Assembly (NCBI GenBank): GCA_947589115.1
Contig: CANPZP010000010.1
Span: 1 to 39,467 of the forward strand
From: Candidatus Gastranaerophilales bacterium
GTDB taxonomy: Bacteria; Cyanobacteriota; Vampirovibrionia; Gastranaerophilales; Gastranaerophilaceae
Length of the DNA stretch: 39,467 nt
Reading direction: 5' to 3'
Part shown: piece by piece, positions 1-39,467 of the stretch
How the letters are laid out: the number at the start of each line of letters is the position of its first letter
How positions within the stretch are numbered: position 1 is the stretch's first letter
Translations under genes and position numbers: made by a program
The notes under the pieces: generated by a model
What the model saw: the letters and a program-made list of their open reading frames with translations, nothing else
Told to the model about the DNA's origin: nothing
Database searches by the model: none

Positions 1-56
1 ATACCTTTCATTCTGTCATTCCATTTAATTTGTTACAGTTAATTAGAATAATCGTT

Positions 57-243
57 TTACATTTTATCTATTTTGTATAGCGATTATTAATAAAACTACT
101 GAATTCATTCTATCATAAACAAAAGAAGTGTGTAAACTAATTTAAAAAATGTAACAGGATTGCATTTTTTTAAATTTTATTTGTCTTGAAACTCAATAAT
201 ATCAAGCTTTTTAAAAATGCCTTACAAAATAGATAAAATGTAA
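57..243. repeat. 21-bp perfect inverted repeat
   Basis: The arm at 57-77 (TTACATTTTATCTATTTTG plus two bases) is exactly the reverse complement of 223-243. The arms are 145 bp apart. A perfect 21-bp match at this spacing is unlikely by chance even in AT-rich DNA. The role is unknown. Confidence 0.75.
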
Positions 244-355
244 GACATTTAAAATGTATGGCATTCACTGTCAATAGAGGGTTTTAGGATAAAACAAAAA
301 ATATTTTTCGTTTTCTCTTTCTGAATAAACATAGTAATATATTAAATTTAAAGGT

Positions 356-384
356 TTGACTTGCTTGAAATCTTTTAAGATAAT
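356..384 (+). promoter_or_regulatory. Promoter of the ORF6N gene, probably leaderless
   Basis: A -35 box TTGACT (356-361), a 17-nt spacer and a -10 box GATAAT (379-384) are followed by 6 nt and then the ATG at 391. A transcript starting at the normal distance would begin at the start codon itself. No Shine-Dalgarno sequence lies before this ATG. Confidence 0.65.
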
Positions 385-390
385 TAATTT

Positions 391-915
391 ATGAATGAAA
401 TCATGCAAATTCAAAATTTAATATACACAATAAGAGGTCATCGAGTAATGCTTGATTCTGACCTTGCCATGTTATATGGAGTTGAAACATTTAACTTAAA
501 TAAAGCGGTAAAGAGAAACTCGCAAAGGTTTCCTATTGATTTTATGTTTCAGCTTACAGAAGAAGAATATAAAAACTTGATATTCCAAAATGGAATATCA
601 AAAAGTAAACATGGTGGAAGAAGGTTTATGCCTTATGCTTTTACAGAACAAGGAATAGCAATGTTATCAAGTGTATTAAAATCAGAACAGGCTATAGCAA
701 TTAATATTCAAATTATGCGTACATTTGTTCAAATTAAACAATTTGCACTTGAAAATAAGGAACTTACAAAACGGTTATCGGAACTTGAACATTATTTTAT
801 TGAACATTGCAAAGACAATAAACAAGATATGCAAAAGCTATATCAAGCAATAGGACTTTTAATGGACAGAACAAAGCCAACTAAAATAGGTTTTGTTACT
901 GATGATAAAAAATAG
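391..915 (+). CDS. ORF6N domain protein (phage antirepressor-like)
   Basis: This 174-residue protein carries an ORF6N/KilA-N-type DNA-binding domain in its first ~100 residues: an RGHRVMLDSDLAMLYGVET core, KRNSQRFPIDFMF, and GGRRFMPYAFTEQGIAMLSS. The family occurs in phage antirepressors and in many bacterial mobile islands. Residues 120-160 look like a coiled coil (ELTKRLSELEHYFIEH), suggesting dimerisation. The start has no ribosome binding site but is preceded at the right distance by a good promoter, so leaderless expression is likely. It sits at the left of the island and diverges from the recombinase and RT genes. Its target is unknown; the inverted repeat upstream is a candidate operator. 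Confidence 0.85.
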   Translation: MNEIMQIQNLIYTIRGHRVMLDSDLAMLYGVETFNLNKAVKRNSQRFPIDFMFQLTEEEYKNLIFQNGISKSKHGGRRFMPYAFTEQGIAMLSSVLKSEQAIAINIQIMRTFVQIKQFALENKELTKRLSELEHYFIEHCKDNKQDMQKLYQAIGLLMDRTKPTKIGFVTDDKK

Positions 916-932
916 ATTCAGTTATATTTTTT

Positions 933-1475
933 CTATAACACAAAATTATTATAAGAATAATCTATTTCATCCTGTTCAATTCCAATGTATCTTAAAGTTA
1001 TTTGCGGGCTTGAATGATTAAATATTTTCTGTAATATAACAACATCTTTAAACTGTTGATAATGATGATAGCCAAATGTTTTTCTCATCGAATGTGTTCC
1101 GATTTTTTCCTGTAATTTTGCTTTCTCACAAGCATTTCTTATAATATAATAAGCGGTTACTCTATCTAATCTGTGTCCCCAACGAGATAAAAACAAAGGT
1201 TCATCATTTTTTCTTCCCATAATAAAATCATCAAGCATTGGTTTTAATTTTGAATTAATTAAAAACTTTTTAAACTTACCTGTTTTCTTTTCTGTTATTT
1301 GAATATGAGTTTTATTTTTTACATCGGCAACATTTAATCTTAAAATATCAGAAATCCTAAGTCCGCAGTTTGTACCTATGGTAAATAATAATAAATCTCT
1401 TTTGTTTTGTTTTGATAGAATTTTTTCAACTTTTTTAATATCCTTTTTATCTCTTATAGGCTCTACTGTGCTCAT
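933..1475 (-). CDS. Short tyrosine recombinase (catalytic domain only)
   Basis: This 180-residue phage-integrase-family protein has the full catalytic set: Arg40 in TNCGLRISDIL, a Lys in TEKKTGKFKK, His128-x-x-Arg131 in THSMRKTF, His154 in NHSS and Tyr163 in RYIGI. It lacks the N-terminal SAM-like core-binding and arm-binding domains of a full integrase (300-400 residues). Such stand-alone catalytic recombinases occur on conjugative and plasmid-like elements of gut bacteria. The Shine-Dalgarno AAGGAGGGG before the ATG is very strong. It is separated from the upstream RT gene by 339 bp, so it is probably its own transcript. It may resolve or invert DNA in the island; the partner site is unknown. 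Confidence 0.85.
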   Translation of the reverse strand: MSTVEPIRDKKDIKKVEKILSKQNKRDLLLFTIGTNCGLRISDILRLNVADVKNKTHIQITEKKTGKFKKFLINSKLKPMLDDFIMGRKNDEPLFLSRWGHRLDRVTAYYIIRNACEKAKLQEKIGTHSMRKTFGYHHYQQFKDVVILQKIFNHSSPQITLRYIGIEQDEIDYSYNNFVL

Positions 1476-1814
1476 TTATAACCCCTCCTTAAATAAATGT
1501 TTTGATTTAATTAAAAGTTACAAATTAGCAGTTTTAAATGAAAATGTATAATAAGGATTAATCGGACAGTTTAAAGCATTAAGAAACTTTTCTTTATTAT
1601 TTTTTTAAAGTTTTTGATTTTAAAATGAACTCTTTTTGCCTTTATACTTTTATTTTTTCTCGATTTTTAAATTGCCCTTTAATTTTTCTTTTTCTCAATA
1701 GCAAAAAGATTTTATTTCCTCACAATCGCATAATGCCGATTATTTTAAGAGTTCTGTATCAAAAGTATAATTTATACTTGTAACGATACTAAACTACTAT
1801 GTTGCTTACGACAA
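1476..1814. other. Intergenic region between recombinase and RT genes
   Basis: This is AT-rich, T-tract-rich DNA with no convincing gene. It holds the strong ribosome binding site of the recombinase at its left end and an interrupted palindrome at 1756-1789 just past the RT stop codon. I see no clear terminator with a T-run on the minus strand. Confidence 0.6.
1756..1789. repeat. Nested palindrome downstream of the RT gene
   Basis: An inner perfect palindrome AAGTATAA-T-TTATACTT (1763-1779) is enclosed by GTATC (1756-1760) and GATAC (1785-1789). It lies 26 bp past the RT stop on the minus strand. It could act as a protein-binding site, a recombination core or a transcript 3' stem. It has no downstream T-run to make it a standard terminator. 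Confidence 0.55.
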
Positions 1815-2705
1815 TCATGTTTTATTTAAAATTTTTATCTGTTTAATAACTTTGTTCTTTGTAGATTGCATTTTTTTAGGGGCAAATTGCTGTATGTAAC
1901 TGATTTTTGCCAAAATAGACCTTAATTCAGTTAAAGACATTTGGTTTATTTCTTTTGTTCTCAACTTTTTTATAATGGCATATCCGATTTTAAACGGTGC
2001 AGATAACTTTTTGCTTTGAGAAATATAAACTCCTGTGATTTTAGCATATTTATAGACATATCGCTTTGTTTTGGATTTATTAAGCCAAAGTCCATGGGTA
2101 TGTAATGCCTTATTAACATACGTAATAACCCAATTCCCCATATGCTTATGTGTCGAAAGCACAATATCATCAACATAAAGAGTCATGTCTATATCAAGTT
2201 CGGACATTTTTTTATAAATGCTATCAAATATTTCTTTATGAATATATGCTAATAATATAGTGCTTGTAGGTGCGCCTGTTGGTAGATAATTGTTATAGGT
2301 TGCCAGTTCTGTTAATAAATTAAGTACTTTACCCCGAGCCCCTAAATTACCAGCAAAGAAGTCTGTTATATATTTTAATTTAGTATTAGGGAAACAATGT
2401 TTAATATCCATGGTAATAATTTCCCTTTTTCCTGCATGTTTATTTGCGTTTTTAATATTGTTTCGACCTTTAAAACCCGACATACAATATGGAGGACATT
2501 CTAAATGTTCTTGCAAATATTCATTTAACTTACTCTGTATTAATTTTAAATCGTTATTTGGCTCTTCAATCCAACGATATTTGCCGTTTTTATATTTTTT
2601 ATACCTGTTATAACCAAGGTCTATTGCCGTTCTTAATTTTATTTCCGTAGTTTGAAGAATATTTAATAGACCTGTCATAGTTAAACGAGAGAGGTTTTCA
2701 TTCAT
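1815..2705 (-). CDS. Retron-type reverse transcriptase
   Basis: This 296-residue reverse transcriptase has the usual length of retron RTs. Visible motifs are the first catalytic Asp in IITMDIKHCF (Asp100), LPTGAPTS (141-148), the active-site YVDD (177-180) and an ITG at 223-225. Two features mark retron RTs rather than group II introns or DGRs: a NAxxH motif (NANKH, 86-90) and the (V/I)TG motif. The SQ box typical of DGR RTs is absent, and there is no maturase or endonuclease domain. YVDD instead of the commoner YADD is a variant. The ATG has an AAGGA box. About 130 nt of highly structured sequence lies just upstream on the same strand, where the msr-msd RNA of a retron should be. Known retrons are anti-phage defence units with an effector; none is obvious here. 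Confidence 0.85.
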   Translation of the reverse strand: MNENLSRLTMTGLLNILQTTEIKLRTAIDLGYNRYKKYKNGKYRWIEEPNNDLKLIQSKLNEYLQEHLECPPYCMSGFKGRNNIKNANKHAGKREIITMDIKHCFPNTKLKYITDFFAGNLGARGKVLNLLTELATYNNYLPTGAPTSTILLAYIHKEIFDSIYKKMSELDIDMTLYVDDIVLSTHKHMGNWVITYVNKALHTHGLWLNKSKTKRYVYKYAKITGVYISQSKKLSAPFKIGYAIIKKLRTKEINQMSLTELRSILAKISYIQQFAPKKMQSTKNKVIKQIKILNKT

Positions 2706-2730
2706 AGCCTTTTCCTTATATTAATTTAAC

Positions 2731-2858
2731 CGGGTGAGAGAGTTGATTTCTGCAAGTACTTTTACGCACAAGGTGGTTCAGAAATTTCATATACCCTATA
2801 TCTCTCAAGTTGGGCGGAGGCGCTTATTTTAATGAGCGCCGAGCTTGAAAAAATGTGC
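2731..2858 (-). ncRNA. Candidate retron msr-msd RNA
   Basis: The region directly upstream of the RT gene folds strongly on the minus strand. Pairings visible in + coordinates are GGCGCT (2819-2824) with AGCGCC (2835-2840), enclosed by CAAG (2806-2809) with CTTG (2844-2847). There is also an ATATA-ccc-TATAT hairpin (2789-2801) and TGAGAGA (2735-2741) with TCTCTCA (2801-2807), which competes with the previous ones. The outermost pairing GCACA (2766-2770) with TGTGC (2854-2858) could be the short a1/a2 stem. An AGC that could hold the branching guanosine follows the putative a1. Location and structure support a retron RNA. The exact ends and the a1/a2 assignment are uncertain because the outer stem is only 5 bp. 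Confidence 0.5.
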
Positions 2859-2917
2859 TTTTAAATATTGTATTATATATAACAATACCTTTTATTGATT
2901 TCACATTTTATGATTAC

Positions 2918-2935
2918 ATTAATAATCTTATTAAT
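2918..2935. repeat. Perfect 8-bp-arm palindrome
   Basis: ATTAATAA (2918-2925), a TC centre and TTATTAAT (2928-2935) lie between the DUF3102-like gene and the candidate retron RNA. This could be an operator controlling the RT/RNA transcript or a processing stem. Confidence 0.5.
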
Positions 2936-2985
2936 CTGTTTACATTTAACCGATTAACTTAAACCACTTTATTGAGTATATGAAA

Positions 2986-3507
2986 TTAATTATATTTTTC
3001 GTTAAATTCTTTTATCAGTTGCAGTTCTTCATTGTTTCCGTTTAAAATTTCAATAATGTTATATAGTTTTTTTACACTTAAATTTTTTTCAAGAGCAAAT
3101 TTTTCAAGTTTTTCTTGTATATCTGAATTCTTGAGTTTTGTTATTAAATATAATTTTTCAATGCCAAGTTCTATATAGTGTTCATTTGTTACTCCTTTTT
3201 TATATTTTTTGTTGCAATAATTATAAGTTTCAATGTATTTTATAGCTTGAGTTCGTTTAATTTTAATTTTTTCGTTTTTTAACCACATGTTAAAAATTTT
3301 AGCGGACATCTCGTTATCAATAAGTTCTAAAAGATTTCTTCCGATTTTTAAAAAATTTCTTTGATTGTCGTTTTTTAAATCTTTGATTTCTTTGATGACT
3401 TTATCCGAAGTACGTTTTTCTCTGCCATAACAATCATCAAATAAATTTTCTTCACTCAAATCAATTTCATATGCACTCAATTTAATATAATTATTGTCGG
3501 CTTTCAT
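2986..3507 (-). CDS. DUF3102-like protein of unknown function
   Basis: This 173-residue, highly charged protein has a central region (about residues 50-95: NFLKIGRNLLELIDNE, then NMWLKNEKIKIKRTQAIKYI) that resembles the DUF3102 pattern. That pattern is a helix pair followed by F-x-x-W-x-x-x-x-x-I-x-x-R-T-A, seen in plasmid and phage proteins related to partition or replication factors. The rest is helical, ending in a likely coiled coil. The gene overlaps the end of the 44-codon gene upstream by 17 nt and lacks a good ribosome binding site, so it is probably translated by coupling. It lies directly upstream of the candidate retron RNA and RT, which makes it a possible partner. No retron effector domain is recognisable. 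Confidence 0.6.
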   Translation of the reverse strand: MKADNNYIKLSAYEIDLSEENLFDDCYGREKRTSDKVIKEIKDLKNDNQRNFLKIGRNLLELIDNEMSAKIFNMWLKNEKIKIKRTQAIKYIETYNYCNKKYKKGVTNEHYIELGIEKLYLITKLKNSDIQEKLEKFALEKNLSVKKLYNIIEILNGNNEELQLIKEFNEKYN

Positions 3508-3625
3508 CTTTTTTTCTTTCTTTTTTCTTAATCCTTTTTTGTTTTTTGCTTATCCAGTTCATTAACCAGATTGCAACTTTTTCTTTTTTGAGGTCTCTTT
3601 TAATATGCAAAATAAATTTTGTCAT
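3491..3625 (-). CDS. Small basic protein, 44 residues
   Basis: A 44-residue reading frame begins one base after the stop codon of the excisionase-like gene and runs 17 nt into the DUF3102-like gene. The start is MTKFILHIKRDLKKEK and the C-terminus is rich in Lys/Arg (KKKERKKDESRQ). The ATG is preceded by GGAAAGGA at a good distance, inside the end of the upstream gene. The tight packing on both sides argues for a translated gene in a three-gene operon. No family is recognised. The lysine-rich tail partly reflects an A-rich sequence, so some doubt remains. Confidence 0.5.
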   Translation of the reverse strand: MTKFILHIKRDLKKEKVAIWLMNWISKKQKRIKKKERKKDESRQ

Positions 3626-3626
3626 T

Positions 3627-3854
3627 TTAATCCTTTCCGTTTCTTTTCTTTAATTCTGCACCATTTAAAAACCATTCTTTAACTTGGCTATATATAAAAG
3701 TCGGTTTTTTACCTAATTTTCGATAAATATTACTTGGCAACTGGTTATAGTGTAGCCAACTGTATATAGTATCTACCTTTACTCGAAGTAATTCTGCTGT
3801 TTCTTCACAGGTCATTAGTTTTAACTCTTTTAATTCTGTTTCGTTGTCTTTCAT
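3627..3854 (-). CDS. Excisionase-like HTH (MerR/AlpA type) protein
   Basis: The protein has about 75 residues from the ATG at 3854; a TTG at 3884 would give 85. The body LMTCEETAELLRVKVDTIYSWLHYNQLP is a winged helix-turn-helix of the excisionase/HTH_17 class, with W and the conserved KxGKKPTFIYSQVKEWF tail. Such proteins are recombination directionality factors or island regulators. I prefer the ATG because TATTAT lies 6 nt upstream of it, as for other leaderless genes here. Neither start has a ribosome binding site. A 14-bp inverted repeat upstream (3901-3934) could be its own operator. It heads the operon with the 44-codon and DUF3102-like genes. Confidence 0.8.
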   Translation of the reverse strand: MKDNETELKELKLMTCEETAELLRVKVDTIYSWLHYNQLPSNIYRKLGKKPTFIYSQVKEWFLNGAELKKRNGKD

Positions 3855-3900
3855 ATGCACATAATAACTTTTTTTGGTTTTCAAGTTTTGAGAAACAAAA

Positions 3901-3934
3901 AAAATTGAAAAAAAATCTAATTTTTTTCAATTTT
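3901..3934. repeat. 14-bp inverted repeat upstream of the excisionase-like gene
   Basis: AAAATTGAAAAAAA (3901-3914) is the exact reverse complement of 3921-3934, with a 6-nt centre. It lies ~50 bp upstream of the excisionase-like start. It is a candidate operator; low complexity lowers its significance. Confidence 0.5.
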
Positions 3935-4086
3935 GATAATTTTTGACAATATGCTTAAAAATACTGAAATATAAGGCTTTTTTGATTTTTTTAGTTGTTT
4001 TGATTTTTAATTACAAAAAAAATTTTGATGTGTGTAAAACTTTTATTCTTTGATTTGTATGATTTTTGTTTTTTAAAGTTTACATG

Positions 4087-5271
4087 TTATTTATTATCAT
4101 TGTTAAAACAGATAGTCGCAAGGGTTTTTAGCTTGTTAATGTTTTTTTCAATATCAACATAAGAAATCTGTGTTTTATGTTTTACTTTAGATTTTTTTAA
4201 TTCATCATCTAATTTCTTTAAAATTTTTTCCAATTTTATTTTTCTTTGAGTTCTTATTTGTGAATTTGATTTTTTATCAGTTTTTATGGTATAAAGAACA
4301 GATTTTAAATCCATATCTGAAATTGATGAAAAATCCCAATGACATTTGCTTTCTTCAATATTTTTTTGAAGTTCTTTGAAAGTCTTAAATAATTTTTTGC
4401 AATTATCGCAAATTTTTGTGCTTTTAGGATTATTAATATTAGGATTGCAACATTTGCAAAATCCAGTTTCGTTGATTTTTATTGCTTTAATTATTCTTGA
4501 ATGAATTTTCTTTAAATTTTGAAATGAATAAGTAGTTAAATATGATTCAATAAAGCATACAAAATCATTTTCGTTTAAATCTTGCTTTGAATCTTCATCA
4601 TAAAACTCTCCTTTTCTTATTAATTTTTGACCTAAACAATAGTTTATGTTTAAGTCTTTATTGACAATAAAAGTTTTTGTATCCGTGTCTATTAAATCAA
4701 AATAAGTGCATTTATATGAATAATCTTTAAATCTTTTTTGTTTTTTTTCGATTTCAATTCTGACTAACGAATCATTATAAAAACAATAATAAAATTTATT
4801 TTCGTCATAAGAATTAATTATAAATTTTATAACTTTTGATATGTCTTTTTCAGTTAATATTTCTATATTAAATTTTTCGTTATCATATTGTTTTTTATTT
4901 TTAGCAATGTTCTTTAATTTTTTTTTGTCAGTCGACTGACAATATAAATAACTCAAATAACAATATGATATTGCGTAAAGATGAAGATATAGCAATTTGA
5001 ATCTACTAATATAATATTCGGGTTTTTGCCAGCCAGGGTCACTTACTTCAAAATCTTCACTATGTCCATTTTTAGGGGGAAAATCAATTTCTACATCTGG
5101 ACCCAAAACGCAATAAATATATCTGAAAAGATAATCCAAAAGCGATATTTTATTTGAATAATCAGAATTACATCCTAAAGCACAATTTTTAAGCAGTACT
5201 TTTATATCTTCATCATCTGCAAAAGTAATTATATCTTTCAAAACCCACGAAATTGAATCAGAAAATATCAT
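4087..5271 (-). CDS. Unknown protein with Cys-rich zinc-ribbon-like motif
   Basis: This 394-residue protein matches no family I recognise. Around residues 270-295 it has a cysteine cluster (FCKCCNP, then ICDNCKKLF), with Cys272/274/275 and Cys288/291 fitting a zinc ribbon. The N-terminal half is rich in aromatic residues (ISYCYLSYLY at ~101-110) without clear membrane helices. The C-terminus is a Lys-rich helical region. The gene is monocistronic on the minus strand with its own promoter (5278-5306) and no ribosome binding site. Codon use is very AT-rich, like the rest of the island. It could be an accessory or defence gene of the island, but there is no direct evidence. A gap of about 200 bp separates it from the excisionase-like gene. 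Confidence 0.7.
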   Translation of the reverse strand: MIFSDSISWVLKDIITFADDEDIKVLLKNCALGCNSDYSNKISLLDYLFRYIYCVLGPDVEIDFPPKNGHSEDFEVSDPGWQKPEYYISRFKLLYLHLYAISYCYLSYLYCQSTDKKKLKNIAKNKKQYDNEKFNIEILTEKDISKVIKFIINSYDENKFYYCFYNDSLVRIEIEKKQKRFKDYSYKCTYFDLIDTDTKTFIVNKDLNINYCLGQKLIRKGEFYDEDSKQDLNENDFVCFIESYLTTYSFQNLKKIHSRIIKAIKINETGFCKCCNPNINNPKSTKICDNCKKLFKTFKELQKNIEESKCHWDFSSISDMDLKSVLYTIKTDKKSNSQIRTQRKIKLEKILKKLDDELKKSKVKHKTQISYVDIEKNINKLKTLATICFNNDNK

Positions 5272-5277
5272 AAGACT

Positions 5278-5306
5278 ATTTTAAATTAAAACTGATTTTA
5301 AAACAA
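5278..5306 (-). promoter_or_regulatory. Promoter of the zinc-ribbon gene, probably leaderless
   Basis: On the minus strand, TTGTTT (5306-5301), a 17-nt spacer and TAAAAT (5283-5278) are followed by exactly 6 nt and the ATG at 5271. The expected transcription start coincides with the start codon. Confidence 0.6.
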
Positions 5307-5476
5307 AAGGTAAAGTTATGTAACAAATTTCAACTCTTTATTTTGTTTTACCTTACTTGATAATATTTTATTATTTTAGTTTAATCTTCCCTATCTTATA
5401 CCTCAAATCCTTTGTCGGCTTGAATTTTAGCCATTTTATATGTTAAATTTAACTGTCAGACATAAAAAGGCAGATA

Positions 5477-6571
5477 ATGAGAGTTTATGAGAAAAACAAA
5501 CGTTGGTATTTTGAAATGATGGTGCGAAATAAGCGTTATCACCAAGCAATACCCGAAGCAACAAACGAAAAAGAAGCAATTACATATATGCAAGCATTCA
5601 GAACGGATTTACTACGTGGTCGTCTTGATATGGTTGATAATATCGGATGTAAACTGTTTAAAGAACTTGCAGAGGAATATTTAAAATATTCAAAATTGAA
5701 TAATCGTTCCTACAAATCTCGTATCAGCACAGTAAATAAATTCGTTACTTTATGGGGAAATAAAAGGCTTAAAGATATATCTGCCATTGATATTGAAAAG
5801 TATAAAAAGACCAGAAAAGAGGATGTTGTAAGACCCGAAAAAATCATTGACGGTGTTAAATATCCCGCAAAATACGTTACAAATACAACAGTGAACAGAG
5901 ATATTGAAATTTTAAGAAAGATGTTCAATATCGCTATTGAAAACGAATGGCTTAATAAAAACCCTTGTAAATATGTAAAGAAATTAAGAACCAATAACAA
6001 AATTGAGCGATATTTAACACCCGAAGAAGAAATCAGACTTCTAAACGCTTGTGAGGGCAAGTTTTCATATATTAAACCAATTATAATATTTGCACTCAAT
6101 ACTGCCATGAGAAAAGGTGAAATTTTAAATTTAACGTGGAATTGCGTTAATTTTGACAGTAAAAAAATTACCCTTTTAGAAACTAAAAACGGTAAAAAAA
6201 GAGATGTTCCAATTAATTCAACTGTCTTATCTCTATTAAAAGAAATTAAAAAAGAACAATGCAGTATCTATGTTTTTGCTAATCCCATAACTAAAACAAA
6301 ATATTCCGATTTAAAAAGGGTATTTAGCAATGTTTGTAAAATCGCAGGTATTGAAAATTTCAGATTTCACGATTTAAGACACACCGCAGCAACAAGAATG
6401 GTAGGTTCAGGTGTTCCCATAACTTTAGCGAAAGACATTTTAGGTCATAGTGACATTCATACAACCATGAGATATGCTCACGCAATAACGGAACAATCTT
6501 TAAATGCCGTTGAAACATTATCTTGTTATGCTCAAAAGAATAAAAAAGTTATATCCCTAAAAGCTGTTTAG
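5477..6571 (+). CDS. Phage/island integrase (tyrosine recombinase)
   Basis: This is a full-length 364-residue integrase. The N-terminal ~55 residues (MRVYEKNKRWYFEMMVRNKR) form an arm-binding AP2-like domain. Residues 60-160 form the SAM-like core-binding domain, followed by the catalytic domain with Arg212 (TAMRKGEILNLTW), Lys240 (TKNGKKRDVPI), His298-x-x-Arg301 (FHDLRHTAATRM), His324 (LGHSD) and nucleophile Tyr333 (TMRYAH). It lies 134 bp from the 3' end of tRNA-Arg(ACG), the classic position of the gene that inserted an island into that tRNA. Repeats that could be its arm-type sites lie in the gap. Its terminator overlaps the stop codon. It converges on the tRNA and diverges from the minus-strand cargo. 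Confidence 0.95.
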   Translation: MRVYEKNKRWYFEMMVRNKRYHQAIPEATNEKEAITYMQAFRTDLLRGRLDMVDNIGCKLFKELAEEYLKYSKLNNRSYKSRISTVNKFVTLWGNKRLKDISAIDIEKYKKTRKEDVVRPEKIIDGVKYPAKYVTNTTVNRDIEILRKMFNIAIENEWLNKNPCKYVKKLRTNNKIERYLTPEEEIRLLNACEGKFSYIKPIIIFALNTAMRKGEILNLTWNCVNFDSKKITLLETKNGKKRDVPINSTVLSLLKEIKKEQCSIYVFANPITKTKYSDLKRVFSNVCKIAGIENFRFHDLRHTAATRMVGSGVPITLAKDILGHSDIHTTMRYAHAITEQSLNAVETLSCYAQKNKKVISLKAV

Positions 6572-6587
6572 CTTTTTTTGTTTTTTT
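6560..6587 (+). terminator. Rho-independent terminator of the integrase
   Basis: AAAAGCT (6560-6566), a short loop and AGCTTTTTTTG (6570-6580) form a hairpin with a long T-run. It begins inside the last codons of the integrase gene. Confidence 0.65.
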
Positions 6588-6695
6588 ACACAAAATTACA
6601 CAAAATAATTAAAATGAAATTGACTCTTTTTTACAGAGTTATTTTATTCTTGACTGATTTTACAAACTGGCTCATTACACAAATATTACACAAAA
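6586..6695 (+). repeat. Four TTACACAAA direct repeats (candidate arm-type sites)
   Basis: Copies start at 6586, 6596, 6675 and 6686, giving two pairs with 10- and 11-nt spacing, one helical turn. They lie between the integrase gene and the tRNA end where crossover would occur. Spaced short direct repeats are typical of binding sites for the N-terminal arm-binding domain of integrases. The function is inferred. Confidence 0.5.
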
Positions 6696-6735
6696 AATAA
6701 AAATCGCGCCCTGAGGGATTCGAACCCCCGACCTC

Positions 6736-6890
<155 letters not shown>

Positions 6891-7241
6891 ATTAAAACTC
6901 TCTATCTAACCCTTATATAGTATTTATATCGGGCTTAAATTTTATTACATTCACCCATTTATAAGGCATTTTCGTTTTTTCACAAATTATATAATAACTC
7001 ATAAATTTTTATTCGCAAGTTTATTATTTAAAGCAAAAAAAAAGCTGCACTGCAGCTAATACTTAATAATCTTGGGAGGAGATTTGGGGATTTGTTACAA
7101 ATATAATAATTCAGAAATGTTAAAAAGTTTATACTTTTATTTATAATTTTAATAAAAATTTACATACTATTGATTTTACATTAATTTCTTTATACTGGAA
7201 AAAATTATTCTTTTTTCTTACAATCATGTTGAGAGGTGGAC
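6891..7241. other. Intergenic region upstream of the GT2-like gene
   Basis: This is AT-rich DNA with no convincing gene. It contains a GC-rich palindrome with a T-run oriented as a minus-strand terminator (7034-7057) and a short purine-rich patch (7073-7090). The promoter of the downstream plus-strand gene should lie in its right half. Confidence 0.5.
7034..7057 (-). terminator. Orphan rho-independent terminator, minus strand
   Basis: The palindrome AGCTGCA-C-TGCAGCT (7043-7057) is followed on the minus strand by nine T (7042-7034). No minus-strand gene lies upstream of it before the plus-strand gene at 7242, so it would end a short non-coding transcript or incoming antisense transcription. 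Confidence 0.55.
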
Positions 7242-8810
7242 ATGTTAAATAAAATTATTTTTTCTATTATTACTATAATGTTCGTATATTCGGCTGTCTT
7301 TGTAATTTATTTTGCATTAATAGTTTTTATGGGATTAAAGAAACCTAAGGTCAAAGACGACAATTATTTAATACCAAAAGATTATCATAATTTAATTATT
7401 ATAATATATTCACATAATAACGAAAAAACTATAGTAAATTTGTTGGAGCAGTTGAAGAAGCAGGATTACCCGAAGGGTAATTATCAGATACATATAATAT
7501 TAGACAATTGTACTGATGAATCATCAAACAAATTAGAGTTTGTAGGCGGAGCTAAATTATGGCGGCTTACCGACGATGCACCCTTGGGCAGGGATAAGGC
7601 TGTTTCTTGGCTCCTTGAAAATTTACTTTCATTTAAAAAAGTTGATGCTTACGTGTTTTTGAATGCGACAAGAATGGTAAGAACTGATTTTCTTGAAAAA
7701 ATAAATGAAGCGCTTTTTGATAAATCAGTTATTGTCGGTTCTACCGATATATTTTTGGAAGATGCCGATTTATACGAAAAAGTATATTCAAATATCAATG
7801 ATTATAACGTTAATGTTATGAAAATAGGACGTTCTCGTTTAGGATTGGCAGTTCCTATTGATTCAGACATAACAGTTATAAAACATGAAGTCTTGGAAAA
7901 GGTAAAGTGCATTGATTTTAAGGATGCAAATTCGGAATTAAAATATTCATTTTTGCTTACAAGTGTTAATTGTCCGCCTTGTTTTGTACCGGAAGTTAAG
8001 ACTTATGTATCTTCATCGGATTACGAGGTAAGAAGACCAGATTTTTGGTTTAAAATGTCTTTATTCCGTAATTGTGTAAATTTAAAAGTGTTTACCAATT
8101 TAAAATTTACGGAATTTCTATTCTCTTTATTTAAACCGAATCCGATTTTGCTGATTGCAATGTTAATACTCGTCGGGACATATTCATTTAATTATTATTT
8201 CTTATTGGATTTTCCCTGGTCTATATTCCTGGCGGTTGTTCTAACATTAGCTTTTGCGGTTTCCGTATATAAATCAAGTTTATATGTTAAGCCTTTATTA
8301 TATCTTTTCTTATCTCCATTTTATACGTTAGGTGAAACCCTATCAAAGACAAAATTTGTTAATAAAATTTTTAAATTATTTGCAAAAAAACAAAAAGCAA
8401 AAATTGAAAAAGTAACAGTCGGTGTTAATGTTACAAACGGCAGAAAAGATTTCCCATGCTTTTTGGATTTAATATCCGAAGACGGATTCAAAAAAGCCGT
8501 ATTCAGATATAAAAATAAGAAACAAGAATCCTCTCAAAGCTATGTAAGAATGTGTGATGCCGTAAAAAATATAACCGATATTCTTGAACAGCATGGTTTT
8601 AGAATGAAAATTTGTCAATCCTGTGCCTATTTTTCCCCTAAAATTGACGGGACAAATAATATGGTAAAAGGTTATTGTAATAAAATGGCAGTGGATAAAA
8701 CTTTTGAGGGTGATATTCCTGAAACATTATTGTGGTCTACTTGCGAATACTTTATTCCTCAAGAAGTCAATAACGTTATAGATATTGCTTCTTATATCAA
8801 AAATAAATAA
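7242..8810 (+). CDS. GT2-like membrane glycosyltransferase, active-site motifs degenerate
   Basis: The protein is 522 residues from the ATG at 7242, which has GAGAGG upstream; a GTG two codons earlier lacks a site. It opens with a membrane helix (residues ~5-30), then a GT-A fold like family 2 glycosyltransferases (LIIIIYSHNNEKTIVNLLEQL, YQIHIILDNCTDESSN, PLGRDKAVSWLLE). Two or three more helices follow (~300-360). The metal-binding DxD is not seen: the expected place reads FLNATRMV. The QxxRW motif is also absent (RRPDFWFK). The last ~130 residues form an extra domain with CQSCAYF, GYCNK and TCEYF, a possible four-Cys metal site. It may be an inactive or altered glycosyltransferase. The substrate is unknown. 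Confidence 0.75.
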   Translation: MLNKIIFSIITIMFVYSAVFVIYFALIVFMGLKKPKVKDDNYLIPKDYHNLIIIIYSHNNEKTIVNLLEQLKKQDYPKGNYQIHIILDNCTDESSNKLEFVGGAKLWRLTDDAPLGRDKAVSWLLENLLSFKKVDAYVFLNATRMVRTDFLEKINEALFDKSVIVGSTDIFLEDADLYEKVYSNINDYNVNVMKIGRSRLGLAVPIDSDITVIKHEVLEKVKCIDFKDANSELKYSFLLTSVNCPPCFVPEVKTYVSSSDYEVRRPDFWFKMSLFRNCVNLKVFTNLKFTEFLFSLFKPNPILLIAMLILVGTYSFNYYFLLDFPWSIFLAVVLTLAFAVSVYKSSLYVKPLLYLFLSPFYTLGETLSKTKFVNKIFKLFAKKQKAKIEKVTVGVNVTNGRKDFPCFLDLISEDGFKKAVFRYKNKKQESSQSYVRMCDAVKNITDILEQHGFRMKICQSCAYFSPKIDGTNNMVKGYCNKMAVDKTFEGDIPETLLWSTCEYFIPQEVNNVIDIASYIKNK

Positions 8811-8901
8811 TGTTTAGAAATATTAAGAATATATTACACAAAATTTAAGTTTTTCAAAAAAAATCCGATATATATAAATATAAAAAGTATCGGAGAAAAC
8901 A

Positions 8902-9669
8902 ATGGGTTTATCATCATCACAAGGCAGATTATTAATGTTAACTTCAAGAATGAGTGATATAGAGCTTAATATGACTCTTGTTTCTCAAAGAAAAAATAAG
9001 TTAGCTATGTCGTCCGAAAAGGCTGCTAAAGCTTACAATGAAGCTATGAGTAACTATAAGATGATTGTTAATGTTACTGATACTAATGAAAAAAAAGGTT
9101 ATAAAGCCAACGATATAAGTTATAATGCATTATCTTCAATGGGATATGTTCTTTCCGATTCAAAAAATAATATTTACTTAAAAAAAGATGAAAACGGGGA
9201 ATGGATTATTCCTAAAAACTTAGATCAAGAAGAAATTTTAAGTATTAATTCCGATGGAAAAGCTCAAATCGGGAAACAAACATTTAATATAAAAAACGGT
9301 GATGAATATTTTTCTAATACTGAAACACTTGAAAATGCTATAGGAAACGGTCTTTTATTCTTAATTGATACAAATAAAACAAAAGAAATGAATGAAAATG
9401 CAGAGTTAGATGCAGAAAATTCCGTAGAATATACCGAAATGGCATCTGATACTAATTTTGAATATGTTCTTGATACTTCAGATGATGCTCAGGCTGAAAG
9501 TGAATATAATTATGAAACGGCAAGATTATCAAGTGAAGACACCAGATTGGATTTAGAGTTAGATCAACTTGAAACTCAAAACCAAGCAGTTAAAAAAGAA
9601 TATGAGTCGGTTAAAGAAGTAATCGACCAAAATATTGAAAGAACTTATAAATTATTCTCTAAAGGTTAA
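8902..9669 (+). CDS. Lineage hypothetical, coiled-coil protein
   Basis: This 255-residue protein begins MGLSSSQGRLLMLTSRMSDI. That start resembles a family I associate with many small Cyanobacteriota-related and Elusimicrobia-like genomes, but its function is unknown to me. Residues 1-55 are helical, the middle is acidic, and residues 205-250 (RLDLELDQLETQNQAVKKEY) form a clear coiled coil. There is no signal peptide or membrane helix. CGGAGA lies before the ATG. A terminator hairpin follows the stop, so it is a single-gene transcript. Confidence 0.7.
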   Translation: MGLSSSQGRLLMLTSRMSDIELNMTLVSQRKNKLAMSSEKAAKAYNEAMSNYKMIVNVTDTNEKKGYKANDISYNALSSMGYVLSDSKNNIYLKKDENGEWIIPKNLDQEEILSINSDGKAQIGKQTFNIKNGDEYFSNTETLENAIGNGLLFLIDTNKTKEMNENAELDAENSVEYTEMASDTNFEYVLDTSDDAQAESEYNYETARLSSEDTRLDLELDQLETQNQAVKKEYESVKEVIDQNIERTYKLFSKG

Positions 9670-9678
9670 AAATTTTCA

Positions 9679-9710
9679 GGCAGGATTTAATAATCCTGTC
9701 TTGTTGTATT
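9679..9710 (+). terminator. Rho-independent terminator
   Basis: GGCAGGATT (9679-9687) pairs with AATCCTGTC (9692-9700) with one G-T pair, followed by TTGTTGTATT. It sits 10 bp past the stop of the preceding coiled-coil gene. Confidence 0.7.
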
Positions 9711-9800
9711 ATAATTTGTAAACAAAAGTATATTAACTTTTAAAATTTGGCAATAATTTATTATCAAAAGTTTTTAATAAATTATAGGAGTAAGGTATTA

Positions 9801-11630
9801 ATGTCAAATCTTATAAGTTCAACATCAGTATATCCGGTTTCAAATTCCGCAATTAAAAGGGATGATATAAATAAGAATCTTGAGAAATCAAGACAGGTTG
9901 TTACTGATAATGTTGAAAGCAATTCAATATCTAAAATGTTTATGGGAGATTCAGATCCGAATGAAGTAATAATGCTTTTACTTCCGCTTATGGTTTTAGA
10001 TAATGTTGTTGATAAGTTAATGTGCGTTAACGGGGATAAAAGTTTATTAAATAAAGCGGCTAATTTCGGAGATAAAATATCTGATACTTTTCATCTTGGA
10101 AAAATTATTTCCGGAGATAAAAGGAAAAAAATATCAAAATTTATAAATAATAACGAATTTACAAAATATTTTACAGATACTTATCAAGCTGTACCTAAAT
10201 TTGCTAAACATTCGAAATTTTCATCTCAATTTAAGAGTGAATTAACGTCTGCTCTGGCTAAAATATCGGACAATGAAGAATTTTTAAATATTTTAAAAGA
10301 AAATTCAGGTAAATTGTCTGATACGACAAAGAAAGTATTTACTAAAATTGTAGAAAGTCAAGGAGCTGTAAACTTATCTTCGGATGAACTTATTAAAACC
10401 GTTGAAGATATGACAAAATTAGGTATTGATAAATATAATGCAGGCTCATTTTTTAATAAAAAAATTTGTTTCGGTGAATTAGCAAAAAAATTACAAGCTG
10501 CAGATTCTAAATTAGGAAAAACGTCGTTAGGTAAATTTGTATCTAAGGGAATGTTAAAAACTAAGGATGCTTTAACATATAGCGGCGGACTCATAAGTAT
10601 GATATTTGTTGCTACAGGATTGCTTAATTCATATAAAGAGGCAAAAGAAGCTCCTAAAGGCGAAAAATTAAGTACCTTTATGCACGTTCTTTCGGAACAG
10701 TATTTAGGCTTTATATTGTTTGCTCCAAGTACAAATATTATGTATAAATTGGGCGGCAATAAGTATAGAGGAATGACAAAAGAAGCTAAAAAAGCATTAA
10801 ATGATTTAGTTCAAACTTCTAATAAAACATCTCTTACAAGAGAAGCTTGCAAAGTTGCAAATATTCAGAAAAATCTTTTAATTAAAGGTGTAGATAAAGA
10901 TAAAGTTGCTGAATTGACTGGTAAGGGAATAAAAGAAGTTAAAACAATGGCAAAAAACTTGAAAAAAGAAGGTGCTAAATTAAAATTCTGGGAAAAACCA
11001 TTAAAATTCATTGGTAAAATGTTATCAGCAGGACTTGATGATATAAGACGTCATAAAACTATTAAAATTCCGAAACTTGGTGAAAAAATGCTTCCTCATC
11101 CGACATTAAAAGGTTTTGCAGGCGGGCTTGGCAGATTATTGCTTATTTTGCTTGTTATTCAACCAATTATCCAAAAACCGCTGACAAAATTGTGTCATAA
11201 AATCTTTGGTAAACCGGAAACTTACCTTAAAAAACAAGAGCAGCAAGAAAAAGCTCAAACATCGGATAACAAAAATCCTCAGTCTAATGTAGAATCAACT
11301 AATTTAATAGACCGTTATACACCGCAAAAATCGAATGATAATTCAATGAATCCTGCTCAACCGCATTCTCAGGCAAATCAACCTGCAGCACAAACTCCTA
11401 TAGACTCTGTGCCTTTAAAACCCGGGAAGGCGAATGCAAATACTCCTATAAGCCCTGAAACTTCAGCTATCCATGCAAGAAAAATAAGTGATAATGATTC
11501 ATATTCAGGTTATATTCCGTCTATTGAACCGGTTAAACTTGATAATAACGATAAAGAACTTGAAAAACAGGCTGATGAGATAATTAAATCAACAGATACC
11601 ATAATTAAAAATGCTAAAGCTTATTTATAA
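9801..11630 (+). CDS. Unknown membrane-associated protein, 609 residues
   Basis: I choose the ATG at 9801 because TAGGAG precedes it at a good distance; an in-frame TTG at 9747 has nothing. The protein begins MSNLISSTSVYPVSNSAIKR. It has a helical Lys-rich body, hydrophobic segments near residues ~255-275 (GGLISMIFVATGLL), ~295-315 (YLGFILFAPSTNIMYKL) and ~440-460 (GGLGRLLLILLVIQPII), and a Gln/Asn/Pro-rich, probably disordered C-terminus. I recognise no family. The layout fits a lineage-specific protein inserted in or attached to a membrane. It stands alone between two terminated or promoter-separated genes. Confidence 0.7.
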   Translation: MSNLISSTSVYPVSNSAIKRDDINKNLEKSRQVVTDNVESNSISKMFMGDSDPNEVIMLLLPLMVLDNVVDKLMCVNGDKSLLNKAANFGDKISDTFHLGKIISGDKRKKISKFINNNEFTKYFTDTYQAVPKFAKHSKFSSQFKSELTSALAKISDNEEFLNILKENSGKLSDTTKKVFTKIVESQGAVNLSSDELIKTVEDMTKLGIDKYNAGSFFNKKICFGELAKKLQAADSKLGKTSLGKFVSKGMLKTKDALTYSGGLISMIFVATGLLNSYKEAKEAPKGEKLSTFMHVLSEQYLGFILFAPSTNIMYKLGGNKYRGMTKEAKKALNDLVQTSNKTSLTREACKVANIQKNLLIKGVDKDKVAELTGKGIKEVKTMAKNLKKEGAKLKFWEKPLKFIGKMLSAGLDDIRRHKTIKIPKLGEKMLPHPTLKGFAGGLGRLLLILLVIQPIIQKPLTKLCHKIFGKPETYLKKQEQQEKAQTSDNKNPQSNVESTNLIDRYTPQKSNDNSMNPAQPHSQANQPAAQTPIDSVPLKPGKANANTPISPETSAIHARKISDNDSYSGYIPSIEPVKLDNNDKELEKQADEIIKSTDTIIKNAKAYL

Positions 11631-11670
11631 TCTAAATTCTGGTACTCTTTTTTTAATCAATTCTTCACAA

Positions 11671-11699
11671 TTAACAAATTTTAAAAAAAATGTTAAAAT
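11671..11699 (+). promoter_or_regulatory. Promoter of xerD, probably leaderless
   Basis: TTAACA (11671-11676), a 17-nt spacer and TAAAAT (11694-11699) precede the ATG by exactly 6 nt. No ribosome binding site is present. Confidence 0.6.
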
Positions 11700-11705
11700 C
11701 TGTGT

Positions 11706-12572
11706 ATGTTAATTCATTACATTGCAGCATATACGGATTATTTGGAAATTGAAAGAGGACTGAGCCAAAATACAATTTTAGCCTACAGAACTGATTTATA
11801 TTCTTTGTCTGATTTTTTATCGGAACAAAATATTAAAGATATAACTCAAATACAAAGAATCCATTTAAATATGTATATAAAAAATTTGTATGATAAAAAA
11901 TATACTCCCGTTAGTATTACAAGGGAGATAGCATCAATAAAAGGATTTTTTAACTGGTTAAGTATAAATGAATATATAACTCACAATCCCGCATTAGCGA
12001 TAGAACAGCCAAAACTTCCTAAGAAGCTGCCTAAGGTTCTTTCGATTGAAGAAATAACTCAATTATTAAGTACAAATATGAGTATTTTGGATAAAGCTGT
12101 ATTTGAACTGCTTTATGCTGCGGGACTAAGAGTTTCGGAACTAACCGATATAAAAATTAATAATGTTGACTTAAAAACAAAAAATATAAGATGTTTGGGT
12201 AAAGGTTCAAAAGAAAGAATGGTGCCTATCGGGCTGAAAGCTTGCAGTGCAATTAATAAGTATATCAATGAACGTGATTATACGGTGAAAAAGTATAAAC
12301 TAAATACTAAATATCTTTTTATAAAAGATAACGGTAAAAAGTTAACAAGGCAGGATGTATATAGATTTATTAATCATCTTGGGAAGATTATTGATAAGAA
12401 TATTTCACCTCATACAATCAGGCACTCATTTGCAACTCATTTATTGGAAAATGGTGCGGATTTAAGAGTTGTTCAGGAATTATTGGGGCATAGTGATGTT
12501 TCTACAACTCAATTATATACTCATATAAGCAAAAAAAGATTAAAAGATATTTATTTTTCTATTAATAAATAA
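11706..12572 (+). CDS. xerD: Site-specific tyrosine recombinase XerD
   Basis: This 288-residue protein has the length and two-domain layout of XerC/XerD: a SAM-like DNA-binding domain at residues 1-85, then the catalytic domain. Catalytic residues are Arg142 (YAAGLRVSEL), Lys166 (CLGKGSKERMVPI), His236 and Arg239 (PHTIRHSFATHLL), His262 (LGHSD) and Tyr271 (TTQLYTH). NGADLRVVQELLGHSD is closer to XerD than XerC, but the two are hard to separate outside proteobacteria. It resolves chromosome dimers at dif together with FtsK. Expression is likely from a leaderless mRNA. Confidence 0.9.
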   Translation: MLIHYIAAYTDYLEIERGLSQNTILAYRTDLYSLSDFLSEQNIKDITQIQRIHLNMYIKNLYDKKYTPVSITREIASIKGFFNWLSINEYITHNPALAIEQPKLPKKLPKVLSIEEITQLLSTNMSILDKAVFELLYAAGLRVSELTDIKINNVDLKTKNIRCLGKGSKERMVPIGLKACSAINKYINERDYTVKKYKLNTKYLFIKDNGKKLTRQDVYRFINHLGKIIDKNISPHTIRHSFATHLLENGADLRVVQELLGHSDVSTTQLYTHISKKRLKDIYFSINK

Positions 12573-12643
12573 AAAAAGTAGCAAAAAAATTTTTTATATG
12601 ATTTAAAAAAAGTGTATGTGGAAAAATTATATTCGAGGCATGT

Positions 12644-13096
12644 ATGCAAATTTCTGCGGTAAATTCAAATATTTTCAGTCAACAAAATAAAAGTTTTAAA
12701 GGGTTATGGGAACAAACCACAAAGTCATCAATCGATGATGAAGGTATGGGTATTTTGGTGGAAAAAATTACTTCATACTATCATCCTTTTTGTGATGAAT
12801 CTGAAAATGATATATTGAATGTTATAGCCGCTAATGATATTGCTTATATTGACGACAAAAATGATAAAGAGCCGGTGTATAAAATATTTGAATGTAAAAG
12901 ATGTTCAACTCTTCCCTTTAAAGAAGCAAGTTATAATAATACATATCTTGCTTATGACGATACAAAAAGAATTACAAAAAAAATAAAATTAGTTCACAGA
13001 ATTGCGGAAAATCTGTATAAAAATAATAAATACGGCAAGCAGCAAATTTCTGCCGCAAACGAAGAAGTATCAAAACATTTAGATGAAAATATTTAA
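12644..13096 (+). CDS. Lineage hypothetical with FKG N-terminus
   Basis: This 150-residue protein begins MQISAVNSNIFSQQNKSFKG, an N-terminal pattern (M-x-I-S..., then S-F-K-G) that recurs loosely in other hypotheticals of this window. The rest is acidic, with two Cys in FECKRCSTLPF. There is no signal peptide or membrane helix. CGAGG precedes the ATG. The stop lies 2 bp from the end of the convergent transporter gene. The function is unknown. Confidence 0.65.
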   Translation: MQISAVNSNIFSQQNKSFKGLWEQTTKSSIDDEGMGILVEKITSYYHPFCDESENDILNVIAANDIAYIDDKNDKEPVYKIFECKRCSTLPFKEASYNNTYLAYDDTKRITKKIKLVHRIAENLYKNNKYGKQQISAANEEVSKHLDENI

Positions 13097-13098
13097 TC

Positions 13099-14376
13099 TT
13101 AAATTAATATAGCTGCCATACAAGCTGATATATAAGAGGTTAACGTACCTGCTATAAGCGCTCTGATTCCCATTCTTGCAAGATTTTTTCTTTGATTCGG
13201 AGCTATTTCACCTATACCTGATATTTGTATTGCCACGGAGGTAAAATTTGCGAATCCCGATAATGCAAATGTGGCTATTATAAAGCTTTTTTCGGATATT
13301 ATTTCTTTTAATGATGCTAAATCCGTAAATGCTATTGCTTCATTTAACACAAATTTTGTACCGAGTAAAGAGCCTACGGTTGTTATTTCATTAAACGGAA
13401 TACCTATTAACAGTGCAAATACCGAGAATAATTTGCCGAATATCATTTTTATGGATAAGTGTTCTATGTCCATTCCTATAAATGATAAATTAATGTGCAT
13501 AAAATTGTGAGCAAACATTCCTATTTTGCCAAGAAAATAATCAACCAAAGCAATTAAAGCAATTAAAGCAATGAGCATTGCAACGACATTTAAGCCCACC
13601 TTCATTCCTTCCGTTGCACCTTTTGAAATTGCATCTAAAACATTAACATCAGTACGTCTTCTTTTAATTTTGAAATCATTTTTTGTTTGAGGTTCAAGTG
13701 TTTCGGGATAAATAATTTTTGATACTACAAGCGCTCCTGGAGCTGCCATTATACAGGCTGCCAGCATATATTTTGCCGGTATCCCCAACCCTGCATACAC
13801 TGCTATTAATCCTCCCGATAAACATGCCATACTGCCCGTCATTGATGCTAATATCTCAGAACGGGTTAAGTTTGGAAGATAAGGTTTTATCATTATTTGA
13901 GCTACCACTTGCCCTACAAAGGAACTTGCAACATTGGATAATGCTTCGGCACCTGATACATCCATAAGTTTATTGACTATTTTCCCGAAGAAAGCTACTA
14001 CTCTTTGCATTATGCCGTAATAATATAATATATTTACAAGTATCATCATAAAAATTAATGCAGGAATTAAATTCAGTGCAAATATAAATGCTTTATCTCC
14101 AAATAAATTTTTCATTACTTCAGGGCTGTTTGATAACGGCCCGAATACAAAATCCGCACCTTCCGTTGCAAAGTCTAATATCTTTTCTATAAACAGTCCT
14201 ATATATTCAAATATCTTTTTACCCGGTTCAAATTTTAATATAAATACCGCAAGAAAAAATTGTAATCCCAATCCTACAAGTACTGTTTTATAATTTATGG
14301 CTTTTCTGTTATTTGACATTATAAATGCTATTAATAGCATTGCTATAATTCCGATGATACCGAATATAATATTCAT
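13099..14376 (-). CDS. nupC: Concentrative nucleoside transporter (CNT/NupC family)
   Basis: This 425-residue membrane protein has about ten hydrophobic helices and the CNT family layout: an N-terminal module (MNIIFGIIGIIAMLLIAF), a gate-type domain, and a nucleoside-recognition domain. Motifs include FVGQVVAQIMIKPYLP, MTGSMACLSGGLIAVYAG, and near the C-terminus FALSGFANFTSVAIQISG followed by IAPNQRKNLARMGIRALIAG. Family members import nucleosides with Na+ or H+. AGGA precedes the ATG. It is monocistronic and points away from the secreted-hydrolase gene, with a ~97-bp shared promoter region. Substrate preference cannot be read here. Confidence 0.93.
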   Translation of the reverse strand: MNIIFGIIGIIAMLLIAFIMSNNRKAINYKTVLVGLGLQFFLAVFILKFEPGKKIFEYIGLFIEKILDFATEGADFVFGPLSNSPEVMKNLFGDKAFIFALNLIPALIFMMILVNILYYYGIMQRVVAFFGKIVNKLMDVSGAEALSNVASSFVGQVVAQIMIKPYLPNLTRSEILASMTGSMACLSGGLIAVYAGLGIPAKYMLAACIMAAPGALVVSKIIYPETLEPQTKNDFKIKRRRTDVNVLDAISKGATEGMKVGLNVVAMLIALIALIALVDYFLGKIGMFAHNFMHINLSFIGMDIEHLSIKMIFGKLFSVFALLIGIPFNEITTVGSLLGTKFVLNEAIAFTDLASLKEIISEKSFIIATFALSGFANFTSVAIQISGIGEIAPNQRKNLARMGIRALIAGTLTSYISACMAAILI

Positions 14377-14473
14377 AAAGTTAATTCCTAATTTCCTGAT
14401 ATGAGATTATTATAAAATAAAAAATATATAATAATTGTAACAAAGTTTGAAACAATTATGTTAAACTAATATT

Positions 14474-15625
14474 ATGAAAAAAATTATAATAATTATTGCA
14501 ATTTTGCTTTTAATACCAAATATTTCATTAGGAAATGAACAAACAAAAGAAATACAGTTTGTATATATAAACGGTTCAAATAATAATGATAAAAAAATGA
14601 AGAAATGGTTTTTTACGGGGGTTGAGAAATTACATCCTTATATGTTGAAGGCATTTTCTTCCTCTCTGTTAATACATAAACACTTATTGGAAAACGGGAA
14701 ATATAATCTTGCAACTGCTCCTGATACATTTTTTTGGGGTGACAGAAGCAGTGAAGAGATACAATCTTTAAACAGTGATTTAAAATCTGCGAAAGTGAAC
14801 AGCCCGAAATTGGCACAAACAGTTCGTACTATGCTTGCTCACTATTTGCATGATGCTATATGGGTTTCTCATTATAAAAATATGCATCCTGTTATTGAGG
14901 ACCTTCATGAGCAGGTTATCAGAAATTATAAAAATAATAAAGCGGTAATTTTGTTCGGATATAGTGCAGGTTCTTTTATTACATACGAATATATGTTTAA
15001 TAAGCTTCCTATTGTTGATATAAGTGAATATTTTTCCAAAACGGATGTTACTGAAGATTTTAAAAATTTTATAAGTAAAAATAAAACTCAAAATACTTGT
15101 ATTGATGCACTTGTTAAGTCCGGATTGGCGATATATAGCGCCGACGGAAATCTTATTCCGAATGCAGATAAACAAACTTCAAAACTTGATTATATAGAGC
15201 TGGATGATTTTACTTGCAAGTTATGTATACCAAAAGATGCGCTGAAAGGTATTGTTAATTTTGCAAGTCCTTTAATTTTGTTTTATTCTGATATTTCAAA
15301 TCCTAATAATACACTGACTTATTATAATAAGCTATTATATAAATATTTGCTCGAAAATAATATGTTTTGGCTTACTGTTAATTATTCGGATGACCCTTTG
15401 GGATATTCTGAAATTCAAAACGTTTCTTATAAAGATATTAAAGATAAAATTCAAATACCGATTAACCCAAACAAGGGGTTTATATACTCAAAATCCGATG
15501 TAAAAAGCAGAAGAACATTTTTGGGCGCTCATACTTCATACTGGTCAACCGGAAAAACCTTTTCAAATGCAGTTAAAAATGCTTATGAAGAAGGATATAT
15601 GCTATACAATGATAATGATTTATAG
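14474..15625 (+). CDS. Secreted alpha/beta-hydrolase-like protein
   Basis: This 383-residue protein has a clear signal peptide (MKKIIIIIAILLLIPNISLG). The mature part contains the nucleophile elbow GYSAG, with Ser164 in AVILFGYSAGSFITYEYMF. An upstream strand (FVYINGSN) fits the start of an alpha/beta-hydrolase fold. A candidate catalytic His lies in LGAHTSYW near the C-terminus. Esterase or lipase activity in the periplasm or outside is plausible, but no specific family is recognised. No ribosome binding site is visible before the ATG. The stop lies next to the convergent repeat-protein gene. Confidence 0.7.
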   Translation: MKKIIIIIAILLLIPNISLGNEQTKEIQFVYINGSNNNDKKMKKWFFTGVEKLHPYMLKAFSSSLLIHKHLLENGKYNLATAPDTFFWGDRSSEEIQSLNSDLKSAKVNSPKLAQTVRTMLAHYLHDAIWVSHYKNMHPVIEDLHEQVIRNYKNNKAVILFGYSAGSFITYEYMFNKLPIVDISEYFSKTDVTEDFKNFISKNKTQNTCIDALVKSGLAIYSADGNLIPNADKQTSKLDYIELDDFTCKLCIPKDALKGIVNFASPLILFYSDISNPNNTLTYYNKLLYKYLLENNMFWLTVNYSDDPLGYSEIQNVSYKDIKDKIQIPINPNKGFIYSKSDVKSRRTFLGAHTSYWSTGKTFSNAVKNAYEEGYMLYNDNDL

Positions 15626-15626
15626 A

Positions 15627-16340
15627 TTATTGTTCAATCTTTAAATTTTTAATTTTATTATTGTAATTTTCCACAGCTTTATCTCTGGTATTGATAAGTT
15701 CTTCTTTTTCTTTGTTTAAATTATATATTCTGTTTTGACGCTGTGTTTCGGATAAATTGGAAGATACTTGCGTTAACTTTATTTTTGCTTCAATATCTTT
15801 AATTCTTGAATTATAAGCAGATTTTAATTCATTACGTTCATTTTTTAATGTTTTTATTTGCGCTTTATTTTCAAGTGATTCAACTGTTACTTGTTTATTC
15901 GGATTGATATTTTCAAAAAATTCTTTTGTTCCGTCTACGGTTTTATCCGTGAATCCTTTTGTTGATTTAACGGTTTTATCAGTTATTTCTTTTGTTGAAT
16001 TTACTGTTTTTTTGGTGGCGCTTTTCGTTGCGGATACTGTTTTATCAGTTATTTCTTTTGTGGAGTCTGCGGTTTTTTTCGTTGCCTTTTTTGTTGCCGC
16101 AACCATCTTTTTTGTCAGTTTTTTTGTTGAATCTATTGTCTTTTTTGTTGTCTTTTTCACTGTATTCATAAAATTTGATGCGGATGTACTATTTTTATTC
16201 TGGTATTTTATATCTAAATTTTCCAATTCACTTGCAGGAACTTGAATTGTTACCATGTCATTATTTGCAGTGTATGCCTTATAAGGTATCATTATTCCTA
16301 ATATAGCCAATGATGCAAGAACGATTAAAGATTTTTTCAT
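15627..16340 (-). CDS. Secreted protein with eight 11-residue (hendecad) repeats
   Basis: This 237-residue protein has a signal peptide (MKKSLIVLASLAILGIMIP, cleavage near AYTA). Residues 55-142 are eight tandem 11-residue units of the form KKTxxSTKxxT, for example KKTIDSTKKLT, KKTADSTKEIT and DKTVKSTKGFT. Residues 155-237 form a coiled coil. Eleven-residue periodicity gives long amphipathic helices, as in LEA group 3 proteins and apolipoproteins. A role in envelope binding or stress protection is only a guess. The ATG has AAAGGAG. A terminator upstream separates it from the next repeat gene, so it needs its own promoter in 16341-16480. Confidence 0.75.
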   Translation of the reverse strand: MKKSLIVLASLAILGIMIPYKAYTANNDMVTIQVPASELENLDIKYQNKNSTSASNFMNTVKKTTKKTIDSTKKLTKKMVAATKKATKKTADSTKEITDKTVSATKSATKKTVNSTKEITDKTVKSTKGFTDKTVDGTKEFFENINPNKQVTVESLENKAQIKTLKNERNELKSAYNSRIKDIEAKIKLTQVSSNLSETQRQNRIYNLNKEKEELINTRDKAVENYNNKIKNLKIEQ

Positions 16341-16479
16341 AATTTCTCCTTTAATTTTTAATCCGCAGATACTCTATATTTTGATTGTAAATGAATACGA
16401 TTAGTAACGTTTATTTTCTCAAAATTTTCTCGGACATTTTATATTAATACTTTAACTTTTTATATTAGTTTATGTCAAT

Positions 16480-16514
16480 AAAAAAGAACCTCTTTGTTAA
16501 GAGGTTCTTTTTAC
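16480..16514 (-). terminator. Rho-independent terminator (both strands possible)
   Basis: AAAGAACCTCTT and AAGAGGTTCTTT pair perfectly around a short loop, with T-runs on both sides. On the minus strand it lies 12 bp past the stop of the gene at 16526-16999. Confidence 0.85.
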
Positions 16515-16525
16515 AGTATTAAATT

Positions 16526-16999
16526 TTATTTAAAAGAATCTTTGAAATTTTTTATTGCATCTTGTCTTTGCTGCTTTTTAGCTTTTGACTCATATTCTTT
16601 CTGCTGTTGTTTCGCTTTTAAATCGTTCTTTTTTGCTTCATAGCTATTTTTTAATTGGTTTTGTTTGTTTTGAACATCATTCTTTAATGCATTTTGCTTG
16701 TTTTTAACATCATTTTTAACTGCATCTTGTTTGTTTTTGATGTCTTGTTTTGTTTTTTCGATTTGTTTTTGTTGAGCTTCTTTTTTAGCTTGAGAAGCTT
16801 TTTTGTGAGCATCTTGTTTTGCTTTTATATCTTGTTTTGCTCGTTCAAGTTCTTGTTTTTGTTTATCTAAGAATGATTCACTGTCATGGTTTATTTTAAT
16901 TTCAGGTTTTGTAAAGGTAACTGTTGCGGCTTGTGACATATTTGCATAAGATACTGTTACAACCGCAGCTGCCAGAATTGCTAATAAAGTTTTTTTCAT
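16526..16999 (-). CDS. Secreted Lys/Gln-rich hendecad-repeat protein
   Basis: This 157-residue protein has a signal peptide ending at QAA (MKKTLLAILAAAVVTVSYAN, then MSQAA). The mature part is almost all helix and very rich in Lys, Gln and Asn. Residues 84-127 are four 11-residue units (KQDIKNKQDAV, KNDVKNKQNAL, KNDVQNKQNQL, KNSYEAKKNDL). It is the second hendecad protein in a row, with different composition from the one downstream. AAAGGAG precedes the ATG. It is 19 bp downstream of the 102-residue gene and probably in the same operon. The function is unknown. Confidence 0.75.
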   Translation of the reverse strand: MKKTLLAILAAAVVTVSYANMSQAATVTFTKPEIKINHDSESFLDKQKQELERAKQDIKAKQDAHKKASQAKKEAQQKQIEKTKQDIKNKQDAVKNDVKNKQNALKNDVQNKQNQLKNSYEAKKNDLKAKQQQKEYESKAKKQQRQDAIKNFKDSFK

Positions 17000-17018
17000 C
17001 TTTTTTCTCCTTTAAAAA

Positions 17019-17327
17019 TTAGTACCATCTGAAAGTACTTGTATCTCTTTTTTTCTTTTCTTGTTGTACACCGTCATTCCCATATGGATTAACATTAACT
17101 TCTTTTTGAGATTCGCCTTTATGGGTTGCATTATAAGTTGCATTTTCCATTGCCTGCGCAAGATTTGAAGATTTGATTTTTACTCCCGAACTTGGTTGAA
17201 ATTTATCAATTTTTATATCGGAATCTTCCGAACTTACTTCATAGGCGCTTGAAGGTAGTGTATTTATACCTATTATAAACACGCTTAATATTATACTGCC
17301 TAAAATAATACTTTTTAATTTTGCCAT
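17019..17327 (-). CDS. Small secreted protein, 102 residues
   Basis: The signal peptide is MAKLKSIILGSIILSVFIIG, with cleavage near SSAYE. The mature part is about 70 residues, polar, with no Cys, ending KKRDTSTFRWY. AGGAGG precedes the ATG. It is the first gene of a minus-strand operon with the Lys/Gln-rich repeat gene and diverges from the gene at 17424. No family is recognised. Export to the periplasm or surface is the only firm inference. Confidence 0.65.
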   Translation of the reverse strand: MAKLKSIILGSIILSVFIIGINTLPSSAYEVSSEDSDIKIDKFQPSSGVKIKSSNLAQAMENATYNATHKGESQKEVNVNPYGNDGVQQEKKKRDTSTFRWY

Positions 17328-17389
17328 TAGTTATCCTCCTGATATCTAAATTTATAATACCATATTGACGATAAAATTAACACAATTAC

Positions 17390-17417
17390 TTTACATGTGT
17401 TAAAAAATCAGTATTAT
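17390..17417 (+). promoter_or_regulatory. Promoter of the secreted 197-residue protein, probably leaderless
   Basis: TTTACA (17390-17395), a 16-nt spacer and TATTAT (17412-17417) precede the ATG at 17424 by 6 nt. No ribosome binding site is present. Confidence 0.55.
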
Positions 17418-17423
17418 ATAAGT

Positions 17424-18017
17424 ATGAAAAAGTTAATAATTTTTATATTCTTTATATTAATAATTACTTCGTTATCCGCTAAAGCCCAAGAAACAGATAC
17501 GACTTCCGTCTGGGGTGAAAATTCTTCTGTTTTTAATAAAGGTTTCGATAATCAAAAACCTGTTACGGATTCGAAATTAAAAGAAACAATAAAACAGATA
17601 AAAGAAAGAAATTTGAGCAAAAAACAGCGTAAAATACGGGAAGAAGTACAACCATTGTCCCCTATGTCGGATTTTGAGCATTTAAAAAATTTTGCACAAG
17701 ATAGTGATGAAAATAGTCAATTAAATAATACTCATACAGTGATGATTCCCGCTAGGGCTTATAGTATGGACGGGCAAATTATTACTCCGGGATATTATAA
17801 GTTATCTTGCAGAAAAGTTGCAAAAAATGAATATATGCTTGAACTTTCGCAAGGTACAAAAGTTATAATGTCCGTTAAAGCTGAGCAAACGGAACAAGAC
17901 TTGGAGCAGGATTCAATTTCTTTTTGCGATGCCGAAATTATAAGTAACAACAGAATAAGATTAATGTACGGAAGTCTTGATTTAAATCTTGTCGGTTATT
18001 TGTATATAGAAAATTAA
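17424..18017 (+). CDS. Secreted hypothetical protein
   Basis: This protein has 197 residues from the ATG at 17424. An upstream in-frame GTG at 17397 would add residues before the signal peptide and overlap the promoter, so I reject it. The signal peptide is MKKLIIFIFFILIITSLSAK, with cleavage near KAQ. The C-terminal ~90 residues (VMIPARAYSMDGQIITPGYY, then YLYIEN) look like a small beta-rich domain. The Lys-rich middle is helical. The stop overlaps that of the convergent nifS gene by 4 nt. No family is recognised. Confidence 0.65.
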   Translation: MKKLIIFIFFILIITSLSAKAQETDTTSVWGENSSVFNKGFDNQKPVTDSKLKETIKQIKERNLSKKQRKIREEVQPLSPMSDFEHLKNFAQDSDENSQLNNTHTVMIPARAYSMDGQIITPGYYKLSCRKVAKNEYMLELSQGTKVIMSVKAEQTEQDLEQDSISFCDAEIISNNRIRLMYGSLDLNLVGYLYIEN

Positions 18018-19222
18018 GCTAAGCCTTTTCGTTGTCTGAGTTCTTTTAATTCAGCTTGGAACGGAGAAATATTTCTTAATTTATCAATAATCGGAGGTAT
18101 TTTTTCAAGCGCATAGTCTATTTCATCTTCTGTTGTAAATCGGCTTAAACTGAATCTTATACTGCCGTGAAGCGCAGTAAACGGAATACCCATTGCTTTA
18201 AGTACATGGCTCGGGTCTAAGCTGCCGGAAGTACAAGCACTGCCTGAACTTGCACATATTCCAACATCATTCATATTTAATAATATTAATTCGCCTTCTA
18301 CGTATTCAAAGCCAATATTTGTAGTATTCGGCACTCTGTTTTTTGATGAAGAATTAAGTCTTGCATTATAAATTTTAGATAATAAACCTGTTTCTAACTT
18401 ATCTCTTAAATATTTAACTCTTGAATTTTCATCCGGAAGATTGTCTTTTGCCAATTGAGCAGCTTTTGCCATTCCGACAATAAACGGAACATTTTCTGTT
18501 CCTGCTCTTCTTCCGTTTTCCTGATGTCCGCCTATAATCAGAGGTGAAAATAAGACGGAGGATTTTACATACAATGCTCCAATTCCTTTAGGTGCGTGAA
18601 ATTTATGCCCTGAAATCCCCATCATGTCAATTTGTGTATCTTTAACATTGATGTTGATTTTTCCGGCAGCTTGTACCGCATCTACATATATTTTAGTTTT
18701 GGGATTTATGGATTTTACTTTTTCCGCTATTTCCTCAACGGGAAAGATGGTGCCTGTTTCGTTATTTGCATACATTACGGAAACTAACGCTGTTTTATCG
18801 TTAACTGCTTCATATAATTCTTCCGTATTTACTTCTCCTTCTGAATTTACAGAAATATATGTAACGTCATAACCCTCTTTTTCAAGTTGTTTATAAGTAT
18901 TTAAAACACAAGGATGTTCTACTTTTGTTGTTATTAAATGATTTTTTGATTTATCGGCATTTAAGATTCCTCTTATGGCGCTATTTGCACTTTCGCTTCC
19001 TGATGCCGTAAATATTATTTCTTTTTGATTATTTGCACCTAAAAAATCTTTTATTATTTCTCTTGATTCTTTTATTGCATTAGCATTTTTCCCTCCAAAT
19101 TCATAAATGCTTGAGGGATTTCCGTACAATTCCGAGAAATATGGCTGCATAACTTCAAGAACTTTTTCATCTACTTTTGTTGTGGCATTATTATCTAAAT
19201 ATATAAGATTTGAATTTGTCAT
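18014..19222 (-). CDS. nifS: Cysteine desulfurase NifS
   Basis: This 402-residue PLP enzyme of the NifS/IscS class takes sulfur from cysteine for Fe-S clusters. The PLP lysine is Lys207 in GISGHKFHAPKG. The persulfide Cys330 lies in SSGSACTSG. Other markers are YLDNNATTKVD at the start and NETGTIFPVEEI. Class I features (SGSACTSG, extended catalytic loop) support NifS/IscS rather than SufS. It follows nifU with its ATG one base after the NifU stop codon, so it is translationally coupled. Together they form the NIF-type Fe-S assembly system common in anaerobes, here without nitrogenase genes nearby. Confidence 0.96.
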   Translation of the reverse strand: MTNSNLIYLDNNATTKVDEKVLEVMQPYFSELYGNPSSIYEFGGKNANAIKESREIIKDFLGANNQKEIIFTASGSESANSAIRGILNADKSKNHLITTKVEHPCVLNTYKQLEKEGYDVTYISVNSEGEVNTEELYEAVNDKTALVSVMYANNETGTIFPVEEIAEKVKSINPKTKIYVDAVQAAGKININVKDTQIDMMGISGHKFHAPKGIGALYVKSSVLFSPLIIGGHQENGRRAGTENVPFIVGMAKAAQLAKDNLPDENSRVKYLRDKLETGLLSKIYNARLNSSSKNRVPNTTNIGFEYVEGELILLNMNDVGICASSGSACTSGSLDPSHVLKAMGIPFTALHGSIRFSLSRFTTEDEIDYALEKIPPIIDKLRNISPFQAELKELRQRKGLA

Positions 19223-19223
19223 A

Positions 19224-20039
19224 TTACACCCGAATAATTTCTATATTTTCATTAATATGTTGTTTTAAAGTTGCTTCTACAAAGTGAGTAAGCGTAACTT
19301 GAGAACGATTACATTCCTGACATCTGCCTGTTAATCTTACTTTAATTTTATTATTATCAACATCTATAAGTTCAATATCTCCGCCGTCTTTTCTGAGTTC
19401 GGGAGAAATATATTTTTCTATAATATTATTTATTTTAATAATCATTTGAGTATTTGTTAATTTTTCTTCTTTCGGCTGATTATTTATTTTATCAAGTATA
19501 TCTTGAATTTTACCTCGGCATCTGCCGCAGCCTCCGCCGGCTTTTGTGTAATTTATTACATCTTCCAATGTTTTTAAGTTATTATTTTTAATTTCATTTT
19601 TTAGCATAGATTCTGATACGTCATAACAGAAACAAACAGTTTCATCATGTTCATTTGAGGTTGTATTTTCTTCTCCGTAATAATTTTTTATTGCAGCCTC
19701 TAATGCTTCATGTCCCATAACTGAACAGTGCATTTTCTCAGGAGGAAGCCCTCCTAATTCTTCAGCTATTTGTTTATTAGTTATTTTTCTTGCTTCGTCT
19801 ATGTGCTTGCCTATAACCATTTCGGTGAGAATACTGGAGCTTGCGACAGCACTTCCGCATCCGAAAGTCTGGAATTTAGCATCAGTTATTATCCCTTTTT
19901 CATCCACTTTTAAATATAATTTCAGCATATCTCCGCAGGATAATGAACCTGCTTCGCCTATTGCATCTGCATCATCTATTGAACCTACATTTTTAGGATT
20001 CCTATAGTGTTCCATTACTTTTTCAGAATAATTCCACAT
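19224..20039 (-). CDS. nifU: NifU three-domain Fe-S scaffold
   Basis: The protein is 271 residues from the ATG at 20039, which has AAGGGA upstream; a longer reading from 20066 adds nine unlikely residues. It has all three NifU domains. The IscU-like scaffold carries Cys35, Cys61 and Cys105 with Asp37 (GSLSCGDML, FGCGSA, MHCSVMG). A central BFD-like [2Fe-2S] domain carries Cys136, Cys138, Cys171 and Cys174 (VCFCYD, GGGCGRCRG). The C-terminal NFU domain has Cys240-x-x-Cys243 (GRCQECNRS). It receives sulfur from NifS and delivers clusters to anaerobic enzymes. It is the first gene of the nifU-nifS operon. Confidence 0.96.
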   Translation of the reverse strand: MWNYSEKVMEHYRNPKNVGSIDDADAIGEAGSLSCGDMLKLYLKVDEKGIITDAKFQTFGCGSAVASSSILTEMVIGKHIDEARKITNKQIAEELGGLPPEKMHCSVMGHEALEAAIKNYYGEENTTSNEHDETVCFCYDVSESMLKNEIKNNNLKTLEDVINYTKAGGGCGRCRGKIQDILDKINNQPKEEKLTNTQMIIKINNIIEKYISPELRKDGGDIELIDVDNNKIKVRLTGRCQECNRSQVTLTHFVEATLKQHINENIEIIRV

Positions 20040-20194
20040 TATTTTTCCCTTTTTTATCGGACACATTAATTATACTGCAAATAAAAAAATCGATATAAAT
20101 TATTAGATTTTGGTCTTTATTAAAAGTTCCTTTTTGGAGGGCAAAAAAAATCTTTATGGGTTTTACTATATTGACAGCTTAATAAGGAATACGA

Positions 20195-20965
20195 ATGCTT
20201 ATATCGTCATTAAATAACTTTTATCGTGCTTCAACCCCTTTCTGTGCCGTGAAACCTTTTTATGCAATAAATAAAGATGCGGAATTATCATTATTTACAT
20301 CAAGAACACAAGCAGCACAAACTCTCGGAATTAGTGATTCAAGCATCAGACTTTGTTTAAACGGGAAGCAAAATATTTCTCATAATCATATATTTGTTAA
20401 TGCTGAGGATTTATTATCGACAGACGAAGATGGAAATAAGGTTATAGACCCCGTAAAATTAAATTTTGCAATGTTAAAATTTGATACTAATCCTGTATAT
20501 GCCATACAAGAGGACGGTAATTATAAAAGATATCATAGTATAAGAGAAGCTCAGGATGATATTGGATGCTCTCAGGGACAGATATCCAGAAATATTAATA
20601 ATAAAGATAAAGTAACATACGGATATGTTTTTAAGCCCTCCTCCGAAATTGAAATAATAGATGAAAACGGTGAAATCCATGTTGATAAAGATTTGTTGAA
20701 AAAAGCAATGTTAAAGTTTGATAAATCTCCTTTGTATGTTATTAACGGCGATGGTACTTATGAGAGGTATCGTTCAAGAAAAGAGGCTGCCGAGAATATT
20801 TTTACAAGTTTACAAAATATTGCGGTAAAACTTTTTAGACAAACTACCTCTAATGACCAGATTTTTGTTAATGCAGGTGAGATTGAAACAATTGATGATG
20901 ACGGTACAATTCATGCGGATAAAGAAAAAATTAGTGAATATGTCAAAAAAATAAACTCAAAATAA
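20195..20965 (+). CDS. Protein of three tandem NUMOD1/IENR1-like modules
   Basis: This 256-residue protein is made of three ~78-residue modules starting near residues 20, 100 and 178. Each begins P-x-Y-x-I-x-x-x-G-x-Y-x-x-Y (PVYAIQEDGNYKRY), runs through S-x-x-E-A-a-x-x-(L)G-I-S-x-x-x-I (SRTQAAQTLGISDSSI), and ends with a xFxxAxEIExIDExG linker. The first half matches the NUMOD1/intron-encoded nuclease repeat, a small HTH-like DNA-binding module normally fused to homing endonucleases. No nuclease domain (GIY-YIG, HNH, LAGLIDADG) is present. AAGGA precedes the ATG. Its N-terminus, MLISSLNNFYRA, resembles that of the paralogue at 21318. Sequence-specific DNA binding is inferred. Confidence 0.75.
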   Translation: MLISSLNNFYRASTPFCAVKPFYAINKDAELSLFTSRTQAAQTLGISDSSIRLCLNGKQNISHNHIFVNAEDLLSTDEDGNKVIDPVKLNFAMLKFDTNPVYAIQEDGNYKRYHSIREAQDDIGCSQGQISRNINNKDKVTYGYVFKPSSEIEIIDENGEIHVDKDLLKKAMLKFDKSPLYVINGDGTYERYRSRKEAAENIFTSLQNIAVKLFRQTTSNDQIFVNAGEIETIDDDGTIHADKEKISEYVKKINSK

Positions 20966-21020
20966 AGCAAATTTTTTTATCTTATGTTTTGTATTAGTGT
21001 AATTAATTAGGAGTTTAAAA

Positions 21021-21305
21021 ATGAATATTTCTAAAATTTCATACGGATATAATAATTCAATTAAAAATAATTTGGCTTTTAACGGACTTCATTTGTTTAA
21101 AAGAAAAAAGAGCGAAAAAAACAATAAAGATATTAAATCAATGGAGCAAGAAGCGGATAACTTAAGGAAGGAATTACATCCGTTGAGTAATTACTATTCC
21201 GTTGTAATCCCATCACATGAGATAGAACGTAAGAATCCGGACGGCAGTATATCCGTTGATTACGTTAAAATAAATAATATTATAAAAGATAAGATAGAAG
21301 ATTAA
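21021..21305 (+). CDS. Small protein with a solitary linker half of the NUMOD1-like module
   Basis: This 94-residue protein begins MNISKISYGYNNSIKNNLAF. Its last ~36 residues (SVVIPSHEIERKNPDGSISV, then DYVKINNII) resemble only the second half of the modules in the flanking genes: F-x-x-A-x-E-I-E-x-x-x-x-x-G-x-I followed by a helix. The HTH half is missing; in its place is a Lys-rich helix. TTAGGAG precedes the ATG. It stands between two modular paralogues, 13 bp from the downstream gene. It could be a decayed or derived paralogue, or a partner. The function is unknown. Confidence 0.65.
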   Translation: MNISKISYGYNNSIKNNLAFNGLHLFKRKKSEKNNKDIKSMEQEADNLRKELHPLSNYYSVVIPSHEIERKNPDGSISVDYVKINNIIKDKIED

Positions 21306-21317
21306 AAAGGGGTCCGG

Positions 21318-22805
21318 ATGTTAATTACTCCTGTCAGAATGAATTATAATCAATCCTTTGGTAATAAACCATTATATGCAATAAACAAAAACGGGGAAAT
21401 GAAAAGGTATAAATCCCGAACGGAAGCATCAGAAGATTTGGGTATAACGACATCTTCAATAGGAAATTGCGCAAACGGCGGAACAAAAACTACATGCGGT
21501 TATATATTCATGAATTATGAAGATGTTAAGTCGAAAGTAATGGACAGGACGGGTATTAAGGCTGACGAAAAAAAACTTGGCATATTACTTCGGGATAAGT
21601 TTGATGATAATCCTGTATATGCCGTAAATTGTAACGGTGAGTACTTAAGATTTTATTCCCCAAAAGATGCCGGTGACAGATTGGGCATTTCAACATTTAC
21701 GATATGTAATTCTGTAAAAGGTATTCCAAATAATTCCAAGGAATGGGCTTTTGTTTCTGCCGATAAAATGGAAAACGTTTCGGAAAACGGTGAAATTACT
21801 ATTAATGATGATGTTTTAAATGAGGCAATGAAATCCGTTAATAGAAAATCTTTTTATGTAATAGATAAAGACGGCAATTATAAAAAATATAATAATAAAA
21901 GTGAAGCGGCAGAGGATTTGGGAATAGATATAATGAAAATATATCAATGCCTGACTAACAGACTAATGAAAGCAGATGATTATACTTTTGTTCCGGCTGA
22001 AGAAATTGAAGTAAAAGGTAAAGTAGGAGAAGTTGATAAAAAAGAATTAAAAAAACTGCTTATTAATAATTTTGAAAATAGTCCTCTGTATGTAATTGAT
22101 GAAAAAGGCAGATATACAAGATTCACTAACAGACAAGATGCGGCAAAAGCAATAGGGTCAACGCCGTCAACGGTAGCATCCTGCATAAACGATACAAGAA
22201 AGTATACGGTAAAAAATTATGCTCTTGCACCCGCAGAAAGTATTGAATATATAGATGAGAACGGAAATATTATTCCTCAAAAAGAATTAATAAACAAAGT
22301 CGTTTCCGAATCTTTTTCGAGAAAACCCATATATGTTATTGACAGGAATGGTAATTGTACTAAATATTATACAAGAAATAAAGCTGCCCAAGCATTGGGG
22401 ATTGATGTTCATACAATAACTCACTGCCTAAGGGGTGACCAAATCAAAACAAGAGGGGGATATACTTTTGCTCTTCCTTCCGAAATTGAAGTCATAGATG
22501 ATAACGGTAATATTAAAATTAACAGAAAAAAAGTAAGAGAACTTAAAAATAAGATTAATAATAATGCTATTTATGCATTATCCTCTAACAGAAAGTACAA
22601 AAAGTATTTGTCAATAAAAGAAGCATCGGATAGTTTACACCTGAGTGAAGATTCTATTCAAAATTGTATTACGGGAAAAACAAAACGAGTAAGAAATTAT
22701 ACTTTCTTTAAAGCTAAAGATATTGATATTATTGATGAATCCAACAGATGTACTCAAGATTTTGAAGCTCTAAAGAAAATATATAATGACAGATTTAACA
22801 AATAG
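21318..22805 (+). CDS. Protein of six tandem NUMOD1/IENR1-like modules
   Basis: This 495-residue protein is built entirely of six modules of 78-81 residues starting at residues 18, 99, 178, 256, 337 and 417. Each has P-(L/V/I)-Y-(A/V)-I-x-x-x-G-x-Y-x-x-(Y/F), an HTH-like E-A-A-x-x-L-G-I-x-x-x-x-I-x-x-C-(L/I) and a closing Y-x-F-x-x-A-x-E-I-E-x-I-D-E-x-G. The modules are clearly diverged from one another at putative DNA-contact positions after LGI. No catalytic domain is fused. The short N-terminus MLITPVRMNYNQSFGNK resembles that of neighbouring hypotheticals. It likely forms an operon with the 94-residue gene. The length and regularity are unusual for this domain class. Confidence 0.78.
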   Translation: MLITPVRMNYNQSFGNKPLYAINKNGEMKRYKSRTEASEDLGITTSSIGNCANGGTKTTCGYIFMNYEDVKSKVMDRTGIKADEKKLGILLRDKFDDNPVYAVNCNGEYLRFYSPKDAGDRLGISTFTICNSVKGIPNNSKEWAFVSADKMENVSENGEITINDDVLNEAMKSVNRKSFYVIDKDGNYKKYNNKSEAAEDLGIDIMKIYQCLTNRLMKADDYTFVPAEEIEVKGKVGEVDKKELKKLLINNFENSPLYVIDEKGRYTRFTNRQDAAKAIGSTPSTVASCINDTRKYTVKNYALAPAESIEYIDENGNIIPQKELINKVVSESFSRKPIYVIDRNGNCTKYYTRNKAAQALGIDVHTITHCLRGDQIKTRGGYTFALPSEIEVIDDNGNIKINRKKVRELKNKINNNAIYALSSNRKYKKYLSIKEASDSLHLSEDSIQNCITGKTKRVRNYTFFKAKDIDIIDESNRCTQDFEALKKIYNDRFNK

Positions 22806-22830
22806 GTTTATTCGGATATTTAAGCTCTGA

Positions 22831-24153
22831 TTAAAGAAGTGTATCGTTTAAAACATTATTAATTGAACTTAATGCTCTTTTTGCAAGGAGTTCATTTCTT
22901 AATTTTTTGTTTTTCTTAATTTTTTTATCCGCATTTAACTCGGATAATATACCCCAATTTGAGTTTATAGGTTGGAATGAACTGTGTCCTTCAAAGGTAA
23001 TATAGTTAGTTAAAGCTCCGAGCATTGTTTCTTGGGGTAAAATTAATAATGGTTTATTCTTTATGTAACGGGCTAAGTTAATGCCGGCTAAGAGTCCGGT
23101 AGCTATTGATTCCGTGTAGCCTTCAGTTCCGGTTATTTGCCCCGCAAAAAATACATTACTGTTTATTCTTGACTGCATTGAAGGATTTAAACATTTAGGA
23201 CTGTTTATAAAGGTGTTTCTGTGCATAACTCCGTATCTTACAATATTTGCATTCTCCAAGCCGGGGATGGCATGGATTAATTCTTTTTGATAAGACCATT
23301 TTAAATTGGTTTGAAATCCCACAATATTATAAAGGCTTGCAGCTTTATTATCCTGTCTTAGTTGTACTACGGCATAATTTTCGATTCCCGTTCTTGAATC
23401 TTGAAGTCCTACAGGTTTTAACGGGCCGAATCTTAATGTATCCGCTCCTCTTGACGCCAATACTTCAATCGGCAGACAAGATTCAAAAAACTTTGCTCCT
23501 TTTTCAAATGATTTTAATTCTATTCTTGGTGAATTTACTAAAATTTTATAAAAGTTTTCATACTCTTCTTTATTCATCGGACAATTTATATAATCCGCAT
23601 CTCCTTTATTATATCTGTTCATATAAAAGGCTTTATCAAAATTAACGGAATCTTTTTCTATAATCGGAGCTATTGCATCAAAAAAATATAAATACTCCTC
23701 TCCTAAAAAATCTTTAATATTCTTAGATAACTCTTCGGAGGTTAACGGGCCTGATGCAATAATACAAGGAATATTCGGATTTATTTGTGTTATTTCCTCC
23801 CGTATTATATTAATATAGGGATTTTCTTCTATTTTTTGAGTGATTTTTTTTGAAAATAATTCTCTGTCAACTGCAAGCGCACCGCCTGCTGGAACTTTTG
23901 ATTCCGTTATTTCGGGCATTAATTCGGAACCTAATATTTCTATTTCGTGTTTTAATAATCCCGAAGCATTTGTTGTTTCATATGAGCCTAAACTGTTAGA
24001 ACATACCAACTCCGCAAATTTATCCGTTTTATGCGCACCTGTTTCTTTATTCGGTCGCATTTCATATAAATCTGTTTTAATTCCGTATTTCGCAAGCTGT
24101 AAAGCGGCTTCTGAGCCGGCTAAACCTCCGCCTATTACTATTGCTTCCGCCAT
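22831..24153 (-). CDS. trmFO: TrmFO, folate-dependent tRNA(U54) methyltransferase
   Basis: This 440-residue flavoprotein makes ribothymidine at position 54 of tRNAs using methylene-tetrahydrofolate and FAD. The N-terminal dinucleotide-binding motif is VIGGGLAGSEAA. The signature RPNKETGAHKTDKFAELVC contains Cys51, followed by SNS. The second conserved Cys226 (FFESCLPIEVLASRG) aligns with the catalytic Cys of the Bacillus enzyme. GQITGTEGYTESIATGLLAG is also conserved. AAAGGT precedes the ATG. It diverges from the TadZ-like gene with only ~70 bp between starts. Confidence 0.97.
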   Translation of the reverse strand: MAEAIVIGGGLAGSEAALQLAKYGIKTDLYEMRPNKETGAHKTDKFAELVCSNSLGSYETTNASGLLKHEIEILGSELMPEITESKVPAGGALAVDRELFSKKITQKIEENPYINIIREEITQINPNIPCIIASGPLTSEELSKNIKDFLGEEYLYFFDAIAPIIEKDSVNFDKAFYMNRYNKGDADYINCPMNKEEYENFYKILVNSPRIELKSFEKGAKFFESCLPIEVLASRGADTLRFGPLKPVGLQDSRTGIENYAVVQLRQDNKAASLYNIVGFQTNLKWSYQKELIHAIPGLENANIVRYGVMHRNTFINSPKCLNPSMQSRINSNVFFAGQITGTEGYTESIATGLLAGINLARYIKNKPLLILPQETMLGALTNYITFEGHSSFQPINSNWGILSELNADKKIKKNKKLRNELLAKRALSSINNVLNDTLL

Positions 24154-24188
24154 ATTGTTACCTTTTTTTTACTATATTATGAAAAATC

Positions 24189-24216
24189 TTCATTATTTGC
24201 AAATTTGTTGTAAAAT
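24189..24216 (+). promoter_or_regulatory. Weak promoter of the TadZ-like gene, possibly leaderless
   Basis: A -10 box TAAAAT (24211-24216) lies 7 nt before the ATG at 24224. The -35 is poor (TTCATT, 24189-24194). No ribosome binding site is present. Confidence 0.4.
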
Positions 24217-24223
24217 ATTTTAT

Positions 24224-25342
24224 ATGAATAATACTGTTAATATCTTCCTCTTTGATGATGAAAAAATTACTCATACTCTTATTGAAAGTTATTTATCCGA
24301 TGTAACTTTTAGTTATAACTTGTTGGTTTTTGATAATGTTAATACTGAGGAGGTATTAAAATATCAGGATTCTTTGAATATAATTATTGCCAATGTAAGC
24401 TTATCGGATAATGAGATTTTGGATAAACTTGTTATTTTGAAGCAGAATAAAAATAATCATATAATAATTATTTCTTATGAAGCTTCGACGGATATTAACG
24501 TTAAAGCTATGAGGTTTGGGGCAGAGGATTTTCTTTTAAAGCCTGTTGTTAAACAGGATTTTATATATGCCGTTCAAAAAATTTATCAAGAATTTTTAAA
24601 GAATAAGTCATCTGCTTCATCAAGTATATTAACCGTGCTTTCTGCAAGAGAGGGCGAAGGTAAAACAACATTTATTATAAACCTTGCGGAAGAGCTTTCC
24701 TCCGTATCGGGAGAAGAAGTACTTATTGTTGACTTTAATAATTCAATCAGAGATGTTTCAATGATGTTAAATTTGGATATTTCTTACAGTTTGCCATGGT
24801 TTATTGACAATATTAAAGATAATAACCAAGATGAGATTTTTGATAAAGCAATAAAGTATTCTGATTCTTTGGTAAGTATAGTTGCTTCAGGTATGCTTGG
24901 AGTTAAAAAATTTACAAAAGATATAAGTAAACTTGATTTTTTCTTTAAAAAAGCAAAAGAAAGATACAGATATATTTTGGTTGATTTGAACCCTGATTTA
25001 GAAGAGTATAATGCTCATGTATTAAATAAACTTTCTGACTCAATATATATTTTATTTGAAAATAATAAAGATTCTTTAGTCCGTTTAAAAAGCTTAATGC
25101 TCAGTTCTTGGGATGGCTCAGGTGTTCGTTTAATTTTAAATAAAGCTGCAGAAGATATGATGAATAATTCTGATATAATAGAAAAAGAAATAAATAAAAA
25201 TATATTCGGAAAAATTCCTTTCAATATTTTTTCTTCTCTTCAATCGTATAAAACACGAAAAACATTGAAAGAAACTAATCCCAATATGGATATAGTCGCT
25301 TCTTATCACAAGTTAACATTAGATATAATAAACAGAGATTAA
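24224..25342 (+). CDS. TadZ/CpaE-like pilus-assembly ATPase with pseudo-receiver
   Basis: The protein is 372 residues from the ATG at 24224; the open frame extends further upstream but overlaps trmFO. Residues 1-125 form a receiver-like domain that keeps the N-terminal acidic pair (FLFDDEK) and the conserved Lys (LLKPV, Lys106), but the phospho-acceptor place reads IIIANVSL (Asn57), so it is probably not phosphorylated. Residues 135-372 form a MinD/ParA-type ATPase: a deviant Walker A in SAREGEGKTTF, LIVDFN (Asp170) and ILVDLNP (Asp254). This layout is that of TadZ/CpaE, which localises type IVc pilus machinery at the cell pole. It lies directly upstream of a CpaF-like gene. Confidence 0.82.
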   Translation: MNNTVNIFLFDDEKITHTLIESYLSDVTFSYNLLVFDNVNTEEVLKYQDSLNIIIANVSLSDNEILDKLVILKQNKNNHIIIISYEASTDINVKAMRFGAEDFLLKPVVKQDFIYAVQKIYQEFLKNKSSASSSILTVLSAREGEGKTTFIINLAEELSSVSGEEVLIVDFNNSIRDVSMMLNLDISYSLPWFIDNIKDNNQDEIFDKAIKYSDSLVSIVASGMLGVKKFTKDISKLDFFFKKAKERYRYILVDLNPDLEEYNAHVLNKLSDSIYILFENNKDSLVRLKSLMLSSWDGSGVRLILNKAAEDMMNNSDIIEKEINKNIFGKIPFNIFSSLQSYKTRKTLKETNPNMDIVASYHKLTLDIINRD

Positions 25343-25344
25343 TT

Positions 25345-26238
25345 ATGAAATTTAAAGACAGATTAGATATAGTAAATGAAATTAATAATTTCGCAGATAC
25401 GGAAAATGTAAAATTAAAAGAACAAGATTGTGATGTATTAAAGTTTTTTGAAAAAAATTCAAAAGCTGAAAATATTATAAAAAAATTAATTAACGAAGAT
25501 AAAAATATTATTTTAGCCTGTTCGGTACAAAATGATAAATCCGTATTGCCTGTTTATATTAAAAGTTTTATTAATAAAAACGAATCTATAGAAGAATTGA
25601 GGAATATTTCGGATAATTTATCATATATTTCGGCATCAAAAATTATAATTCCGGAGCCTTCCGTAAAAGATGTTATTAAAATTTTGGAATTAATTTTAAC
25701 GGGGTTTAAATCTTTTATATTCTCTTTAAATATTAAAAGTACATTTAATATACCGGAAAGCATAAAAACTTTATTATCTTTAAATTGTCCTTATATATCT
25801 CAAGAGAGTTTAAATCATTTGCTTTTATCTTCAGATTGCGCAGTAATATTCTTTTCGAGAAATGATGACGGATTATATTTTGTCGAAAATATAGGTGAAA
25901 TAATATATTCAGACTCAAATAAAATTCAATATGAAAATTTATATATTCATTCTCCTCAGGATGCCGAAACGGTTGATTATGATAATGAAAATAAAAATGA
26001 AGATGAAAATACACAAGATTCTTCAGATGAAGAGATTCAGGCTAATCAAAAGGAAGAAATAGAAATATCTCCCGTAGAGATAAATGATGTGTATAATAAT
26101 CTTGAAAAATCAGAAATTGATGAAAATAATACCGAAGAATTGCAAGATATTCAAGAGGTAAAAAATGAAGTTAAATTACTAAAAAATAAAGTAAATAAGT
26201 ATAAACTTTTAAAAATGAAAATAAAAAGTAAAAAATAA
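25345..26238 (+). CDS. CpaF/TadA-like protein with lost ATPase motifs
   Basis: This 297-residue protein starts 2 bp after the TadZ-like gene, in the same operon. Residues ~90-195 align by eye with the C-terminal part of CpaF/TadA secretion ATPases. SASKIIIPEPSVKDVIKILE matches the RPDRIIVGEVRG...LL region, LTGFKSFIFSLNIKS matches TGHDGSL-TIHANS, and LLLSSDCAVIFFSRNDDG matches the ASAIDLIV...R-DG region. The expected Walker A is replaced by ACSVQNDKSV, and catalytic Glu/His positions are changed. The last ~90 residues are acidic and Asn-rich, then a basic coiled coil. It looks like a dead ATPase kept as a structural partner. The homology is inferred from pattern, not search. Confidence 0.55.
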   Translation: MKFKDRLDIVNEINNFADTENVKLKEQDCDVLKFFEKNSKAENIIKKLINEDKNIILACSVQNDKSVLPVYIKSFINKNESIEELRNISDNLSYISASKIIIPEPSVKDVIKILELILTGFKSFIFSLNIKSTFNIPESIKTLLSLNCPYISQESLNHLLLSSDCAVIFFSRNDDGLYFVENIGEIIYSDSNKIQYENLYIHSPQDAETVDYDNENKNEDENTQDSSDEEIQANQKEEIEISPVEINDVYNNLEKSEIDENNTEELQDIQEVKNEVKLLKNKVNKYKLLKMKIKSKK

Positions 26239-26468
26239 TTCGAATAGTTTATTTCTTTATATAGTAAATCCTATTAACACTCTAATTGGGTGTTGGGATG
26301 AAAAATCCTTGCGGATATTGGGATAAGAACCTTTTATTAATCTAAAGGTTTAGATACCGATATTAACCTTTTAATATAGAAAAATGCATCTAAATATGGA
26401 TGAGCTTCCATGCCCGGGCATGTAATATGAAGATATAAGAGGTATTTACAGGGAGCGCAGGTGTGTAT
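26239..26468 (+). ncRNA. Structured leader RNA upstream of the response regulator
   Basis: The ~220 nt before the response regulator contain many pairings. These are AACAC/GTGTT (26276-26280 with 26290-26294), AACCTTT/AAAGGTT (26328-26334 with 26344-26350), ATGGA/TCCAT (26396-26400 with 26407-26411) and the 14-nt perfect palindrome CATGCCCGGGCATG (26409-26422). A second AACCTTTT at 26365-26372 can also pair with the AAAGGTT at 26344-26350, so two mutually exclusive hairpins are possible. The GC-rich palindrome stands out in AT-rich DNA. I match it to no known riboswitch class. It is a candidate cis-regulatory leader or small RNA. Confidence 0.5.
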
Positions 26469-27179
26469 ATGAGAAGAACTTTAGACTTTAATAAAAAAAT
26501 CAAAATTGTTTTGATTGATGACAATTATGAACACTTAATGGGGATAAAGGAATTAGTTAATTTGGAAACTAATTTTGAGGTAGTCGCAACTGCAACAAAT
26601 GCAAATATCGGTATAAATTTCGTAAAAAGATTTCAGCCGGATTTAGTCTTAATGGATATAAATATGCCGGAAAAAGACGGATTAACGGCTATAAGTGAAA
26701 TAGAGAACTTGGGATTAGGGGTAAAAATTATTGCATTAACCGGGTATGATGACTCTGATTTAATTTTTAGAGCCATGAAAATAGGTGCAAAGGGCTATAT
26801 TTTAAAGACGATGGCATCTGCCCAGTTAATTTATGCTATTGAAGAAGTTATGCAAGGAAAAATTTATCTTCCCTCCGGACTTTCATCAAGATTTTTTGAA
26901 TATTTCCAAAAGACATTTAAAGAAGAAGCATCTAATAATACATCAGGAGAAAATCTGCTTCAATACTTAACTCAAAGAGAAGAAGAAGTGCTTGAATTAC
27001 TTACTCAGGGTGTTACATATAAAGGTGTTGCTTCTCAATTATTTATCAGTGAAACAACGGTTAAAACACACGTTAATAATATATTCCAGAAATTACAGGT
27101 TAATGACAGAACACAAGCCGTTTTATATGCAATAAATAACGGGTTTACAAACAGAAAGAAATTAAAAATAGCAATATAG
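26463..27179 (+). CDS. NarL/LuxR-family response regulator
   Basis: This 238-residue protein has an N-terminal receiver (acidic pair at Asp19/Asp20, phospho-acceptor Asp65 in LVLMDINMPEKDG, Thr93, Lys115 in YILKT) and a C-terminal LuxR HTH (LTQREEEVLELLTQG, then ISETTVKTHVNNIFQKL). It would be phosphorylated by the adjacent kinase and bind DNA as a dimer. The start could be this GTG with GGGAG upstream or the ATG two codons later (26469) with CAGG; I cannot decide. It forms an operon with the kinase, 29 bp apart, behind a structured leader. Confidence 0.9.
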   Translation: MYMRRTLDFNKKIKIVLIDDNYEHLMGIKELVNLETNFEVVATATNANIGINFVKRFQPDLVLMDINMPEKDGLTAISEIENLGLGVKIIALTGYDDSDLIFRAMKIGAKGYILKTMASAQLIYAIEEVMQGKIYLPSGLSSRFFEYFQKTFKEEASNNTSGENLLQYLTQREEEVLELLTQGVTYKGVASQLFISETTVKTHVNNIFQKLQVNDRTQAVLYAINNGFTNRKKLKIAI

Positions 27180-27208
27180 AATGACTTAAAAATATTCTCG
27201 GACATATT

Positions 27209-28483
27209 ATGAAAAATAAATATAATACTCTAAGACAATATATATATGAATATTCACAAAGAGAATACAGAAAAAAGACCGTTAACGGTCTTTTTCGTGC
27301 AATTTTGGAACCTGTTGTTTCTAATCAAAAATTCGAATCGGCAATTTTTTTAAGACTTTTGGACGACGATGAAAAAAAAGCATATATCCAAAGATTATCA
27401 TTTTCGGGTGCTAAAATTTACGGATTTTCACCTTTTGTCGAAAAATTTAACATTAAAGATATTCAAAAAGATGCTTCTTTATGGGGAGATACGGAGTTTA
27501 TAATAGTCACGGGTCAGCGTTATTCAGCCTGTCTTATATGGGATTATTCTCAATCTCAATATCCTGACGCTTCAAACGTATGCTTTTTATATAATTCTAA
27601 AATTATTACTGATATATTAAAATGCATAAATAATAATTCCAATGAAAAATTGGATGAAATAATTAATAAATTCTCTCCGGACAGACGTGAAAATGTTATT
27701 CTAAACAGTTCAATTAATTTTCTTGCCGGAATGTTAAATGATAAAAATGATGAAATAATTTTTTCTTCCATTGAAAAAAATAACTATGATATTGATGATG
27801 AAACAAGAATAACCGCTAAACTGGTAAGTGAAAAAGCAAAATATATATCTCATGAAATTAAAAATAATTTATCAGTTATTAATCTGTATTCAAAAATTCT
27901 TGAAAAAAGACTTCAAAAAATTACCCTTGACGATGAAATTCAAGATTCAATTAATACTTCAGTAAAGAATATAGAAAATGCTTCGGAAAATATATCATCT
28001 CTGATTTCCGATTTAAGGTGTGTTTCGCTTCCGTATTTAATTGAGTTAAATATTAAAGCGGTAATACTGCAAGTTGTACAATCCTGTAAGTTAAAGGCTG
28101 AAAGTAAGGGTGTAACAATTAAAACCGAGGATTTTAAAGATATTATTTTAACAACGGATAAAACAAAATTTGAATGTGCCTTAATGAATATTCTTTATAA
28201 TGCCGTAGAGGCATGTTCTAAGGGATGTGAAATAAAAATCAGTTGTAAAGAAGAAGAGAATAGGTTAAAAGTTATAGTTGAAAATAACGGTGAGATGATA
28301 CCAAAAGAATCCGTTTCTCTTATATTTAAGCCTGAATATACAACAAAAGAAAAAGGCAGCGGTTTAGGACTTGCTATATGCAGGAATCAACTTGAAACAG
28401 TTGGAGGAAACATAAATTTAGTGTCCTCTGACGAAAAAAGTACTATTTTTGAAATAGTACTTCCCTCAAACTCTTCCGTATAA
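27209..28483 (+). CDS. Soluble sensor histidine kinase
   Basis: This 424-residue kinase has no membrane helix. The H-box has His215 in YISHEIKNNLSVINLYSKIL. The N-box is LMNILYNAVEAC, and the G-box is KEKGSGLGLAICRNQLETVG. The N-terminal ~200 residues (FESAIFLRLL, RYSACLIWDYSQSQ) are a cytoplasmic sensory domain I do not identify. It is the probable partner of the preceding NarL-type regulator. The signal is internal and unknown. Only a weak CGGA precedes the ATG, so coupling with the regulator is likely. Confidence 0.9.
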   Translation: MKNKYNTLRQYIYEYSQREYRKKTVNGLFRAILEPVVSNQKFESAIFLRLLDDDEKKAYIQRLSFSGAKIYGFSPFVEKFNIKDIQKDASLWGDTEFIIVTGQRYSACLIWDYSQSQYPDASNVCFLYNSKIITDILKCINNNSNEKLDEIINKFSPDRRENVILNSSINFLAGMLNDKNDEIIFSSIEKNNYDIDDETRITAKLVSEKAKYISHEIKNNLSVINLYSKILEKRLQKITLDDEIQDSINTSVKNIENASENISSLISDLRCVSLPYLIELNIKAVILQVVQSCKLKAESKGVTIKTEDFKDIILTTDKTKFECALMNILYNAVEACSKGCEIKISCKEEENRLKVIVENNGEMIPKESVSLIFKPEYTTKEKGSGLGLAICRNQLETVGGNINLVSSDEKSTIFEIVLPSNSSV

Positions 28484-28545
28484 ATTTAACCCGGCAAAGT
28501 TATAATTTACGCTGCTACCCGTGCTTTTTATTTTTCCCGTTACCA

Positions 28546-29248
28546 TCAAATTCTGATAGGATAATCGTTTTTTATTTCCCATCCGTCATTTTGAATTAGC
28601 CTCGTACAATAATCTATAGCCCCTCTTTTGCAGGAATTAATATCATTTGTTCTTTTGATTAGTGATGGGGTATAATTACAGGTTGTTCCTCCGCAAATTT
28701 TAAACCAATGTATTCCTTCGTCAGTCTTATCATACTGTTGAATGTTAAAAACAAATATATCCCTTCCTTTATAGTTTGGGCCTTTTTCGCCGTTAACATC
28801 GTATATTAAACTTAGAGAACCATTATATATAAAAAACGGTATAATTAATGAACCATCATTTAGCATATAGACATTGGAAAATGTTTCTTTTTGTCCTCCC
28901 GCAGTTGGTGAATCAATAGTATATTTAATATTTTCAAGTTTTGTCACGGGCAGGCTGCTTAAATATTTATTCCACCAAATATCTAATTTATAATATTCTC
29001 GTTCTGAGTAAGAATCTCTCATAAAGTTGTAGTTATCAATTTGGGCTAATCTGACGGCTTGTGAGAGTGCAGAGTAAAACTTTTTTAATTTTGCGGAAGT
29101 TTCATGCTTTCTGTGATTTGCCATTACAATAGGAACAGTAATTGCCGCTATAATTCCGATAACTACGAGAGTAATTAAAACTTCTGCAAGAGTAAACGTT
29201 TTAACATTTTTGCTACGGGGGGGGGTAGATTTGATGCTTATTTCCCAT
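28546..29248 (-). CDS. Type IV prepilin-like protein, out of frame at a C9 tract
   Basis: With AAGGAG upstream, translation starts at the ATG at 29248 (MGNKHQIYPP) but stops at once, because nine C (coding strand) throw the frame into TAG. With eight (or eleven) C the frame continues as RSKNVKTFTLAEVLITLVVI, GIIAAITVP..., a textbook prepilin N-terminus with Glu5 after FTLAE, then MANHRKHETSAKLKKF and a 190-residue pilin body. Three Cys-containing pieces (KICGGTTCNY, INSCKRGAIDYCTRL) probably form disulfides. The intact body lacking stops argues against an old pseudogene. It is either a phase-variable pilin in the off state or a sequencing error in the homopolymer. Confidence 0.85.
29217..29225. 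repeat. G9/C9 homopolymer tract inside the prepilin gene
   Basis: Nine consecutive G on the plus strand (C on the coding strand) lie ~23 nt after the start codon of the prepilin gene, in a genome of very low GC. Loss of one base restores the frame. Such tracts slip during replication and switch surface genes on and off. Confidence 0.85.
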
Positions 29249-29326
29249 GTTTTTCTCCTTCTTTTCTTTGTGACTTCTTATTTTAACACTTGTTAAAAAT
29301 TTATGCAAGAAGTTTATTTAAGGTTT

Positions 29327-29953
29327 TTAATCGGGGAGAAAATTTAATAATTCTTTTAAGTCTTTATTATCAATAATTATATTTGCGTGTTCTTTAAGAA
29401 TGGGTTTAGCGCAAAAGGCTGCTTTTTTACCCGCATATTGGAACATACTTAAATCGTTTGCTCCGTCGCCTACGCACAAAGTGTCGTTTTCCGAAATATT
29501 TAAAAGAGTTTGTAATCTTTTAAGCATTTTACCTTTAGAATCCGAGAACATCATTTCTCCGCCGAGCATGCCCGTAAGGAAGCCGTCTTTAAAGTGGAAA
29601 ATATTAGAAAATTGTGCATCAAACCCGAGAGCTTTTTGAGCGGGGATAGTTGCGGATTCATAGCCTCCCGAAAAACAAACCACCTTATAGCCCATTTTTT
29701 TCAGTTCGAATATTGTTTCTTTTGCGCCGTTTGTGTAGGGCAGATTAGAGCAAATGTCAATTATTTTGGATTCTTTTGCGCCTTTAAGGAGTTCTACTCT
29801 TTTTATAAGACTTTCAAAGAAGTCAATTTTACCTTCCATTGCATTTCTTGTAATTTCCCGCATAAGAGGCTCAATATTATATTCTTTTGCAATATATTCC
29901 AGTGTTTCACCTTCCATCAGAGTAGAATCAAAATCAAAGACAGCAAGTTTCAT
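29327..29953 (-). CDS. serB: Phosphoserine phosphatase (HAD family)
   Basis: This 208-residue HAD phosphatase has the nucleophile motif DFDSTLMEGE (Asp7, general acid Asp9), motif II Ser in VVCFSGGYES, and motif III/IV VGDGANDLSMFQYAG. The length and the small cap (EYIAKEYNIEPLMREITRNA) fit the SerB/PSP subfamily without an ACT domain. It hydrolyses phosphoserine in the last step of serine synthesis; related HAD enzymes with another substrate cannot be excluded. AAGGA precedes the ATG. It is monocistronic. Confidence 0.88.
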   Translation of the reverse strand: MKLAVFDFDSTLMEGETLEYIAKEYNIEPLMREITRNAMEGKIDFFESLIKRVELLKGAKESKIIDICSNLPYTNGAKETIFELKKMGYKVVCFSGGYESATIPAQKALGFDAQFSNIFHFKDGFLTGMLGGEMMFSDSKGKMLKRLQTLLNISENDTLCVGDGANDLSMFQYAGKKAAFCAKPILKEHANIIIDNKDLKELLNFLPD

Positions 29954-30109
29954 GTTTTTTTATTTCCTTTTTAATTTGTAAAGTTTTTAAATTGAATTAT
30001 ATAGAAATTATATAAGATAAATAAGTAATAACAACAGTTTTAAGTATTCTGTATATATTTTGTAAATTACAAAAATAACTTTTTTATGGATAAAAAGTTG
30101 CTTTTTTGT

Positions 30110-30129
30110 TATCTTATTGGTATAAGATA
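30110..30129. promoter_or_regulatory. Palindromic operator-like site upstream of glgP
   Basis: TATCTTAT-tggt-ATAAGATA is a perfect 8-bp-arm palindrome ~41 bp before the glgP start. The right arm overlaps a possible -10 box (TATAAGAT), so a bound regulator would control initiation. Confidence 0.5.
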
Positions 30130-30170
30130 CTAGATGGTAAATAATAGTTCAGAATATAAAAGGAGTACCA

Positions 30171-31859
30171 ATGGGATTACCAAATGTAGCATATTTCTCT
30201 ATGGAAATAGCAATTGACCAATCGATAGCAACATATTCAGGCGGGTTAGGATTTCTGGCAGGTTCGCACATGCTTTCCGCAGGATATCTTCAAATGCCGA
30301 TGGTAGGTGTTACCATTTTATGGTCTTATGGTTATTATAACCAGAGAATAGACCACGAAGGTAATGTTGAAGTTGCGTATATAAGAAAACATTATGATTT
30401 TCTTACCGATATTAATCAAAGTGTAGAAGTAGATATTTATGGCGAAAAAGTAAAAGTTAAGGCTTATAAGCTTGAGCCGGGATTATTTGATACATGTCCC
30501 GTATACTATTTAACAACAGATATCGATGAAAACTCTGAATGGGCAAGATCAATATCTCATAAGTTGTATGACGGCAATGAGAAGATAAGAATAGCTCAAG
30601 AAACGGTTTTAGGTATTGCAGGTATAAGACTTCTTCAAAAAATCGGCTACAGTTTTGATTGCGTACATTTAAACGAAGGGCATGCTCTTCCTGCTGCGTT
30701 TGAGTTATTACATCAATATAATGATGATTTAAATAAAGTAAAAGAAAAAGTTGTATTTACGACTCATACACCCGTAGCGGCAGGGAATGAAGTTCATTGG
30801 GTTGACGAGTTGTTAAACGCAGGATTTTTCGCAGGTGTATCAAGAGATAAGGCAGTTCAATTAGGCGGAGAACAGTTCTCATTGACGGTAGCCGCTTTAA
30901 GAATGTCAAGATTAGCTAATGCCGTATCTCAGTTACATGGTTTGGTTTCAAATAAGATGTGGAGCTGGGTTGAAGGCAGATGCCCGATTCGTGCAATTAC
31001 TAATGCCGTAAATCTTCATTACTGGCAAGATGACAGAATGAAAACAAACAACCTTGAAGCTTTGTTAGAAGCTAAAAAAGAAATGAAAAAGGAAGTATTT
31101 GAATATATTGCAAATACTGTAGGTAAAAGGCTAGACCCGAATGTATTAACCATAACATGGGCAAGAAGATTTGCTGATTATAAACGTGCTTGGTTAATAT
31201 TTATGGATGAAAAGAGAATAATTAATCTTTTAAATGAGAACAAAGTACAGTTAATATTCGCAGGTAAGTTCCATCCCGATGATGTAAGCGGTAAAGAAAT
31301 GTTCAATAAGATATTGAGAAATTCTTACTCAATGAAGAATGTAGTAGTATTAACAGGGTATGAACTGGAGCTTAGCGGAAAATTAAAGAGAGCATCCGAT
31401 ATATGGTTAAATACTCCGTTAAGACCGTTTGAGGCATCAGGAACATCAGGAATGAGTGCGAATGCAAACGGAGCGCTTCACTTATCAACATTTGACGGCT
31501 GGACTGTTGAAGGTACATTCCCGGGAATTAACGGATATACTATAGAGTATCCGGGGTTAGACGATAATATCCCTTGGGAAGAACGTCACAGAAAAGACTA
31601 TGAATGCATGATGGATATTATTGAAAATCAAATAATACCTACATACTATAACGATAAAGTTAAATGGGCGACCATGATGCGTCAGGCTATCAGAACGGCT
31701 GAATCATACTTTAATTCAGACAGAATGGTTATAGAATACTATAACAGATTATATAAGCCGATAGCTCACGGAAGTGACGAAGGCGGTGTATCAGGTTCCG
31801 ATTATCAGGCGGCAACTACTCCGGCTTCTGATGCTTGGACTTTTTCAAATATTAAATAG
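30171..31859 (+). CDS. glgP: Alpha-glucan phosphorylase-like GT35 protein lacking the PLP lysine
   Basis: This 562-residue protein of the short GT35 alpha-glucan phosphorylase group has YFSMEIAIDQSIATYSGGLG at the start, HLNEGHA, TTHTPVAAGNE, TWARRFADYKRA and WLNTPLRPFEASGTSGM. Phosphorylases hold PLP by a Lys in GTSGMK or GTSNMK. Here the residue is Ser429 (GTSGMSANANGA, codon 31455-31457 AGT). Without it the usual PLP-dependent phosphorolysis should fail, so the protein may use another mechanism or be regulatory. The N-terminal DUF3417 of longer relatives is absent. AAAGGAG precedes the ATG. A strong terminator follows. Confidence 0.85.
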   Translation: MGLPNVAYFSMEIAIDQSIATYSGGLGFLAGSHMLSAGYLQMPMVGVTILWSYGYYNQRIDHEGNVEVAYIRKHYDFLTDINQSVEVDIYGEKVKVKAYKLEPGLFDTCPVYYLTTDIDENSEWARSISHKLYDGNEKIRIAQETVLGIAGIRLLQKIGYSFDCVHLNEGHALPAAFELLHQYNDDLNKVKEKVVFTTHTPVAAGNEVHWVDELLNAGFFAGVSRDKAVQLGGEQFSLTVAALRMSRLANAVSQLHGLVSNKMWSWVEGRCPIRAITNAVNLHYWQDDRMKTNNLEALLEAKKEMKKEVFEYIANTVGKRLDPNVLTITWARRFADYKRAWLIFMDEKRIINLLNENKVQLIFAGKFHPDDVSGKEMFNKILRNSYSMKNVVVLTGYELELSGKLKRASDIWLNTPLRPFEASGTSGMSANANGALHLSTFDGWTVEGTFPGINGYTIEYPGLDDNIPWEERHRKDYECMMDIIENQIIPTYYNDKVKWATMMRQAIRTAESYFNSDRMVIEYYNRLYKPIAHGSDEGGVSGSDYQAATTPASDAWTFSNIK

Positions 31860-31875
31860 TTTAATAAAAATATTT

Positions 31876-31906
31876 AAAAAGAAGGACTTATGTCCTTCTT
31901 TTTTTT
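31876..31906 (+). terminator. Rho-independent terminator of glgP
   Basis: GAAGGAC (31881-31887), a TTAT loop and GTCCTTC (31892-31898) are flanked by A and T runs, followed by a T-tract. Confidence 0.9.
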
Positions 31907-31928
31907 GTTAAAATTTTAAGTGAAAACC

Positions 31929-32486
31929 ATGAAAAATCAACTCAGACAAAAATCAAAAGAAATAAGGTCAAGACTCGATACTGCTCTTTTGAGCGGGCGG
32001 ATAAAATCGAATCTTTTTTCCATGCCCGAATATAAGGGCTCTCAAAATATATTAAGTTATTATTCATTTGGTTCTGAGGCGGATACGAGAGAGTATTTTC
32101 AAGATAAAACAAAAAATTGGTATCTTCCCCGAATAGAAGGTGAAGAGTTAGTTATATGCCCGTATTCAATAAATAGTTCAAGTGAGTTTGATAAACAAGT
32201 AAATTATTTGTGTCAAAATAAATATAAAATTTTTGAGCCTGTTGCGCCATGTATAAATGATATAAGTATAATAGATATGATATTAGTTCCTGCGTTATGT
32301 GCGGATATAAACGGGTATAGAATCGGGTACGGAAAAGGTTATTATGACAGATTACTCAAAAAGTTTAATAAAGCTTACAAAGTTATTTTAATTTTTAATG
32401 AGCTTCTTAATAATTGTGTGTATCCTGAAAATTTTGATGAAAAATGTGATTTTATTGTGACTGATAAACAAATAATAAAGATTTAA
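31929..32486 (+). CDS. 5-formyltetrahydrofolate cyclo-ligase
   Basis: The protein is ~185 residues from the ATG at 31929; a GTG at 31920 adds three. It converts 5-formyl-THF to 5,10-methenyl-THF with ATP. Family motifs are the N-terminal KNQLRQKSKEIRSRL, YSFGSEADTR, the substrate-loop WYLPRIEGEEL and the C-terminal IDMILVPALCADINGYRIGY followed by GKGYYDRLL. There is no ribosome binding site. A TAAAAT (31909-31914) just after the glgP terminator would place transcription start at or just before the coding region. It links to TrmFO and serine metabolism through folate one-carbon units. Confidence 0.92.
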   Translation: MKNQLRQKSKEIRSRLDTALLSGRIKSNLFSMPEYKGSQNILSYYSFGSEADTREYFQDKTKNWYLPRIEGEELVICPYSINSSSEFDKQVNYLCQNKYKIFEPVAPCINDISIIDMILVPALCADINGYRIGYGKGYYDRLLKKFNKAYKVILIFNELLNNCVYPENFDEKCDFIVTDKQIIKI

Positions 32487-32568
32487 TGTTAAAAAACGGT
32501 TAATATATTTGTCTTGTTTGTTTTTTAGAGTAAAATTATAATAGAAAGTTATTAATTGGGGATAGAAT

Positions 32569-32670
32569 ATGGAATTTCTAAGAAAGAATAAGAAGGCAAT
32601 ATTGATTGTATTAATAGTATGCTTGGCATTGTGGTTTTTTGGTGCCGGTGTTCTTGTTCTGATGTTTTAA
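32569..32670 (+). CDS. 33-residue single-helix membrane protein
   Basis: The reading frame MEFLRKNKKAILIVLIVCLA followed by LWFFGAGVLVLMF is one hydrophobic helix after a short basic head, predicting an inner-membrane protein with its N-terminus in the cytoplasm. GGGG lies 7 nt before the ATG. It begins ~50 bp after the -10-like TAAAATTATAAT and ends 16 bp before the M23 peptidase gene, so it leads an envelope operon with M23 and LptD. It is too short for routine gene callers. The function is unknown. Confidence 0.65.
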   Translation: MEFLRKNKKAILIVLIVCLALWFFGAGVLVLMF

Positions 32671-32686
32671 GGAAAAAGAAAAGTAA

Positions 32687-33814
32687 ATGAGAATAACACT
32701 GAGAAGAATTATATCATTACTTACCGTAGTTATATTATTGTTTAGCGCAGGGAATATTTCATGCGCCAATAATTCTTCGCAAATAAAAAAAGTTGAGCAA
32801 AAACGGCAAATAATAAAAGAAAAAATTAATTCTTTGAAGAAATTGGAGCGCCAAGAGTCAAATAAATTAACAAGAAATCAGCAAAAATTAGAAAAGAATC
32901 AGGAAGAATTAAAGAAATCAAAACAGCAGTTCAACCAAAGGCAGAACACAATAATTTCGCTTCAAAAAGAGCTTGACAGTTGTTTAAAAAAATACAATTC
33001 AAGACAAAATTCGACATCCGAGAGAATACGTCATATATATATGACAAGGCATAATTTAGCTTTGGACTTGCTTGTTTCTTCCGATAGTATGAGCCAGTTT
33101 TTAGACAGAATATACTATCAAAATTTAATAATTAAATCCGATAAAGAGAAAATGAATTCAATAAGAGTAGAGGCAAGAAACATTGCTCTGTTAAAGCAAA
33201 GAATGGAGAGAGAGAAAAAGCAGCTTTCTTATATTATCGGAGATATAAACAGAGAAAATTCAAACATACAACAAACTATATCCCAAAATAAATCAATGCT
33301 GGAGAAGATTCAGAAGGATAAGCGAGCTTATGAACGTTCAGAGAGAGAATTAAAGCGCCAGTCTGACAGATTAACGGCAATGATATCAAAGAGTACAAAG
33401 AACAGTGTTGTAAACGTATCAAAAGGCTTTATACTCCCCGTTCACGGAAGAATTTCTTCTCCGTTCGGCTGGAGAACACATCCTATATTTAAATCAAAAA
33501 TCTTTCATACCGGAATTGATTATGCGGTGCCGTACGGTACTCCCATAAAAGCATCAAATGCTGGAAAAGTTATATATTCAGGTTGGTACGGCGGATACGG
33601 AAAAGTTGTTATATTAGACCATGGTTCTTGTACGGGAGCTCCTACAACAACTTTATATGCACATATGTCGCAGCCAAAGGTTTCAGTGGGACAAAATGTA
33701 ATTAAGGGACAAATAATAGGGCTTTCGGGTTCTACGGGATATTCAACAGGTCCTCACGTTCATTTTGAGGTCAGAATAAACGGTAAACCTCAGAATCCGA
33801 ATAATTATTTATAA
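32687..33814 (+). CDS. M23 murein peptidase with coiled coil (EnvC/NlpD-like)
   Basis: This 375-residue exported protein has a signal peptide (to about residue 27), then a long coiled coil (30-240), then a C-terminal LytM/M23 domain. The domain begins FILPVHGRISSPFGWRTHP and carries the zinc ligands HTGIDYA and HVHFEV, with TLYAHMSQPKVSVGQ between them. All catalytic residues are present, so it is likely an active peptidoglycan endopeptidase or an amidase activator of the EnvC type. AAGGA precedes the ATG. It is in an operon with the small membrane protein and LptD. Confidence 0.93.
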   Translation: MRITLRRIISLLTVVILLFSAGNISCANNSSQIKKVEQKRQIIKEKINSLKKLERQESNKLTRNQQKLEKNQEELKKSKQQFNQRQNTIISLQKELDSCLKKYNSRQNSTSERIRHIYMTRHNLALDLLVSSDSMSQFLDRIYYQNLIIKSDKEKMNSIRVEARNIALLKQRMEREKKQLSYIIGDINRENSNIQQTISQNKSMLEKIQKDKRAYERSERELKRQSDRLTAMISKSTKNSVVNVSKGFILPVHGRISSPFGWRTHPIFKSKIFHTGIDYAVPYGTPIKASNAGKVIYSGWYGGYGKVVILDHGSCTGAPTTTLYAHMSQPKVSVGQNVIKGQIIGLSGSTGYSTGPHVHFEVRINGKPQNPNNYL

Positions 33815-33826
33815 AGGCAGAATAAA

Positions 33827-36034
33827 TTGAAAAACAGATACATAATTTTAATAATATTATTTTTATCAGCTGCAGCGAATGCGGGATTTTCTTCTGATTT
33901 TTATCCCGAGCTGGGGATGGATCCTTTTTATTCTTCATTGAATCCCGCATATACTAATGAAGATTTTGTGAAAAATGATACTTCGGTTTTTTCTTGGTTT
34001 AAGAATAAATTCAAATCGGATAAAAAAAGTGAAGAAATAAAAAATGAACCTGAAGAAACAGAGCAAGCAGAACCATCTTATGATTATACTAGTGAAACAA
34101 AAAATACTCAAAAAATTGAAGAAATCGATTTAAATACAAGCGAGCAGACAAATAATCTGTTACCCGTAAACGATGAAAAAAAGGATACATTAATCGACAG
34201 TCCCCGTAAAAAATATGCATCAAAAAAAGAGCTTGAAAAAGCATTAAGGGAAGAAGAGCGAGAGAATAAGAAACTTGCCGAAACGGAGGCGAAAAAATTA
34301 AATCCGGAGCCGTCCGTATTGGAAAAATTGTTTTTCTTTAAGAAAAGTAAGAAGGCGGCTTCTCAAGAGGAAATAGAGGAAAATCCCGCTCTTGAAATGA
34401 CTGCGGATTCAATGGAATATTATCCGGAGCGCTATGAAGTTGAGGCTGTTGGTAACGCAAAAGTTAATTTTATTGAACAAGGTACAATTTTAACCGCTGA
34501 TAAAATTACATTTAATTATGACAGAAATATATTGAAGGCAAGTCAAAATGTAGTTTTAACCTCTAAAGACTCTACAACGGAGGGAGATTATATAAGACTT
34601 GATTTAACAAATCCCGACGGATGGATAGAAAATCCTATAACAACAAACGATAATATAAAAATAACGGCAAAAGAGGCATTTGTATATCAGGATAAAATAG
34701 AAGAACTTGACGGGGTAGCAAAAATATTAAATGATGAAGTAATAAGACTTGGTGCAGCTTCATTTGCGGGTTATGTCGACCAGAGCAACGTTTTAAATTC
34801 ATCGTTGACTACCTTATCTGACGAGAATAAAGGTGCATATACACTAAAAGCAAAAACAATTTATATAGATGCGAAGGATGAACACGATACAATAACAATC
34901 AAAAATGCGGATGTATATTTCAAAAATCATAAGGTAGCGGTAGTTCCTTCTTTAAAGATAGTAACGAATAAAAAACGTCAAAGCATAGAAACAAACCTTC
35001 CCGAATTTGGGTCGGAAAGCATGCTTGGTACACATATAGGGCCTGCCGTAGTATTAAATGTACCGGGCGGTTCAACCTTAAAATTAGCTCCCATAGTGAC
35101 ATATGCAAAAGATAAAGTGGGGCTTGGCGGTATTGCAAGATTCAGAAACGAATACAATATGACAGAAGCGGCATACGGAACATCAAGAGAAAGATTTTTA
35201 TTAAGAGGTAAACATAAAGTCGCTCCGGGATTAATGTTAAACTATTCAAGTTACACTAACCAGAACGAATGGTTTTTAGGTTATCGTATGCCAAAGTATT
35301 CGGCTCAATTAAATTATTCAAGACATGATTATGTTGATGATTTAAAATTGAATTTTTCACAAATGTATTCGGCAGGTGTATTCGTAGATAAATTACCCGG
35401 TAAAGATTTTAAAGATGCTGAGGGCAGATTCAGATGGATGACCCAAACCCAAAAACCATTATTCACTTATACTAATGAAGAAGGCAATTTGGGATTAAGT
35501 ACGGGACTTGTTGCTCAAACCGCTTCTACTGCGTATACGACGGGTGATGTTTTAGGGTTATTCAGAATAGGGCCTTTCCTTTCAACAAAAGCAGGGCCAT
35601 GGAATCAGTCCGTAATTTTTTATGAAACAGCCACGGCAGGAGATTCTCCTTTTGATTTTGACCGATACAGATACGGTCGGTCTAACCTTGTACTTATTGA
35701 AAGTTTAAAGCTGTGTAAATATGTTTCGGTGGGATATCTTGCTTCTATTGCAATGAATCGGGATGTTAAATCTGATGATTCTTTTCAGGAAAACAGGGTT
35801 ATTTTAAGTCTTGGGCCTGATTATGCAAAAGTTATTATCGGATATGATTCTTTAAGAAGGAGTACAATGTTCTTATTCTCCATGTTATTGGGAATGGAAG
35901 ATTCCGAGGTTGAATTTAAAAAGACAGTACTTAAAAATCCCGAAAAATTCGGAAGAGAAAAACAAAAAACCAAAAAGAAGAAAAAGAATTATAAAAAATA
36001 CTTAAAAGAGGAACCAAATCCTAATTTATTATAA
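33827..36034 (+). CDS. lptD: LptD/OstA-like outer-membrane LPS-assembly protein
   Basis: This 735-residue protein starts with TTG (AAGG upstream; no better start). The signal peptide is MKNRYIILIILFLSAAANA. Residues ~40-180 are a charged linker. Residues ~185-330 form an OstA/LptA beta-jellyroll domain (ALEMTADSMEYYPERYEVEA, GTILTADKITFNYDRNILKA). The rest, ~370-700, is beta-strand-rich and barrel-like, with NYSRHDYVDDLKLNFSQMYS and many aromatic girdles. This is the cyanobacterial-type LptD layout. It would place lipopolysaccharide in the outer membrane. The C-terminus is Lys-rich, odd for a barrel end. Its stop overlaps the convergent UDG gene by 6 nt. Confidence 0.82.
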   Translation: MKNRYIILIILFLSAAANAGFSSDFYPELGMDPFYSSLNPAYTNEDFVKNDTSVFSWFKNKFKSDKKSEEIKNEPEETEQAEPSYDYTSETKNTQKIEEIDLNTSEQTNNLLPVNDEKKDTLIDSPRKKYASKKELEKALREEERENKKLAETEAKKLNPEPSVLEKLFFFKKSKKAASQEEIEENPALEMTADSMEYYPERYEVEAVGNAKVNFIEQGTILTADKITFNYDRNILKASQNVVLTSKDSTTEGDYIRLDLTNPDGWIENPITTNDNIKITAKEAFVYQDKIEELDGVAKILNDEVIRLGAASFAGYVDQSNVLNSSLTTLSDENKGAYTLKAKTIYIDAKDEHDTITIKNADVYFKNHKVAVVPSLKIVTNKKRQSIETNLPEFGSESMLGTHIGPAVVLNVPGGSTLKLAPIVTYAKDKVGLGGIARFRNEYNMTEAAYGTSRERFLLRGKHKVAPGLMLNYSSYTNQNEWFLGYRMPKYSAQLNYSRHDYVDDLKLNFSQMYSAGVFVDKLPGKDFKDAEGRFRWMTQTQKPLFTYTNEEGNLGLSTGLVAQTASTAYTTGDVLGLFRIGPFLSTKAGPWNQSVIFYETATAGDSPFDFDRYRYGRSNLVLIESLKLCKYVSVGYLASIAMNRDVKSDDSFQENRVILSLGPDYAKVIIGYDSLRRSTMFLFSMLLGMEDSEVEFKKTVLKNPEKFGREKQKTKKKKKNYKKYLKEEPNPNLL

Positions 36035-36607
36035 GCTGTCGTAAACTCTTTTTATTTCTTTTATATCTTGCCACATAAGCCATTTGGGACTTCCTTTTTC
36101 CCGTGAAGCATTTCTTAAAAGATAAGAAGGGTGAAATATCGGCATCATTTTTGATCCGTAAGGCCCGTCAAACCATTTTCCTCTGACTTTTGTAATCCCG
36201 CCTATATTTTCACCAAGCATGGAGGTTAATGCTACTTTACCGCACAGTAATATAATTTTAGGTTTTAATATTTCAAGCTGTTTATCAAGATAGGCTCTGC
36301 AAGCTTGTTTTTCTTGCGGTAAGGGGTCCCTGTTCTCCGGCGGTCTGCATTTTATGGTATTACAAATATAAACATTTTTTTTTCTTGAAAGATTAACACA
36401 TTCAAAAATTTTATCCAAAAGCTGACCGGCTTTTCCCACAAACGGTTCACCTTTTTGATCCTCCCAATATCCGGGGGCTTCACCAATTAATACCAGTTTA
36501 TTATTTGCAATCCCTCCCGAAAAAACAACTTTCGTTCTTGTTTCGCAAAGTGCACACTTTGTACAGTTATTACAAATATTTTTTATCTCTTCCAACTCTT
36601 CATACAT
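36029..36607 (-). CDS. Uracil-DNA glycosylase, family 4 (4Fe-4S)
   Basis: This 192-residue family 4 enzyme removes uracil from DNA. The iron-sulfur ligands fit Cys15, Cys18 (CNNCTKCALC), Cys87 (NTIKCRPPENRDP) and Cys103 (ACRAYL). The uracil-binding and catalytic motifs are LIGEAPGYWEDQKGEPFVG and the C-terminal MMPIFHPSYLLRN. There is no ribosome binding site. A TAAAAT lies exactly 6 nt before the ATG (promoter 36614-36642), predicting a leaderless mRNA. It converges on lptD. Confidence 0.95.
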   Translation of the reverse strand: MYEELEEIKNICNNCTKCALCETRTKVVFSGGIANNKLVLIGEAPGYWEDQKGEPFVGKAGQLLDKIFECVNLSRKKNVYICNTIKCRPPENRDPLPQEKQACRAYLDKQLEILKPKIILLCGKVALTSMLGENIGGITKVRGKWFDGPYGSKMMPIFHPSYLLRNASREKGSPKWLMWQDIKEIKRVYDSL

Positions 36608-36613
36608 ATTATA

Positions 36614-36642
36614 ATTTTATACAACATACTTTTAATATTAAA
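36614..36642 (-). promoter_or_regulatory. Promoter of the UDG gene, probably leaderless
   Basis: On the minus strand, TAAAAT (36619-36614) is 6 nt from the ATG at 36607. The -35 (TTTAAT, 36642-36637, 17-nt spacer) is weak. Confidence 0.45.
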
Positions 36643-37037
36643 TATTTAATAAAGATTTATTAAAATATAAAGAAATGTTAATTTTAACTATTATATAACG
36701 ATATGTAAAAAATATATCAATTTTATACAGCATAATGTTTTTATATAAATAGACGGATATTAAGAAAAGCTTTTCAAAGGCGGTTAAATTTTTATTAAAT
36801 GATGCGGCGGGCATGTTAACTAATCAGATGCGGGCTTATATAATTGCCCTAAAGAACTAAACAGAAATAATTTATATTTCTATTATATAACTCTTTTCGT
36901 ATTTTGGGAGAATCTTAGATTCTCCTTTTTATTTATTAATAAATCATAAAAATGAATGGTTAAAAATTTAAATAATGTGGTATTATAATAAAAATAGAGA
37001 AGTAAATAATCAATTTAGCAAATAGGAAGTATAAATT
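36643..37037 (+). other. Intergenic region with a possible terminated small RNA
   Basis: No gene is seen. The middle (36764-36860) is richer in GC than its surroundings and has a perfect palindrome GAAAAGCTTTTC (36765-36776) and a GGGC...GCCC stem (36835-36853). A strong plus-strand terminator follows at 36907-36930, though no plus-strand coding gene ends before it after lptD. This suggests a short non-coding transcript. A GTATTATAAT promoter-like stretch and TAGGAAG precede the prepilin fusion gene. Confidence 0.45.
36907..36934 (+). terminator. Rho-independent terminator
   Basis: GGAGAATC (36907-36914), TTA and GATTCTCC (36918-36925) form a perfect 8-bp stem followed by TTTTTATTTATT. It lies upstream of the prepilin fusion gene and isolates it from lptD read-through. 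Confidence 0.85.
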
Positions 37038-39467
37038 ATGAGTAGAAAAAAACAAGCATTTTCGCTTGCAGAATTGCTGATATCACTTTTGGTTACCAGC
37101 ATGATTTTATCTGCAACGGTTCCGACAATTACAAGAAGAGCAAGTTCAATTAACGAAAACCCCTTTAGTTATTTTAACGGAGCAAATGTTAAGGGGGTTA
37201 TTTCTCCGAGCCAGCAATTATGGATTGGAGGTGCCGGTACTATATCCGGTGATTCAAAACTCGGTAAATTAAATATTGTAACATCGAATGATAATAATAG
37301 ACCCGTATCATTCTTTAGCAGGTCAGATACTCAATTAACTTATATAAATAGTCTTTACACTGATGATTCTAATAATATAGGATTTGGCGAACAAGTATTT
37401 AATCAAGATTTAAAGGATGCAGCACATAACGTAGCATATGGGGCATTTGCTCTTCAAAATCTTACAAAAGGTAAATATAATGTGGCTTTAGGCAGTGAAA
37501 CTTTAACGGCAAATACAGAAGGAAGTGACAATATTGCAATCGGGATGGATGCCTTAACAGGTAATACTAAAGGTAATGATAATGTGGCAATTGGCACCAG
37601 TACTTTGTTTGATAATATAGAAGGTTCTAATAATATAGCAATTGGGTCTAGTTCTCAAAGTTATCATTATAAAGGAGATAATAATATTGCATTAGGTGCT
37701 GAATCCCTGAAATCCTTAGTAAATGGTAATAATATTGTAGCAATTGGTTACAATGCTTTAAATAAATATGAAAATGATAAAGATAAAAACATTAATACAG
37801 ACGGAAGTATAGCAATTGGTGCTTATTCTGCCGCTAAACTTAAAAAAAGTGCATCGGGTATAAATACTGTAGTAGGTTATAATTCTCTGGCCTCGGCTGA
37901 AAATACGGGAAATAATACAGCGTTTGGTGCTAATACTTTAGCAGTACAAACAACGGGAAGCAATAATGTTGCAATTGGTAATAATACTATGTCTTTTTAT
38001 AATGGGTCTTATAATACGGCATTAGGTAACGGTGCATTACGAGGGCAAGAGAGATCTCATGGCGGAGACGGTATTAACAGTACAGGTAGCGAAAATACTG
38101 CAATTGGTACATATACACTTGCTGACAATAAAACAGGAAAATATAACACGGCACTTGGTAGTTACGCAATGGCGAATAATCAAACAGGAAGTTATAACGT
38201 TGCTTTAGGTTATAGGTCATTAAATAACGGAAGAGATAATAACAGTATTGCAATTGGTAATCAAGCTTTATATTATTCAATAAATGGCGAATATAATATC
38301 GTAATAGGAGATAATGCGGTATCTGGATATGACGGTAAATCAGGTTATACAAGTAGTACTAATAAAAACATAATTGCGATTGGTAAAGATGCAGGTCGTT
38401 TTTTGAATAAAAGTCAAAAAAGTATAGCAATTGGTCAAAATGCTTTAAGAGGAAAAGAGAATCAAATAATTCCTTCATATAATGCCGGTGGTAATGTTAA
38501 TACAATTGCTATTGGAGATAATGCATTAGCTTCCAGCTTTGATTCTACATATAATACTGCGATAGGAGTAAATGCGCTTGCTGCAAATGAAACAGGAGAT
38601 ATGAATACAGCAGTTGGTGCTTATGCATTAAATCTTGCAAAAGGTGGTTATAATACGGCTGTTGGGTTTGCAGCATTGGGCGGATTTGATCCTTCAGGCG
38701 GCAGTGCTAAAGGTATTGATTATTCCGGTATTGGAAATGCAGCGCTTGGAGCTTATGCATTACAGGATAATGTAAAAGGAAACCATAATGTAGCAATAGG
38801 TTCCAGTGCTCTTGAAACTAATATTAATGGTAATAATAATATCGCAATTGGATATACGGCAGCATATGGAATAAAACAAAGTTCAAATAATATATGTATA
38901 GGTGATGGTACTTGCGAGTCAGATACTTCGTATCAATTTGAATTAGGCGGAGGTACAGACAATTATAGAAATAAACGTAAATATTTATACGGCTCATTGC
39001 CCGGTCCTGATTTAACAGGCGGCAGCTGGACAAACGGTACTTTATATTTTGACGGTTCCTTTTATCCGAGATATGTGGGTGGTACTACCAGAAGGGTTAC
39101 ATCATTATATGTACAAAATTTAAATTATATTTATTCTCAACAAGATTCCGATATAAGATTAAAAAATGTGTCAGGAAATTCAAATATCGGTTTAAAAGAG
39201 ATATTACAAGTACAGCCAAAGAATTTTACATTTAAAAGAGATAAAAATAAAACACCACGTGTAGGTGTAATAGCACAAGATCTTCAAAAGATATTCCCGA
39301 ACTCCGTATCTCAAAATAGCGAAGGTTATTTAACAATAACTAAAGATGAGATGTTCTATGCAATGATTAATTCCATTAAGGAATTATACTCTAAATTCCA
39401 AGATATGATGGCAAAAATATCGGGCTTGGATAAGAGAATAGAACAGCTTGAGAAACAAAATGCCGCC
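37038..39467 (+). CDS. Prepilin / YadA-like head repeats / S74 chaperone fusion (3' partial)
   Basis: This frame is open for 810 codons from the ATG at 37038 (TAGGAAG upstream) to the window end, with no stop. Residues 1-30 are a type IV prepilin N-terminus (MSRKKQAFSLAELLISLLVT), with cleavage before Phe and Glu5. Residues ~110-630 are about twenty repeats of the YadA-head type, N-x-(A/V)-I-G-x-x-A-L (NNVAIGNNTM, YNTAIGVNALAANETGD), which in trimeric autotransporters form a left-handed beta-roll. The C-terminal part has SDIRLKN, VGVIAQDLQKIFP and ITKDEMFYAMINSIKEL, the S74 intramolecular chaperone of phage tail-spikes, which cleaves itself after trimer folding, then a coiled coil. A pilin helix on such a fibre is unusual. 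Confidence 0.85.
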   Translation, partial: MSRKKQAFSLAELLISLLVTSMILSATVPTITRRASSINENPFSYFNGANVKGVISPSQQLWIGGAGTISGDSKLGKLNIVTSNDNNRPVSFFSRSDTQLTYINSLYTDDSNNIGFGEQVFNQDLKDAAHNVAYGAFALQNLTKGKYNVALGSETLTANTEGSDNIAIGMDALTGNTKGNDNVAIGTSTLFDNIEGSNNIAIGSSSQSYHYKGDNNIALGAESLKSLVNGNNIVAIGYNALNKYENDKDKNINTDGSIAIGAYSAAKLKKSASGINTVVGYNSLASAENTGNNTAFGANTLAVQTTGSNNVAIGNNTMSFYNGSYNTALGNGALRGQERSHGGDGINSTGSENTAIGTYTLADNKTGKYNTALGSYAMANNQTGSYNVALGYRSLNNGRDNNSIAIGNQALYYSINGEYNIVIGDNAVSGYDGKSGYTSSTNKNIIAIGKDAGRFLNKSQKSIAIGQNALRGKENQIIPSYNAGGNVNTIAIGDNALASSFDSTYNTAIGVNALAANETGDMNTAVGAYALNLAKGGYNTAVGFAALGGFDPSGGSAKGIDYSGIGNAALGAYALQDNVKGNHNVAIGSSALETNINGNNNIAIGYTAAYGIKQSSNNICIGDGTCESDTSYQFELGGGTDNYRNKRKYLYGSLPGPDLTGGSWTNGTLYFDGSFYPRYVGGTTRRVTSLYVQNLNYIYSQQDSDIRLKNVSGNSNIGLKEILQVQPKNFTFKRDKNKTPRVGVIAQDLQKIFPNSVSQNSEGYLTITKDEMFYAMINSIKELYSKFQDMMAKISGLDKRIEQLEKQNAA

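Follow-up and report, generated by a model that had tools for sequence, protein, structure and literature searches.

Tandem NUMOD-like modules without a nuclease form candidate DNA-binding arrays in Gastranaerophilaceae

The window, the whole 39,467-nucleotide stretch of Candidatus Gastranaerophilales DNA that was analysed (contig CANPZP010000010.1), contains a cluster of three genes that all run in the same direction on the plus strand: array gene A (20195-20965, 256 aa), a 94-aa gene (21021-21305) and array gene B (21318-22805, 495 aa). Protein A starts with a leader of about 20 aa (20195-20254), loosely resembling a leader common to such arrays, and continues with three modules, which a module hidden Markov model (HMM) places at 20255-20491 (A1, up to the start of A2), 20492-20728 (A2) and 20729-20962 (A3). 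Protein B has a leader of 17 aa (21318-21368), which fits the looser leader expression and not the strict one, and six modules placed by the same HMM at 21369-21611 (B1), 21612-21848 (B2), 21849-22082 (B3), 22083-22325 (B4), 22326-22565 (B5) and 22566-22802 (B6). Module spacing is 79 and 79 aa in A and 81, 79, 78, 81 and 80 aa in B, and the modules make up 85% and 89% of the two proteins, respectively. At the DNA level, direct repeats spaced 234-243 nt apart run within A and within B, the largest family having six copies of 60 nt, five of which are 62-72% identical to the reference copy. In the 94-aa gene, a leader precedes only the C-terminal half of one module (residues 60-87, E 1.7e-6 among 3,636 ORFs searched); its product has no Pfam, reliable NCBIfam or PHROG match, and the gene resembles an array gene that has contracted.

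On one side of the cluster lies a nifS/nifU-like pair (18014-20066) and on the other a trmFO-like gene (22831-24153), all on the minus strand and named from their sequences. These flanking genes are chromosomal, and signalling genes are also among the neighbours in the window. Relatives also carry nifU/nifS-like and trmFO-like proteins of this kind. In the genus, flanks of approximately 1.5 kb around 29 trmFO and 29 nifU loci showed neither trmFO-nifU adjacency nor any array, and a different gene follows trmFO in 21 of its 29 loci. A shared ancestral array locus is thus unsupported and, given that trmFO and nifU are not neighbours within these flanks, the window cluster sits at a rearranged junction (20066-22831). 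In a genome of another genus (G189), the same nifS/nifU-like pair also has an array next to it, of six modules (L067 6994-10689), but on its opposite side. A promoter and terminator scan returned fewer promoter-like sites than were found in shuffled sequences.

Profile searches support the assignment of the modules to the NUMOD/I-HmuI DNA-binding family. PF22083 (I-HmuI NUMOD-like) matches three stretches of protein A (E 1.8e-20, 72.7 bits), at 20261-20392 in A1, at 20498-20635 in A2 and in A3, and six stretches of protein B (E 3.6e-46, 154.9 bits), including 21375-21509 in B1, 22332-22469 in B5 and 22572-22706 in B6, against a cut-off of 27 bits. NUMOD1 (PF07453) is also above its cut-off of 22.8 bits in A (28.1) and B (53.7). 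An initial annotation, made from the sequence alone, had described two genes of three and six regular NUMOD1-type modules that form the whole protein. The open reading frames, the spacing of 78-81 aa, the coverage and the profile matches all agree with this description, except that PF22083 is a better family for the modules than NUMOD1 alone and that the cluster includes the 94-aa gene, which the annotation did not mention. The same annotation saw no catalytic domain in the cluster, and Pfam likewise lists no nuclease family for A, B or the 94-aa protein. Endonuclease models from NCBIfam (TIGR01453), PHROG and PADLOC do match the arrays, but over module stretches only, and many of these matches are to the DNA-binding tails of the profiles.

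The predicted fold points in the same direction. A profile search of the PDB with 48 overlapping three-module segments gave I-HmuI (1u3e, E 3.9e-7) as the only convincing match; 8b6e was absent at E <= 1. An AlphaFold2 model of three modules, based on the 48-segment alignment, has a pLDDT of 91.6 and a pTM of 0.71, and shows each module as a hairpin, two short helices and a strand, followed by a strand/helix linker, that is, a helix-turn-helix (HTH) unit of the order beta-beta-helix-helix-beta. The units superpose on the DNA-binding tail of I-HmuI, as expected from the proposal of an HTH-like fold, and the third module of the model (B3) gives the best match to 1u3e (VIA-align Z 7.9, 1.5 A over 54 residues, 32% identity). 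Lower in the VIA-align ranking are the DNA-binding Paulinella protein sCTP-23166 (8b6e, Z 6.1), the I-TevI DNA-binding domain solved with DNA (1i3j, Z 4.8) and, as a weak similarity, AcrVA3 (Z 4.5), and the program warns that Z under 8 can mean a common arrangement. Foldseek alone gives 1u3e a modest E of 4.6e-3. With modest Foldseek E-values and all Z scores below 8, homology can be claimed only with the help of the sequence profile. Against viral models, Foldseek returned 130 matches at E <= 0.001, the best 50 of which are mostly homing endonucleases; we did not count non-listing in the fold search as absence. A short pithovirus 'NUMOD1 domain protein' is among the matches listed, which raises the possibility that nuclease-free NUMOD proteins exist in giant viruses. 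For the six-module protein, the structure prediction asked of it by the initial annotation was confident at the scale of three modules and poor as a whole (pTM 0.28), so no defined shape of the entire array is predicted.

Aligned over 73 columns, each module has an HTH part (columns 1-49) with a mean charge of +2.75 and an acidic part (columns 50-73) with a mean charge of -2.51 and the consensus A-x-E-[IV]-E-x-x-D-E-N-G...V-D-x-x-K-I. Protein A as a whole is mildly acidic, with a pI of 5.6 and a net charge of -5, and a few relatives come out close to neutral. The most variable columns are 28, 39, 29 and 41, followed by 15 and 33, and lie mostly in the turn, the recognition helix and the following loop. 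The positions after the LGI motif, which had been noted to differ between modules, are indeed among the most variable of the module. At the exposed columns of the turn, recognition helix and loop, paralogous modules differ in 0.88-0.89 of comparisons, whereas orthologous modules differ in 0.287, compared with 0.361 at the other variable columns (31 ortholog module pairs). Pooled over the 31 pairs, this contrast has a Mann-Whitney p of 0.012, in a test designed once the recognition columns had already been picked by eye, and one of the three ortholog sets contributes most of the effect (G128-G123, 6 pairs, p 0.028; G109-G179, 19 pairs, p 0.85; G128-SIG29, 6 pairs, p 0.42). In control comparisons, p was 0.08 within the N-terminal half of the module, and 11 of 72 circular shifts of the columns did as well or better. 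The contrast fits a conserved contact surface and is a hint of one, not proof of a recognition code. Of the modular DNA-binding array put forward in the initial annotation, the family, the HTH fold and the lack of a nuclease hold, whereas a recognition code does not follow from so weak a contrast, and reading of DNA module by module is at most weakly suggested.

In the order, 18 of 286 genomes carry PF22083 (E <= 0.001; 16 above the cut-off), a count that includes proteins other than arrays, namely one with a single module (L061) and a GIY-YIG/NUMOD3 protein (L070). All 18 genomes belong to one family and to 6 of 50 genera, and none of 14 control genomes has a match. The L061 protein (2961-4856) consists of six DUF4379 treble-clef zinc domains followed by one NUMOD1 module at the C-terminus. 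Within the genus, PF22083 was found in 9 of 41 genomes (E <= 1e-5), and in a sample of the phylum in 10 of 386, only one of them outside the family and with a single short match. Eight named loci from a module scan come from Candidatus Gastranaerophilales (four), Melainabacteria (one), a Cyanobacteria bacterium (one) and records labelled 'bacterium' (two); a scan of genome contigs with a single protein gave no matches. Metagenome-assembled genomes (MAGs) of Gastranaerophilales (Melainabacteria) account for most of the named relatives. In the stretches read, at least one module is present in 45 ORFs, of which 41 have three or more; some of the 41 are fragments cut by contig ends or frameshifts. 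These 41 ORFs have three (12 ORFs), four (6), five (2), six (9), seven (6), eight (3) or nine (3) modules, so that the survey of copy number proposed in the initial annotation gives arrays of three to nine modules among the relatives read, with open frames of up to 770 aa. Array genes are often clustered in groups of two to six, with six in a row in G200, and their position differs between genomes, being common only to the near relatives G109, G179 and G257. A plasmid origin of the arrays was rejected, since none of 72,556 plasmid records matched, and we found no paper on nuclease-free NUMOD arrays in the open-licence PMC literature.

The viral relatives that were read all keep a GIY-YIG or HNH-like part. 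On an IMG/VR contig (L093 5155-6345), a GIY-YIG nuclease is followed by four modules, which shows that the one or two copies beside a nuclease assumed to be usual for such modules are not an absolute limit; its linkers are, judged by eye, shorter and lack the acidic DENG segment. This protein may represent an intermediate stage on the way from ordinary homing endonucleases to the arrays. A second viral protein (L171) has an HNH-like N-terminus, judged by eye, and two modules. Among 50,697 phage records, six matched, all annotated as HNH endonucleases, and three scans of viral contigs, using a few exact peptide patterns that miss distant relatives, gave four, one and zero loci. An origin of the arrays as phage cargo is unsupported by these counts.

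Six array ortholog pairs have dN/dS values (NG86) of 0.14-0.37: 0.35, 0.14 and 0.37 between G109 and G179, 0.21 and 0.37 between G257 and G179, and 0.19, with saturated dS, between G128 and SIG29. Two of the six pairs involve genes that recur in a comparison with a third genome. Neighbouring genes have values of 0.07 (Rex-like), 0.03 (ADH), 0.17 (a 121-aa leader protein) and 0.34 (a 446-aa protein). The arrays are functional and under purifying selection, yet fast-evolving. The 446-aa protein (L054 14020-15360, with orthologs on L055 and L057) adjoins a three-gene array cluster, has no Pfam match and evolves as fast as the arrays (dN 0.270, dS 0.793). A small leader-bearing protein is kept beside the array cluster in three genomes (L054 7611-7976 and L056 1263-1628, 121 aa in both; L057 14666-15079), and its L054 copy has no Pfam match. 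Otherwise, the Pfam-scanned neighbours of the arrays in G109, G128, G200 and other genomes are metabolic or unassigned genes.

The leader ahead of the first module has the pattern M-x-[IV]-x-x-[IVF]...[ST]-F-x-[GA], which was drawn up post hoc, after the sequences had been viewed, and in its strict form is present in 28 of the 41 multi-module ORFs, with more recognizable by eye. Similar leaders are found on GAPDH-like, HAD hydrolase, DHH, nucleotidyltransferase and calpain-like proteins of the lineage, and on an AAA ATPase beside the G128 arrays. Leader bearers include the 94-aa gene of the window (21021-21305) and genes at L074 6982-7728 and 12587-13675, L077 7168-7455 and 7471-7779, L089 1-626, L052 5255-6496, L063 17440-18420 and L066 14702-15904. 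In a sample from the genome of the window itself (G000), the looser form of the pattern occurs in 11 of 410 genes compared with 4 of 1,441 internal-methionine controls. A leader common to unrelated proteins is possibly a sorting signal of a new type. To our knowledge, no export function has been assigned to the M-x-[IV]...F-x-[GA] leader, and we found no paper on such an N-terminal motif of Melainabacteria in the open-licence PMC literature.

We propose, with a probability of roughly two in three, that A and B are domesticated and amplified DNA-binding arrays that act as regulators, roadblocks or architectural proteins and not as cutters. NUMODs are modular DNA-binding regions loosely tethered to the catalytic domains of phage homing endonucleases, as described in PMC3943268, and because they bind DNA we take the arrays to be multivalent, non-cutting DNA-binding proteins, a reading that homology and the predicted fold support well; how long the bound site is and what the arrays do there we infer. 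The analysis turned up no target site and no regulated gene. In this scenario, a phage-type homing endonuclease would have supplied an HTH-bearing NUMOD module that parted from its nuclease, acquired the acidic strand-helix linker (xExE..DENG...VD..KI) and multiplied in tandem within Gastranaerophilaceae. A single module would lay its basic face, made up of the hairpin, the second HTH helix and a Lys-rich loop, against a few base pairs, so that three to nine modules in a row would occupy a long stretch of DNA, where the array may serve as a regulator, a roadblock or a local architectural protein. Our guess, at somewhat better than even, is that the binding is sequence-selective, a slight lean that we take because the exposed columns are module-specific and kept.

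A protein that coats DNA or associates with the nucleoid independently of sequence, gaining affinity by avidity and without a code, a mode reported for the sCTP family of Paulinella, is possible but unlikely. The fold match to sCTP-23166 would suit it, given that the sCTP family, with more than 200 members, binds double-stranded DNA according to PMC12176269, and so would the weak ortholog/paralog contrast and an array length that differs between genomes, a variation easier to reconcile with avidity than with a long site of fixed size. However, a patchy distribution (18 of 286 genomes) is not that of an essential nucleoid protein, the charge is only mildly basic, and orthologs conserve the exposed helix columns no less than the other variable columns. 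At the other extreme, a programmable-type scaffold, in which each module of about 80 aa reads its own DNA word, arrays spell addresses of three to nine words and the leader directs them to a specific location inside or outside the cell, is improbable. We consider it distinctly improbable that the arrays are exported or surface proteins that bind extracellular or foreign-cell DNA, or in which the HTH scaffold binds protein. The frequency of the strict leader among the arrays, the similar leaders on unrelated proteins and the excess of the looser pattern over the internal-methionine controls would favour a sorting signal, but the pattern is post hoc, no Sec signal is apparent by eye and several other bearers look like cytoplasmic enzymes.

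It is very improbable that the arrays are decaying remnants of homing endonucleases, selfish genes minus their nuclease. The homology of the modules to such enzymes, the truncated 94-aa gene and the broken or split frames in G123 and G153 would fit decay, but the arrays share a leader, have long frames and are longer than the viral relatives read (four modules in L093, two in L171), and L093 lacks their acidic linker segment; because the ortholog pairs are under purifying selection, we take the arrays not to be decaying, and rejected pseudogenes or remnants on the dN/dS values. A role in anti-phage defence or counter-defence, by masking DNA sites, is scarcely credible: patchy spread and the weak similarity to AcrVA3 are compatible with it, but the PADLOC matches are homing endonuclease models, apart from one mads_1 match of B in which no stretch passes alone, and the neighbours are metabolic or unassigned, in the window nifS/nifU-like, trmFO-like and signalling genes. 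Neither the neighbours nor the PADLOC matches thus support a defence system.

In published descriptions, NUMODs are accessory modules with which selfish nucleases bind DNA. The arrays resemble the NUMODs of homing endonucleases (PF22083/PF07453) in sequence family and predicted HTH fold, but differ in that three to nine modules form the whole protein, each with an acidic linker, and the nuclease is lacking. Viral proteins that combine a nuclease with several modules (L093, L171 and Lactobacillus phage HNH proteins) have tandem modules of the same family and, unlike the arrays, keep the nuclease part. TALE, BurrH/BAT and similar repeat proteins follow the same principle of lining up many similar units along DNA; their repeats are helical hairpins of about 33-35 aa that read one base each, whereas the arrays consist of HTH units of 78-81 aa for which no code is known. 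The sCTPs of Paulinella chromatophora are comparable as an expanded, nuclease-free family with a small HTH fold (a fold match only) that binds double-stranded DNA (PMC12176269), and differ as single short domains of a eukaryote that are imported into the chromatophore.

Taken together, the array genes suggest a home-grown family of multi-part DNA-binding proteins in gut bacteria related to cyanobacteria. One NUMOD has given rise to stand-alone arrays of up to nine units that are kept by selection, a natural experiment on the concatenation of a small HTH. If the modules carry independent specificity, they would constitute a new modular DNA-binding scaffold; if they do not, the arrays would represent a novel type of DNA-coating protein from a group of gut bacteria that is common but poorly known.

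Follow-up and report, generated by a model that had tools for sequence, protein, structure and literature searches.

A type IV prepilin gene behind a C9 tract in a Gastranaerophilales genome: candidate phase variation in a large set of prepilins

The prepilin locus

The window, i.e. the whole stretch of DNA analyzed here (39,467 nucleotides), belongs to the genome of a Candidatus Gastranaerophilales bacterium (denoted G000 below; 1.82 Mb in 98 contigs) and carries, on the reverse strand, a short leader ORF followed by a prepilin gene (Table 1). A first-pass annotation, made from the sequence alone, described a ribosome-binding site (RBS) and an ATG that lead through nine cytosines into a TAG, with an intact prepilin frame beyond, and both the coordinates and the frame relation are as it described them, the prepilin frame being offset by +1 from the frame of the leader ATG.

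Table 1. Features of the prepilin locus in the window.
Feature	Position	Strand	Remarks
Possible promoter, TTGCAT-N17-TAAAAT	29280..29308	-	weak match by eye, within the conserved upstream block of the paralogues
Shine-Dalgarno sequence, AAGGAG	29255..29260	-	read directly; kept in paralogues; 6 nt 5' of the ATG
Leader ORF, MGNKHQIYPPP, 11 codons	29213..29248	-	ATG at 29248-29246
C9 homopolymer, proposed switch	29217..29225	-	inside the leader ORF
TAG closing the leader ORF	29215-29213	-	just 3' of the C9 tract
Prepilin frame, FTLAEVLITL to stop, 216 codons	28546..29196	-	F codon 29196-29194, stop 28548-28546

After the tract, the prepilin frame contains SKNVKTFTLAEVLITL (- strand), with the FTLxE methylation motif and hydrophobic helix of a type IV prepilin or pseudopilin N-terminus. 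The open body that had been proposed is confirmed, and its start is recognized by PF07963 (N_methyl; 29137-29196, 23.6 bits, above the curated cut-off, E 1.1e-4) and by the generic prepilin domain of NCBIfam, TIGR02532 (17.7 bits vs the cut-off of 16.3). The other NCBIfam matches, led by GspG, are to pseudopilin models and stay below cut-off; when the 216-codon frame was searched by itself against Pfam, no family was returned at E 0.01. Alternative starts were rejected because the prepilin frame contains no ATG, GTG or TTG 5' of the FTL; the window copy likewise has no leader peptide with a start in frame with the prepilin motif, and the two would be joined only at another tract length. At this locus, then, a homopolymer sets the reading frame of a coding region.

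The C9 tract is unusual for DNA with 30% GC, given that only 0.10 C8 matches are expected per shuffled window and that no other C or G run in the window exceeds five bases. The earlier claim that such a tract is improbable in AT-rich DNA thus holds within the window; it does not extend to the genome, where C9 is common (105 placements, counted with overlap). The fold around the tract is not more stable than expected by chance (z = +1.35), and a scan for promoter consensus sequences did not report the TTGCAT/TAAAAT pair seen by eye. Neither counterparts of the window leader from other strains nor prophage-like copies of it were found in genome_contigs or viral_contigs, collections that may omit the window's own or near records, and viral_contigs contains no tract-plus-prepilin pattern. 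On the opposite strand, the prepilin gene has as neighbours a histidine kinase gene and one for a response regulator of the NarL type (window 26463-28483, +).

A family of tract-bearing prepilins

The window gene is one of many. G000 contains 63-64 prepilin matches (64 at E up to 1) and a single match to the prepilin peptidase domain PF06750 (E 1.4e-31). Across 40 genomes of the genus, the prepilin counts are 108 in G032, 63 in G000, 54 in G018 and 3 to 17 in the other 37. The prediction that further tracts would be found in other prepilins is strikingly borne out in G000 and its genus relatives. In the G000 stretches, 75 tracts of at least nine bases were read (the window's own excluded); a prepilin motif follows within 260 nt in 42 of them and in none of the other 33. 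The layout of leader, tract and prepilin recurs in other genomes of the genus. The tract-bearing G000 prepilins, de-duplicated on short flanking sequence, number 33-35 depending on the count.

The common leader of the family reads MENKHQIY before the tract, and the prepilin frame continues as GGKTLA and FTLSEVLITL. A pattern search that let 5-17 bases separate the conserved leader from the downstream flank, likewise conserved, found this leader at 25 places in G000, with C9 at 24, C10 at one, C8 at none and no copy in frame; none of 33 relatives yielded the window-type pattern. A stop adjoins the tract only in those C-tract copies that read GTAGC, the window's included, and a second set of G000 prepilins has G9 directly followed by TAA. 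The tract copies keep their RBS and ATG and are dispersed over the genome, not arrayed. Among the 35 tract-bearing G000 copies listed, 30 have a prepilin frame without any ATG, GTG or TTG; an in-frame ATG or GTG occurs in the other five (L009, L018 at 5032, L022, L024 and L051), where only L024 has a clear in-frame leader (ATG with RBS), L018 at 5032 being borderline. One G000 copy, L050, has no callable ATG.

Conservation of the bodies and of the 5' block

The prepilin bodies differ widely from one another (median pairwise identity in G000, 37%), and all 29 uncut G000 bodies are long open frames, one of them short at 108 codons. These intact bodies are subject to purifying selection, with dN/dS of ~0.17-0.42 in the closest pairs. 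In the prepilin frame, the second codon position is the least variable one both between tract and motif (0.07) and in the body (0.06). A conserved block spans the region between about -95 and the hydrophobic helix, and the leaders are more alike than the bodies, which can mean either constraint or homogenization by gene conversion.

The locus pair L170 and L171 (in G016 and G014, respectively) carries a prepilin that differs at 5 of 636 nt in a surrounding stretch that is 93.7% identical; the prepilin has G9 and is out of frame in both genomes. This near-identity reflects recent exchange or strong constraint.

Reading-frame state of the prepilins

The frame state was determined for 81 prepilins with a callable ATG, out of 82 from ten genomes of the genus that have a tract no more than 70 nt from the motif. 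Out of frame are 76, and five are in frame (out/in: 31/1 in G000, 32/3 in G032, 2/1 in G018, and 11/0 in G003, G012, G014, G016, G025, G029 and G063 together). Most of these genes were found via their tracts, so the set is uninformative on how common tracts are. A tract-agnostic sample was drawn from the whole order, which sits within Candidatus Melainabacteria (NCBI), by a protein search of genome_contigs that gave 80 loci, mostly from Candidatus Gastranaerophilales or Melainabacteria MAGs. Among its 72 distinct prepilins, 14 have a tract (C8-C10 or G8-G12), 13 of them with an RBS and ATG. Of these 13, 12 are out of frame; L189 and L217, which belong to the 13, repeat genes from the G003 and G032 counts. 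Tract-free prepilins in the same sample have an in-frame start in 54 of 58 cases.

When the copies are treated as independent, 5 of 81 in frame gives p = 5e-9. Counted by leader family, with 11 of the 15 families all out, two all in and two mixed, the comparison with one third in frame gives p = 0.40. Because copies share leaders, part of the excess of the OFF state may be ancestry, and because this excess is not significant by leader family, the case made here does not rest on it. Judging from the offsets, most leaders would be in frame at a length of 8 or 11, and the runs sit at 9 or 10.

Variation of tract length

Prepilin tracts range from 8 to 12 bases across the order, and tract length varies both between paralogues and between species. 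In G032, G9, G10 and G11 occur behind like leaders, with both offsets and three copies in frame. In the named MAG RGIG6874, L198 (C8) is in frame and L230 (C9) is out of frame, the two being 74% identical over 277 nt. In G000, the end of contig C68 overlaps the start of C41, so that one locus is read as C10 and C9, respectively; the C10 copy and one C9 copy among the 25 leader matches are probably this same locus, and the pair could result from a sequencing or assembly slip.

Length differences that bring copies into frame are thus seen among paralogues and relatives, and the window's own leader family, with 24 C9, one C10 and none in frame, shows little of the mixture of lengths that the first-pass annotation expected. 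That annotation held that a uniform C9 with all relatives out of frame would refute its reading, and among the paralogues this is in part what is found. The tract length is nine in 31 of 32 tract-bearing G000 prepilins, compared with 12 of 33 other tracts (Fisher 1.3e-7), and the G000 prepilin tracts are also far more often out of frame than the others (Fisher 2.5e-4), the counts for both tests having been entered by hand.

The other G000 tracts include C and G runs of 9-12 bases in surface-glycan genes, some in frame and some out. The genes involved encode family 2 and group 1 glycosyltransferases, SDRs, a KDO-cytidylyltransferase-like protein, a pyruvyl-transferase/TPP-enzyme and a GatZ/KbaZ-like protein. 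Sixteen tracts, hand-picked among the 33 for being preceded by a minimum of roughly 13 codons and followed by a minimum of 60 (the ambiguous L039 excluded), are divided into eight in frame and eight out; the 33 include at least two prepilin leaders cut short where a contig ends (L032 and L040). The 8/8 split in the glycan genes is the classic contingency pattern. Several 9-12 G/C tracts, in frame in some cases and not in others, occur together in the glycan-gene clusters L034 (G000:C24:4800-21600), L044, L058 and L035, and these clusters appear from their sequences to be contingency loci of the ordinary kind, here in a gut lineage without cultured members. MutS is present in G000, and mismatch repair is not obviously lost.

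Proposed phase variation and alternative explanations

The arrangement is most readily explained by slipped-strand phase variation acting on a large set of prepilins whose default setting is OFF, which we consider the probable reading of these sequences. Each member would have its own leader (RBS, ATG and a few codons), a run of about nine C or G, and a prepilin in another frame. During replication, the run would gain or lose a base by slipped-strand mispairing, and at an in-frame length the leader would be joined to the prepilin, so that a signal-bearing prepilin can be made. At the commonest lengths, 9 and 10, almost every member is out of frame, which would set the default to OFF, and most likely only rare cells with a changed run length switch one prepilin on. 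A given cell would then express few or one of the many variants, with heterogeneity from cell to cell, and a role in adhesion or in escape from phages or the immune system might follow.

Phase variation, which the first-pass annotation had proposed for the window gene, accordingly stands as the best single explanation, with the qualification that the window's leader family lacks the length mixture expected of it. The near-uniform length of nine in the G000 prepilin tracts and the lack of any in-frame leader-matched copy weigh against it, since free slippage should give more spread. It stays ahead because of the variation in length and frame among relatives, the mixed frames of the glycan-gene tracts, and the one locus found as both C9 and C10.

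The main rival is family-wide recoding. In known bacterial cases, transcriptional slippage occurs mainly on A/T runs, a point against its use on C and G runs. Recoding in general, whereby the run is held out of frame on purpose and RNA polymerase slippage or ribosomal frameshifting yields some product, seems unlikely, though it is the most serious competitor, and would give low, co-ordinated expression of all members; its specific form, with the C9/G9 as a family-wide device by which tens of prepilins are expressed together at a low, tunable level in every cell, we likewise regard as rather improbable. The same uniformity that counts against free slippage fits recoding well: C9 is retained in 24 of the 25 leader-matched copies although the bodies have diverged, 76 of 81 genus copies are out of frame, the bodies are under selection though hardly any copy is in frame, and the near-identical prepilin of G014 and G016 keeps its G9 out of frame in both. 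In a study on telling phase variation from programmed frameshifts, a conserved frameshift site is treated as a feature of the latter and as not relevant for the former (PMC3711429). The prepilin family has a conserved out-of-frame site before bodies under selection. However, both offsets occur behind like leaders, which a ribosomal shift in one direction does not explain, the window site has no stable RNA structure, the lengths across the order span 8-12, and plainly in-frame copies exist (L024, L092, L167, L175, L129 and L198).

Less probable again is an archive of silent cassettes, in which the conserved 5' block would provide homology for recombination of the bodies into an expressed locus, as in the pilS/pilE system of Neisseria. 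In its favour, diverged bodies stand behind a conserved block that begins about 95 nt before the tract and ends where the body starts, and one G9 leader type is found 159-167 nt upstream of prepilins that have an ATG themselves, as though through an exchange of bodies; yet every copy keeps its RBS and ATG and the copies are scattered, an archive needs no long C run, and like runs occur in surface genes other than pilins. An assembly error at C9 or a decayed gene is very improbable and already largely refuted: G000 is a draft in which many contigs end at or near tracts, but the same length occurs at about 25 places, the same layout is found in other assemblies including named MAGs, and the bodies are free of stops with dN/dS <1.

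The surface biology of Gastranaerophilales, uncultured relatives of Cyanobacteria from the gut, has received little description. If phase variation is the correct reading, three species of the genus with 54-108 prepilin genes keep many of them behind homopolymer switches, nearly all off in the consensus sequence, which would give a commensal organism a large and combinatorial repertoire of pili. The question then becomes whether a cell makes one pilin at a time and whether the choice is made in the DNA, in the RNA or on the ribosome. For annotation, the practical consequence is that such genes in MAGs will be called pseudogenes or given wrong starts.

Relation to known systems

Contingency genes with poly-G or poly-C tracts are well known in Neisseria, Campylobacter and Helicobacter, usually with ON and OFF states mixed among loci. 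The prepilins resemble these genes in tract type and frame switch, and the G000 glycan genes fit the pattern directly; no comparable prepilin repertoire was found in a literature search on such contingency genes. Transcriptional slippage on A/T runs of fixed length, with the body out of frame yet expressed, is reportedly found in IS elements, and mxiE of Shigella is another example of transcriptional slippage. A homopolymer with a body out of frame is shared with the prepilins; unlike in the prepilin family, these runs are A/T, of fixed length and not part of a family of paralogues.

The closest precedent is the gut commensal Bifidobacterium breve UCC2003. In its sortase-dependent pilus loci bbr_0113 and bbr_1889, a G tract divides the first pilin gene into a signal-bearing ORF and a second ORF at which initiation is not active; replication slippage joins the ORFs, several lengths coexist, and the joining lengths are enriched in mice (PMC9187656). 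The shared feature is a tract between a leader ORF and a start-less pilin body in a gut commensal. B. breve differs in being an actinobacterium with sortase pili, two loci and a G tract, whereas here there are type IV prepilins with dozens of paralogues, both poly-C and poly-G tracts and nearly all copies OFF, and slippage is a proposed mechanism.

In Mycoplasma gallisepticum, the length of a GAA repeat in the promoter of each vlhA copy bears on which copy is expressed (PMC6258824). As here, vlhA is a large paralogous surface family with conserved flanks around the repeat; unlike the promoter repeat of vlhA, the prepilin repeat is a coding homopolymer that sets the frame. The G000 prepilin family would work like the B. 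breve pili and vlhA. Phase variation of pili by an intragenic G tract is already known, in B. breve; new are the type IV class, the lineage, the copy number and scale, and the near-universal default-OFF setting. A full-text search for Gastranaerophilales together with phase variation or prepilin found no such report, in a literature coverage outside which most subscription journals fall.

Other arrangements of prepilin leaders and N-termini

Several G000 loci depart from the simple layout. Divergent pairs, in which a C9 and a G9 leader point away from each other, are ~207 nt apart in C8, C11, C16 and C40, and are also present, at somewhat larger spacing, in C14 and C93. At the start of contig C11 (L111 1-66), a prepilin without a tract has a GC-rich upstream sequence unlike the family leader, which is possibly a chimeric contig end.

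A G9 lies 159-167 nt before the prepilin motif in L018, L027, L034 (two cases), L046 and L056, and a G10 at 163 nt in L055. The leader of these loci, of the MFINAKTRTGGG type where read, precedes a prepilin that carries an RBS and an ATG itself. A TTGACT..TATAAT-like promoter, noted by eye, lies between the two, and the G9 or G10 leader looks like a leftover or decoy.

Large proteins with a prepilin-type N-terminus (AFSLAELLISLLVTS) are encoded at window 37044-39467 (+) and in L016, L025 and L054, two of them open for 811 and 837 codons. The one in L025 contains NIAIG-rich repeats and carries, 65 codons from its start, an in-frame G10 tract.

Follow-up and report, generated by a model that had tools for sequence, protein, structure and literature searches.

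The last gene of the DNA analysed here probably encodes a modular type IV pilin, minor or at the tip, that carries a phage-like homotrimeric fibre (probability about 0.7). The window, by which we mean the whole stretch of 39,467 nucleotides, is all of contig C10 in a Candidatus Gastranaerophilales genome of 1.82 Mb and 98 contigs. An 810-codon ATG frame runs from position 37038 to the final base of the window, where the contig also ends, and joins a prepilin N-terminus to YadA-like repeats and an S74 domain. The first-pass annotation had read this fusion from the letters and their open reading frames; profile searches, the wider family and a complete paralog confirm it, and its interpretation of the gene is largely supported. 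The parts of the gene and its surroundings, preceded by a second pilin-like gene of the window, are as follows.

28546-29248, reverse strand: ordinary prepilin-like gene with its ATG at 29248 and a C9 tract at 29225-29217, one of 11 such genes of the genome (see below)
36608-37037, forward strand: intergenic stretch upstream of the S74 gene
37038-37058, forward strand: prepilin leader MSRKKQA, with a predicted prepilin-peptidase cut after Ala7
37059-37136, forward strand: hydrophobic N-terminal helix of the mature pilin, FSLAELLISLLVTSMILSATVPTITR, with Glu5 and Pro22 (profiles, models)
37137-37415, forward strand: beta-rich linker or fibre collar, with a conserved W and QxAxIG in the family consensus
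37416-38942, forward strand: about 27 YadA-like/phage-spike head repeats, mostly of 17 residues, NxAIGxxALxxNxxGxx (repeat count, profiles, model)
38943-39146, forward strand: stalk preceding the S74 domain (structure model)
39147-39308, forward strand: S74 intramolecular chaperone/autocleavage domain, with a predicted self-cut before Ser704 and the dyad S704-D705...K709
39345-39467, forward strand: C-terminal helix (coiled coil), interrupted by the contig end (paralogs, model)

The S74 gene appears to stand alone. Its stop lies beyond the window: the paralogs on contigs C54 and C15 of the same genome stop 15 codons further on, ending in LEKRLEKLEAKETKK and a stop codon, and by this comparison about 15 codons would be lacking at the contig end. 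The final 120 bases of the window gene are nearly identical to the C54 copy (119 of 120 positions, with 77 identical at the extreme end), which explains why the contig breaks here. An Rfam scan of the window returned one tRNA as its sole match. At the other end of the window, a reverse transcriptase (1815-2705, reverse strand; RVT_1, 62 bits) has a pair of integrase-like genes and a tRNA close by and is a candidate retron or other defence or mobile reverse transcriptase.

Of 240 genomes of the order Gastranaerophilales, 126 encode an S74 domain; they represent 25 of the order's 49 genera, with up to 12 copies per genome. We read 69 S74 genes of the order. A prepilin motif stands in frame in 58, contig ends truncate 10, and the remaining one (L090) is without the in-frame motif, solely because its frame is shifted by a G9 tract that follows the motif. 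The motif is thus present in 58 of the 59 untruncated genes sampled across the order. One extra S74 gene, from a metagenome-assembled genome with 7% contamination (G010), lacks it, as do all 10 S74 genes examined from other cyanobacterial orders, one of which is truncated 5'. In a set of 48 family members, S74 matched all 48 and the prepilin N-methylation profile (N_methyl) 44; three of the four negative members are cut at contig ends.

In the window protein, Pfam places S74 at residues 704-757 (E 8e-11, 42.5 bits against a curated cut-off of 22). S704, D705 and K709 are invariant among the 48 sequences, and SxxxxK is kept in all 58 motif-bearing relatives. In MyRF, the substitutions S587A and K592A abolish cutting, and S587/K592 correspond to S911/K916 of endoNF (PMC8326128); the serine-lysine spacing of the window domain equals that of these two proteins. 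Self-cleavage and homotrimer formation of the window protein are predicted from its sequence.

Between the linker and the stalk, residues 133-620 contain 27 A(I/V/L/F/Y)G cores, counted by eye, which are mostly 17 residues apart and take the form AIGxxAL. Pfam YadA_head gave no match to the window protein alone at E<1, and it matched 18 of the 48 family members (best 5e-49). Against PDB, the profile of the 48 members matched, in its middle, the heads of BpaC (5e-17; entry 7o23), YadA (2e-10; 1p9h) and BoaA (9e-10), and, at its own N- and C-terminal ends respectively, Geobacter PilA (2.7e-6) and the ICA domain of MyRF (4e-11). The monomeric AlphaFold2 model of the window protein, of middling confidence (pLDDT 70.7, pTM 0.50), has one helix, followed by strands of three residues at regular intervals and by a helix at the C-terminus. 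In VIA-align, the body of the model matched YadA-like heads (Z 12-15 for YadA-type autotransporters, with BoaA at 13.4, rmsd 2.7 A over 126 residues, and AtaA at 12.1; CbpF 11.4), and its C-terminal end matched MyRF ICA (Z 7.5) and endoNF (5.8). A Foldseek search of the full model against PDB yielded nothing at E<0.001, the top matches being MyRF ICA and endoNF. We assign the window repeats to the YadA-like heads because the family members, their profile and the model match such heads. As left-handed beta-helix enzymes match the model body too, the head match alone does not reveal a function.

The N-terminus of the window protein carries a class III prepilin motif, A/FSLAE (cut at the slash), with Glu5 and Pro22. 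N_methyl matched residues 3-27 with 18.7 bits when the protein was searched alone, slightly below the cut-off of 21.2, and with 24 bits, above the cut-off, in a genome-wide scan. Among the 58 motif-bearing relatives, the residue before the cut is Ala in 33, Gly in 24 and Ser in one; all 58 have Glu at +5 and a Pro within mature residues 20-26, and the first charge falls at 25-28. The N-terminal family profile matches type IV pilins, with alignments mostly starting from mature residue 1. In both models, the N-terminal helix spans about 22-30 residues, against about 50 for pilin alpha1, and strands come next. A fold search with the model of the N-terminus and linker gave no clear match to a pilin globular domain, which we do not read as absence; the best match was the Mu tail fibre (Z 3.0).

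Four of the five S74 genes of this genome run into contig ends; at L006, L007 and L009 of this assembly, a contig end falls within an S74 pilin copy. Copy number and full sequences are therefore under-counted in short-read metagenome-assembled genomes. The C15 copy, however, is complete and does not reach the ends of its contig; like the window gene it starts with AFSLAELLISLLVTSMILSATVPTITRRASSINENPFSYFNGAN, and it ends in a similar way. The first-pass annotation had named two findings that would speak against it, a lack of S74 or YadA-head matches and an assembly error joining two genes. Neither was borne out: S74 matches at 8e-11 and YadA_head in 18 of 48 relatives, and a complete internal paralog exists alongside 58 motif-bearing genes among 59.

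The S74 genes of the order seem to share one origin. In a tree of S74 domains, the 58 members cluster together (support 95/88) and separately from the S74 domains of phages and other cyanobacteria, which fits a single capture of S74 by the order; the tree is weak because it rests on 105 columns. Between the window and C15 copies, DNA identity is 93% and 82% at the two ends and 46-56% in the rods. Conserved ends with divergent rods would be expected if the anchor and chaperone were fixed while the binding part changed.

Several genomes carry S74 genes in tandem, two or three together. In other families of the order (L112, L113, L216, L217), three short, divergent S74 pilins stand in tandem, which might give mixed trimers or a tip complex. 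At seven loci, an S74 pilin gene lies directly 3' of a DciA-like gene, in most cases with a thymidylate kinase-like gene nearby; this DciA-linked position is a fixed chromosomal site. Invertible DNA was considered for the paired S74 genes of genomes G049 and G127 and rejected, as the two pairs share one convergent arrangement and differ only in how the contig is turned; there was no sign of inversion.

The genome that contains the window gene encodes one A24 prepilin peptidase (PilD) and a PilB gene that adjoins PilC and the genome's only secretin. The YadA anchor barrel (PF03895) was found neither in the window protein nor in the genome. A member of the group from the termite gut is reported to carry type IV pilus genes (PMC5877343). 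Read from the sequences, the domain content, the order-wide fusion, the intact catalytic and assembly residues and the presence of this machine point to the following course of events. The hydrophobic N-terminus would direct export and membrane insertion, and the single prepilin peptidase would cut after Ala7, freeing Phe1 and Glu5 for pilus assembly. Three chains would co-fold, with the C-terminal coiled coil and S74 leading, and their YadA-like head repeats would make up a rod. Once the trimer has formed, Ser704 and Lys709 would remove the part comprising S74 and the coiled coil (about 120 residues), as in phage endosialidases and MyRF. The PilB/PilC machine would then add the trimer, most likely as an initiating tip complex, and push it through the secretin. 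Passage through the secretin would display the fibre at the cell surface as an adhesin, where it may bind a ligand.

Three points count against this explanation: the globular domain of a pilin is unrecognised, a trimer with three membrane helices would have to enter a pilus, and the fibre was modelled as a monomer, with middling confidence. The first of these also fits a prepilin-type N-terminus that is a mere inner-membrane anchor, with the trimeric fibre periplasmic or protruding outside any pilus. There are, moreover, 64 N_methyl matches in about 60 proteins of this 1.8 Mb genome, more than known pilus needs. An anchor does not, however, require the Glu5, Pro22 and cut site that are kept in 58 of 58 relatives, the genome has a type IV pilus machine with retraction ATPases, and repeats of an adhesin type would be of little use in the periplasm. 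We therefore consider a mere anchor unlikely. A place on, or release from, a type II secretion-like pseudopilus is a still less likely alternative to the type IV pilus. In NCBIfam, as a pseudopilus would predict, GspF is the nearest model to PilC (297 bits) and GspD the nearest to the secretin (167 bits). The motor, by contrast, has PilB as its nearest model (532 bits), and two ATPases of the PilT family score above the cut-off (492 and 416 bits), findings that fit type IV pili; a single secretin and a single PilD also have to serve the whole genome.

The pilus-borne fibre further has to be distinguished from a prophage tail fibre that gained a membrane helix by chance. The likeness to phage proteins is real: phage tail fibres align with the body and S74 domain (residues 131-798) at 31% identity, phage and giant-virus fibres in BFVD match as well, and PHROG tail-spike and virion-protein profiles match the body (tail spike, 198 bits). 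Against a prophage, among the matches listed no phage protein covers the N-terminus, an IMG/VR scan with back-translated peptides found no relative, and the neighbouring genes are mostly housekeeping, with no tail genes seen. The prepilin start shared by 58 of the 59 untruncated S74 genes sampled in the order and the separate grouping of their S74 domains weigh in the same direction, and in practice refute this very improbable origin. An assembly error that placed a fibre gene behind the start of a pilin has next to no chance and is already refuted, as the frequent contig ends in S74 copies are outweighed by the complete C15 copy and by the identical fusion in dozens of independent genomes from three families.

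Some of these pilins may also be switched on and off. A tract of G10 or G11 lies near the start in 9 of the 58 S74 pilins, in eight between the start codon and the motif and in one (C15) after it, in frame. The tract is in frame at L095, L096, L104 and L116 and out of frame at L094, L103 and L122; the window S74 gene has no homopolymer tract. In the first set read, 14 of 26 tracts preceded a prepilin motif, against 1.65% for random positions (p about 1e-18). Base composition predicts about 0.2 runs of G9 or longer per Mb, and 57 were found in the 0.50 Mb read of genome G034. Within 300 nt upstream of a prepilin motif lie 44 of these, namely 33 G10 out of frame, seven G11 in frame, two G12 out of frame and two exceptions. 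Most prepilin genes read in G034 (L183-L187, L223-L242) and G041 (L188-L191) have G10-G12 between start codon and motif; in nearly all, G11 is in frame and G10 and G12 are out of frame. To judge from these sequences, the two genomes may possess a pilin phasome of tens of genes.

The genome of the window gene itself has 11 pilins with C9 just before the motif, all in one out-of-frame state. In the one at 28546-29248, C9 between start and motif breaks the frame, leaving an 11-residue peptide, and the gene looks like a phase-variable pilin. Tracts of G9-G12 also lie in or near other genes of this genome (L192-L201), including sugar-nucleotide and transferase-like genes, as in known phase-variable surface sets. 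Slipped-strand phase variation is the best reading of the pilin tracts. As the tracts of two genomes all share one out-of-frame state, programmed frameshifting was also considered; it, or an assembly-consensus effect, may account for the uniform state in some genomes, although the spread of G10, G11 and G12 in G034 fits slippage better than frameshifting. Judged by the switch tracts, tens of pilin genes per genome may make up a phase-variable repertoire, of which a literature search on phase variation in Gastranaerophilales found no report. Taking all observations together, we give even odds to a wider scenario, in which the order captured a phage-type fibre end once and turned it into pilus-borne homotrimeric adhesins, with up to 12 genes per genome, conserved ends and fast-changing rods. 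Several genera would have added poly-G or poly-C phase switches over these and most other pilins, so that each cell would bear a different random subset at its pilus tips.

The window fibre would be an example of a phage tail-spike end reused on a pilus, and the protein is a candidate natural homotrimeric pilin with a built-in cleavage read-out. As Gastranaerophilales are gut bacteria that are largely uncultured, their S74 pilins are candidate colonisation factors. The combination of prepilin and S74 (IPR012902-IPR030392) is already tallied among the 15 most frequent architectures of modular pilins, with a suggested peptidase activity (PMC8179133), and is therefore not new. The three-part reading of the first-pass annotation stood, with the correction that the class has a precedent. 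What is new here is the reading as a phage-type trimeric fibre, the order-wide fibre class, the single S74 group, the mosaic divergence and the switch tracts; a literature search for S74 combined with prepilin gave no match.

The window protein shares features with several known systems. Left-handed beta-roll head repeats are common to it and the autotransporters YadA, BpaC, BoaA and AtaA. Unlike the YadA type, it has no beta-barrel anchor, its repeats are mostly of 17 residues, a prepilin start replaces the Sec signal and attachment would be N-terminal, via the pilin helix. Phage S74 spikes and fibres (endoNF, K5 lyase, the T5 L-shaped fibre, the GA-1 neck appendage and Roseobacter phage CRP-7) share the serine-lysine ICA and the repeat body, but are virion components without a prepilin N-terminus. 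A cellular parallel in S74 and fibre is provided by the Bdellovibrio MAT fibres, trimeric surface adhesins that self-cleave at SDxxxK (PMC10769870). Their S74 group (e.g., Bd3182) resembles the window class as a multigene family of large fibres with a terminal S74 and SDxxxK; the likeness is known for S74 and fibre only. MATs start with a signal peptide and a conserved beta-rich domain of 130 residues, whereas the window protein has a prepilin start, and the term "pilin" is absent from the MAT paper. Homotrimeric minor pilins at the tip do exist in type IVb pili, namely CofB and TcpB (PMC8179133), which as described there use other trimerisation modules, with S74 not mentioned. Streptococcus sanguinis has two modular type IV pilins, PilB and PilC, in which a large module is likewise grafted onto a class III prepilin N-terminus; PilB keeps a pilin globular module, whereas none is recognised in the window protein. 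Finally, where the survey of modular pilins took S74 as a peptidase, the S74 of the window protein looks like the folding and self-cutting end of a trimeric fibre.
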